Shown here: positions 1 through 32,332 of the stretch, piece after piece
Position numbering within the stretch: the first letter of the stretch is position 1
Layout of the letters: each line of letters begins with the position of its first letter
Made by a program: the position numbers and the translations under genes
DNA from: a virus
IMG/VR virus record: IMGVR_UViG_3300042881_001075
Span: 1-32,332 of that record
Direction: 5' to 3' (one strand)
DNA length: 32,332 bases
The notes under the pieces: model-generated
Database searches by the model: none
What the model saw: only the letters and a program-made list of their open reading frames with translations
What the model was told of the DNA's origin: nothing

Positions 1-217
1 CTGTGGCTCCAGTTAATCCTTGAACTCCAGTTGGTCCTGTTGCACCAGTTGTTCCAACTCCTGTTGGACCAGTTACTCCAGTTATTCCTTGTGGACCAGT
101 TGATCCAGTAGGTCCAGTGGCTCCTGTAACTCCAGGTGAACCAGCAGGGCCAGGTGCAGATACTGTTACAATGTTGTTTGTTTCATTGACTACTACTTGA
201 TTTGATATTGAAGTCAT
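1..217 (-). CDS. Tail fibre N-terminus, collagen-like (runs off left edge)
   Basis: The ATG at 217 overlaps the stop of the upstream gene as TAATG. The first 22 or so residues include [12 protein letters not shown], a leader common in phage fibre proteins, followed by uninterrupted Gly-X-Y triplets ([12 protein letters not shown]) to the window edge. Collagen-like stretches in phages form trimeric shafts of receptor-binding fibres. The frame continues into the collagen-like fibre gene at the right edge if the window is circular, so this is probably the start of that gene rather than a second fibre. Its place after the terminase, and before the portal if circular, is unusual but known for fibre genes. 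Confidence 0.85.
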
Positions 218-564
218 TATCGTGTAACCTCTCCGCTAACTGTGACTGTTCCTTGAATTAAACGAGTTCTGACTCCACCAATACTTAGTTCTAAGTCATA
301 AACATAAAGACCTGCAGCGATTGCTGCTTGTTCATCTGTTGCAATTAAATTTAATGTTCCTGTCAATGGCACAATTGTAATACCACCATTTGAAGTTGAT
401 AGAGTTAACACAGCAGTATCAGAATCAAACTTACGACGAACCTGCATCTCTGCTGTATAGCCAGTCAAGTTAACTGGGTTGCCGTTTGAATCATTATAGA
501 CTATTTGTAGTGTCCATGTAGAACCTTGATCAAGGGTAAAGTTATAAATACCTGCGATTGCCAT
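217..564 (-). CDS. Small beta-rich virion protein, probably fibre-associated
   Basis: This 115-residue protein is predicted to be nearly all beta strand. It opens with [17 protein letters not shown] and has [12 protein letters not shown] in the middle and [21 protein letters not shown] at the end. That layout resembles small Ig-like or baseplate proteins found beside tail fibre genes in many siphoviruses; the family name is not certain. It has no signal peptide, membrane segment or cysteine. Its ATG overlaps the stop of the membrane-protein gene upstream (TAATG) and its stop overlaps the fibre start, so the three genes are translationally coupled. A role as fibre adaptor or minor tail component is inferred from position. 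Confidence 0.7.
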
Positions 565-713
565 TACTGTCTCTCCGTTGCCCAGATTAAAAATCCGCCA
601 AGTGCGATGAAACTAATAGGAGGAAAGATCAAGAATAAGCCATATGCTGCTAGTCCTACACCAACTACTTCAGTCGTTAATGACCAGTCTATGTTTGGCT
701 TCTTTGTTTTCAT
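564..713 (-). CDS. Small membrane protein, 49 residues
   Basis: This short gene starts with MKTKKPNIDW and then carries one long hydrophobic stretch of about 32 residues (GVGLAAYGLFLIFPPISFIA and on), enough for one or two membrane passes, with a charged end (ATERQ). The ribosome site AAGGAG sits four bases before the ATG, directly after the large-terminase stop. The stop overlaps the next ATG as TAATG. Small membrane proteins here could be holin-like or act in superinfection exclusion, but nothing in the sequence decides this. Spacing, ribosome site and coupling on both sides support a real gene. Confidence 0.75.
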   Translation of the reverse strand: MKTKKPNIDWSLTTEVVGVGLAAYGLFLIFPPISFIALGGFLIWATERQ

Positions 714-721
714 GTTTCTCC

Positions 722-2239
722 TTATAGTGAAAAGAATCTTGCTACAGGCTTTGTTGGTACTGGCACTGTGGCACGATCATAAGAAAAGATTGATGCTACG
801 CAAGCGTCAATCTTCTTTTTGCTGTTTGCTTTTTGAATCATAAGTCCTCTTGATGAGGTCTTAGTCATAGAGTTTGCTACATGTCTGTTTAATGCTTCAT
901 GACCTGAGTGAGTAAATGAGTTATTCATAACTGCCTCATAAAATTTAGCAGTTGCTGGAACCATTCGTTCTGCAGAGTTTGGATAAGAAACTACTGGCAT
1001 ACCTTCCTCATCAAAAAGCATAAAAGTTCTGGAATATCTTGCAGGATCAAAGACTACTTCACGAATGCTGTAATCTGGGTTTCTGTATGCATCTATTATA
1101 CACGATTCTACCTCAGCAACGGGTATGAACCAGTTCTGATCTGCATCATCTGGTCTTTCCCAAATTGCTAATATGTCTAAGTGAGGCTTTTCTCCACCTA
1201 AGAACCATGCAACTATGGCTGTTGAGTCTCCATTAAAGGATCCGTCAAAACCTAAAATAACATCTTCGCCAGGAATCTGCTCTCTATTTTTAAGAGTTAG
1301 GCTATCCCAAGCGTCAGTAGGAATCCAAGTCTGAGCAGAATCAGTCCATAGATTAAGTCTTTTAGTTTTAAATTCAGCCTCTGGAGTCAAGAGCGAAGCA
1401 GATTTCATATCCTCTGCAGAGAGAATATCACCATAAGATGGGTTAGCCTTACGCCAATTATCCTCATCTTTGTAGTTAAGTTTTTCATCTCCTTGATACC
1501 AGGCGAAAAAGAAGGAAGGATCATCAACTTCACCTTTGGATAGTTGAACTCCTCTTTGGTACATTTGGTAACAGAGAGACTCTTTACCTGATGAGTCATA
1601 CTTCGTTCCAGCAGTGGTAATTGCTACAAGCATTGGCTCTAAACGAGCACCCATAGACAGAGACATTGTGTCGTATAGTTCTCTATTTGGCTGTGAGTGC
1701 AACTCGTCAAATGCCACAAATGTAGAGTTTAAACCTTCTTTAGTGAACGCTTCTGACGATAGGGCTCTATATACGGTACCTGTACTAGGATTATAAATAA
1801 CATCTCTGAATGTTTGTAATACCTCTGAGAGTTCTGGTTCTAGTTCAACCATTCTCTTTACCGTTTTAAAAATAATCTTAGCCTGCTCTTTATCTGCAGC
1901 ACAAGAATAAATCTGTCCACCGTTTACGCCAAGCAATAACTGCTCAAGCACCAAGGTAGATAGAAGTGCAGACTTGCCTGCCTTACGAGGAATCCCAATC
2001 AAAGCACGGCGATGTTTTAGAAGGCCAGACTCATCTTCTGCATACAAATGTAGCAAGAGTTCTTTCTGCCAGTCACGAAGGACTAACTTGTCCCCAACAT
2101 TTCCTGCAATTGAATCCTCAGTAATACGACAAAGTGTTTCAGCAAAATCTATAACATCATATCCACGACTATTTTGCAATTCAAGTGCGGAAACGGGAGA
2201 GAGATATGATGGAGGCCAATGTTCTATTTTGTTCTCCAT
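722..2239 (-). CDS. terL: Terminase large subunit (packaging ATPase and nuclease)
   Basis: This protein of 505 residues drives DNA into the prohead and cuts it. The ATPase domain shows a Walker A-like PRKAGKS near residue 84 and a Walker B FVAFDE near 174. The nuclease domain follows with ILGFDGSFNGDST near 328 and further acidic positions at VVFDPARY and KKKIDACVA. Length and domain order match HK97-type large terminases. The ATG at 2239 is preferred to the TTG at 2245, because AAGGG lies six bases before this ATG but directly abuts the TTG. The upstream S1-like gene ends five bases before the start, so the two are probably coupled. Confidence 0.97.
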   Translation of the reverse strand: MENKIEHWPPSYLSPVSALELQNSRGYDVIDFAETLCRITEDSIAGNVGDKLVLRDWQKELLLHLYAEDESGLLKHRRALIGIPRKAGKSALLSTLVLEQLLLGVNGGQIYSCAADKEQAKIIFKTVKRMVELEPELSEVLQTFRDVIYNPSTGTVYRALSSEAFTKEGLNSTFVAFDELHSQPNRELYDTMSLSMGARLEPMLVAITTAGTKYDSSGKESLCYQMYQRGVQLSKGEVDDPSFFFAWYQGDEKLNYKDEDNWRKANPSYGDILSAEDMKSASLLTPEAEFKTKRLNLWTDSAQTWIPTDAWDSLTLKNREQIPGEDVILGFDGSFNGDSTAIVAWFLGGEKPHLDILAIWERPDDADQNWFIPVAEVESCIIDAYRNPDYSIREVVFDPARYSRTFMLFDEEGMPVVSYPNSAERMVPATAKFYEAVMNNSFTHSGHEALNRHVANSMTKTSSRGLMIQKANSKKKIDACVASIFSYDRATVPVPTKPVARFFSL

Positions 2240-2241
2240 GA

Positions 2242-3045
2242 TCAACCCTTATATGCTAACGAGAGCCTATCCTTATCAAAATCAATTTCTAAGACTTCAA
2301 CTTCTACCTCATGACCAATAGTAAATTGCTCAGGAGTCCATTTGCCCATTTTAGATTTGTGAACCAAGCCAGAAAGAAGGCCAAGTGAGACGAAGATTCC
2401 AAAATTGTTAATACCTGAAACTCTGCCAATATATGCCTGGCCAATTTCTAATTGAGCAAACTGCATCATCTTATCTTCTTTTTGCTCTTGCTGAACAAGT
2501 GCTTTTCGTGAGATAACGATATTGCCCTTTTCTCTATCAAACTGAATTACCTTGGCTTGAATTATCTGGCCAACATAACGAGAGAAGTCTTCTGACTTAT
2601 CAATGAAAGATTGAGAAGAAGGCAAGAATGCTCTAATTCCAATATCAACAATCATGCCACCCTTGACCAATTTAGTAATTTGGCCAGAGACAACCTTGTC
2701 TTCTGAATTCCAAATAGCCTCAACTTCATTCCAGATAGCCTCAACTTCTGCTTCCTTCATAGACAAAACATACTGGCCTTCTTGGTCAATACCAATAATA
2801 CTGGCATCAACTGTTTGGCCAATTGAGACAACATCATGAATATCAATAGTGCGTCTGGCAGATACTTCCTTCTTAGGTATATATCCTTCAGTCTTACAGC
2901 CAATATCTAGAAGGACTCCTTCACGATCAATCTGTACTACTGTGCCTTTGACTGCATCCCCAACATTATATGTCTTCATGGACTCGTCAATGGCTTTTAG
3001 AAAGTCTTCTAGACTGCCTATATCGTTAATTGCTATTTGGTTCAT
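2242..3045 (-). CDS. Three-domain S1-like RNA-binding protein
   Basis: The 267 residues form three S1 (OB-fold) repeats: about 27-95 (VGDAVKGTVVQIDREGVLLD), about 115-182 (VVSGQITKLVKGGMIVDIG) and about 200-266 (IGQAYIGRVSGINNFGIFVS). Each ends with the usual strand (YVLSMKEAE, NIVISRKAL, RLSLAYKG). This is the architecture of a shortened ribosomal protein S1, which binds mRNA and helps place it on the 30S subunit. The gene starts inside the end of the small-terminase gene (20-base overlap) and ends just before the large terminase. A 21-base tandem duplication gives EVEAIWN twice between domains 1 and 2. A translation role during infection is inferred; a role in packaging or RNA protection is also possible. 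Confidence 0.92.
   Translation of the reverse strand: MNQIAINDIGSLEDFLKAIDESMKTYNVGDAVKGTVVQIDREGVLLDIGCKTEGYIPKKEVSARRTIDIHDVVSIGQTVDASIIGIDQEGQYVLSMKEAEVEAIWNEVEAIWNSEDKVVSGQITKLVKGGMIVDIGIRAFLPSSQSFIDKSEDFSRYVGQIIQAKVIQFDREKGNIVISRKALVQQEQKEDKMMQFAQLEIGQAYIGRVSGINNFGIFVSLGLLSGLVHKSKMGKWTPEQFTIGHEVEVEVLEIDFDKDRLSLAYKG
2710..2751 (-). repeat. 21-base tandem duplication inside the S1-like gene
   Basis: Two adjacent 21-base copies (2710-2730 and 2731-2751) encode EVEAIWN twice in frame. They lie in the linker between S1 domains 1 and 2, so the domains are lengthened apart rather than disrupted. Only a few bases differ between copies. Confidence 0.85.
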
Positions 3046-3550
3046 TGTCTATCGTTTCCCCTTGGATTGTGTCTTCTTCTGCAAATACTATTTTAGCACG
3101 ACGCTCTCGCTTCTCCAGTAATCTATCAATTGAAGTTGCTGCTCGTACTTCTGCTACACCTAAACGAGATCTGGAAACTGGATCAAAACCCAGTGAGGTC
3201 AGAGCATCTGTGTATGCCTTATTAATTGCCACATATGCTTTTGCATCTGCAGGCTCTGTAGAAATCATATAACGGTCTCTTGCTGCTTCATTAGCATCAG
3301 CCAAATGCGATGCATTTTTAATAGCCTCAATATCACTAACAGGACTAAGCCAAGTAACAGCCACACCCCATGCACGATTCCATAAATCTAATCCTGATTG
3401 CTTAAGACTCTCAGGTGGTTCTGGTATTTCTCTAGCCATTGGCAAATGCGTAATCACATTTAAATCTGGCAAAGGTCTTCCACCAGGGTTGCCCATGAGT
3501 CTTTTAATTTCATTAGGCTTTGGTGGCCTTCCCGCAGTTGGTTGAGCCAT
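3026..3550 (-). CDS. terS: Terminase small subunit
   Basis: This 174-residue protein precedes the S1-like protein and the large terminase. It opens with GRPPKPNEIKRLMGNPGGRP, the basic N-terminus seen in P27-like small terminases of actinobacteriophages, followed by a largely helical body (WNRAWGVAVTWLSPVSDIEA, LADANEAARDRYM) and a charged tail (RLLEKRERRAKIVFAEED). Small terminases recognise the packaging site and regulate the large subunit. The GC-rich gap directly upstream fits a cos or pac site. A ribosome site is weak: AAAGGA lies about 12 bases before the ATG. Confidence 0.85.
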   Translation of the reverse strand: MAQPTAGRPPKPNEIKRLMGNPGGRPLPDLNVITHLPMAREIPEPPESLKQSGLDLWNRAWGVAVTWLSPVSDIEAIKNASHLADANEAARDRYMISTEPADAKAYVAINKAYTDALTSLGFDPVSRSRLGVAEVRAATSIDRLLEKRERRAKIVFAEEDTIQGETIDNEPNSN

Positions 3551-3759
3551 GTTTTATTTTTTTCCTTTTCTACTAATTCCTTTTTTCAACATCGTTGACA
3601 CTTTTGGGCCAAATGTCCAAAACTGACAATTTCGCTATATTATATGCGAAAGGGCAGCCAGGGTAAGCAACAGTTATTTGAGCGTAAGATATTACCCGTA
3701 CCCAGGGGTTGCCAGGGATGGGTGCGAGGGTGGTTGCCTTATGTTAGTTTATTTATATA
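3551..3759. other. GC-rich gap before terS, candidate cos/packaging site
   Basis: This 209-base non-coding stretch between the HNH gene and terS contains the most GC-rich short run in the region. Near-direct repeats ggcagccaggg (3653-3663) and ggttgccaggg (3707-3717) match at 9 of 11 bases, with a further ggttgcc at 3732. In many cos phages the cleavage site lies just upstream of terS and next to an HNH gene. The cleavage position cannot be read from sequence alone. Confidence 0.4.
3639..3644 (-). promoter_or_regulatory. Candidate -10 (TATAAT) upstream of terS
   Basis: A perfect TATAAT reads leftwards about 90 bases before terS. It lies between TTCGC and GCGAA half-sites (3631-3635 and 3646-3650). 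No good -35 box is found at 16 to 18 bases, so this is only a weak candidate for a packaging-operon promoter. Confidence 0.3.
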
Positions 3760-4059
3760 TTATTTCTTAGATGAATTGCACGAACGACATAAAACCATAA
3801 TGTTGGACAATACATTCTGTCCTCCATCTGCCAAACTTAATATATGATCTGCCGTCAGGTCTTTTGTTGATCCACATCGTGAGCACCAGGGCTGCACTTG
3901 TCTTGCATATCTTGATAACTTTTGCCATTGATAATCATATCTTTTATTTCTCTGGGCTCTGGCTGGGTCCCTTGATTGAATTGTTTGAATGCATTGTGGA
4001 CAGGCACTGCCCCTGGTTATAATTCCACAATATAAACAAGGTGAATTAAATCTCTTCAT
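3760..4059 (-). CDS. HNH endonuclease next to terminase
   Basis: A 99-residue HNH nuclease. An N-terminal zinc pair CLYCG and CPQC is followed by a basic helix (YDYQWQKLSRYARQV). The HNH core comes next: WCSRCGSTKDLTADHILSLA, then NIMVLCRSCNSSK, with the two CxxC pairs of the structural zinc and the catalytic His in ADHI. HNH proteins beside terminases in HK97-like phages assist terminase cutting at cos, and size and position match that group. It ends where the candidate cos gap begins. Confidence 0.93.
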   Translation of the reverse strand: MKRFNSPCLYCGIITRGSACPQCIQTIQSRDPARAQRNKRYDYQWQKLSRYARQVQPWCSRCGSTKDLTADHILSLADGGQNVLSNIMVLCRSCNSSKK

Positions 4060-4064
4060 TAATA

Positions 4065-4280
4065 TTAATCTAATTCGTCAGGCAGTATCTGGCATTCTTC
4101 ACAGTCTGTATCATTATCATAGTTATCATACTTGACCATGTTGGCCATATGGCTATTATCTAAAACCATTGTTTGGAATACAGCCTTATTTATTATTGTG
4201 TCTATTAGATCTAATGATAATCGTTCATCTGTTGTGATACCCACATTTATTGGGCCAAGCGTAATATTAATATCAAACAC
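4065..4280 (-). CDS. Unknown acidic 71-residue protein
   Basis: The gene starts with GTG at 4280, with AAGGG nine bases upstream, inside the end of the preceding gene (8-base overlap). The sequence FDINITLGPINVGITTDERL, a hydrophobic middle and an acidic C-terminus with CEEC belong to no family I recognise. The CxxC pair could hold a metal, but only one pair is present. Tight spacing to the HNH gene (five bases) supports co-expression with the packaging genes. Confidence 0.65.
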   Translation of the reverse strand: MFDINITLGPINVGITTDERLSLDLIDTIINKAVFQTMVLDNSHMANMVKYDNYDNDTDCEECQILPDELD

Positions 4281-4440
4281 CTTTGCTCACCCTTAACCTC
4301 TCGTCTAGCAGTTCTTCTATCATATCATTGATTAGATGCTTCTTGCTGTCTATTGTATCTGCTCTAAGTAGGATAGCATTAGATAGTTTCTCGTCTATTA
4401 GTTGTATTTGATCAAGGTCTTGTTTGCTTATGTTAGCCAT
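4273..4440 (-). CDS. Small helical protein, 55 residues
   Basis: This short frame encodes MANISKQDLDQIQLIDEKLS and a mostly helical, charged remainder (HLINDMIEELLDERLRVSKG). It is the first gene after the strong promoter at 4492-4520 and overlaps the next start by eight bases. GGGAAAG lies upstream of the ATG. The composition suggests a small helical regulator or a packaging accessory factor; no family is recognised. Confidence 0.65.
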   Translation of the reverse strand: MANISKQDLDQIQLIDEKLSNAILLRADTIDSKKHLINDMIEELLDERLRVSKGV

Positions 4441-4477
4441 TGCTTTATCTTTCCCGTCAAACTTTTGGGGTCAGCAA

Positions 4478-4503
4478 ATACTGTTGCTCTCATTATACAG
4501 TAT
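4478..4503. promoter_or_regulatory. Operator-like inverted repeat over the -10 box
   Basis: Perfect 7-base arms ATACTGT (4478-4484) and ACAGTAT (4497-4503) are separated by 12 bases. They enclose the -10 box and likely start site of the leftward promoter. That placement is typical of a repressor site. The spacing does not match a LexA box. Confidence 0.5.
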
Positions 4504-4520
4504 ATTCTAAGATTAGTCAA
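4492..4520 (-). promoter_or_regulatory. Strong sigma-70-type promoter for the packaging genes
   Basis: On the minus strand TTGACT (4515-4520) is followed after exactly 17 bases by a perfect TATAAT (4492-4497). The expected start is near 4485, giving a leader of about 45 bases before the ATG at 4440. The -35 box overlaps the end of the upstream zinc/HTH gene. Confidence 0.75.
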
Positions 4521-5259
4521 TTAAACTTCTCGCTTTCGCTATGGCAGAGATATCATATAAACCATTCTTTACTGGTATGTTGTGGTCCTTAACTATCTTA
4601 TTAAGTTGTGTCTTGGTTATGTTCATCCATAGGCAAATGGCATCTATGTCTAACCAAAAGGTTCTATTAGGGTTATTCATAGCCAAGGCTAATAATCTAT
4701 ATAGAGTCCATGAAGTCCTACACTTGTGACATGTAACACCAGCCATGAGATTTTCTATGTCTATAACTATATGGGCTTTACACTCATCTGTTGGACATGG
4801 AATCCTTCTTGGTTGTTCTATGAATCTCTTATTAGTACTCATACCTTTACTATGGAGTTCCTTTATTGATCCCGCAAAATCCTCCAACCAATCCTGTTGG
4901 ACTGTCCAATCCAGATGGGCTAAGTGAAATGAGACTGTTGCAGCAACCTCTAGTTCTACTGTGGCTTCTCTTTCAAGTAAGGCTGGAGGAGTAAGGGTTC
5001 TTGCTCTACGGATAAGGGCTTCATACTTATGTAGTATCCCCAAAAGTTCCTTACCCATAGAATAATCTAATGCGTTAACATTGAATCCAATAGATCTTTC
5101 AGTGCTTGGTGAGCCTGAGCCTGATCTACCTGGAGTAATATGTGATGCAGCACCTTGCTGTAGTTCAGGCAACTCAGTAAGCATAGACTTCAATGATGAG
5201 TAGCACTTCTTGCATATCTGTCCTGACTCTACATGAAACTTACATACTGAGCATTGCAT
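4513..5259 (-). CDS. Zinc-finger and helix-turn-helix regulator-like protein
   Basis: A 248-residue protein. It begins with a zinc ribbon (CSVCKFHVESGQICKKC), followed by a low-complexity linker (GRSGSGSPSTERS). A helical middle precedes a second cysteine cluster (CPTDECKAH and CHKCRTSW, residues about 155-182). The C-terminus reads as a helix-turn-helix (WLDIDAICLWMNITKTQLNK, then DHNIPVKNGLYDISAI), which resembles MerR/excisionase-type winged helices. Actinobacteriophages often carry such zinc-plus-HTH proteins. DNA binding and transcription control are likely; the target is unknown, though its own downstream promoter and operator-like repeat are obvious candidates. Confidence 0.8.
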   Translation of the reverse strand: MQCSVCKFHVESGQICKKCYSSLKSMLTELPELQQGAASHITPGRSGSGSPSTERSIGFNVNALDYSMGKELLGILHKYEALIRRARTLTPPALLEREATVELEVAATVSFHLAHLDWTVQQDWLEDFAGSIKELHSKGMSTNKRFIEQPRRIPCPTDECKAHIVIDIENLMAGVTCHKCRTSWTLYRLLALAMNNPNRTFWLDIDAICLWMNITKTQLNKIVKDHNIPVKNGLYDISAIAKARSLID

Positions 5260-5261
5260 GG

Positions 5262-5516
5262 TTACTTAGTCTCCAATTGCTTAAACAGATCATCAACTGT
5301 GTTAACATCTTTAAACTCTTTGCGTACAAGATACTTCTCTACTGCTGGACGAAGAAGATTCATTCTTTCATCTGAAACATCAGACTTCTCTTTCATAAAC
5401 ATTAATGGTATCAATGCAAATGGTCCTATGAGCCATGCTGCAAATGCCCAACCAAACATGCTGCGTCCTTGTACAAATGCAGTTACTACTGCTAATGCTA
5501 TCCATAGATATGTCAT
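5262..5516 (-). CDS. Small two-pass membrane protein
   Basis: This 84-residue protein has two hydrophobic segments, YLWIALAVVTAFVQG and FGWAFAAWLIGPFALIPLMF, and a soluble charged tail (RPAVEKYLVRKEFKDVNTVD). It starts with an ATG that overlaps the stop of the zinc-ribbon gene (TAATG) and ends two bases before the regulator-like gene. No family is recognised. Placement in the small-gene cluster rather than the lysis block makes a holin role less likely. Confidence 0.75.
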   Translation of the reverse strand: MTYLWIALAVVTAFVQGRSMFGWAFAAWLIGPFALIPLMFMKEKSDVSDERMNLLRPAVEKYLVRKEFKDVNTVDDLFKQLETK

Positions 5517-5644
5517 TACTTACTTCCCCATTCTTCTGTCTCTACCCAACCTATTTCTAGTTGAGTTCTATTACATACTATACAGATTACTTCATCCTTG
5601 GTTGCTGTGTTACAGTCCTTACAGAAGTAAATCTTATATATCAT
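5516..5644 (-). CDS. Zinc-ribbon microprotein, 42 residues
   Basis: A very short gene encoding MIYKIYFCKDCNTATKDEVI and then CIVCNRTQLEIGW. The two CxxC pairs, 12 residues apart, are the minimal layout of a zinc ribbon. The ATG overlaps the upstream stop as ATGA and its own stop overlaps the next ATG as TAATG, so it is locked into the cluster. Microproteins of this type often bind nucleic acid or RNA polymerase; the function here is unknown. Confidence 0.75.
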   Translation of the reverse strand: MIYKIYFCKDCNTATKDEVICIVCNRTQLEIGWVETEEWGSK

Positions 5645-5967
5645 TCTTCTATGCCTTCTATTTCCTTTAACTGCCGTTTTGATATTGGCCTGCCAAATGC
5701 TTGATAATGTATATAAGCATAGGCTTCATGCATTCTTTGTTGCTTCTCTTCTGCTGTTATTTCCTTGATTGTATACATATGCTTATCTCGTTTCCTATCA
5801 ACTTCTTGCTCTGCTCTTCTGTCTGCCTGCCATTTGGTCATGTATGCTTTCTTGCATACTCTACATTCTGTGTGGAGTCTAGCCTTATTCTTCTGCTGAG
5901 GACCAAAGAACTCTGAAGTTAGTGGCTTCTCTATCTTGCATTTAGAACAGACTCTAGACTCTTCCAT
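5641..5967 (-). CDS. Zinc-finger protein of the HNH-accessory type
   Basis: From the ATG at 5967 the protein has 108 residues. It starts MEESRVCSKCKIEKPLTSEF and continues with LHTECRVCKKAYMTKWQADR. This CxKC, FF, CxxC layout is the zinc-binding front half common in phage HNH-like proteins, here without a clear HNH active site. A long basic helix follows. The frame is open further upstream, but those codons overlap the preceding gene, which ends at 5972. The C-terminus couples to the next gene by ATGA. Confidence 0.7.
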   Translation of the reverse strand: MEESRVCSKCKIEKPLTSEFFGPQQKNKARLHTECRVCKKAYMTKWQADRRAEQEVDRKRDKHMYTIKEITAEEKQQRMHEAYAYIHYQAFGRPISKRQLKEIEGIEE

Positions 5968-5971
5968 CAGA

Positions 5972-6214
5972 TTAGTCTTCTTTTGGTAGTTCTGTATTAG
6001 AGCGACTGTATAAAGTATAGAACTGGTGCAATCTACTATGCATATTAAGCATGTAGTCAAACTGCTCATCAGTTAGGTTAGGCCAGTCTGATCTACCTGT
6101 ACCTGGAAGAATTCCAATACCTGTTTGTAGGAAGTCAACAATCTTCTGTGCCTCATACAGCATTACTCCACTTGGAAGTACCGTGCTTGGATTTGCTTGT
6201 TCTTGTTCTATCAT
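5972..6214 (-). CDS. Unknown 80-residue helical protein
   Basis: The ATG at 6214 overlaps the upstream stop as ATGA, so this start is preferred over in-frame ATGs inside the upstream gene. The protein begins MIEQEQANPSTVLPSGVMLY and is largely helical with aromatic residues (NMHSRLHQFYTLYS). There are no cysteines, unlike its neighbours. No family is recognised. Confidence 0.65.
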   Translation of the reverse strand: MIEQEQANPSTVLPSGVMLYEAQKIVDFLQTGIGILPGTGRSDWPNLTDEQFDYMLNMHSRLHQFYTLYSRSNTELPKED

Positions 6215-6462
6215 TTGCTCTTCTTCTCTCTTCTCAGTTGTTTGTGATAACAGCACTTGCATAACTGACGAGCATAATTTGGCTTGTCGCATCCTTCTGC
6301 TGTACACTTCTTCTTGTTTGTGTTCCATGTTTTGTATACTGATGAGTTACGACATGCCTTGCAATAGTAGTCATAGCCATCATCGTTTGGACGATAGGCT
6401 TTGCTCTTGTAGTATAGACTTATGTCTTTTACTTCCTTGCACTTAACGCATGTCTTATTCAT
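6211..6462 (-). CDS. Small protein with two zinc fingers
   Basis: In 83 residues there are nine cysteines. The first cluster is CVKCKEVKDISLYY with CKACRNSS, the same layout as the zinc protein at 5641-5967. The second is CTAEGCDKPNYARQLCKCC, followed by a basic tail (HKQLRREKKSK). The second cluster resembles the knuckle seen at the ends of phage HNH proteins. The gene is coupled on both sides by ATGA overlaps. Nucleic-acid binding is likely; function unknown. Confidence 0.75.
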   Translation of the reverse strand: MNKTCVKCKEVKDISLYYKSKAYRPNDDGYDYYCKACRNSSVYKTWNTNKKKCTAEGCDKPNYARQLCKCCYHKQLRREKKSK

Positions 6463-6854
6463 AGTTCTTGATCTACCCCTATAAGTCCAACATTCTCAAC
6501 TGAGGTCATGACATTGAGATGCTTTGGGTTTACACACTTTGGATTATTGCAGATATGATTAATAACCTTGGTTTGTCCAGTAAATGGATCTCCTGCTTTA
6601 GGTAAAGCGTTAAATCCGTAATGTAAAGCATAAGCAAATCTATGAGCCTTTACCTTAACTGATGTTCCTCTTTTTTGTCCATCAACCTTAATTGTAATTT
6701 GAAATGGACGATATCTATCTCTGTAGTCCCACATGGCACCTGTGTACTCAATACAGCCAGTTGACTTATTAACTAACTTGCTCTTGAATCTATCTATAAT
6801 ATTATTATCATTAATGCCATATTGAATGGCTCTATCTTTAGTACTTAGATTCAT
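6459..6854 (-). CDS. HNH homing-type endonuclease
   Basis: A 131-residue protein of the HNH_3 type. It has CIEYTGAMWDYRDRYRPF, then VKAHRFAYALHYGFNALP, then the nuclease core VINHICNNPKCVNPKHLNVM, which holds the catalytic His and the zinc-like Cys/His residues. This family acts as free-standing homing endonucleases that cut intronless target genes and spread within phage populations. It is embedded in the small zinc-protein cluster with coupled overlaps on both sides (TAATG and ATGA), so it is stably integrated rather than a recent insertion. Confidence 0.88.
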   Translation of the reverse strand: MNLSTKDRAIQYGINDNNIIDRFKSKLVNKSTGCIEYTGAMWDYRDRYRPFQITIKVDGQKRGTSVKVKAHRFAYALHYGFNALPKAGDPFTGQTKVINHICNNPKCVNPKHLNVMTSVENVGLIGVDQEL

Positions 6855-7018
6855 TATGCACTCACCAACCCGTATTCCATTAGATATTCTCCAACGGTTG
6901 TGATGCCCTTATATTCGTTACAATCTGCACAGAACTGTGTTGTGCTGTAGTCAATCTTGTCTGCGATGATTGTCTCGCAAAAAATGCAAATTGCTGCATT
7001 CATGTTTTCCATGTTCAT
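6854..7018 (-). CDS. Zinc-ribbon microprotein, 54 residues
   Basis: This is the first gene after the promoter at 7070-7099, with a strong ribosome site (AAAGGGAG, six bases before the ATG). The protein shows CIFCETIIADKIDYS and CADCNEYKGI, two CxxC pairs about 16 residues apart, then a short helix. The stop overlaps the next ATG as TAATG. It probably binds zinc; no specific family is recognised. As the first cistron of the unit it would be among the best expressed. Confidence 0.75.
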   Translation of the reverse strand: MNMENMNAAICIFCETIIADKIDYSTTQFCADCNEYKGITTVGEYLMEYGLVSA

Positions 7019-7069
7019 TTGTTGCTCCCTTTGTTAGTAGTATTTGCAACATCTCTGCTGCATAATATA

Positions 7070-7099
7070 AGTATACCATGACCATTTGCACAATGTCAA
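7070..7099 (-). promoter_or_regulatory. Promoter of the zinc-protein cluster
   Basis: On the minus strand a perfect TTGACA (7094-7099) is followed after 18 bases by TATACT (7070-7075). The bases just before the -10, AAATGGTCATGG, match the promoter at 9379-9408 in 11 of 12 positions. The gap also holds a hairpin-like TTTGGT/ACCAAA pair (7113-7132) after the glycosyltransferase stop, without a U-tract. Confidence 0.8.
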
Positions 7100-7135
7100 A
7101 GAAATAGCCCTTTTTGGTCTTTTGTTACCAAATCG

Positions 7136-8194
7136 TTATAATTGGTACCAACCCTTGTCCCATAAGGTTAATAATCTATTAAAATATCTATCGTATTTGT
7201 ATCTAATCATATCAGTACTGTATTTTGCATATGTGTCTGTGGCTATCTTTCTTGGATCCAGGCTCTTTACCTGTTCCGTCGCTTTTACGAACTCAGCCAG
7301 AGTATTGCATCTAAAGCCATTAAAGCCGTTCTGGACGGTTTCTGTGAACACTCCTAAGTCACTTGTGATAACTGGTGTACCAACGGCCATGGCTTGGATA
7401 TGACTGTTACAGAAGGGTTCATGATAAAGGGTAGGTGAAAAGGCTGCAATTGCTCCTCCAAGGAGTTTTGCTCTATCTTCTGCTCCTACCTCTCCAATAT
7501 ATTCGCCATAAGACGGTATGTATGAGCCTGAGCCAGCCATGATTAGCCTTACTCCTGCTCTTTCACATGCCTGACTTGCAATGTCCACACCTTTACGCTG
7601 AGTCATTCTTCCAAAGTAAAGATAATAATCTTCTTTTTCTAACTGCCAAGGAAACTCGTCTTTGTTGTAGTATCCATTAACAACACCATCATAAAAATTG
7701 ATATCTATATCTGCTGCATTTCTATGTTGTGCATAAACTGCTGATCTCCAGGTATTAGATTCAAAGACTCTGTACTTAGCAAAGGTACCTGAATAGCCTA
7801 TTCCCCACTCAACGCTCATATGGTCAGGAAAGGCATCTGCAATAGGCTTTTGTGCAAGACCACCAATTAGACAAATAAAGTCTTTTTGTTCAATGTGTCT
7901 TGCTATTGTATTAATTGCATTACGATTAAACTCTTTCCAATGTGGAAGGGTATTATCAAATGATGCTGATGTGTAGTGATTGTTACCTACAGCAGCAAGT
8001 CTTAGTTCTTCTGGAAGGCACGGAATAAAGTCAGTAACATTAGCATCTGTTCTATCACCTGATGCATATAGATATACCTCATGACCAAGAGAAGTCATCA
8101 TGTTGCAAAATCCATATACCTTCTCAGTGTAGGCACAGGAAAAGAATTCTTTAGTTACCTTTGTATGTGGCAAAGCAACTACATGGAATCTCAC
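7136..8194 (-). CDS. GT4-type glycosyltransferase
   Basis: A 352-residue GT-B fold enzyme. The donor domain shows YLYFGRMTQRKGVDIASQAC, LIMAGSGSY and the family-4 signature EPFCNSHIQAMAVGTPVITS, with the two glutamates or their equivalents around the nucleotide-sugar phosphates. It transfers a sugar from an NDP-sugar; acceptor unknown. It starts with GTG at 8194, overlapping the upstream stop. It lies in the small-gene half, apart from the late modification cassette, so its target may be host cell-surface glycan or phage DNA rather than virions. No membrane anchor is seen. Confidence 0.93.
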   Translation of the reverse strand: MRFHVVALPHTKVTKEFFSCAYTEKVYGFCNMMTSLGHEVYLYASGDRTDANVTDFIPCLPEELRLAAVGNNHYTSASFDNTLPHWKEFNRNAINTIARHIEQKDFICLIGGLAQKPIADAFPDHMSVEWGIGYSGTFAKYRVFESNTWRSAVYAQHRNAADIDINFYDGVVNGYYNKDEFPWQLEKEDYYLYFGRMTQRKGVDIASQACERAGVRLIMAGSGSYIPSYGEYIGEVGAEDRAKLLGGAIAAFSPTLYHEPFCNSHIQAMAVGTPVITSDLGVFTETVQNGFNGFRCNTLAEFVKATEQVKSLDPRKIATDTYAKYSTDMIRYKYDRYFNRLLTLWDKGWYQL

Positions 8195-8340
8195 TTACAG
8201 CAACCATCCTCACAGTCGCATCCTGTCATGCTATCAATCAGAAAATCTAATTGCTCAAGTGCATTGATCAAAGAAACCTTGATTCCAATAAGTTCTTCAA
8301 GTTCGTAATTTCTTTCTTCTGGATTAATTTGTATTTCCAT
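8191..8340 (-). CDS. Small coiled-coil protein with Cys-rich tail
   Basis: In 49 residues the N-terminal two thirds form an acidic amphipathic helix (EELIGIKVSLINALEQLDFL). The end is CDCEDGCCK, four cysteines in eight residues, which could hold a metal. The ATG at 8340 lies within the end of the preceding gene (17-base overlap) and its stop overlaps the glycosyltransferase GTG. No family is recognised; coupling suggests a partner of the glycosyltransferase, though this is inference. Confidence 0.7.
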   Translation of the reverse strand: MEIQINPEERNYELEELIGIKVSLINALEQLDFLIDSMTGCDCEDGCCK

Positions 8341-8500
8341 CTGTTTGCTCCTTCATCTCGTTAATAATTTTGTCTAGTCTATCAATAGCAGCATTTAGGC
8401 TATCAATTGAATCTTGTACTGTTTGTCTTGTAGATTCTTCGCCTCTTGTAAATGCAGCGATTTCGTGTGGTTGTAATATTCTATATTCTGGTCCACCCAT
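8324..8500 (-). CDS. Small coiled-coil protein, 58 residues
   Basis: The ATG at 8500 is chosen because a strong ribosome site, GAGGGAG, lies about nine bases upstream. ATGs at 8542 and 8569 in the same frame lack one. The protein starts MGGPEYRILQPHEIAAFTRG and ends in a helix (DSIDSLNAAIDRLDKIINEM) with heptad-like spacing. It overlaps the next gene by 17 bases. Function unknown. Confidence 0.65.
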   Translation of the reverse strand: MGGPEYRILQPHEIAAFTRGEESTRQTVQDSIDSLNAAIDRLDKIINEMKEQTDGNTN

Positions 8501-8573
8501 ATTTTTACGCTCCCTCTTCTTGTTATAGTGTATTTCATTCATCGCTTGATGAAAGTATCTTCTGACCATTGTA

Positions 8574-8831
8574 TCACTTTTTCCCTATGATTGGAGATTT
8601 GCCAACATTAGTTCTTTTATCTCTAACCATAGCAATTGTTGATGTTGGAATAGTTGGAAGGTCTTTGCCCTTGTTCCTTTTTTGCCAGGAAGCAATGTAA
8701 GTATCAAGATACTCGTCTATCCTTCTATCTCTTTCTTCATCAGACATAACCATCAAATCTTCCATAGTGTTCTTACGGTAGAAGTGACTAATAATTGCTG
8801 GCTCATAGTTTTTCATTTTTGTTACTTTCAT
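8574..8831 (-). CDS. Unknown charged 85-residue protein
   Basis: The protein has a helical charged middle (MSDEERDRRIDEYLDTYIAS) and a basic C-terminus (VRDKRTNVGKSPIIGKK). Two starts are possible, ATG at 8831 or at 8816; both lie inside the end of the upstream membrane-protein gene and neither has a strong ribosome site, which suggests translational coupling. No family is recognised. Confidence 0.6.
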   Translation of the reverse strand: MKVTKMKNYEPAIISHFYRKNTMEDLMVMSDEERDRRIDEYLDTYIASWQKRNKGKDLPTIPTSTIAMVRDKRTNVGKSPIIGKK

Positions 8832-8931
8832 ATAAATAAACTAACCAACCAATGGATAGTCCAATAACTAGATTTCCTGTTATAAGATTTACTACTCCTG
8901 CAGCAAAGATTGCCTTAAGTGCATTATCCAT
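8803..8931 (-). CDS. Membrane microprotein, 42 residues
   Basis: A short frame encoding MDNALKAIFAAGVVNLITGN followed by LVIGLSIGWLVYLYESNKNE. It has one clear membrane segment of about 20 residues with a charged cytoplasmic end. It begins two bases after the preceding stop and overlaps the next gene by 29 bases. Such single-pass microproteins are common in phage early regions; function unknown. Confidence 0.65.
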   Translation of the reverse strand: MDNALKAIFAAGVVNLITGNLVIGLSIGWLVYLYESNKNEKL

Positions 8932-8933
8932 AA

Positions 8934-9149
8934 TTACCACATCTTACAATCTTGAGGTCTATGCATTTTAGCCTTTGTTTCAATGTGCCAAAGCATTTTT
9001 TGACCTACTTTAATTCTTCTAGTACAAGCATCACAATTAACATAATTAAAAGTATTTACTAAAGTTCTCCATCCAGGAGTTTCACTATCAGTATTTAAAT
9101 ATACTTTACTTTTAGTATTTCCTGCTTCCCAATTAATTCTCTTCCCCAT
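8934..9149 (-). CDS. Small zinc-finger-like protein, 71 residues
   Basis: The protein has CDACTRRIKVGQKMLWHIET, then HRPQDC. This C-x2-C, long spacer, H-x4-C layout is seen in small phage zinc proteins with a PARP-finger-like arrangement. The ATG has AAAGGA seven bases upstream and lies within the end of the upstream frame (17-base overlap). DNA or RNA binding is plausible; no closer assignment can be made. Confidence 0.7.
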   Translation of the reverse strand: MGKRINWEAGNTKSKVYLNTDSETPGWRTLVNTFNYVNCDACTRRIKVGQKMLWHIETKAKMHRPQDCKMW

Positions 9150-9315
9150 TACTCTTATCCTTTTCTTTTTGTTTTTTCTTTTCTAGGTAATCTGCCCAAT
9201 CTTCTTTTAACATATGGACATGACTCTTTAAAGCAACTACCCCGTAACCATGCGACTTGTGGTGCTGGTTCAACGGTTGTAACAAGACTGGATTGCTTGC
9301 TACGATAATAAGCAC
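9133..9315 (-). CDS. Uncertain small frame, highly charged C-terminus
   Basis: From a GTG at 9315 this frame gives 60 residues ending in LKEDWADYLEKKKQKEKDKS. A shorter start at ATG 9213 would leave only that tail. The upstream part uses GC-ending codons (CCG, TCG, GGG) unlike its neighbours. An alternative frame across 9200-9300 encodes VEPAPQVAWLRGSCFKESCP with more typical codon use but no start codon. The true gene may use a programmed slip or the sequence may hold an indel; the C-terminal end looks real. Confidence 0.4.
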   Translation of the reverse strand: MLIIVASNPVLLQPLNQHHKSHGYGVVALKSHVHMLKEDWADYLEKKKQKEKDKSNGEEN

Positions 9316-9378
9316 TCTGCCCGTTATCGCTTCTGGACCAACATTGAAGTTATCTCTAAACGCCCTTGAAGTGTTACT

Positions 9379-9408
9379 ATCATACCATGACTATTTATTA
9401 AAAAGCAA
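9379..9408 (-). promoter_or_regulatory. Promoter of the second small-gene cluster
   Basis: TTGCTT (9403-9408), 18 bases, TATGAT (9379-9384) on the minus strand. The -35 box is weak, but AAATAGTCATGG before the -10 nearly repeats the promoter at 7070-7099 and supplies an extended -10. It lies directly downstream of a terminator, as expected where one unit ends and another begins. Confidence 0.65.
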
Positions 9409-9416
9409 ATGGGCAC

Positions 9417-9462
9417 AAAAAAAGGCCCAATGCGGAGAACGGGAGCAATACGCACTGGGACC
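9417..9462 (-). terminator. Rho-independent terminator
   Basis: On the minus strand CCCAGTGCG pairs with CGCATTGGG (one G-U pair), extended by GG and CC around a bulged base, with a 16-base loop, then seven T. It ends leftward transcription from the lysis side and would also end a short RNA begun at about 9499. Confidence 0.85.
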
Positions 9463-9500
9463 TAATTTGTCTATGGAAATCACGGAGGTGAACTCATAGA
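9417..9500 (-). ncRNA. Candidate small RNA with anti-Shine-Dalgarno loop
   Basis: A strong promoter (9506-9535) and a strong terminator (9417-9462) enclose about 80 bases with no credible gene. The 5' part folds into a perfect 6-base stem TCTATG/CATAGA (9470-9475 with 9495-9500). Its 19-base loop contains TTCACCTCC, the sequence at the 3' end of 16S rRNA that pairs with ribosome sites. The terminator loop holds two more C-rich runs (CTCCC, TCTCC). C-rich loops of this kind are how several Gram-positive small RNAs block translation starts. Existence and targets are inferred. Confidence 0.55.
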
Positions 9501-9505
9501 ATACT

Positions 9506-9535
9506 ATTGTAGCAGGTGTTATAACTTGCTGTCAA
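9506..9535 (-). promoter_or_regulatory. Strong promoter upstream of the candidate small RNA
   Basis: On the minus strand a perfect TTGACA (9530-9535), 18 bases, TACAAT (9506-9511, five of six). The expected start is 9497-9502. The only thing downstream before the terminator is the hairpin with the CACCTCC loop. Confidence 0.75.
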
Positions 9536-9545
9536 ACACCTACGC

Positions 9546-9644
9546 TTAGTATACTTTTTTAACTATTAAATTACCATCTTTATCAACTTGCAGCACTTCT
9601 TCGTATTGCAAAGAATCTACTAATGCTTTTTCTTCTTCTATCAT
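9546..9644 (-). CDS. Peptide of 32 residues after the lysin gene
   Basis: A very short frame, MIEEEKALVDSLQYEEVLQV and then DKDGNLIVKKVY. AGGTGG lies seven bases before the ATG, which begins one base after the lysin stop. The start, spacing and acidic-then-basic pattern support a small expressed protein. No function can be assigned. It is the last gene before the small-RNA promoter. Confidence 0.55.
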   Translation of the reverse strand: MIEEEKALVDSLQYEEVLQVDKDGNLIVKKVY

Positions 9645-9645
9645 T

Positions 9646-10092
9646 TTAGTACCACCTATTCTTTTGAAAATGTTTCCAGGCTCCACATGGAGTGGAATGC
9701 CGTCTTGATATGTAAGACAGCGTAGCAACTAATTGGGCTACTGCACTATCTGACTTCTTCATGCCAAGACTGCTTACTGTGCTATCTAACATCTGTCCAA
9801 TCCCACTTGCGGTGGAAGTAGGGTTCTTAGCCTCTGGTCTCCAGGCTGACTCTTTCCCTACCAATTTGGTCAGGCATAAAAACTGCTTTGGATCAAGCAA
9901 TTCCTTTGCTATTTCTTTTGCAGATACCTGCTCTAGTATTGGCCTTGGCTCATAAACTATCGTAGGTTCTGGTTTTGCTGTGTCTGTTGTAATACTTGTT
10001 TGAAGAAAAACTGCTAGTAAAGAGACTATTAGAACTCTTGACCATAGATTTTTGTTTCGCTTAATAAATCTTCTCCTTTGGTTAGTGAACAT
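9646..10092 (-). CDS. Lysin: lytic transglycosylase-like, with signal anchor
   Basis: From the ATG at 10092 the protein has 148 residues. A basic N-terminus (QRRRFIKRNKNLWSR) precedes a hydrophobic segment (VLIVSLLAVFLQTSI), a signal peptide or signal-arrest anchor. The catalytic domain has CLTKLVGKESAWRPEAKNPT, with the Glu of the KES motif as catalytic acid, TASGIGQML, and the actinobacterial ending STPCGAWKHFQKNRWY. It would cut peptidoglycan glycan strands at the end of infection. The best ribosome site upstream serves an overlapping frame (10029-10109), so the lysin start itself is poorly served; coupling is likely. Confidence 0.85.
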   Translation of the reverse strand: MFTNQRRRFIKRNKNLWSRVLIVSLLAVFLQTSITTDTAKPEPTIVYEPRPILEQVSAKEIAKELLDPKQFLCLTKLVGKESAWRPEAKNPTSTASGIGQMLDSTVSSLGMKKSDSAVAQLVATLSYISRRHSTPCGAWKHFQKNRWY

Positions 10093-10109
10093 CCCCAACT
10101 CATTGGCAT
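10029..10109 (-). CDS. Overlapping 26-residue frame at the lysin start
   Basis: An AAGGAGGT site ends six bases before an ATG at 10109 that is out of frame with the lysin. It encodes MPMSWGCSLTKGEDLLSETK plus six residues, and stops inside the lysin coding region. The lysin ATG at 10092 lies 24 bases from this site, too far for direct use. Either this is a leader peptide that couples or delays lysin translation, or an indel separates the lysin from its true start. Confidence 0.45.
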   Translation of the reverse strand: MPMSWGCSLTKGEDLLSETKIYGQEF

Positions 10110-10121
10110 AGATTTACCTCC

Positions 10122-10262
10122 TTAGATTTTATTACTTTCTATCATGTCACAGATTTGTTCAATGGTCCAGTCATCCAGACCCTCTATCTCTGACAATCTT
10201 TCTACGAGTTCTTCTTTGGCGAATATATATCCGTCTTGGAAGCCCTCTTTATATTCTGACAT
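10122..10262 (-). CDS. Small acidic protein, 46 residues, leaderless start
   Basis: The frame encodes MSEYKEGFQDGYIFAKEELV and LSEIEGLDDWTIEQICDMIE, an acidic helical protein. There is no ribosome site; instead TAAACT lies exactly six bases before the ATG, a leaderless layout. The GFxDGYxxAKEE pattern recurs in short phage proteins of unknown role. The stop is next to the AAGGAGGT used by the following frame. Confidence 0.65.
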   Translation of the reverse strand: MSEYKEGFQDGYIFAKEELVERLSEIEGLDDWTIEQICDMIESNKI

Positions 10263-10268
10263 AACTAT

Positions 10269-10298
10269 AGTTTACACTATTCTTGAAGATATTGTCTT
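10269..10298 (-). promoter_or_regulatory. Leaderless promoter for the gene at 10262
   Basis: AAGACA (10293-10298), 18 bases, TAAACT (10269-10274), six bases, then ATG. The transcript would begin at or next to the start codon. The -35 and -10 are each four of six to consensus; the spacing to ATG is the main support. Confidence 0.5.
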
Positions 10299-10355
10299 GT
10301 AAGGCTTACTCTACGATACCCTTTTTAGGTACCTAGCAGGCGATTTGCGGCCTTT

Positions 10356-11279
10356 TTATGAATTAGTTGATACTATGACACCTTTATTGCTAGAAATAGA
10401 CTCATTTATCAAAGTCTCTAACTCAGGCAAACTGATTAAGTCAGCATTAACTGTTTCTGAAGCACCATTAAGATTACTGAGATGTATTGGCAACTTTAAG
10501 TCTTTTCTTATGGTTCTAAAAATATCAGTCTCAATGTCTATTGCTTCTCTTCCCGTTTTAAAATGCCAGACTTTATATTTTGACCAGCCTTTGCCACCTA
10601 AAATCTTAAGACGGTCATGCTTGTTATTGCTATTGCCAACCCCAACTTTATGAGAGTTAAAATCTTCATGTGTAATTAAATAAAGATATGCTGGGTCATC
10701 TATGCTAAATCCATTTTTTCCACAGTTTGTGCATCCAGAACCTCGTTTGATTGTGCTTGCTTTAACCTTGGTATCTGAGTTGCACCTAAGACATTTGACC
10801 TGCCACCAACTTTTGGCACTCCTATAGGCCTCCAGAGGCTTTAAAAGGGCATCTGAGAGGATCTGTAAGGCTTCCTCTTCAGGCATAATTTTACTAACCC
10901 AATAACAGTTCTGACATTTTTTATTTGCCTTTAGTCCATCAAGTCTTTTGTTTACTACAATTCCACATTCTAAGCATTCTGTTTTCCAGACATTTCTTTT
11001 GCCATGCTTTATTTTTTCTGTGGCTCTAAACCCTGCTTCTAAAAATTTATTTATTGCCTCTTGATCAGATATTTTATGAGGCATTATCCTATTAGCAGTT
11101 TTACAAACTTTGCATCCAATTCCTATTTTAACTTGAGCAAGATATGGATAGGCTATAGTGCCACATGTGATACATTCAGATTTCCACTTTTTATCTGCAA
11201 GAGGATATTTAGCCAAAGGCTTCCATCCAGCAGCAATCATTATTGCTTCAGCAGTTTTATCATCTATTCTTGCTCCCAT
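10356..11279 (-). CDS. Treble-clef repeat protein with GIY-YIG-like nuclease
   Basis: From the ATG at 11279 the protein has 307 residues. Three similar N-terminal modules of about 55-65 residues each carry a hydrophobic W, a CxxC and a GxxCxxC (ECITCGTIAYPYL with GCKVCK; ECLECGIVV with KCQNCYW; KCLRCNSDTKV with GCTNCGK), matching repeated zinc-ribbon/treble-clef domains. The C-terminal part, YLYLITHEDFNSHKVGVGNS then WHFKTGREAIDIETDIFRTI, looks like a GIY-YIG nuclease fold. This suits a homing endonuclease that binds DNA through the zinc modules. It sits inside the lysis region with its own promoter and a terminator upstream. Confidence 0.8.
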   Translation of the reverse strand: MGARIDDKTAEAIMIAAGWKPLAKYPLADKKWKSECITCGTIAYPYLAQVKIGIGCKVCKTANRIMPHKISDQEAINKFLEAGFRATEKIKHGKRNVWKTECLECGIVVNKRLDGLKANKKCQNCYWVSKIMPEEEALQILSDALLKPLEAYRSAKSWWQVKCLRCNSDTKVKASTIKRGSGCTNCGKNGFSIDDPAYLYLITHEDFNSHKVGVGNSNNKHDRLKILGGKGWSKYKVWHFKTGREAIDIETDIFRTIRKDLKLPIHLSNLNGASETVNADLISLPELETLINESISSNKGVIVSTNS

Positions 11280-11285
11280 CTTACA

Positions 11286-11314
11286 ATGGTACCACAATTA
11301 GGATTTACGGTCAA
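11286..11314 (-). promoter_or_regulatory. Leaderless promoter for the GIY-YIG-like gene
   Basis: TTGACC (11309-11314), 17 bases, TACCAT (11286-11291), six bases, ATG at 11279. There is no ribosome site before this ATG. The -10 is part of the palindrome TGGTACCA. Confidence 0.6.
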
Positions 11315-11317
11315 GAC

Positions 11318-11355
11318 AAGGAAAAGGGCCCAGATTTCTCCAGGCCCTTCCTTTT
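11318..11355. terminator. Hairpin terminator, usable in both directions
   Basis: GGGCC (11326-11330) and GGCCC (11343-11347) form the core of a stem extended by AAGGAA and TTCCTT with a small bulge and a 12-base loop. TTTT follows on the plus strand and TTTTCC on the minus strand. It separates the holin-like genes from the GIY-YIG-like gene. The remaining bases to 11420 hold no gene that I can see. Confidence 0.7.
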
Positions 11356-11420
11356 AGATAATTCACAGGTGATATAAGTTTGTGTGTGCTGTGATTAGTC
11401 TAATATGTTTATTGTACACC

Positions 11421-11639
11421 TTATTTGCTTTTGATGCCAAATTCTTTTTCATTAGGCTGTAGGGCTTTTAGTAGTGGTGCTGCGATACCTGCCAAAAATG
11501 CGTTTAGTAATACCTTTGGATCTGTAATGCCAGAAATGTAGAGGGCTAGAACTGCTGCTGCAGATGCTCTTAACCATGATTGTGCTACGGCTAGTGCTTG
11601 ATCCTTTGTTGACTTTGGTGCTGGTTTCTTTGTTGCCAT
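11421..11639 (-). CDS. Holin-like membrane protein
   Basis: In 72 residues: a basic N-terminus (MATKKPAPKSTKDQAL), two hydrophobic segments (WLRASAAAVLALYISG and LLNAFLAGIAAPLLKAL) and a charged end. This matches small two-pass holins of the r1t type in Gram-positive phages, which open the membrane for the lysin. AAAGGAG lies six bases before the ATG. The lysin lies further along the same strand, separated by the GIY-YIG-like gene and one small gene. Confidence 0.75.
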   Translation of the reverse strand: MATKKPAPKSTKDQALAVAQSWLRASAAAVLALYISGITDPKVLLNAFLAGIAAPLLKALQPNEKEFGIKSK

Positions 11640-11642
11640 GAT

Positions 11643-11870
11643 TTACTCCTTTGGTGTTCTTCTTTTAGGTCTTGCATTCTGAGTCATCAGAATATTCATT
11701 ATTTGTTCTACTTGGTACTCAAGTCTATCCACAGAATCCCTGAGCGAGGATCCACCATTTCTGTGAAGTTCAGATAGATAATGTTTAACTAGCCATCTAA
11801 TTGAACCAACATATGCAGTTACAACTGTAGTTATGGCTACGGCTATTCCTGCCCATTCTTGTGGCGACAT
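11643..11870 (-). CDS. One-pass membrane protein of the lysis region
   Basis: This 75-residue protein has an N-terminal membrane segment (GIAVAITTVVTAYVGSIRW), then a helix with heptad spacing (LRDSVDRLEYQVEQIMNILM) and a basic end. Paired with the holin-like gene four bases downstream, it may be a second holin, an antiholin or a spanin-like partner. AAGGAG lies five bases before the ATG. It starts 45 bases from the plus-strand sulfotransferase-like gene, so the two share a divergent control region. Confidence 0.75.
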   Translation of the reverse strand: MSPQEWAGIAVAITTVVTAYVGSIRWLVKHYLSELHRNGGSSLRDSVDRLEYQVEQIMNILMTQNARPKRRTPKE

Positions 11871-11900
11871 TTTTTCTCCTTGGTCTTATTGTTTATTTTC

Positions 11901-11925
11901 TGTTATACTATCTTTATGTATAACA
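11901..11925. promoter_or_regulatory. Operator-like palindrome between divergent genes
   Basis: Perfect 8-base arms TGTTATAC (11901-11908) and GTATAACA (11918-11925) with a 9-base gap. The site covers the rightward -10 and the start codon at 11916, and contains a leftward TATAAC (11902-11907) suitable for the lysis genes. A repressor bound here could control both directions. Confidence 0.55.
11904..11909 (+). promoter_or_regulatory. Leaderless -10 of the sulfotransferase-like gene
   Basis: TATACT is followed by exactly six bases and the ATG at 11916. The -35 (TTGGTC at 18 bases) is weak. This is the third case of this spacing in the window. Confidence 0.55.
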
Positions 11926-12587
11926 AGTTTTATTTTTTAAATATACCTAAGACCATAAATGTGTCGCTAGATATAAATATTATACAGAATGTTTGTAAGA
12001 TTCTGAATAGTCATGGTATTGATACTTCGTCTAATACTAAGTTTCATGACCATAATACTTGGCAAAACTTTGATGACGATACTTATGTCTTCAGCATTTT
12101 TAGAGATCCCGTTGACAGAACCCTGGCTGAGTTTACTAATCGCAGAATCTTTGATGATTTTGGAAAGAGAAAAAGCGATTCTGGAGTTCATGTTGATGAT
12201 ACATTAGACATATCTTTAGAAGATCTTGATATTTGGCTTACTAAGTTTTACACATCAGACTTTCAAAGTAAGACTCTTTTTAATGGAATGAATCCACCAG
12301 TAGAAGCCCTTGAACAAAAGATAAAGAGAATTAATTTGTTTATTGATGATAGTCAAATATTTCAGCAAGAAGGCCAAAACCTTATGGCTAACAAGATACT
12401 TTCTGACTTTGGTATTGAAGAAAGACTTCACACTCCATATGTTCCTCATACTCTTTTTGAACAAGGATATGCAGGAGACTTTGCGTTTAATAAAGTAAGA
12501 GGCAGCGAGTTAGAAAATAAAATTAGAAGAATGAACTATCTGGACTTATTAGTATACGAAAATAAGTCTAACTTTCATCGTCTATAG
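11916..12587 (+). CDS. Sulfotransferase-like protein, only plus-strand gene
   Basis: From the ATG at 11916 the protein has 223 residues. The front shows FLNIPKTINVSL, matching the 5'-phosphosulfate loop PKTxxxS of sulfotransferase family 2. About 50 residues later comes FSIFRDPVDRTLAEF, matching the 3'-phosphate motif. These enzymes move sulfate from PAPS to sugars or tyrosine. The usual Gly-Thr of the loop is replaced, so activity is uncertain. It runs opposite to all other genes, has its own leaderless promoter, and its end overlaps the GT61 gene tail to tail by 20 bases, all of which point to a separately acquired gene. Confidence 0.7.
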   Translation: MYNKFYFLNIPKTINVSLDINIIQNVCKILNSHGIDTSSNTKFHDHNTWQNFDDDTYVFSIFRDPVDRTLAEFTNRRIFDDFGKRKSDSGVHVDDTLDISLEDLDIWLTKFYTSDFQSKTLFNGMNPPVEALEQKIKRINLFIDDSQIFQQEGQNLMANKILSDFGIEERLHTPYVPHTLFEQGYAGDFAFNKVRGSELENKIRRMNYLDLLVYENKSNFHRL

Positions 12588-13554
12588 AGTTATAGATAAA
12601 ATCGTACATTTCTTGATAGTCTTTACAGTCCCAAGGATCCACATTCTTGTAGGTAACATCTTCTAATGATTTAACTATGTCGTGTTCCCAGTCAAACAGG
12701 TATCTTGTGTTTGGCCTTATTGCATAGAACTTAGTTCCATTCTGAGACCATATTGCGTTGTGAAAGGCAGTTCCAATAATTCCAGCCATGTGTGTAGCGT
12801 TGTGAGAGATTCTTATTTGATCCTGTAAAGGTCTTCCTGACCAACTAACAACAGCATATCCTTTGTCAACAAAGGCATTCTCTATTGCGTCTTCTACCCA
12901 TTCCTCAAAGTATCTATTCTTAAAGTATTGGTTCTTGTTTAGACCACTCTTTTTCATATCTTGACTGACATTCTTTCTACTCATAAAAATCTTTTTAGGC
13001 ATGTTCTCGTCATCAATTTTGTAGTCTTTAAAATAATTGGCCAATGCTTTAGAAACCTGTGGACAGTGTGCCTCAGCAAAGAAAGGAAACTCACCATTAA
13101 AAAAAACTCTTTGATTGTCCATCATAATTACAAGATTTTCTATAAAGAAACTTGTGTCATGAATCTCATTTCCCATCATGTATATGCCATGATCGCCAAA
13201 GTCTTGCATGATCTTTCCATGAGCAAACTCTATTAGTTCAGCCATTGGATGAAAAGTGTAGTTGTCTTTTCCAGAAAAGGTCTCTAAGAAGAAAGGCTTT
13301 AGGTCTTTAAATATTGATTGACAGTATAAAAATCCACCCACAGATTCTTTTAGCCAGTGTCCGTATTGTCTGCCTCCATCTGTAAGGCACATCCAATATC
13401 CTGGCATTTCATAATGCTTTTTGTTCTTAGCCCATGGATTAATTCTAACATTCTTAAATACATAGACAGGCAAGTCTTCATTTGGGACTGAGATAACTTC
13501 GTCATAATATGTCTCAAAGTTAAATATTGGTCTTTCAAATTGACTATTAGACAT
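12568..13554 (-). CDS. GT61-like (DUF563) glycosyltransferase
   Basis: A 328-residue protein with the family landmarks in order: GRQYGHWLKESVGGFLYC in the middle of the first half, KKIFMSRKNVSQ near residue 187, and the C-terminal GYAVVSWSGRPLQDQIRIS with MAGIIGTAFHNAIWSQNGTK. GT61 enzymes add pentoses, GlcNAc or related sugars to proteins and polysaccharides. It is the last gene of the late operon, coupled to the radical SAM gene (TAATG). Being transcribed with virion and oxygenase genes suggests a virion glycan target; that is inference. No membrane segment is seen. Confidence 0.85.
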   Translation of the reverse strand: MSNSQFERPIFNFETYYDEVISVPNEDLPVYVFKNVRINPWAKNKKHYEMPGYWMCLTDGGRQYGHWLKESVGGFLYCQSIFKDLKPFFLETFSGKDNYTFHPMAELIEFAHGKIMQDFGDHGIYMMGNEIHDTSFFIENLVIMMDNQRVFFNGEFPFFAEAHCPQVSKALANYFKDYKIDDENMPKKIFMSRKNVSQDMKKSGLNKNQYFKNRYFEEWVEDAIENAFVDKGYAVVSWSGRPLQDQIRISHNATHMAGIIGTAFHNAIWSQNGTKFYAIRPNTRYLFDWEHDIVKSLEDVTYKNVDPWDCKDYQEMYDFIYNSIDDES

Positions 13555-14408
13555 TAGAACTCATCTACTTTCAGATCTATCTTGCATCCTGCACAAATAC
13601 CAGACTTAGGCCCATCCTTCTCAAGATGGTCTCTCCAAGGCTTATACTTTTCGTTTCTGTAGATTTCCCACAGTGGAGCATCATTTACATGAGCCATAAT
13701 TCCATTCTTGTGCTCAGGTACATCTGATCTTGTGTTGCAACAGACCATTACGCTTCCATTGTAATCAATGTACATATTCTTGAATGGTTGTGTACATGCT
13801 TTTGTTCTTACATATTCTTCGTTAAATCCCGCAACTTTTTCAGTTCTGGCAGTTCCCTCAACAGCAAAGTTTCTTGCTCTTAGATGTACTACTATGCCAT
13901 CTACGATTAGGTCGTATTCAATTCTGTGGTTTTCTATGTCAGAAATAACAACATAGTCAACACCCAGCATCTTTATCTTCTGTTGCATACGCTTCTTCAT
14001 CTTGGCATGGTCGTATTGCTCATTATTTGCAAGGTACTGTTGAATAAACAACTCGTTAAGCCCTGCGTCTCTAAGAGCATAAATATAGTCAAGGGTAACA
14101 TAGTCACCATTTGTGTTGGTTCTAAGTTTTGACTTTGGTAAGATTTCTCTGGCTTGAGAGATACGCTTTAGGATTATCTCTCTATAGGCTAATGGCTCGT
14201 TATACCTGCTATAGGTAATTTCTTTGTCATAGTCTATTTCTGCTAACTGATTAAGGATAGATAGATACATTTCTTCTGGCATCACATTATTGTCAGAATG
14301 CCTATCTATAAAAGAGTTAGGACAAAACCAGCATTTTCTATTACAGAAAGAGTATACTTCTATTTCTATAAGGTTGAGTTGGCCTTTAAACCACTTTTGA
14401 AGGTCCAT
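13554..14408 (-). CDS. Radical SAM enzyme with SPASM-like C-terminus
   Basis: The start at 14408 follows GGGA eight bases upstream and gives 284 residues; the longer in-frame reading lies entirely inside the oxygenase gene upstream. CNRKCWFC at residues 22-29 is the CxxxCxxC cluster motif that binds the SAM iron-sulfur cluster, with YSRYNEPLAYREI and LRTNTNGDYV downstream. The end has KACTQPFKNMYIDYNGSVMV, CC and ICAGCK, the cysteines of a SPASM/Twitch auxiliary cluster. Such enzymes modify peptides or sugars by radical chemistry. It sits between oxygenase and glycosyltransferase genes with 23- and 1-base overlaps. Confidence 0.92.
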   Translation of the reverse strand: MDLQKWFKGQLNLIEIEVYSFCNRKCWFCPNSFIDRHSDNNVMPEEMYLSILNQLAEIDYDKEITYSRYNEPLAYREIILKRISQAREILPKSKLRTNTNGDYVTLDYIYALRDAGLNELFIQQYLANNEQYDHAKMKKRMQQKIKMLGVDYVVISDIENHRIEYDLIVDGIVVHLRARNFAVEGTARTEKVAGFNEEYVRTKACTQPFKNMYIDYNGSVMVCCNTRSDVPEHKNGIMAHVNDAPLWEIYRNEKYKPWRDHLEKDGPKSGICAGCKIDLKVDEF

Positions 14409-15111
14409 ATAGAGTGTCCCAATACTCTTTTTCTGCCTGATACTTTTCTTCAAAGTTAGCAACATGGCGATAGTCACAGCATTTGCATACAGGTCTTCCA
14501 TCGCTATAGTCAGGCATTGACCATTCTCCGTATTGAACTCTAAACTTAAAGTCTGACTTCCATGAATTTTCAGCAAATCCTTCTTGGTCTTTTTGAGTAA
14601 AGAACCAGTGGTCAGGCTCTGCAAACTGCATGAATAGAAGTGTTACAAATTTGTCTTCGTCTTCTGTTGGAAACTTTGGTCTCCAGTGCATGTGATCATT
14701 GCCAGAAAAGACGATGCACTGATTAGGTGCTTCATCAAAAGTCTTATCATCTGCAATTAATTGCCAGTCAACATTCTTATCAATACAGATATCTAGCGAG
14801 TACTGGCAAGCAGACTGATCAACATGCTTCCATAGTTGTGGAGTGATACCGTTTTGCTTTTGGTATCTAGCAGTATGAAATCCAGCCCTTTGAAGTTTGT
14901 CATTTCCAAAAGTCTTCTTTGCTATTTCCAAAATCTCTGCCTCTGTTTCAGGATCAAAATCAATCTGTGTAAGCCATCGTCCTGCTACTGTGTGATAGAA
15001 GTGTGGACCATCTGGACCCATATCCAAGGAAAGAACCTTTGCCTTAACCTTCTCAAATAGTTCTGGTGGAAAGAAGTCTACAATAGATCTTGCTTCAACA
15101 TTACTTGTCAT
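14386..15111 (-). CDS. Fe(II)/2-oxoglutarate oxygenase-like protein with Cys tail
   Basis: In 241 residues the metal triad reads H96-V-D98 (KHVDQSACQYSLDICID) and H142 (GNDHMHWRPKF), followed by FMQFAEPDHWFFT. The same HW-R and VEPDHW-F blocks occur in its neighbour at 15101-15667, so the two are paralogues. It has about 50 extra C-terminal residues with CKCCDYRH, a possible metal site. These folds hydroxylate proteins or small molecules using iron and 2-oxoglutarate. The start overlaps the end of the paralogue by 11 bases. Confidence 0.75.
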   Translation of the reverse strand: MTSNVEARSIVDFFPPELFEKVKAKVLSLDMGPDGPHFYHTVAGRWLTQIDFDPETEAEILEIAKKTFGNDKLQRAGFHTARYQKQNGITPQLWKHVDQSACQYSLDICIDKNVDWQLIADDKTFDEAPNQCIVFSGNDHMHWRPKFPTEDEDKFVTLLFMQFAEPDHWFFTQKDQEGFAENSWKSDFKFRVQYGEWSMPDYSDGRPVCKCCDYRHVANFEEKYQAEKEYWDTLYGPSKVV

Positions 15112-15667
15112 TCATTTCTCCTTTGGCGTGTTCTTTGTATATTTCATAAATATGCTCAGGTCCTTTAGTAAAGTACCAATGGTCTGGTTCCACATAATGA
15201 AAGAAGACAACTCCTATTTTACCAGTATTGTTATAAAGAGTTTCTCTCCAGTGTTCAAGTTCCTCACCCATAAACAAAATTGCTTCATTTGGTCTGGCTG
15301 TGTAAGGTTGTCCATCTATGTAAAGTGCCCAAGGATCTCCTTGATAAAGAACCAAGTCAAGCGTATATGTGCAGGCATTTAAATCTTTATGCTTATGAAG
15401 ACTAATAGTCTCATCAGAATACTCTGCAAATAAAGAATATGATGGAAGTAATGTCTTGCTATTAAAGTATTCTCTAACCTTTGGCAAAAGTATCTCAGCA
15501 TATTCTTTTAGAATAGGATCAGAATCACCAATTAGTTTGCGACCAAATTCATCTACAGGCATGTTTGCAAGATGAGGATTTTCCTTAAAATGTATTCTTA
15601 GTCTGTCAAAATCAACAGGATTTAATACATTCTTGATTAAGCCAACTTCTTTGTTTATGCCATCCAT
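15101..15667 (-). CDS. Fe(II)/2-oxoglutarate oxygenase-like protein
   Basis: A 188-residue protein with H93-K-D95 (ISLHKHKDLNACTYTLDL) and H139 (GEELEHWRETL) as the likely iron ligands, then FFHYVEPDHWYFT. The jelly-roll pattern ACTYTLDLVLY, ARPNEAILFMG fits the double-stranded beta-helix of cupin-type oxygenases. It is a clear paralogue of the gene at 14386-15111 and overlaps both neighbours by 11-13 bases. The substrate is unknown; the arginine for 2-oxoglutarate is not certain. Confidence 0.75.
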   Translation of the reverse strand: MDGINKEVGLIKNVLNPVDFDRLRIHFKENPHLANMPVDEFGRKLIGDSDPILKEYAEILLPKVREYFNSKTLLPSYSLFAEYSDETISLHKHKDLNACTYTLDLVLYQGDPWALYIDGQPYTARPNEAILFMGEELEHWRETLYNNTGKIGVVFFHYVEPDHWYFTKGPEHIYEIYKEHAKGEMNDK

Positions 15668-16221
15668 TGGACCACCACATATCTCAATCCATCAGTTACT
15701 GGGTGAACCTTATGATTGTACATAAAATTTGAAGGGAAAATTAAAAGGTCATTCTTCTTAGCCTTAAACCTTAGCCCATATCTATTAAACTCTACATCTC
15801 CACCTTCATATTCATCATTTAGGTAGTATGTTAAAGATATTCTACGAGTGAAGAATGGGTGGTCATCTATATGGTCATGGAACTGTTGATCTTTTCCATA
15901 CCTCAAAAGTTGTGGATTCTCAAACTTTTCTATTGTTGCAAAGTATGTAGCCATATACTGGTCTAAGCAAGGCTTTAGGTTCTTGTGAAATTCTTTTGTA
16001 AATTCCGCCAAGATTCCAGTTTCTTCTGACTCATGGTGTGGAAGCATAATAAAATCAGTATCTCTTGCTTTAGTGTCTGTTCCAGACTCATACTCATCTT
16101 GATTTACAAGTACTTCTGCTGGTCTCCAAGACAGGCCTTCTTCTTCAATACGCTTTATATAATCTAATGAATTAGTAAATACATCTTCAAATACTACTAT
16201 TCCTGGTGCTAGTTCTTTCAT
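15655..16221 (-). CDS. Prolyl 4-hydroxylase-type oxygenase
   Basis: The clearest member of the set, 188 residues. H117-I-D119 (FHDHIDDHPFFTRRISLTYY) binds iron, followed by LNDEYEGGDVEFNRYG, the EGGxxxF block of the P4Hc family. LLIFPSNFMYNHKVHPVTDG carries the distal His173, and Arg180 is placed to hold 2-oxoglutarate. Family members hydroxylate proline in proteins or other side chains. GAGGGG lies about ten bases before the ATG. It heads three oxygenase genes in tandem. A proline-rich repeat protein is encoded four genes upstream in the same direction and is an obvious substrate candidate. Confidence 0.9.
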   Translation of the reverse strand: MKELAPGIVVFEDVFTNSLDYIKRIEEEGLSWRPAEVLVNQDEYESGTDTKARDTDFIMLPHHESEETGILAEFTKEFHKNLKPCLDQYMATYFATIEKFENPQLLRYGKDQQFHDHIDDHPFFTRRISLTYYLNDEYEGGDVEFNRYGLRFKAKKNDLLIFPSNFMYNHKVHPVTDGLRYVVVQWMA

Positions 16222-16246
16222 TTTCCATTTCCCCTCTGAGTATCTC

Positions 16247-16450
16247 TTACTCTGGTTGCTCTACAAACTCTGTACCATTCCAAAAGTGGCCAATAGTTAT
16301 ATTGTCTTCAGGACTGACTTCCATGATTGTAAAATTGTTGGTTGTTACAGCATCGTAAAATTCAACATTTCTTTCTAATGCATCGCTAAAAACAAGTTCT
16401 CCAGCAACATCGTTTCCTACCATTGCTAATAGTTTAATTTGTCTAGTCAT
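16247..16450 (-). CDS. Small virion-associated protein, 67 residues
   Basis: The protein reads IKLLAMVGNDVAGELVFSDA and ends ITIGHFWNGTEFVEQPE. The final IGxxWNGTxF block is a common C-terminal element of phage tail and fibre-associated proteins. It starts one base after the upstream stop (TAA A ATG) and lies 25 bases before the hydroxylase. A fibre-assembly or minor tail role is inferred only from this motif and position. Confidence 0.6.
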   Translation of the reverse strand: MTRQIKLLAMVGNDVAGELVFSDALERNVEFYDAVTTNNFTIMEVSPEDNITIGHFWNGTEFVEQPE

Positions 16451-16451
16451 T

Positions 16452-16691
16452 TTACCATTTTCCTAACGGACACTTAGCGTCCTCTAATTTAGTCTTTGCT
16501 GCCATAAAACATCCACACTTTTTACATACTTTTGTTTTCTTTGCTAACTCTGGGCATGTCAAGCATATGGTCATTCTTTCATTTGCTTCTTGATCCTCAA
16601 CATAAACAGTATTAGCCTTTAGAAAATCCCATGGTCTGGCAGTTCCTAAATTCTTTTTATACTGTTGCCATGGGCTTAATTCTTCAGTCAT
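16452..16691 (-). CDS. Cys-rich zinc protein, CKKCGCFM type
   Basis: From ATG 16691 the protein has 79 residues; ATG 16709 is also possible. Its C-terminal half reads RMTICLTCPELAKKTKVCKK, then CGCFMAAKTKL and CPLGKW. This C-x2-C, CKxCGCxM, CPxGKW layout is a small conserved family in tailed phages of aquatic bacteria, probably zinc-binding, with no known function. It overlaps the upstream gene by eight bases and lies between tail and modification genes. Confidence 0.75.
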   Translation of the reverse strand: MTEELSPWQQYKKNLGTARPWDFLKANTVYVEDQEANERMTICLTCPELAKKTKVCKKCGCFMAAKTKLEDAKCPLGKW

Positions 16692-16899
16692 ACTGAATAT
16701 ATTCACCATTCTCTAAGTACCAGCCAAGAGTGGCAGGATTATCAAGTTCAACCTCAACAAAAGTTGGATTGGACTCAAACGCTGATGACAAAGCAATTGA
16801 TCTTTCATCAATGCTGCCATCTTCATATTCTAATAAAAATTTAAAATGCATTAAAACTTTATTAGTTTCTTTTTCTAGGAACACATATTTTTTATACAT
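16684..16899 (-). CDS. Small late protein, 71 residues
   Basis: Reads MYKKYVFLEKETNKVLMHFK, then ALSSAFESNPTFVEVELDNP and GWYLENGEYIQYD. The last part resembles small tail-associated proteins. AAGGAG lies five bases before the ATG. No family can be named. It is the first gene after the proline-rich protein. Confidence 0.65.
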   Translation of the reverse strand: MYKKYVFLEKETNKVLMHFKFLLEYEDGSIDERSIALSSAFESNPTFVEVELDNPATLGWYLENGEYIQYD

Positions 16900-16923
16900 A
16901 ACTTCTCCTTAGTATATCAAAAA

Positions 16924-17466
16924 TTAGCAAGGGTTGCATATTGTTCCTGTCCAGATTCCGCCACAGAAATCACAGCAGAACTGAGTTGTAGGACAAATTT
17001 CACAGTTACATGAAGGTGAAACTGGAGGAACCACAGGTGGAACGACAGGAGGTACGACAGGAGGAACCACTGGTGTAGGTGGGCTCACTGGAGGTACAAC
17101 TGGTGTAGGAGGACTTACAGGAGGAACCACAGGGGTTGGTGGACTAACTGGTGGTACGACTGGTGTAGGTGGGCTCACAGGTGGCACAACAGGAGTTGGT
17201 GGGCTCACTGGAGGTACTACAGGAGGTACTACAGGAGGTACTACAGGAGTTGGTGGGCTAACAGGTGGAACTACTGGTGGAACCACAGGAGGTACTACTG
17301 GTGGCACCACAGGTGGCACTACAGGAGGTACGACAGGTGGAACGACAGGTGGAACGACAGGAGGTACGACAGGAGGAACCACTGGAGGCACAACTGGTGG
17401 TGGTGTTGGTGCAATAAAGCGTAGGACTACACCTATACCACTTGGGTTACGAAATAATGGGCTCAC
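16924..17466 (-). CDS. Proline-rich repeat protein with eight-cysteine tail
   Basis: GTG at 17466 has AAGGAG five bases upstream. After a short N-terminus (MSPLFRNPSGIGVVLRFIAP) come about 125 residues of PPVV units and six SPPTPV units, then a tail with eight cysteines (SCNCEICPTTQFCCDFCGGI, WTGTICNPC). The repeat resembles plant extensin and arabinogalactan motifs, in which proline is hydroxylated and then glycosylated. It follows minor tail genes and precedes the oxygenases. A stiff polyproline stalk ending in a disulfide- or metal-bound knob is likely; whether it is displayed on the virion is unproven. Confidence 0.8.
   Translation of the reverse strand: MSPLFRNPSGIGVVLRFIAPTPPPVVPPVVPPVVPPVVPPVVPPVVPPVVPPVVPPVVPPVVPPVVPPVSPPTPVVPPVVPPVVPPVSPPTPVVPPVSPPTPVVPPVSPPTPVVPPVSPPTPVVPPVSPPTPVVPPVVPPVVPPVVPPVSPSCNCEICPTTQFCCDFCGGIWTGTICNPC
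17022..17402 (-). repeat. Tandem coding repeat of the proline-rich protein
   Basis: Twelve-base units (PPVV) and 30-base units (PPVSPPTPVV) alternate in blocks. Codons differ between units (ggaggtacc, ggtggaacc and similar), so the amino-acid sequence is more constant than the DNA; this suggests selection on the protein, though unit number may vary by slippage. Confidence 0.9.
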
Positions 17467-17485
17467 TGCTACTCCTTATTAATTA

Positions 17486-18124
17486 TTAAGCAAACTTGCT
17501 CTGTGATGCTAAAACTGTATATGCTGGTGCTGCAGATGTTTTGATAATTGTATAAACATAAACATCTGTTGAGTTAATGTTTCCTATAGGTGCTGATCCG
17601 CCTAGCCAAAGAACAGGTGTTGATGTTCCATCAATAGTAAAATCTGTTGGTTCATATGCTGTAGCCCCAATTGGTGCAACAAGTACAACAGAGATTTGTT
17701 CTGAAATTGCCATGGTTGAGTTAAGAGTTGTTGATCCATTACCACGAACATTAAGAGTCCAGTCTGCCGTAGCAGTATTGGTAAGAACTTCAACAGATGC
17801 TGTTAAAGTGTCAATATTAACAGTACCTGATGCTCCAGATCCAGAAATATCAACTATTTCCTTTGGTGACAATAGGGTTGCATTGGTTACATCTCCAAAG
17901 TTTTCCCAAAATGTTCCATTATAAAATGTAGTAGCGTTTATGTCAGCAAGATATGCAAACATACCTTCTTGGACAATGCCTGCTGTTAATGCAGCGTCTC
18001 TTGCAGCAGCACTAGCAAAGTACATGATTGTTTGATTCTGCAGGTTGTACTGAACCTGTGCTGCAGTTAAAACATCGCCCGTATTAAATGTGCGATATCC
18101 TGCATTTGGACTACCTGTTGGCAT
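17486..18124 (-). CDS. Minor tail or fibre protein
   Basis: A 212-residue protein. The first third, GYRTFNTGDVLTAAQVQYNL, then SAAARDAALTAGIVQEGMFA with YNGTFWENF, is a common phage tail-fibre module of aquatic siphoviruses. The rest is beta-rich (VLTNTATADWTLNVRGNGST), likely a receptor-facing domain. AAAGGAG lies upstream of the ATG. It follows the large minor tail gene by a 12-base gap. Confidence 0.8.
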   Translation of the reverse strand: MPTGSPNAGYRTFNTGDVLTAAQVQYNLQNQTIMYFASAAARDAALTAGIVQEGMFAYLADINATTFYNGTFWENFGDVTNATLLSPKEIVDISGSGASGTVNIDTLTASVEVLTNTATADWTLNVRGNGSTTLNSTMAISEQISVVLVAPIGATAYEPTDFTIDGTSTPVLWLGGSAPIGNINSTDVYVYTIIKTSAAPAYTVLASQSKFA

Positions 18125-18136
18125 TTCTTTTCTCCT

Positions 18137-19444
18137 TTAGTATGATAGTGCATTGGTATTTTGTGGAACTGTATTTCCTAGTATACCTTGATTTGATGAA
18201 TCAAGTATAAAGGCCTGGATGATTGGCTCTGCTGTAAGCAGTTTTACCATCCATCTAGAAGGACTTATATCGTGCTGAACACCCTGGATAAATAGTTCTC
18301 TTACGATAGAACTGCCACCAGGCATTTGCTTTTCAGCAATAATAAGGTTATAAATATCTGAACTTAGATTAACAAGTGTATTTGTTTCACTAATATCTGC
18401 GTTCATGTTTAGTGTAATTGAGTCAATTCTTAGGTCTGCGTCTTTACGGGCATCTAGAAGAGTCCTTGCTTGGTCGTTAGCCTCTTGATCTGACTGAACA
18501 AGAATACCAGTTCTTTGTCCCGATTTAATAAAGAATCTATCAATACTCTCTTGATCAGTTACAATTTGAGGTACAGGGTTAGGACCAACATTGTCGTCAT
18601 ATCTTGTAACTGTAATATCGTTTAGAATTAATTGATCGTCAAAGGCAAAGTCAATTGACTCATAAGGAAATGTTCCAGGAGTTCCTAAATCTGTATAAGT
18701 TCTTGGAGGAACATCTGCTCTTTTTGCAACCTCATCACGGTCAATAAATAGCGTTCTTCCAGATCTTTGCATAAAGAAAGCACCAAACTCAGATTGCTCA
18801 ACTGTTTGAATAGCCTGTAATACTGATCTGGCTCCTCCTGGATCTGCTTGCATTGTAGAGTTACCAGGTGTTGTTGCTCTCATAGATGTTGGAAAGCCAG
18901 CAAAGTCTAATATAGCATCTACTCTTGCACCAGATAACTGACCTGCTGGGCAACCAGGTATTGGATCAAGACCAGTAGACACATTATTTAAAAGACGGAA
19001 TCCATCAACACATTGTAATACTACTGTAGAAGTTGCATTTGTTCCTTCATAAAATCCTGTATCGTAAGATGTTATGTATCCAGCAAATAGGTTAACTTCA
19101 ACAGTATCTCCAAGAAACTCAGTTTGTGCATAGATTCTTATCTTACGCAATGGGATTAGTTTGCCAAAGTATGGTCCTGATACATTCTGTGGGTTGAAGT
19201 CTGAGTTAGGATCATTTAATGTTACCGTTGCAGTTCCAGCCTCAAAGTTAGAAAGAATACGGTTACGACCTCTACGAGTAGAGCATCTCAAAACATTAGC
19301 AGAAACATCAACAACATCTGCAGGTGCATCACCTAATGTGTTTGTATCTAAGATACCGTAAGCACCATTATCAAGAAGTAGAGGATAGGAAAATGATGGA
19401 CCAGATGCAAAGTCAATTTCTACTCTAAGTACTGGCAATGTCAT
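18137..19444 (-). CDS. Minor tail protein (distal tail/baseplate)
   Basis: This 435-residue protein directly follows the tape measure gene. LRVEIDFASGPSFSYPLLLD, then STRRGRNRILSNFEAGTATV with LNDPNSDFNPQN and YFGKLIPLRKIRIYA, are hallmark blocks of actinobacteriophage minor tail proteins. It continues with a mixed alpha/beta part (VLQAIQTVEQSEFGAFFMQR) and an end typical of hub proteins. It probably forms the tail-tip hub. Confidence 0.9.
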   Translation of the reverse strand: MTLPVLRVEIDFASGPSFSYPLLLDNGAYGILDTNTLGDAPADVVDVSANVLRCSTRRGRNRILSNFEAGTATVTLNDPNSDFNPQNVSGPYFGKLIPLRKIRIYAQTEFLGDTVEVNLFAGYITSYDTGFYEGTNATSTVVLQCVDGFRLLNNVSTGLDPIPGCPAGQLSGARVDAILDFAGFPTSMRATTPGNSTMQADPGGARSVLQAIQTVEQSEFGAFFMQRSGRTLFIDRDEVAKRADVPPRTYTDLGTPGTFPYESIDFAFDDQLILNDITVTRYDDNVGPNPVPQIVTDQESIDRFFIKSGQRTGILVQSDQEANDQARTLLDARKDADLRIDSITLNMNADISETNTLVNLSSDIYNLIIAEKQMPGGSSIVRELFIQGVQHDISPSRWMVKLLTAEPIIQAFILDSSNQGILGNTVPQNTNALSY

Positions 19445-19445
19445 T

Positions 19446-22175
19446 TTAGATAGCCTCTAGAACAATGCTATTACCGTTATACTGAGCATTTAGAAGTCCA
19501 TTTCTTACTGTTTGAACTAAGTCTTGTTCAGCAGTTACGCTTCCTGCAACATTAACAATAATTGTTGGAGAACTTGTAGCCATTGAACTACCAACAATAC
19601 CTTTAGCATTATCCATTGTACTTGAACCCATAAATCTAAATCTTTCATCATAGTCCATTGTACGAGATGCTGCTGCATCATTTTGAGCATCTGCTAATTC
19701 CTTAGCCTTAAATGCTGCTAACGATGATGAGATTCTAACTGCATCTTCTGCTGCCTTTAATTGTGCTGCTATAGATGCTGCTCCAATGGCTCCAGACTCT
19801 TGTGATGCAAGGGCACTTGGAGTAACACCTGCTGCTGCTAACGCTGCCTTTGCTGTATCTCCTGTTGCCTTTGCTACTGCATACGCAATTGCATTTGCTG
19901 CACTTGCTGCTGCTGCTGCTGAGTCTGTCTTAGATCCACCAAGTCCATCTGTCTTTGGAGGAACAGTTACAACTGGTGGAGTTGTTGTGGTTGGAGGAGT
20001 TGTTGTAGTTACTCCTTTACCACCCAACGCTGCTTGATATGCTAGAAGTGCTGCAAGAGCGTTCTTCCAACCTATTTCTGCTGCCTTAGCAGGATCAATC
20101 AAGGTACCTGAATAAGAAACAGGAGAACCAATTTGCTTAATATACTCAACAACCTGGTCAGTGGTTAACTTCCACTTATCTTGAATCTTAATAATTTCAG
20201 CATCAGTTAACTTACCGTCATTTACTACACCAACAAAGTCAGCGTACATCTTGACTTGCTCTTCAGTTAACTTCCACTTAGTCTTAAGTTTCTCAATTTC
20301 AGCATCGCTTAGAATGCCGTCATTTAATGCCTGGAAGAAGTCAAGGTATTGTGCTGCTTGTGCCTGTGTGCTTCCCCACTTTTGAGCAAGATTAATAACT
20401 TCATCATCTGAAATTGTGCCATCTTCAATAATCTTAAGTTGTAGCAAGTATGCATCTACTGCTTCAGTAGCCACACCCCACTTAAGAGCAAGAATTTGAA
20501 CTTCTTGTGTAGTTATCTTATTATCTGCTAATGCTTTGAGAATATCATCATATCTTGTTGCTAAGTCATTTCTAACCTTTAGAAGAAGGACTTCTTCCTT
20601 CATTCTATCAAGTCTGGCCTTATCAATAGCGTTGATATCCTTTTGTCTTTCTAAAAGAGCAATTGCTGCATTTAGTTGCTTAGGATCTTCTTCATCTACC
20701 TTGCCCTTAACACCAAGATTGGCTATCTTCTTTAGTTGTGATTCAAGAAGTTTTTGTCTCTTTAATTCTTGAGCATCTCTTAGTGCTTGTCTTCTTGCAG
20801 CAGCCTCAGCCGCTTTATCTCTTTGTATTTGAAGTTTTATTTCATTATCGTATACAATTTTATCTAATCTTGCTTTTTCTTTTCTTGCCTGCTCTTCTTG
20901 GAAGTCTTTCTTTGCTTGAGCCTGCATCTGCTTTAGCAACTCAGAATCACTTGGTCCAGTTACTGTCTTTATTACAGAACCAATAACACCAATTCCAGCA
21001 ATAAGTCCTGTTACTAGTTTTGCTCTTTTCTTAAGCAAGTCTAGTGCTTTGCCAACAAGACCTAAAGACTTTCTTGATCCAGTAGTTGTGAAGCCATCGC
21101 CAACTTTTTGTCCTGCCACTGCAGCATTTTTAGCCTTGCTAGTTACAACATCGTATCGCTTACCAGTCTTAAGAATTTCAAAATTAAGACCACCAAAAGT
21201 TTTAACAAGTTTTTTCAAAACAAAAGCAGCAGTACCACCAACTAGTAGTAACTCACCCCATTTGATCAATCCAAAGATAGATGTGTTTAATACTGTAGAA
21301 ATCTGCAATAAAACAGTTAACAAAGTTGTGAGATTGTCGCCATTGTCTATTAATAGTTTAACTACTGACGAAACTCCCTTAAGGCTTTCTTGTAGTTCTG
21401 CTTCATTCTTTTCAATCCACTCATCAAGAGCATCAATCAAACCACCTGGTGCTGTTAAATATTCAGTAAATTCTAATATCAGTGGCATAAGAGCGTAGCC
21501 AAGTTTATCTAATACTTGATTAAAGGATAGTTGTAATACCTTTAGTCTACCAGCATATGTATTGGCTGCTGCGGATGCTTGTCCCTTGCTGAGTTTGGCA
21601 AAATCATTCAATATTTTATTAAGATCTTTTTGTTTAAGTGCAACTTGATCAATAGGTAAGCCCAACTTTGTTAGTGCTGTAAAGTTTCCACCTACTGCTT
21701 TTGAAACTGCTGTCGCAACAGTATTCATATCCTTTTGAGATGCTACTGCAAGATCTGTGGAAAGAACCAAAAGGTTTTGTGCTTGGCCAAGATCTCCTGT
21801 TGCGCTTACTAATTTCTGTAATGCAGGAATAAGTTCGTCATTGTCAACTGCTACTTGTAATTCAAGTTGATCTAAAAACTTGCTATTGGCAGTGATTGCT
21901 TCTTCTGTTGCTGCTGTTGAGTTGCGAATAGCCATAGCCAAAGAGGTCTGTGCTTTTTCGTCTGCTGCTGCTCCCTGTACTGCATCAACACCAATCTTTA
22001 CTGCAAATGCTCCTGCTGCAGCACCTGCTAATGCAAAGTTTTTTAATGCTTTCTTGCCAAATGCATCAATTCTTTTTTGAAGTTTAGCAATGTCCTTTTG
22101 TGCTGCCTTTGAGCCTTTGTCAGAATATTGGGTAAGGATTCTGGCTACTACTGCACCTACTGCCATATTAGCCAC
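19446..22175 (-). CDS. Tape measure protein
   Basis: At 909 residues this is the longest gene wholly within the window. The N-terminus is helical (KAAQKDIAKLQKRIDAFGKK) with alanine-rich segments. Hydrophobic stretches lie at about 290-320 and 390-410, and a long Ala/Lys/Glu coiled coil at about 415-530. Residues about 549-682 hold four similar units with KWG and DGxxSDxE blocks. A Pro/Thr linker (TTTPPTTTTPPVVTVPPKTD) leads to an alanine-rich end. Tape measures set tail length and enter the host with the DNA. It overlaps the upstream gene by eight bases. Confidence 0.95.
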   Translation of the reverse strand: MANMAVGAVVARILTQYSDKGSKAAQKDIAKLQKRIDAFGKKALKNFALAGAAAGAFAVKIGVDAVQGAAADEKAQTSLAMAIRNSTAATEEAITANSKFLDQLELQVAVDNDELIPALQKLVSATGDLGQAQNLLVLSTDLAVASQKDMNTVATAVSKAVGGNFTALTKLGLPIDQVALKQKDLNKILNDFAKLSKGQASAAANTYAGRLKVLQLSFNQVLDKLGYALMPLILEFTEYLTAPGGLIDALDEWIEKNEAELQESLKGVSSVVKLLIDNGDNLTTLLTVLLQISTVLNTSIFGLIKWGELLLVGGTAAFVLKKLVKTFGGLNFEILKTGKRYDVVTSKAKNAAVAGQKVGDGFTTTGSRKSLGLVGKALDLLKKRAKLVTGLIAGIGVIGSVIKTVTGPSDSELLKQMQAQAKKDFQEEQARKEKARLDKIVYDNEIKLQIQRDKAAEAAARRQALRDAQELKRQKLLESQLKKIANLGVKGKVDEEDPKQLNAAIALLERQKDINAIDKARLDRMKEEVLLLKVRNDLATRYDDILKALADNKITTQEVQILALKWGVATEAVDAYLLQLKIIEDGTISDDEVINLAQKWGSTQAQAAQYLDFFQALNDGILSDAEIEKLKTKWKLTEEQVKMYADFVGVVNDGKLTDAEIIKIQDKWKLTTDQVVEYIKQIGSPVSYSGTLIDPAKAAEIGWKNALAALLAYQAALGGKGVTTTTPPTTTTPPVVTVPPKTDGLGGSKTDSAAAAASAANAIAYAVAKATGDTAKAALAAAGVTPSALASQESGAIGAASIAAQLKAAEDAVRISSSLAAFKAKELADAQNDAAASRTMDYDERFRFMGSSTMDNAKGIVGSSMATSSPTIIVNVAGSVTAEQDLVQTVRNGLLNAQYNGNSIVLEAI
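20130..20530 (-). repeat. Four tandem helical units in the tape measure
   Basis: Units of about 34-36 residues start with DNKITTQEV, DGTISDDEV, DGILSDAEI and DGKLTDAEI, each followed by KWG or KWK and a helix ending in tyrosine. The DGxxSDxE part looks like half an EF-hand loop. Confidence 0.75.
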
Positions 22176-22710
22176 GCTCCTTTAACAAGTTCTTTTGTAA
22201 ATTTGATTTAACATCATTGAAGGCTTTTTCAACATTGTTAACAATTCTATCTTTATTTTTATCAACAGACTTCCACACTAAACGAGAAGCCTGAGAATCT
22301 TTCTTTTCAAGGTTACTGATAAATGTACCAGTTCCTCTGCTTGACCTACCTGCTAGTTCATAGATTATACCTGCTGCAGATCTGTTCTTTAGTGCTCCTG
22401 CGGATGTAGTATATCCTTTACTTCTACTTACTTTTCCCTCAGCCCTTGAGGATGTAATTCCTGCCTTGATAACACTCTGATCCCATGCTGGCCATCCAGC
22501 ACCATTACGAGTACGAGGGTTGCGAGCAGGTTGAGTAGACCATCCACTTAGTGGTGCGTCTGCTTTGACAAAGCCTTGTGCATCTTTTTTAGCAATTCTT
22601 AGTTCAGAGTTAATTACTTTATTAAAACTCTTAACTGCGTCTTTGTCAAACTTTTCTAATGCCTTTAGTGTCTCCTTAACTCCTGTCAACACTATTGCAT
22701 CTTTACTCAT
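22168..22710 (-). CDS. HK97 gp10-like tail component
   Basis: A basic protein of 180 residues. The N-terminus, VLTGVKETLKALEKFDKDAV, matches gp10-like proteins, which are small tail or neck components. The middle is glycine/serine-rich (RNPRTRNGAGWPAWDQSVIK). The ATG overlaps the stop of the frameshifted chaperone as ATGA, so only the frameshifted reading couples directly into this gene. It precedes the tape measure. Confidence 0.7.
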   Translation of the reverse strand: MSKDAIVLTGVKETLKALEKFDKDAVKSFNKVINSELRIAKKDAQGFVKADAPLSGWSTQPARNPRTRNGAGWPAWDQSVIKAGITSSRAEGKVSRSKGYTTSAGALKNRSAAGIIYELAGRSSRGTGTFISNLEKKDSQASRLVWKSVDKNKDRIVNNVEKAFNDVKSNLQKNLLKERG

Positions 22711-23116
22711 TGCCTGCTCGCTTCCTTTGATCGTTCTTTCAGATAAATAACGATTGACTCAAGTATACCTTCTGGTGCCTCAAGCAAATCTACTGGAGAT
22801 ATTCCTGTCTCCACAGAAATCATTGCTACCGTATAGGTTAGGCTGTTTCTGTGGATTCTGAATTTGGGTCAGACTCTAGTTCCACACTGTCTAGTGTGTC
22901 TAAGAATGCTTCTCCAAAAGGCTTTACAGTCTTTCCAGCATCCTTCATGGCTCCCCAGGCCAGGAAGTAGATGTGCTCCATTTTCTGATCTTCTGTTAGC
23001 AACTTAGCAAAACCCTTGTTGAACTTTTGTTCAAATGCAACAAGAGTCTTTGGACGCAAAGGATATGTTCCTTCAACGCCATCGTTGGTCTTTACTTTTA
23101 TACTTAATCCATCCAT
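22707..23116 (-). CDS. Tail assembly chaperone, -1 frameshift product (gpGT type)
   Basis: Ribosomes that slip back one base at CCCAAAT (22862-22868) join 85 residues of the first frame to 51 residues of the second, total 136. The extension holds TYTVAMISVETGISPVDLLE, then ILESIVIYLKERSKEASRQ, typical of the T part that contacts the tape measure. The second frame has no stop from the slip site to 22709. Its end overlaps the next ATG, and gene order (tube, chaperone, then tape measure) is the usual one. Confidence 0.88.
22838..23116 (-). CDS. Tail assembly chaperone, short product (gpG type)
   Basis: Without frameshifting the first frame gives 92 residues: MDGLSIKVKTNDGVEGTYPL, VAFEQKFNKGFAKLLTEDQK and AWGAMKDAGKTVKPFGEAFL. 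This helical domain is the conserved N-terminal part of siphovirus chaperones that coat the tape measure during tail assembly. AAAGGGG is placed before the ATG. Confidence 0.88.
   Translation of the reverse strand: MDGLSIKVKTNDGVEGTYPLRPKTLVAFEQKFNKGFAKLLTEDQKMEHIYFLAWGAMKDAGKTVKPFGEAFLDTLDSVELESDPNSESTETA
22862..22868 (-). other. Slippery heptamer CCCAAAT
   Basis: In the first frame the bases read C CCA AAT, an exact X XXY YYZ site. The stop of the first frame lies 22 bases further on. No strong downstream stem was identified by eye. Confidence 0.8.
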
Positions 23117-23145
23117 TTTGATTCCCCTTTCAAGGTATAGTTGTA

Positions 23146-23592
23146 TTATGGAGTTATATCTTTAATTATTTCTCCAGATATAGGCCAGTTCACCGTAACA
23201 GTGCTTAATGATCCAACACTTGCGTTAATTGGAGTCCATTCAGTCACTAATGCTTCAAACTGATATTCTGGATTTGTAGCAGACTTTACTGTATTTAGTG
23301 GTCTTACTACACATGAAACCTTTGTTCCTACACGATTTGGCTCTGAGGTGTACGGAGGCACACCACCAAAAAACTCTTCAATAGAGTTGTTAGCAAAATC
23401 TTGATAGAACTCAAAAGTAACTGAGTTAGTTCCAACACCTGCAATGACTTCTTTATAGATGGTTCCAGCCTTAACTGGTGTCACATCCAAAACATCATGC
23501 ACTGTGCTTATGGTTATACTTGAGATATGGTCACTAAAATCATAGGTACCCTCAAATACAACATATGCGTTAGTTAGAACTAATTTTGACAT
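23146..23592 (-). CDS. Tail tube protein paralogue 2
   Basis: This 148-residue protein shares its whole layout with the gene just upstream: KLVLTNAYVVFEGTYDFSDH at the start, VLDVTPVKAGTIYKEVIAG, then NPEYQFEALVTEWTPINASV and WPISGEIIKDITP at the end. All are beta-rich tail-tube features. It starts one base after the upstream stop. It may form a second ring type or the tail tip. Confidence 0.8.
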   Translation of the reverse strand: MSKLVLTNAYVVFEGTYDFSDHISSITISTVHDVLDVTPVKAGTIYKEVIAGVGTNSVTFEFYQDFANNSIEEFFGGVPPYTSEPNRVGTKVSCVVRPLNTVKSATNPEYQFEALVTEWTPINASVGSLSTVTVNWPISGEIIKDITP

Positions 23593-23593
23593 A

Positions 23594-24019
23594 TTAAGGT
23601 GTTACATCCTTGGTGATTGGACCTGAAATTGGCCATGTAACTGATGCAGTGGCTAGTTCGCCTACAGCACCGTTTAGTGGTGTCCAGTCTGAAACCAAAG
23701 CGTCAAACTGGTATTCAGGATTGGTCGCAGAAATTGCACCAGTTGTTGGTGAAATTCTTACTGCTGCAAGTGTACCCAATAGTGGATAGATTGTTGCTTC
23801 TACTTCTCCTGCTGCAAAGTCCTGGTGGAACTCAAGTGTTACTGAGTTATCAACAAGTCCTGCTGTACGCTCTCTTGCTGCTGCTGGAACATTTCCTCCT
23901 GCGAATGCAGTGGTGTCCAAAACATCATATGTGCTGCCAAGAGTAACTGATGCGACATGATCACTAAGATCAACTGCTCCAATTACAACTGCAACATCTG
24001 TTAGTACTATTCTTGCCAT
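23594..24019 (-). CDS. Major tail tube protein candidate
   Basis: A 141-residue beta-rich protein: ARIVLTDVAVVIGAVDLSDH, then DVLDTTAFAGGNVPAAARER and NPEYQFDALVSDWTPLNGAV. It ends WPISGPITKDVTP. Small tube proteins of this type stack as hexamers. It lies between the head-tail connector genes and the chaperone, as expected. AAGGAG lies upstream. Alanine- and glycine-rich loops distinguish it from its paralogue. Confidence 0.82.
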   Translation of the reverse strand: MARIVLTDVAVVIGAVDLSDHVASVTLGSTYDVLDTTAFAGGNVPAAARERTAGLVDNSVTLEFHQDFAAGEVEATIYPLLGTLAAVRISPTTGAISATNPEYQFDALVSDWTPLNGAVGELATASVTWPISGPITKDVTP

Positions 24020-24020
24020 G

Positions 24021-24260
24021 TTATTTGTCTCCTTGTTCGTTATTATCTGAGTTAAAAACAGAAACTTTTGGCTCCTGCTGTGTTACTGGTGGTACTTCTT
24101 TTACTACTGGTGTTGCTTTTACTGCATTTGCGGATACGATATGGCCTGATGCAAGAAGAAATTCAACATTTCCACCTGCACTAAGTATATCATCTTTGGT
24201 AAGTTTTTCATTTTTTACCTTACCGCAAACTTTCTTGTTTGAGATTACTGTGTATTCCAT
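24021..24260 (-). CDS. Small protein between connectors and tail tube
   Basis: The 79 residues start MEYTVISNKKVCGKVKNEKL and have NVEFLLASGHI in the middle, then a Pro/Val/Lys-rich and acidic tail. Short proteins with this opening are common at this place in actinobacteriophage head-tail clusters. AAGGAG lies five bases before the ATG. A neck role is inferred. Confidence 0.65.
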   Translation of the reverse strand: MEYTVISNKKVCGKVKNEKLTKDDILSAGGNVEFLLASGHIVSANAVKATPVVKEVPPVTQQEPKVSVFNSDNNEQGDK

Positions 24261-24269
24261 TGCTTCTCC

Positions 24270-24677
24270 TTAGCCCCAAATAGTGAGGTTATAGCGATAC
24301 GATAAGAAAGATTGCTCACCAGAGACATATGTACCACTGTCTGCACTTATAACTCTGAGTGTATCAACAAGGCCACCCAATGATCTGTCTGATTCTAAAG
24401 CAGTTTTAATGGAACCTGTTCCACTGCCTGCTAAGAATACATCAAGTTTGTCTTGTCCACTTCTTTCTGATATTCTTTGTACAATCACAAATATATCAAC
24501 AGATGCTTGGTCTAAGCCACGAGCATTGTCAATATCAAATGTGAAATCTAATTGTCCTACAACTGCACATGGTGGAACAACTACATCTGGAATCAAGTCA
24601 TATGTCCTGAGTCCTGTAATTGTTTGTAGGTTTTTCTTTAATGCGTCTCTTACGCCATTAATATTTGAAATAGCCAT
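24270..24677 (-). CDS. Tail terminator or completion protein candidate
   Basis: A 135-residue protein with INGVRDALKKNLQTITGLRT at the start, then VVPPCAVVGQLDFTFDID, and strands ending SFLSYRYNLTIWG. The layout of helix, strand, DQASVDIFVIVQRISERSGQ resembles tail terminators that close the tube below the neck. Its ATG overlaps the connector stop by one base. Confidence 0.7.
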   Translation of the reverse strand: MAISNINGVRDALKKNLQTITGLRTYDLIPDVVVPPCAVVGQLDFTFDIDNARGLDQASVDIFVIVQRISERSGQDKLDVFLAGSGTGSIKTALESDRSLGGLVDTLRVISADSGTYVSGEQSFLSYRYNLTIWG

Positions 24678-25315
24678 TAGTAAGCCAATCCAAAGTTTCT
24701 TCTAAATGTTTTTAGTAGCATCTCAACATCTGGATCTAGACGAGAGTTCAAACGAACTGTTCCTAGTTCTACAGATCCTGCAATACCAAACGGAGATTGC
24801 TTTCTAACAAATAATCTTGATGCCTGAATCTTGCAGGCTAATTCTACTTCATATGGAACTTCTTTCCATCCCCAAACTCCAGTTATCTTAACTGTTTGTG
24901 GAAAGAAATATGGAAACACATATGTCTGAATTGCTAAAAGTCTAGTTACAGGCTTTCCTGTCTCTGGGTTATTGATAGGCTCATACATAACATCTGTATC
25001 TAAGTTCCATACCTGAGTAAATGGACCAGACTGATTTGCTCTTGATCTTATTTCTGTTGGTTCAATAAGGTCATCTATCTCTAAATACCACGGACTTACA
25101 GGTGTGTAATATTTAGTTACTGGAGCAGCAAGAGTTCCCTCTTGATAGAAGGATCTTTGGCAGTAGTCATCAATCATACGGCTTGCTGCAAGAATGGCTG
25201 CTTGGATATCATTATCGTCAATGCTATCCTCAATCTGCAATGCATTTCTTACATCTGCTAAGGTCGTATAGACATTAGTTGGCTGTTGACTCTGTGCAAG
25301 CGTAGGTCTGCTCAT
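24677..25315 (-). CDS. Head-tail connector (gp6-like adaptor)
   Basis: A 212-residue protein whose front, TLADVRNALQIEDSIDDNDI then ILAASRMIDDYCQRSFYQEG, is the helical core of HK97 gp6-like adaptors that ring the portal. The remainder is beta-rich (TGVWGWKEVPYEVELACKIQ). The start overlaps the stop of the 34-residue gene as ATGA. Confidence 0.85.
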   Translation of the reverse strand: MSRPTLAQSQQPTNVYTTLADVRNALQIEDSIDDNDIQAAILAASRMIDDYCQRSFYQEGTLAAPVTKYYTPVSPWYLEIDDLIEPTEIRSRANQSGPFTQVWNLDTDVMYEPINNPETGKPVTRLLAIQTYVFPYFFPQTVKITGVWGWKEVPYEVELACKIQASRLFVRKQSPFGIAGSVELGTVRLNSRLDPDVEMLLKTFRRNFGLAY

Positions 25316-25416
25316 TTATTCCTCTTCTCCAGTTTAGGTAGCATAGCCTTCTCCATCTTTGGAGTAGCACTTGCTGTTTCCTTTTTAATCTTAAAGATAT
25401 TCTTAATTTTTTTCAT
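25312..25416 (-). CDS. Lysine-rich microprotein, 34 residues
   Basis: Encodes MKKIKNIFKIKKETASATPK plus 14 residues, with eleven lysines in all. AAGGA lies four bases before the ATG, and the stop overlaps the connector start as ATGA. Its main job may be to load ribosomes onto the connector gene after the hairpin at 25433-25470; a DNA-binding role is also possible. Confidence 0.55.
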   Translation of the reverse strand: MKKIKNIFKIKKETASATPKMEKAMLPKLEKRNK

Positions 25417-25428
25417 AAGTTCCTTTTT

Positions 25429-25470
25429 TAAAAGAGTGGGCCAGCGATGGGGATTTCTCTGACCCACTCT
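25429..25470 (-). terminator. Terminator or attenuator after the major capsid gene
   Basis: AGAGTGGGTCAG pairs with CTGGCCCACTCT (12 bases, one G-U) around a 14-base loop, then TTTT on the minus strand. The U-tract is short, so partial read-through into the connector genes is likely. The G-U pair favours this strand. Confidence 0.75.
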
Positions 25471-25513
25471 CCCTTAGATTCCTCTAAGTATTATATAGAA
25501 TTAACTATATAAA

Positions 25514-26857
25514 TTAGAATGTAGGTGCTACAAGACCAGTTCCGTTAATTACAGAAACTGCTCCTGGATAACGACCAGCAGTAAATGCTGAGTATCCGTA
25601 AACTACAGACTTGATTGTGAGTGAGCCTGCACCTGTTGCATCAAAGTTCAATGCGAATGGTGATCCAGCCTGCTCCCAGAGATGTAGTTCGTTTGCATTT
25701 ACGCAATAGATCTCATCTTCAGATCCAGCAATAGTTGTGCGGATGTTTGCATCTGCAATGATAGGAAGACCCATCAATGAGTAACCTGAGTTACCGTAGA
25801 ATGCCTGTCCTGCACCTGAAGCCATTGCGTTCATTGGTCCACCAAGTGTTGGTACAACTAGTGGGCGACCTGCTTGATCAACTGATGCAAGCAAGAATGC
25901 AAGACGACGAGGATGCATGATCCAGTGTGTTGGATTCTGGTAAACATTTGTCTGTACCTTCTGGTAAGCATCTGCCAACTTTGGATATAGATTTTCTGCT
26001 GTTGGTGAAGCCTCATTGTATACAACTGTGTTGATACCAGGAGTGCTTGCTAGACCAAGAATTTCACCTGATGTTCCAGCACCGTTAAGGATCTGGTTGT
26101 CAAGTGTTGTGTGCCATCCACGAACAAGGTCTTGAATGATGAACTGATCAATGCCTGTTCCACGCTCAATTGCCTGCTTTGAGATATCTTGCTGACCTGC
26201 GATTGTACGAACATTTACAGTAAGTAGTGTATCGTCAGCATTTGTTTCTGAGATTGCATCGTTTTCAGCAGCCTGAACTGCAGTTGATGTACCAGTTGTC
26301 ATGCGTGAGATATTTAGTGTCATACCTGCTGCTGGCAAAGCCATCTTGTTTGTTGCGAAGTCTGCTGTTGGGCGACCTGCACGAGCAAGAGGTGCTGCTA
26401 GATCAACGAGGTACTGTGGGATTACGAGACCAGCAAAGTTGCCAGTTCCTACATCACGACGCTCAATTTCTTCTTCACGAGTGTGACGAGCCAAACGCTC
26501 CTGTGCTGAGTAGTCATTGCTGAACTTAGCAGCAAATGCATCCTTTACGAATGATAGACCTGACTCAGGTGTATATGTACGGGCTTCACGAGTTACCTTT
26601 GCTCCGCCAACCTTTGGCATTGCAACATCAGCAACTGATGAGCGAGCCTCTGCAGCCTTAGCATCAGCATCTGCTTGTGCCTTGAACTTTTCAATCTTTG
26701 AATCTAGTGAGCGTGACTCTTCAACAAGGGCATCAACCTTTGCTGCTTCATCTTCTGTAAGGTCTGTACGGTTCTCTGCAGCAACTGCCTCAAGAACTGC
26801 GTCCAACTCTACCTTAACTGCATCACGGCGTTCAATTACTTTGTCTAAATAAGACAT
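25514..26857 (-). CDS. Major capsid protein, HK97 fold, with N-terminal scaffold
   Basis: In 447 residues the first 75 or so are a coiled coil (VIERRDAVKVELDAVLEAVA, EESRSLDSKIEKFKAQADAD) that acts as the scaffold domain and is cut off by the prohead protease. The shell part follows with NFAGLVIPQYLVDLAAPLAR, DISKQAIERGTGIDQFIIQD, LDNQILNGAGTSGEILGLAS and PTHWIMHPRRLAFLLASVDQ, typical HK97 blocks. It follows portal and protease in standard order. Confidence 0.96.
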   Translation of the reverse strand: MSYLDKVIERRDAVKVELDAVLEAVAAENRTDLTEDEAAKVDALVEESRSLDSKIEKFKAQADADAKAAEARSSVADVAMPKVGGAKVTREARTYTPESGLSFVKDAFAAKFSNDYSAQERLARHTREEEIERRDVGTGNFAGLVIPQYLVDLAAPLARAGRPTADFATNKMALPAAGMTLNISRMTTGTSTAVQAAENDAISETNADDTLLTVNVRTIAGQQDISKQAIERGTGIDQFIIQDLVRGWHTTLDNQILNGAGTSGEILGLASTPGINTVVYNEASPTAENLYPKLADAYQKVQTNVYQNPTHWIMHPRRLAFLLASVDQAGRPLVVPTLGGPMNAMASGAGQAFYGNSGYSLMGLPIIADANIRTTIAGSEDEIYCVNANELHLWEQAGSPFALNFDATGAGSLTIKSVVYGYSAFTAGRYPGAVSVINGTGLVAPTF

Positions 26858-26948
26858 TTATTGTTCTCCTTTGTGAGTATTTTTAAGTTTGAGGTGGTGG
26901 TTACGGGTTTCACGACGCTTACGGGTGTGAGCCTAACTCCGACTTCAG

Positions 26949-26967
26949 TCCTATCTTGTGGATAGGA
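26949..26967 (-). other. Hairpin between protease and capsid genes
   Basis: Perfect 7-base arms TCCTATC and GATAGGA with a 5-base loop directly after the protease stop, without a U-tract. The rest of the 113-base gap holds two copies of ACCCGTAA. It may stabilise or separate the capsid mRNA. Confidence 0.55.
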
Positions 26968-26970
26968 ATA

Positions 26971-28449
26971 TTATTTTATTGTGTTTCTCTTTGCTTTTGC
27001 TAAGCGTAGAGACATTGATCTTGGCATGTTATCTGGCAAGAAGTTTAGAACTGATGGATGATCTCCAACAATCTTTGAACCTCCTCCAGGAACATCTACA
27101 ACATCTAGAATAGTAGAAGCCTCTTCTTGTGCTTCTGGAAGTGGATCAATTACTGTTAGTTCAGACATTTTGTGTCCAACAAGAGTATCAGTTGCTTCCC
27201 AGCCACTTTCTACTTCTCTGTATACACGAATGAGAACTGCAGGATCTCCTTCTTCTGCTGTAATGCTGAAATCTGAGTTAGGAACATTTATAGATCCTTC
27301 TGTCTTGATTTCTACAATACGGCCTCTTGCAATGCCACCAGATGAGTTCCAACGAACAAAATCTCCAACTGCTTCACGCTTAGACATTTCATAGTCTTCA
27401 TCTTCTTCAACATCAGACATTGGGTATAGAGAATCTTCTTCCATTTCTCCATCTCCAAACAGCATAGACATTACTTCTACTGCCTTCATGATGTATTCGT
27501 GACCTTCAGATAAGTCTCCAAAGATTTGCTTTAATACTAGTAGTGATTCTCCTGTTATTTCTCTTCCCGCTTTTATTTCAGTCATTGCTCTCTTAATTGC
27601 TTCTCTAGCCTCTACAGAGGTTGCTGGATATGCAGGATATGTGACGATTGATACATCTCCGTCAGCCAAAGATACTTCAGTAAGCATTCTTTCTGTACGG
27701 TCATCGTTCCACTTTTGACGAATAACACGGAATGCAAATGACATTTGGTCAACATCTCCACGCTCAACAAGAGTATAGAGGTCTCTTGCTTCTTGTGTAT
27801 TTGCTAACTCTGCTTCAAAGTATAGTCCTTTTTCGTCTTCATATAATCTCATGGTACCGTTTTTGGTTCTGGCCATAGGCAATCCTTCATGATTAGCCAA
27901 TAGGCGAACATCTGGTGTTTCAGAGAGGGTCTTTCTGAATGCTCCTGGAGCAATCTTCTCAATGAATGGTAGAGGAACAGATGCTTCGTTAAACACAGCA
28001 GCGTAGCCTGCCATACGCATAGTACCGTCTTCTGCCTGTCTTGCCTCTATGTCTCTGACCGTAAAGGTACGGCGTTCTGTCTTTTTCATCTTGCTCCTTG
28101 CTTTATTAGTTTCATTATCTAATTTATCTATCTGGCGTTGTGCCCAGTCTTGAGCAGCATCATCAAAGTTTGCATTGCCACCCCAAAGTAGCCAAGCAAC
28201 TAATCCAGCACCAGGATATTCTGGATCTGAAGTATTACTGTTCTTTGGTGCATCTCCATCTGCCTTGTGTCTTGCGAACCAAGGTGCCATCTTTCTTACT
28301 TTATTGTCAGAGATATTGCCATCAGCCATCTCTCTTGCTTCTCTTTTAGTAGCATCAGTAAGTCCATCGCCACCAAAACCTTCTGCCAAGTAATCTAATC
28401 CTCTTTGTGCATTATTTCTAATGAACTGTGGAACATTCTCTACTGGCAT
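26971..28449 (-). CDS. Prohead protease with N- and C-terminal extra domains
   Basis: At 492 residues this is much longer than HK97 gp4. Residues 1-120 form a helical domain (VPQFIRNNAQRGLDYLAEGF, GAGLVAWLLWGGNANFDDAA). The U35-type protease spans about 121-300: RMAGYAAVFNEASVPLPFIE, the catalytic His187 in LLANHEGLP, and Ser237 in VDQMSFAFRV. Residues about 365-455 look like a Tudor-like barrel (VGDFVRWNSSGGIARGRIVE, VGHKMSELTVI). An internal ATG at 28089 (residue 121) has AAGGAG four bases upstream, so a shorter 372-residue protease is likely made as well. Confidence 0.93.
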   Translation of the reverse strand: MPVENVPQFIRNNAQRGLDYLAEGFGGDGLTDATKREAREMADGNISDNKVRKMAPWFARHKADGDAPKNSNTSDPEYPGAGLVAWLLWGGNANFDDAAQDWAQRQIDKLDNETNKARSKMKKTERRTFTVRDIEARQAEDGTMRMAGYAAVFNEASVPLPFIEKIAPGAFRKTLSETPDVRLLANHEGLPMARTKNGTMRLYEDEKGLYFEAELANTQEARDLYTLVERGDVDQMSFAFRVIRQKWNDDRTERMLTEVSLADGDVSIVTYPAYPATSVEAREAIKRAMTEIKAGREITGESLLVLKQIFGDLSEGHEYIMKAVEVMSMLFGDGEMEEDSLYPMSDVEEDEDYEMSKREAVGDFVRWNSSGGIARGRIVEIKTEGSINVPNSDFSITAEEGDPAVLIRVYREVESGWEATDTLVGHKMSELTVIDPLPEAQEEASTILDVVDVPGGGSKIVGDHPSVLNFLPDNMPRSMSLRLAKAKRNTIK

Positions 28450-29855
28450 TATTCCTTAACCTCATCACTGTAAACAGCGTTAGGATCTTCTGGATCAATT
28501 AATGCTACCTGCTGTAGTTGTGCTGAAGGAAGTCCTGTGTGTGACAAGTCTGTCATTTCTAGCATCTTGGCAACATCATCTGGGTTGTATCCAGCCTGTA
28601 CCAAGATAGAAGCAATCTCAGCCTTCATCTTGTCTCCAACAAGTGGTGCTTGATTAGCATCAATGTTCTGGAGAGGAAGTCTGTACTGATCTCCTTGATC
28701 ACCAAGTGATGACAAGTCTTCATAGTTGCGTACATCATTTAGTGACAAGAAGCCTTCTCTTAGTCCCTTTGTGTATGCATCAAAACGCTCTATTGTTGTA
28801 CCTCTCAAAAGTGCATCTAGATTAAAGCGAATAAATCCATCTGGCTCAGGAAGTAGTGGAGATAGTGCTTGTTCCAAACGCTCTAGCAATGGACGCAATG
28901 AGTGCTGAACAAATGAAAGGTTCTGTGCTTCAACTGATGAGTAGGACATTGAACCTGCAACTGGGTGTCCTAGCAGTGTCAATGGAACACGGAAGATTCT
29001 TGCAATGTCTTCAACATTAAACTTTCTTGCTTCAAGTAGTTGTGCATCTTGTGCATTTAGTGATAGTGGCTTAAATGATGCACCACCAGAAAGAATTCCA
29101 ACTTTACCTGCCATGTACGGACCAGAGTGTGATTCTTGCCAGTTACTAGCAATATCTCTTGCTTGCTCTGCATTTAATTCTCCTGCAACTTCAATAACTC
29201 CACCAGGATTTGATGCGTTACCAAAATATGATGCAGCGTATGTATCAGAAGCCTGTGCAATACCAACAGACATACGGCAAGCACCAATTGGGCTTAGTCC
29301 GTAGTATGATCCTGGTAATCTAAATAGTGGAATGTGAAGGACTTCGTTACTTGTTAGAATTTGATCATATAGATTATTATCTAAATCTTTAACTCTGTAA
29401 ACAAGAGGCTCTCCTGGAACAGGTCTTTCAATTCTTACTTCATTTGGGTTTAGTACATATAGTTCTGTTACTTCATTGTTATCATCTCGTACCGTCAAAA
29501 TAAATGCATTACCATGTAGGTGTAGAGATGTAATTACCTGCTCAATAAACTCTAGTCTTGTTGATTCTGGGTTAGGCTTGTTTACCCATTCTGGAGTATA
29601 GTTATAAACTGATGCATAAGATAGGCGATTACGGCCTCTGCGTACATAAGCACCCATTGGCAATGAAGCAATGGTATCTCCAAGAAGTCTTACGCATGAA
29701 TAAACGGTAGATGTGCGAATAGCAGACTCTGTGTCTACATAGGTACCTGTATTTGCAACACCAAACAAAGGACGAGGTGGAATCAGTGGAAGGATATACT
29801 GACTGTTCATATCTCTGGCTTCGCCAGATGCTCTTAGTCTTTTAGATAGACTCAT
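28449..29855 (-). CDS. Portal protein, HK97 type
   Basis: A 468-residue portal that forms the 12-fold ring for DNA entry. Markers: TSTVYSCVRLLGDTIASLPM, then EFIEQVITSLHLHGNAFILT, LYVLNPNEVRIERP, EVLHIPLFRLPGSYYGLSPI and EDIARIFRVPLTLLGH. The C-terminal part is acidic. AAAGGT lies six bases before the ATG; the stop overlaps the protease ATG. Confidence 0.96.
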   Translation of the reverse strand: MSLSKRLRASGEARDMNSQYILPLIPPRPLFGVANTGTYVDTESAIRTSTVYSCVRLLGDTIASLPMGAYVRRGRNRLSYASVYNYTPEWVNKPNPESTRLEFIEQVITSLHLHGNAFILTVRDDNNEVTELYVLNPNEVRIERPVPGEPLVYRVKDLDNNLYDQILTSNEVLHIPLFRLPGSYYGLSPIGACRMSVGIAQASDTYAASYFGNASNPGGVIEVAGELNAEQARDIASNWQESHSGPYMAGKVGILSGGASFKPLSLNAQDAQLLEARKFNVEDIARIFRVPLTLLGHPVAGSMSYSSVEAQNLSFVQHSLRPLLERLEQALSPLLPEPDGFIRFNLDALLRGTTIERFDAYTKGLREGFLSLNDVRNYEDLSSLGDQGDQYRLPLQNIDANQAPLVGDKMKAEIASILVQAGYNPDDVAKMLEMTDLSHTGLPSAQLQQVALIDPEDPNAVYSDEVKE

Positions 29856-29882
29856 TTGATTACCTTTTTCCCTTAGTTAATT

Positions 29883-32332
<2,450 letters not shown>

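Follow-up and report, generated by a model that had tools for sequence, protein, structure and literature searches.

The window analysed is the whole of a single IMG/VR record (IMGVR_UViG_3300042881_001075; 32,332 bases), which is classed as 'linear' and is therefore probably incomplete; one open reading frame is still open at position 32330. Between the genes for the small (TerS) and large (TerL) terminase subunits lies a gene for a protein with three S1 domains (Table 1). The initial annotation had proposed both this position and the three domains, and both were confirmed, the domains by a Pfam S1 match (PF00575, E 2.6e-41) in three stretches. A search of the whole record for the S1 Pfam family gave no second match beyond 2242-3045. 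The first 20 nt of S1 overlap the end of terS, and the ATG of terL is found 2 nt past the S1 stop codon. Genes for portal, head protease and major capsid proteins were identified elsewhere in the record, on the same strand as S1. Two further contigs (L001 and L002) have an arrangement identical to that of the window with 100% protein identity, which makes an assembly artefact unlikely.

Table 1. Features of the terS-S1-terL region (window coordinates; residue numbers are those of the phage S1 protein)
Feature	Position	Strand	Remarks
TerL (large terminase)	722..2239	-	Pfam TerL_ATPase 1.2e-25; phrog_9 1.7e-111
Phage mini-bS1 gene	2242..3045	-	ATG start, 267 aa, D1-D3; Pfam, NCBIfam and PDB sequence matches
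S1 domain 3 (D3)	2248..2451	-	Pfam S1 match; presumed RNA-binding positions 215, 218, 229, 255, 260
S1 domain 2 (D2)	2503..2703	-	Pfam S1 match
S1 domain 1 (D1)	2755..2970	-	Pfam S1 match; D47 and K51 correspond to E. coli D39 and K43
N-terminal helix, residues 12-22	2980..3012	-	Putative counterpart of the uS2-docking helix of E. coli S1; F15 invariant
TerS (small terminase)	3026..3550	-	phrog_83 2.6e-10; Pfam match of 20.2 bits, under the cut-off of 27
Shine-Dalgarno-like AAGGGG	3058..3063	-	Inside terS, upstream of the S1 ATG

The top NCBIfam match of the S1 protein was NF005911 (30S ribosomal protein S1; E 7.4e-78), with residues 2-266 of the query aligned to 9-277 of the 486 positions of the model, and the top match among PDB sequences was the bS1 of M. 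smegmatis on the 70S ribosome (8wi7; 9.2e-73), in which residues 10-277 are collinear with residues 3-266 of the query. In both cases the S1 domains follow the order of the rpsA product and homology extends over the full length of the phage protein. In M. smegmatis bS1 a fourth domain (D4) comes directly after D3 (residues 280-363 match D3 again), at the point where the phage protein ends. None of the 70 distinct complete phage sequences has the D4 or the C-terminal tail of host bS1, and each ends after D3; the phage protein does not have the four domains plus tail found in most Actinobacteria, and a three-domain S1 is known from some members of that phylum (PMC6705787). Since its score against NF005911 (262.4 bits) is below the equivalog cut-off of 691 and all sequences end after D3, the protein was classed as derived from bS1 and not as a bS1 equivalog. 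The top structural matches of an AlphaFold model (30-sequence alignment, mean pLDDT 83.4, pTM 0.53, first seven residues of low confidence) were bS1 chains in 30S complexes (9gux_B, Z 16.4 over 251 residues, rmsd 4.2), and the same was seen with Foldseek. By homology, 2242-3045 encodes D1-D3, the N-terminal half of bS1 as found in Actinobacteria: a mini-bS1, and not merely an 'S1-like' protein.

The distribution of the gene was determined from both S1 and TerL. The S1 query gave 27 loci. The TerL query matched 144 relatives, of which the best 80 were used; S1 abuts TerL in 78 of these contigs, and the other two have no upstream sequence, so that the slot is occupied in every contig (78/78) in which it can be seen. 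This survey of gene order, which the initial annotation had recommended, also qualifies its description of phage S1 genes as uncommon and of their insertion at this place as odd: such terms may suit phages at large, but among the clade contigs examined with upstream sequence the arrangement is universal. A scan with a TerL profile added 58 new loci among the best 80 of 577 matches. S1 was in the slot in ten, 40 had no S1 with at least 200 nt of upstream sequence, and eight had too little upstream sequence; the S1-less loci among these best 80 have a TerL identity of at most 69%. In a TerL tree of 51 chosen sequences there was a single change of label, all 28 S1-carrying rows forming one clade (100/99) and all 23 S1-less rows falling outside it, with L229 and L231 as the sister group. 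No loss of S1 was seen among these 51 sequences, and on the TerL tree the gene is reconstructed as having been gained once.

Exactly three S1 domains were present in each of nine long S1-carrying records, while none was found anywhere in 11 S1-less environmental records of 16-35 kb or in Pontimonas phage phiPsal1. In the annotated phage collection it is this last phage whose TerL matches best (43.9%), and its terS and terL genes are adjacent; the sister phages likewise have TerS and TerL families homologous to those of the window, directly adjacent and without S1. By tblastn, 41 records were retrieved from the phage collection, every one below 60% identity. In one locus (L225:601-1377) an open reading frame of 258 aa with a weak methyltransferase match below the cut-off lies between TerS and S1; the slot between terS and terL thus accepts inserts other than S1. 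A WhiB gene (PF02467) was found in five of five S1-less sister records of at least 28 kb (G662-G666) and in phiPsal1, in none of six shorter S1-less records, and in none of nine S1-carrying records (the window and G653-G660 included). The gain of S1 may have coincided with the loss of WhiB, or the two groups may simply differ.

A phylogeny of the phage S1 domains against host S1, also suggested by the initial annotation, was built from 94 rows (35 phage proteins, 47 Actinomycetes bS1 and 12 chosen from 80 genome-contig loci; duplicates and L107 were left out). The phage proteins formed one clade (100/100) which joined the Actinomycetes bS1 (100/89) inside Actinomycetota, with two Acidimicrobiia-type rows outside this grouping. 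The phage clade sits on a long stem (1.18 changes per site); for this reason the exact donor is not placed by the tree. Among Actinomycetes genomes, 379 of 394 had a match, with an identity of 46-50% among the best matches listed. The simplest reading is one capture from an actinobacterial host. The present host, too, is predicted to be actinobacterial from the S1 tree, the nearest cultured TerL relative (phiPsal1, 43.9%) and the WhiB genes of the S1-less sisters; the tree names no host order, and the long phage stem may draw the clade toward the base. In 296 genomes from a single order of Actinomycetes with small genomes, a TerL profile gave no matches, an empty answer which says nothing on the host.

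Pairwise dN/dS values (Nei-Gojobori; window against seven chosen relatives) were 0.11-0.19 for S1, 0.14-0.19 for TerS and 0.04-0.09 for TerL, and S1 is thus under purifying selection. With TerS, TerL, portal, protease and capsid genes in the same record, the gene qualifies as one for a phage-encoded ribosomal protein. That it might be a functionless host gene fragment carried along by hitchhiking, as its long stem branch and truncated reading frame could suggest, is already contradicted by these dN/dS values, by the identical end point of the 70 distinct complete sequences and by the fact that no loss was seen, and its probability is practically negligible.

The docking of S1 on the ribosome has been described for E. 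coli, where the protein is tethered to uS2 by a short N-terminal helix (F5, F9) together with D39 and K43 of D1 (PMC4288201). The counterparts of F5, D39 and K43 in the phage protein (F15, D47 and K51) do not vary across 30 phage sequences or across 50 actinobacterial (Actinomycetes) rows, two duplicate genomes included; the counterpart of F9 is I or V in the phage and Actinomycetes proteins alike. The phage protein thus appears to have kept the residues for uS2 docking.

In D3, F218, H229, D255 and R260 are invariant in the phages and position 215 is F or Y. These five positions are taken here to be RNA-binding, a choice that follows the S1 domain of PNPase. On this assumption the RNA-binding surface is retained, and the initial annotation, which had named the lack of such residues as evidence against its proposal, is not contradicted on this point. 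D3 is also the most conserved of the three domains, with a mean pairwise identity among phage proteins of 0.664 (D2, 0.610; D1, 0.585).

Taken with the descent from bS1, the kept docking and RNA-binding residues make the ribosome or mRNA role suggested by the initial annotation likely. The reading preferred here, with moderate confidence, is that a captured actinobacterial D1-D3 mini-bS1 acts on the host 30S subunit late in infection and aids initiation on phage mRNAs. The ancestor of the clade would have captured D1-D3 of an actinobacterial bS1 once and its descendants would have kept it. The protein would be made alongside the late (packaging and virion) genes, a timing suggested by the packaging genes around it and by the example of phage bS21, for which late expression was deduced from metatranscriptomes (PMC9723584). 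Through its N-terminal helix and D1 it would dock via uS2 on the host 30S subunit, where D3 would hold mRNA; full-length host bS1 would be partly displaced, and host ribosomes would go on initiating on phage late mRNAs.

Support for a working three-domain protein comes from E. coli, in which D1-D3 were reported to retain 30S binding 'fully' and to be the minimal S1 keeping most functions on structured mRNAs, with 70% of the initiation complex for thrS and 50-60% for rpsO mRNAs, while cells with D1-D3 alone grew extremely slowly (Duval 2013, PMC3858243). Against the reading, these direct data are for E. coli and not for an actinobacterium. Its function may also have drifted from that of host bS1, given the long stem (1.18) and the identity of 46-50% among the best matches listed.

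A more elaborate version of the preferred reading is regarded as doubtful. According to it, mini-bS1 would be an exchangeable cassette for reprogramming ribosomes, which replaces host bS1 late, biases initiation and recombines in its fixed slot apart from the terminase, perhaps to match the ribosome of the current host. It touches on the S1 and TerL trees of 61 loci, which conflict. The partners of the window are L013, L014 and L020 by TerL and L003, L005, L006, L077 and L035 by S1; the TerL group was rejected when forced on the S1 data (p-AU 1.3e-7), as was the S1 group when forced on the TerL data (p-AU 0.006), both groups having been named after the trees were seen. In the TerS tree the window is near L013, L014, L020, L016-L018 and L200. 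From the agreement of TerS and TerL against S1, alleles of S1 appear to have been exchanged independently of the terminase in the lineage of the window, which speaks against close co-adaptation with the terminase. A second candidate, a swap of S1 in L096/L200 between two large clades, was unsupported (p-AU 0.364).

It is unlikely, though the best placed of the rival explanations, that mini-bS1 is a dominant-negative displacer which occupies the uS2 site, ejects host bS1 and stops S1-dependent host translation while phage mRNAs with good Shine-Dalgarno (SD) sequences continue. When the S1 fragments 1-106 and 1-194, which are without D3, are overproduced in E. coli, native S1 is displaced and bulk translation comes to a halt, but leaderless mRNA is still translated, as is unstructured mRNA with an SD (Byrgazov, PMC3296737). 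Such a role would agree with the clear SDs of the window genes and with the absence of D4 and the tail from every one of the 70 distinct complete phage proteins. For a displacer, however, the N-terminal part would suffice, yet the phage protein also has D2 and D3, the latter being the best conserved domain and having its putative RNA-binding residues intact. The content of the phage protein is of the D1-D3 kind and not of the 1-106 or 1-194 kind, and a working mini-S1 is therefore favoured over a pure blocker.

Nor is SD use any stronger than in S1-less relatives. With genes called by a simple longest-ORF scheme and a threshold of -4.5 kcal/mol or better, SD pairing was found for 73% of the window's genes (33 called), compared with 16% of background positions, and for 125 of 200 genes in six S1-carrying records against 129 of 225 in six S1-less records (P 0.62). 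Unfolding at start sites was slightly larger in the S1-carrying phages (P 0.028), a difference which was given no weight because internal folding energy (composition) is not the same in the two groups either. No altered initiation signature was seen between the two sets of six records, a point that also counts against the preferred reading. Leaderless or SD-less initiation, to which the initial annotation had linked the S1 gene, was accordingly not supported, ordinary SDs being equally frequent at start sites with and without S1. Its other link, to an anti-SD RNA, did not hold either: the 16S tail CACCTCCTTT had no match with up to one mismatch allowed. An Rfam gathering search gave no match and no tRNAs were found.

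Less probable still is a role off the ribosome, in which the protein would chaperone RNA, serve as a cofactor (of a nuclease of phage or host, for instance) or protect late phage mRNA. S1 domains occur in many RNA proteins (Spt6_S1 and other S1-domain families of Pfam also match the phage protein), and host S1 serves T4 RegB, Qbeta replicase and lambda beta (cited in PMC13157829). Such a role leaves unexplained why the residues that correspond to F5 (uS2 docking) and to the D1 salt bridge are invariant in the phages.

A nucleic-acid binding protein associated with packaging or the terminase, a coupling which the initial annotation had also raised, is very unlikely. The position of the gene is fixed in every S1-carrying contig examined, but the S1-less sister phages and records described above manage with homologous, directly adjacent TerS and TerL; with 40 of the 58 new loci (best 80 of 577) lacking S1, this TerS/TerL family does not need it. 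The conflict between the S1 and TerL trees (groups chosen post hoc) and the homology to bS1 over the entire length also argue against a packaging part, and action of mini-bS1 on the host ribosome is more likely.

Ribosomal proteins of phages are already known, as are S1 proteins in huge phages and in Microcystis phage PhiMa05 (PMC7162821, PMC13157829). Actinobacterial bS1 itself (rpsA; NF005911/PRK07899; 8wi7) shares with the phage protein the collinear D1-D3, the N-terminal helix predicted to dock and the D3 residues; the phage protein differs from it in the missing D4 and tail and in its identity of 46-50% among the best matches listed. Phage bS21 is similarly an initiation ribosomal protein, encoded in conserved TerL/capsid regions with packaging and capsid genes as neighbours (Chen 2022, PMC9723584). 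It is, however, another protein, from genomes of up to 331 kb with Bacteroidetes hosts, and is encoded on the opposite strand, whereas the S1 gene here is on contigs of about 30 kb, on the same strand and between terS and terL. The S1-like proteins of huge phages and PhiMa05 are of the same kind and have a proposed role in initiation. There they are tied to rare SDs (PMC7162821) or belong to a set of several ribosomal proteins (PMC13157829), unlike the present gene, which is the sole S1-domain gene in its record and goes with normal SDs; the association of S1 with rare SDs was not seen here. The E. coli D1-D3 construct (PMC3858243), minimal for S1 function in vitro, has identical domain content but is a laboratory truncation of a proteobacterial protein, whereas the phage gene is natural. 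S1 domains were judged ambiguous and excluded in a large survey of ribosomal proteins in viruses from 2019 (PMC6375957), which therefore did not cover the present class; a freshwater phage survey reports S21 or L12 (PMC6802176). No description of an S1 gene between terS and terL was found in the literature searched, most subscription papers being outside its scope. As far as these searches show, what is new is that a clade of small phages has a conserved D1-D3 protein descended from actinobacterial bS1, with a fixed place between terS and terL. If the preferred reading is true, the core defined by deletions in E. coli would have a natural counterpart, a minimal S1 selected across a clade of phages with contigs of about 30 kb. 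How a phage takes over ribosomes with an initiation protein of its own, and how short S1 can become in Actinobacteria, could then be tested on it.

Other genes of the window include two for HNH endonucleases upstream of terS, one close to it (3760-4059) and one at 6459-6854; such genes are common in the vicinity of phage terminases. Genes for a glycosyltransferase 61, a radical SAM/SPASM protein and a 2OG-Fe(II) oxygenase were identified at 12568-16221, downstream of the structural genes. Phage phiPsal1 has glycosyltransferases too, located among its structural genes.

Follow-up and report, generated by a model that had tools for sequence, protein, structure and literature searches.

Does a short stretch between two genes of this viral contig, at 9417-9535, encode a small RNA (sRNA), and if so, what would that RNA pair with? 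A preliminary description of the window (the whole 32,332-nt stretch analysed here) had noted a TTGACA-18-TACAAT promoter followed by a strong terminator with no gene between, a first hairpin whose loop matches the 3′ end of 16S rRNA, and a C-rich terminator loop. It supposed that such an RNA could silence messages led by Shine-Dalgarno (SD) sites while leaderless phage messages escape.

The sRNA unit

The promoter and terminator could be placed as described, on the minus strand, and no reading frame is kept between them. The features of the unit and its upstream neighbours are:

9646-10098 (-): transglycosylase (SLT) gene, the constant upstream neighbour of the sRNA
9546-9644 (-): 32-aa ORF between the transglycosylase gene and the sRNA
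9506-9535 (-): sigma-70-type sRNA promoter, TTGACA-18-TACAAT with TG, found by promoter scan; the layout is the same in most relatives
9417-9505 (-): predicted sRNA of about 83-89 nt, with the transcript start placed at about 9499 ± 4
9470-9500 (-): hairpin 1, which presents the anti-SD sequence, based on folding and on compensatory change in relatives
9484-9491 (-): loop 1 core, UCACCUCC, conserved in relatives
9417-9462 (-): intrinsic terminator hairpin and T run; in relatives the stem sequence differs and the pairing is kept
9435-9450 (-): loop 2 (the terminator loop), UAUUGCUCCCGUUCUC, in which UUGCUCCC at 9448-9441 is complementary to the target

The -35 element TTGACA occupies 9535-9530 and the -10 element TACAAT 9511-9506, separated by an 18-nt spacer. 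The promoter has 11 of 12 consensus matches in addition to the TG extension and is the top of seven hits in 2 kb, a length for which shuffles yield 6.2 hits of any score. The terminator is formed by 9 bp and 2 GC pairs around a 16-nt loop, C-rich as described, followed by seven T with the 3′ end at 9417; a simple terminator scan missed it because the loop limit of that scan is 8. Folding of the 85 nt at 9416-9500 gave -29.8 kcal/mol; shuffles gave -13.7 (z -6.4), and none was equally stable. Rfam returned no match in the window at gathering score, and none for 9100-9600 at E up to 5. Like a trans-encoded antisense RNA, the unit has a promoter and terminator of its own and lacks a conserved frame.

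The arms of hairpin 1 are 9500-9495 and 9475-9470, and UUCACCUCC sits in and beside its loop. The loop 1 core is identical to part of the 16S rRNA 3′ end, in agreement with the match first noticed, and the anti-SD CUCC is unpaired in the window (P about 1.0). Since UCACCUCC occurs a single time in the 32-kb window, counting either strand, which is near chance level taken alone, the case rests on conservation in relatives. On the opposite strand, GGAGGTGA at 9484 (+) was considered as the SD site of a plus-strand gene and rejected, there being no start codon that consistently follows it in relatives (by eye).

Directly after the sRNA, the region 9245-9410 (-) holds a second promoter-like site, TTGCTT-18-TATGAT, and the roughly 130 bases that follow this site are conserved at the DNA level in L002, L006, L030 and L032 (GGGCGTTTAGAGAT...CAATGTTGG). 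The region has no Rfam match and a weak fold (z about -1); it could be another RNA or a small gene that changes fast.

Conservation among relatives

Five further IMG/VR contigs match a 19-mer from hairpin 1. All have the promoter, the hairpin and a terminator, the last of which stays paired although its sequence may differ. Forty-six related loci were fetched via the upstream transglycosylase gene, several of them the same contigs as the 19-mer matches. The sRNA unit lies downstream of the transglycosylase gene in 32 of the 46; two loci stop short of where it would be, and the 12 without the unit are the most distant, at no more than 44% protein identity.

The main group has at least six versions of the hairpin 1 sequence and four types of terminator. 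Stems vary widely, and CCUCC is present in the first hairpin of every unit-carrying locus except L013, which has CUCCC (GCUCCCUUUCU). CCUCC or its last four bases are largely unpaired in nearly all members. Even the distant members L031, L032, L035 and L037-L039, which have no alignable stem, still present CCUCC, mostly unpaired, in the first hairpin; loop 1 of L035 has the 16S 3′-end sequence GGAUCACCUCCU. A compensatory change from G-C to A-U is seen in the outer stem of hairpin 1 in L017 and L029. What the related phages conserve, a check that the preliminary description had suggested, is the hairpins and a constant CCUCC, while the stem sequences drift. A consensus fold of the mixed alignment recovered the outer stem of hairpin 1 alone, since the different terminator types do not line up in that alignment.

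A gapped pattern with 21 fixed bases matched 20 viral contigs, all of them already in the family, and had no match in 84,980 prokaryote species genomes. Model R1 found one strong copy per main-group contig and weaker matches in most of the distant members; in six more distant phages it found nothing better than E 0.09. A host chromosomal origin was rejected, with no pattern match and no transglycosylase relative in genome contigs. As far as can be judged from sequence, this is a real small-RNA family that presents an anti-SD loop.

Two further observations concern individual relatives. In L031, L035, L037 and L039 the anti-SD hairpin is preceded on its 5′ side by an additional one, whose loop contains GUUGCCAU and may be a third seed. 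In L003, L004 and L007 the gene beginning MYIKQVRS or MYLKQVRS is followed by several hundred bases of structured-looking intergenic DNA with AAGCAAAGCCTTACGGCTTTA-type repeats, for which Rfam had nothing; its one hit on L003 (BjrC68) was sub-threshold and lay elsewhere in that locus.

A predicted, coevolving target for loop 2

Pairing energies were scanned, with start sites chosen by rule. The best partners of loop 2 were often ribosome-binding sites (RBSs) of phage genes, above all that of one gene:

7070-7099 (-): promoter-like TTGACA-18-TATACT ahead of the Cys-rich gene (consensus match only)
7022-7029 (-): target site GGGAGCAA within the Cys-rich gene's RBS; its end lies 4 bases ahead of the ATG
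6854-7018 (-): gene for a 54-aa Cys-rich protein (CxxC...CxxC, putative zinc-ribbon), the predicted loop 2 target

The gene lies about 2.4 kb downstream of the sRNA (window ATG at 7018), after a glycosyltransferase gene, and its product had neither a Pfam match above cut-off nor a PHROG. Loop 2 of the window pairs, through UUGCUCCC (9448-9441), with GGGAGCAA (7029-7022), so the C-rich terminator loop is also complementary to a phage RBS; the prediction for the target site in isolation is that it pairs largely with its own coding region. Loop 2 is complementary to the RBS of the Cys-rich gene in 20 of 21 phages, and the two sides change together: UAUUGCUCCC occurs with GGGAGCAGUA (L010, L029), UCUCAUUCUC with GAGAAUGAGA (L035), UACCCGUUCC with GGAAUGGGUA (L013), and UCCCAUUCU with AGAAUGGGA. 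The only member that fails to pair well is L031, with a short terminator loop (-4.1); in L024 the site of another gene pairs with loop 2 better than that of the Cys-rich gene does.

Pairing of each loop 2 with its own site averaged -14.9 kcal/mol against -11.2 for permuted combinations (n = 21, z -7.0, p = 5e-5, which is the floor of 20,000 permutations), while loop 1, used as a control, gave z -0.3. When one phage was kept per loop type, p was about 5e-4, again the floor of the test. Among 74 phage gene families tested with both loops, only the Cys-rich gene stood out as an outlier for loop 2 (z -6.7; the next was -2.5). All families share the same phages, and ancestry alone should raise other families too; the interaction between loop 2 and the Cys-rich RBS is well supported at the sequence level. 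Such covarying complementarity to the initiation region of a target is a further feature of trans-encoded antisense sRNAs. Because loop 2 coevolves with the RBS of one phage gene, one function of the sRNA would be specific regulation inside the phage, and because the pairing site lies on the RBS, that regulation would be repression.

Weaker loop 2 covariation (z -2.2 to -2.5) was seen at the RBSs of the window genes at 8500 (-) and 5516 (-), whose products begin MGGPEYRI and MTYLWIAL, and likewise for the MGKKIKAK family in relatives. These genes are possibly secondary targets, so loop 2 may have several.

Loop 1 and Shine-Dalgarno sites

Loop 1 has no covarying partner among the 74 phage gene families (best z -2.1). 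Recurrent weak fits, at the gene starting at 6854 and at others, were rejected as its phage target because they do not covary. A constant core with no covarying phage partner is expected if loop 1 faces something constant; if so, that partner would be SD sites generally, messages of the host, or a protein recognising the 16S end. A host-wide effect is possible.

Most phage genes have AAGGAG(A)- or GGGAG-type sites near their starts, so the idea that leaderless messages escape finds no support; what stands of the preliminary interpretation is a phage sRNA with a conserved anti-SD loop. Such sites find their match on the UUUC side of the 16S tail, a part that loop 1 lacks, and not in UCACCUCC, and this register might spare phage messages from loop 1. 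A seemingly strong avoidance in the phages of GAGGTGA, complementary to the loop 1 core, with none seen against 9.2 or 5.3 expected in 243 kb, was rejected after it faded to two against 7.4 in 538 kb of phage coding strands. Among comparable 7-mers, 78 of 978 are as rare as GAGGUGA, and the depletion is marginal and not significant.

A phage protein may be connected with these questions:

2242-3045 (-): phage protein with three S1 domains, 267 aa, a possible partner of the sRNA

Its homologues are 49-82% identical in 15 related contigs, and it is distant from the S1 proteins of reference phages (36% at best). Ribosomal protein bS1 has four to six S1 repeats (PMC6375957); the window protein has three S1 stretches, and we therefore call it an S1-domain protein. 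All six sRNA-bearing contigs longer than 31 kb carry the gene, and none of six contigs lacking the sRNA unit does; it is absent near its usual place in some sRNA members with enough sequence (contigs G016, G030 and G031).

Proposed mechanism and alternatives

The family points to an RNA switch that would control protein production during infection. We think it probable that the conserved promoter-hairpin-terminator unit yields an sRNA that acts in trans through two exposed pyrimidine-rich loops. Loop 2 would block ribosome binding on the Cys-rich messenger, and thereby tune a phage gene with a putative promoter of its own. Loop 1 would pair, and here the proposal is weaker, with GGAGG(U)-type SD sites of other messengers, most likely those of the host, given that no coevolving partner for this loop was found among the phage genes.

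That the unit is instead a mere gene end or a short leaderless ORF (a leader peptide, an attenuator or a plain terminator) seems very improbable. The ATG in hairpin 1 is close to the likely transcription start, and MKFTSVISIEP can be read from it in some relatives. However, the frames opened by this ATG, 5 to 17 or more codons long, are not the same from one relative to the next, the ATG itself is absent in L017 and L029, and most members have a broken or different frame. Relatives that kept a protein frame rather than the hairpins had been named beforehand as evidence against an sRNA, and it is the hairpins that they keep. A leader peptide was rejected on this ground, and the lack of a conserved frame largely refutes the whole reading, against which the separate promoter after the terminator and the coevolution of loop 2 also count. 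With roles reversed, the Cys-rich messenger would be a sponge that mops up the sRNA and so frees the targets of loop 1; the pairing data give no direction. We hold this to be quite unlikely, as a site placed exactly on the RBS of a conserved protein gene suits repression better.

The other alternatives concern what loop 1 does. It might, with loop 2, be a general anti-SD decoy that pairs with many host messages and shuts off host translation, sparing phage messages with AAGGAGAA-register sites. This is near the original suggestion, compatible with the proposed function of loop 2, and consistent with an invariant CCUCC on drifting stems, with phage sites in the AAGGAG register and with an S1-domain protein in many phages of the family. 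We nevertheless consider it somewhat unlikely, given the non-significant depletion of GAGGUGA in phage genes, the specific coevolving phage target of loop 2, and the very high RNA levels that an 8-base loop would presumably need against abundant host messages. Loop 1 could also copy the 16S 3′ end in order to titrate a binding protein, for instance an S1 of host or phage origin, some other factor that binds ribosomes, or an enzyme of rRNA processing. The L035 loop and the six-of-six against none-of-six distribution of the S1-domain gene would fit such mimicry, but in the other members nothing beyond CCUCC is kept and its surroundings are unrelated, which fits base-pairing better than protein recognition, and the gene is missing near its usual place in the three contigs named above; we find mimicry improbable. 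A joint scheme, in which an RNA-protein pair seizes initiation, is speculative and unlikely: loop 1, as a copy of the ribosomal anti-SD, would occupy host SD sites of the GGAGGUGA register, the S1-domain protein would favour phage messages with AAGGAG-register sites, and the terminator loop, its seed coevolving with the RBS of the Cys-rich gene, would time that gene.

Comparison with known RNAs

Few phage-encoded sRNAs have been described; most belong to phages of enterobacteria and Vibrio, and several need Hfq. Among bacterial RNAs, NfeR1, of the alpha-r14 family of Rhizobiales, carries the anti-SD motif CCUCCUCCC in unpaired loops on strongly divergent stems and pairs with the translation initiation region of ntrB, silencing it (PMC10746234). 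The phage sRNA likewise holds its anti-SD motif constant on varying stems. It has, however, one CCUCC hairpin where alpha-r14 has three hairpins each with CCUCCUCCC and redundant in function; its terminator loop (UCCCRUUYUC-like or other) is target-specific, unlike alpha-r14 loops; and it is found in viral contigs only (0 in 84,980 genomes), whereas alpha-r14 belongs to alphaproteobacterial chromosomes. The 6C/B11 sRNA of mycobacteria acts on messenger 5′ regions through two C-rich loops, which in B11 are interchangeable and bind G tracts (PMC10470900). Two C-rich loops are also found here, but loop 2 covaries with its target and loop 1 does not, which differs from exchangeable loops, and the Rfam search above gave no covariance-model match to a described RNA family.

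In Staphylococcus aureus, sRNAs with C-rich loops find their targets at ribosome-binding sites. An exposed C-rich loop region finds the target messages in RNAIII, RsaE and SprD (PMC11188477); these differ from the phage sRNA in host, sequence and architecture, and no homology was found. The phage antisense RNAs c4 (P1/P7) and sar (P22) block translation initiation of phage genes by base-pairing, their targets being the antirepressor (ant) messages of temperate phages, and c4 acts near the RBS with its seed likely in a loop (PMC12197685). The present sRNA would resemble them as a phage RNA that pairs at the translation initiation region of a phage gene; it differs in the trans-encoded seed in its terminator loop, its unrelated Cys-rich target and its extra anti-SD loop. 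In kind, it would work like NfeR1, 6C/B11, c4 and sar, while it lacks most of the features tested for membership of alpha-r14 and 6C.

No description of a phage anti-SD sRNA was found in the literature searched, which is not proof of absence. The family described here comes from uncultured phages, with an actinobacteriophage as their nearest reference; it has kept an anti-SD loop and makes phage use of anti-SD RNA to steer translation directly testable. Its clear trace of coevolution with a target in its own genome allows that target to be named from sequence alone.

Host and phage context

TerL and portal are nearest to those of Pontimonas phage phiPsal1 (44% and 40%), a similarity that points to actinobacteria as host but is only suggestive. 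No sRNA unit was seen by eye beside the CACCTCC sites of phiPsal1. Small as the phage is, it encodes a radical SAM/SPASM protein, at 13554-14624 (-) of the window.
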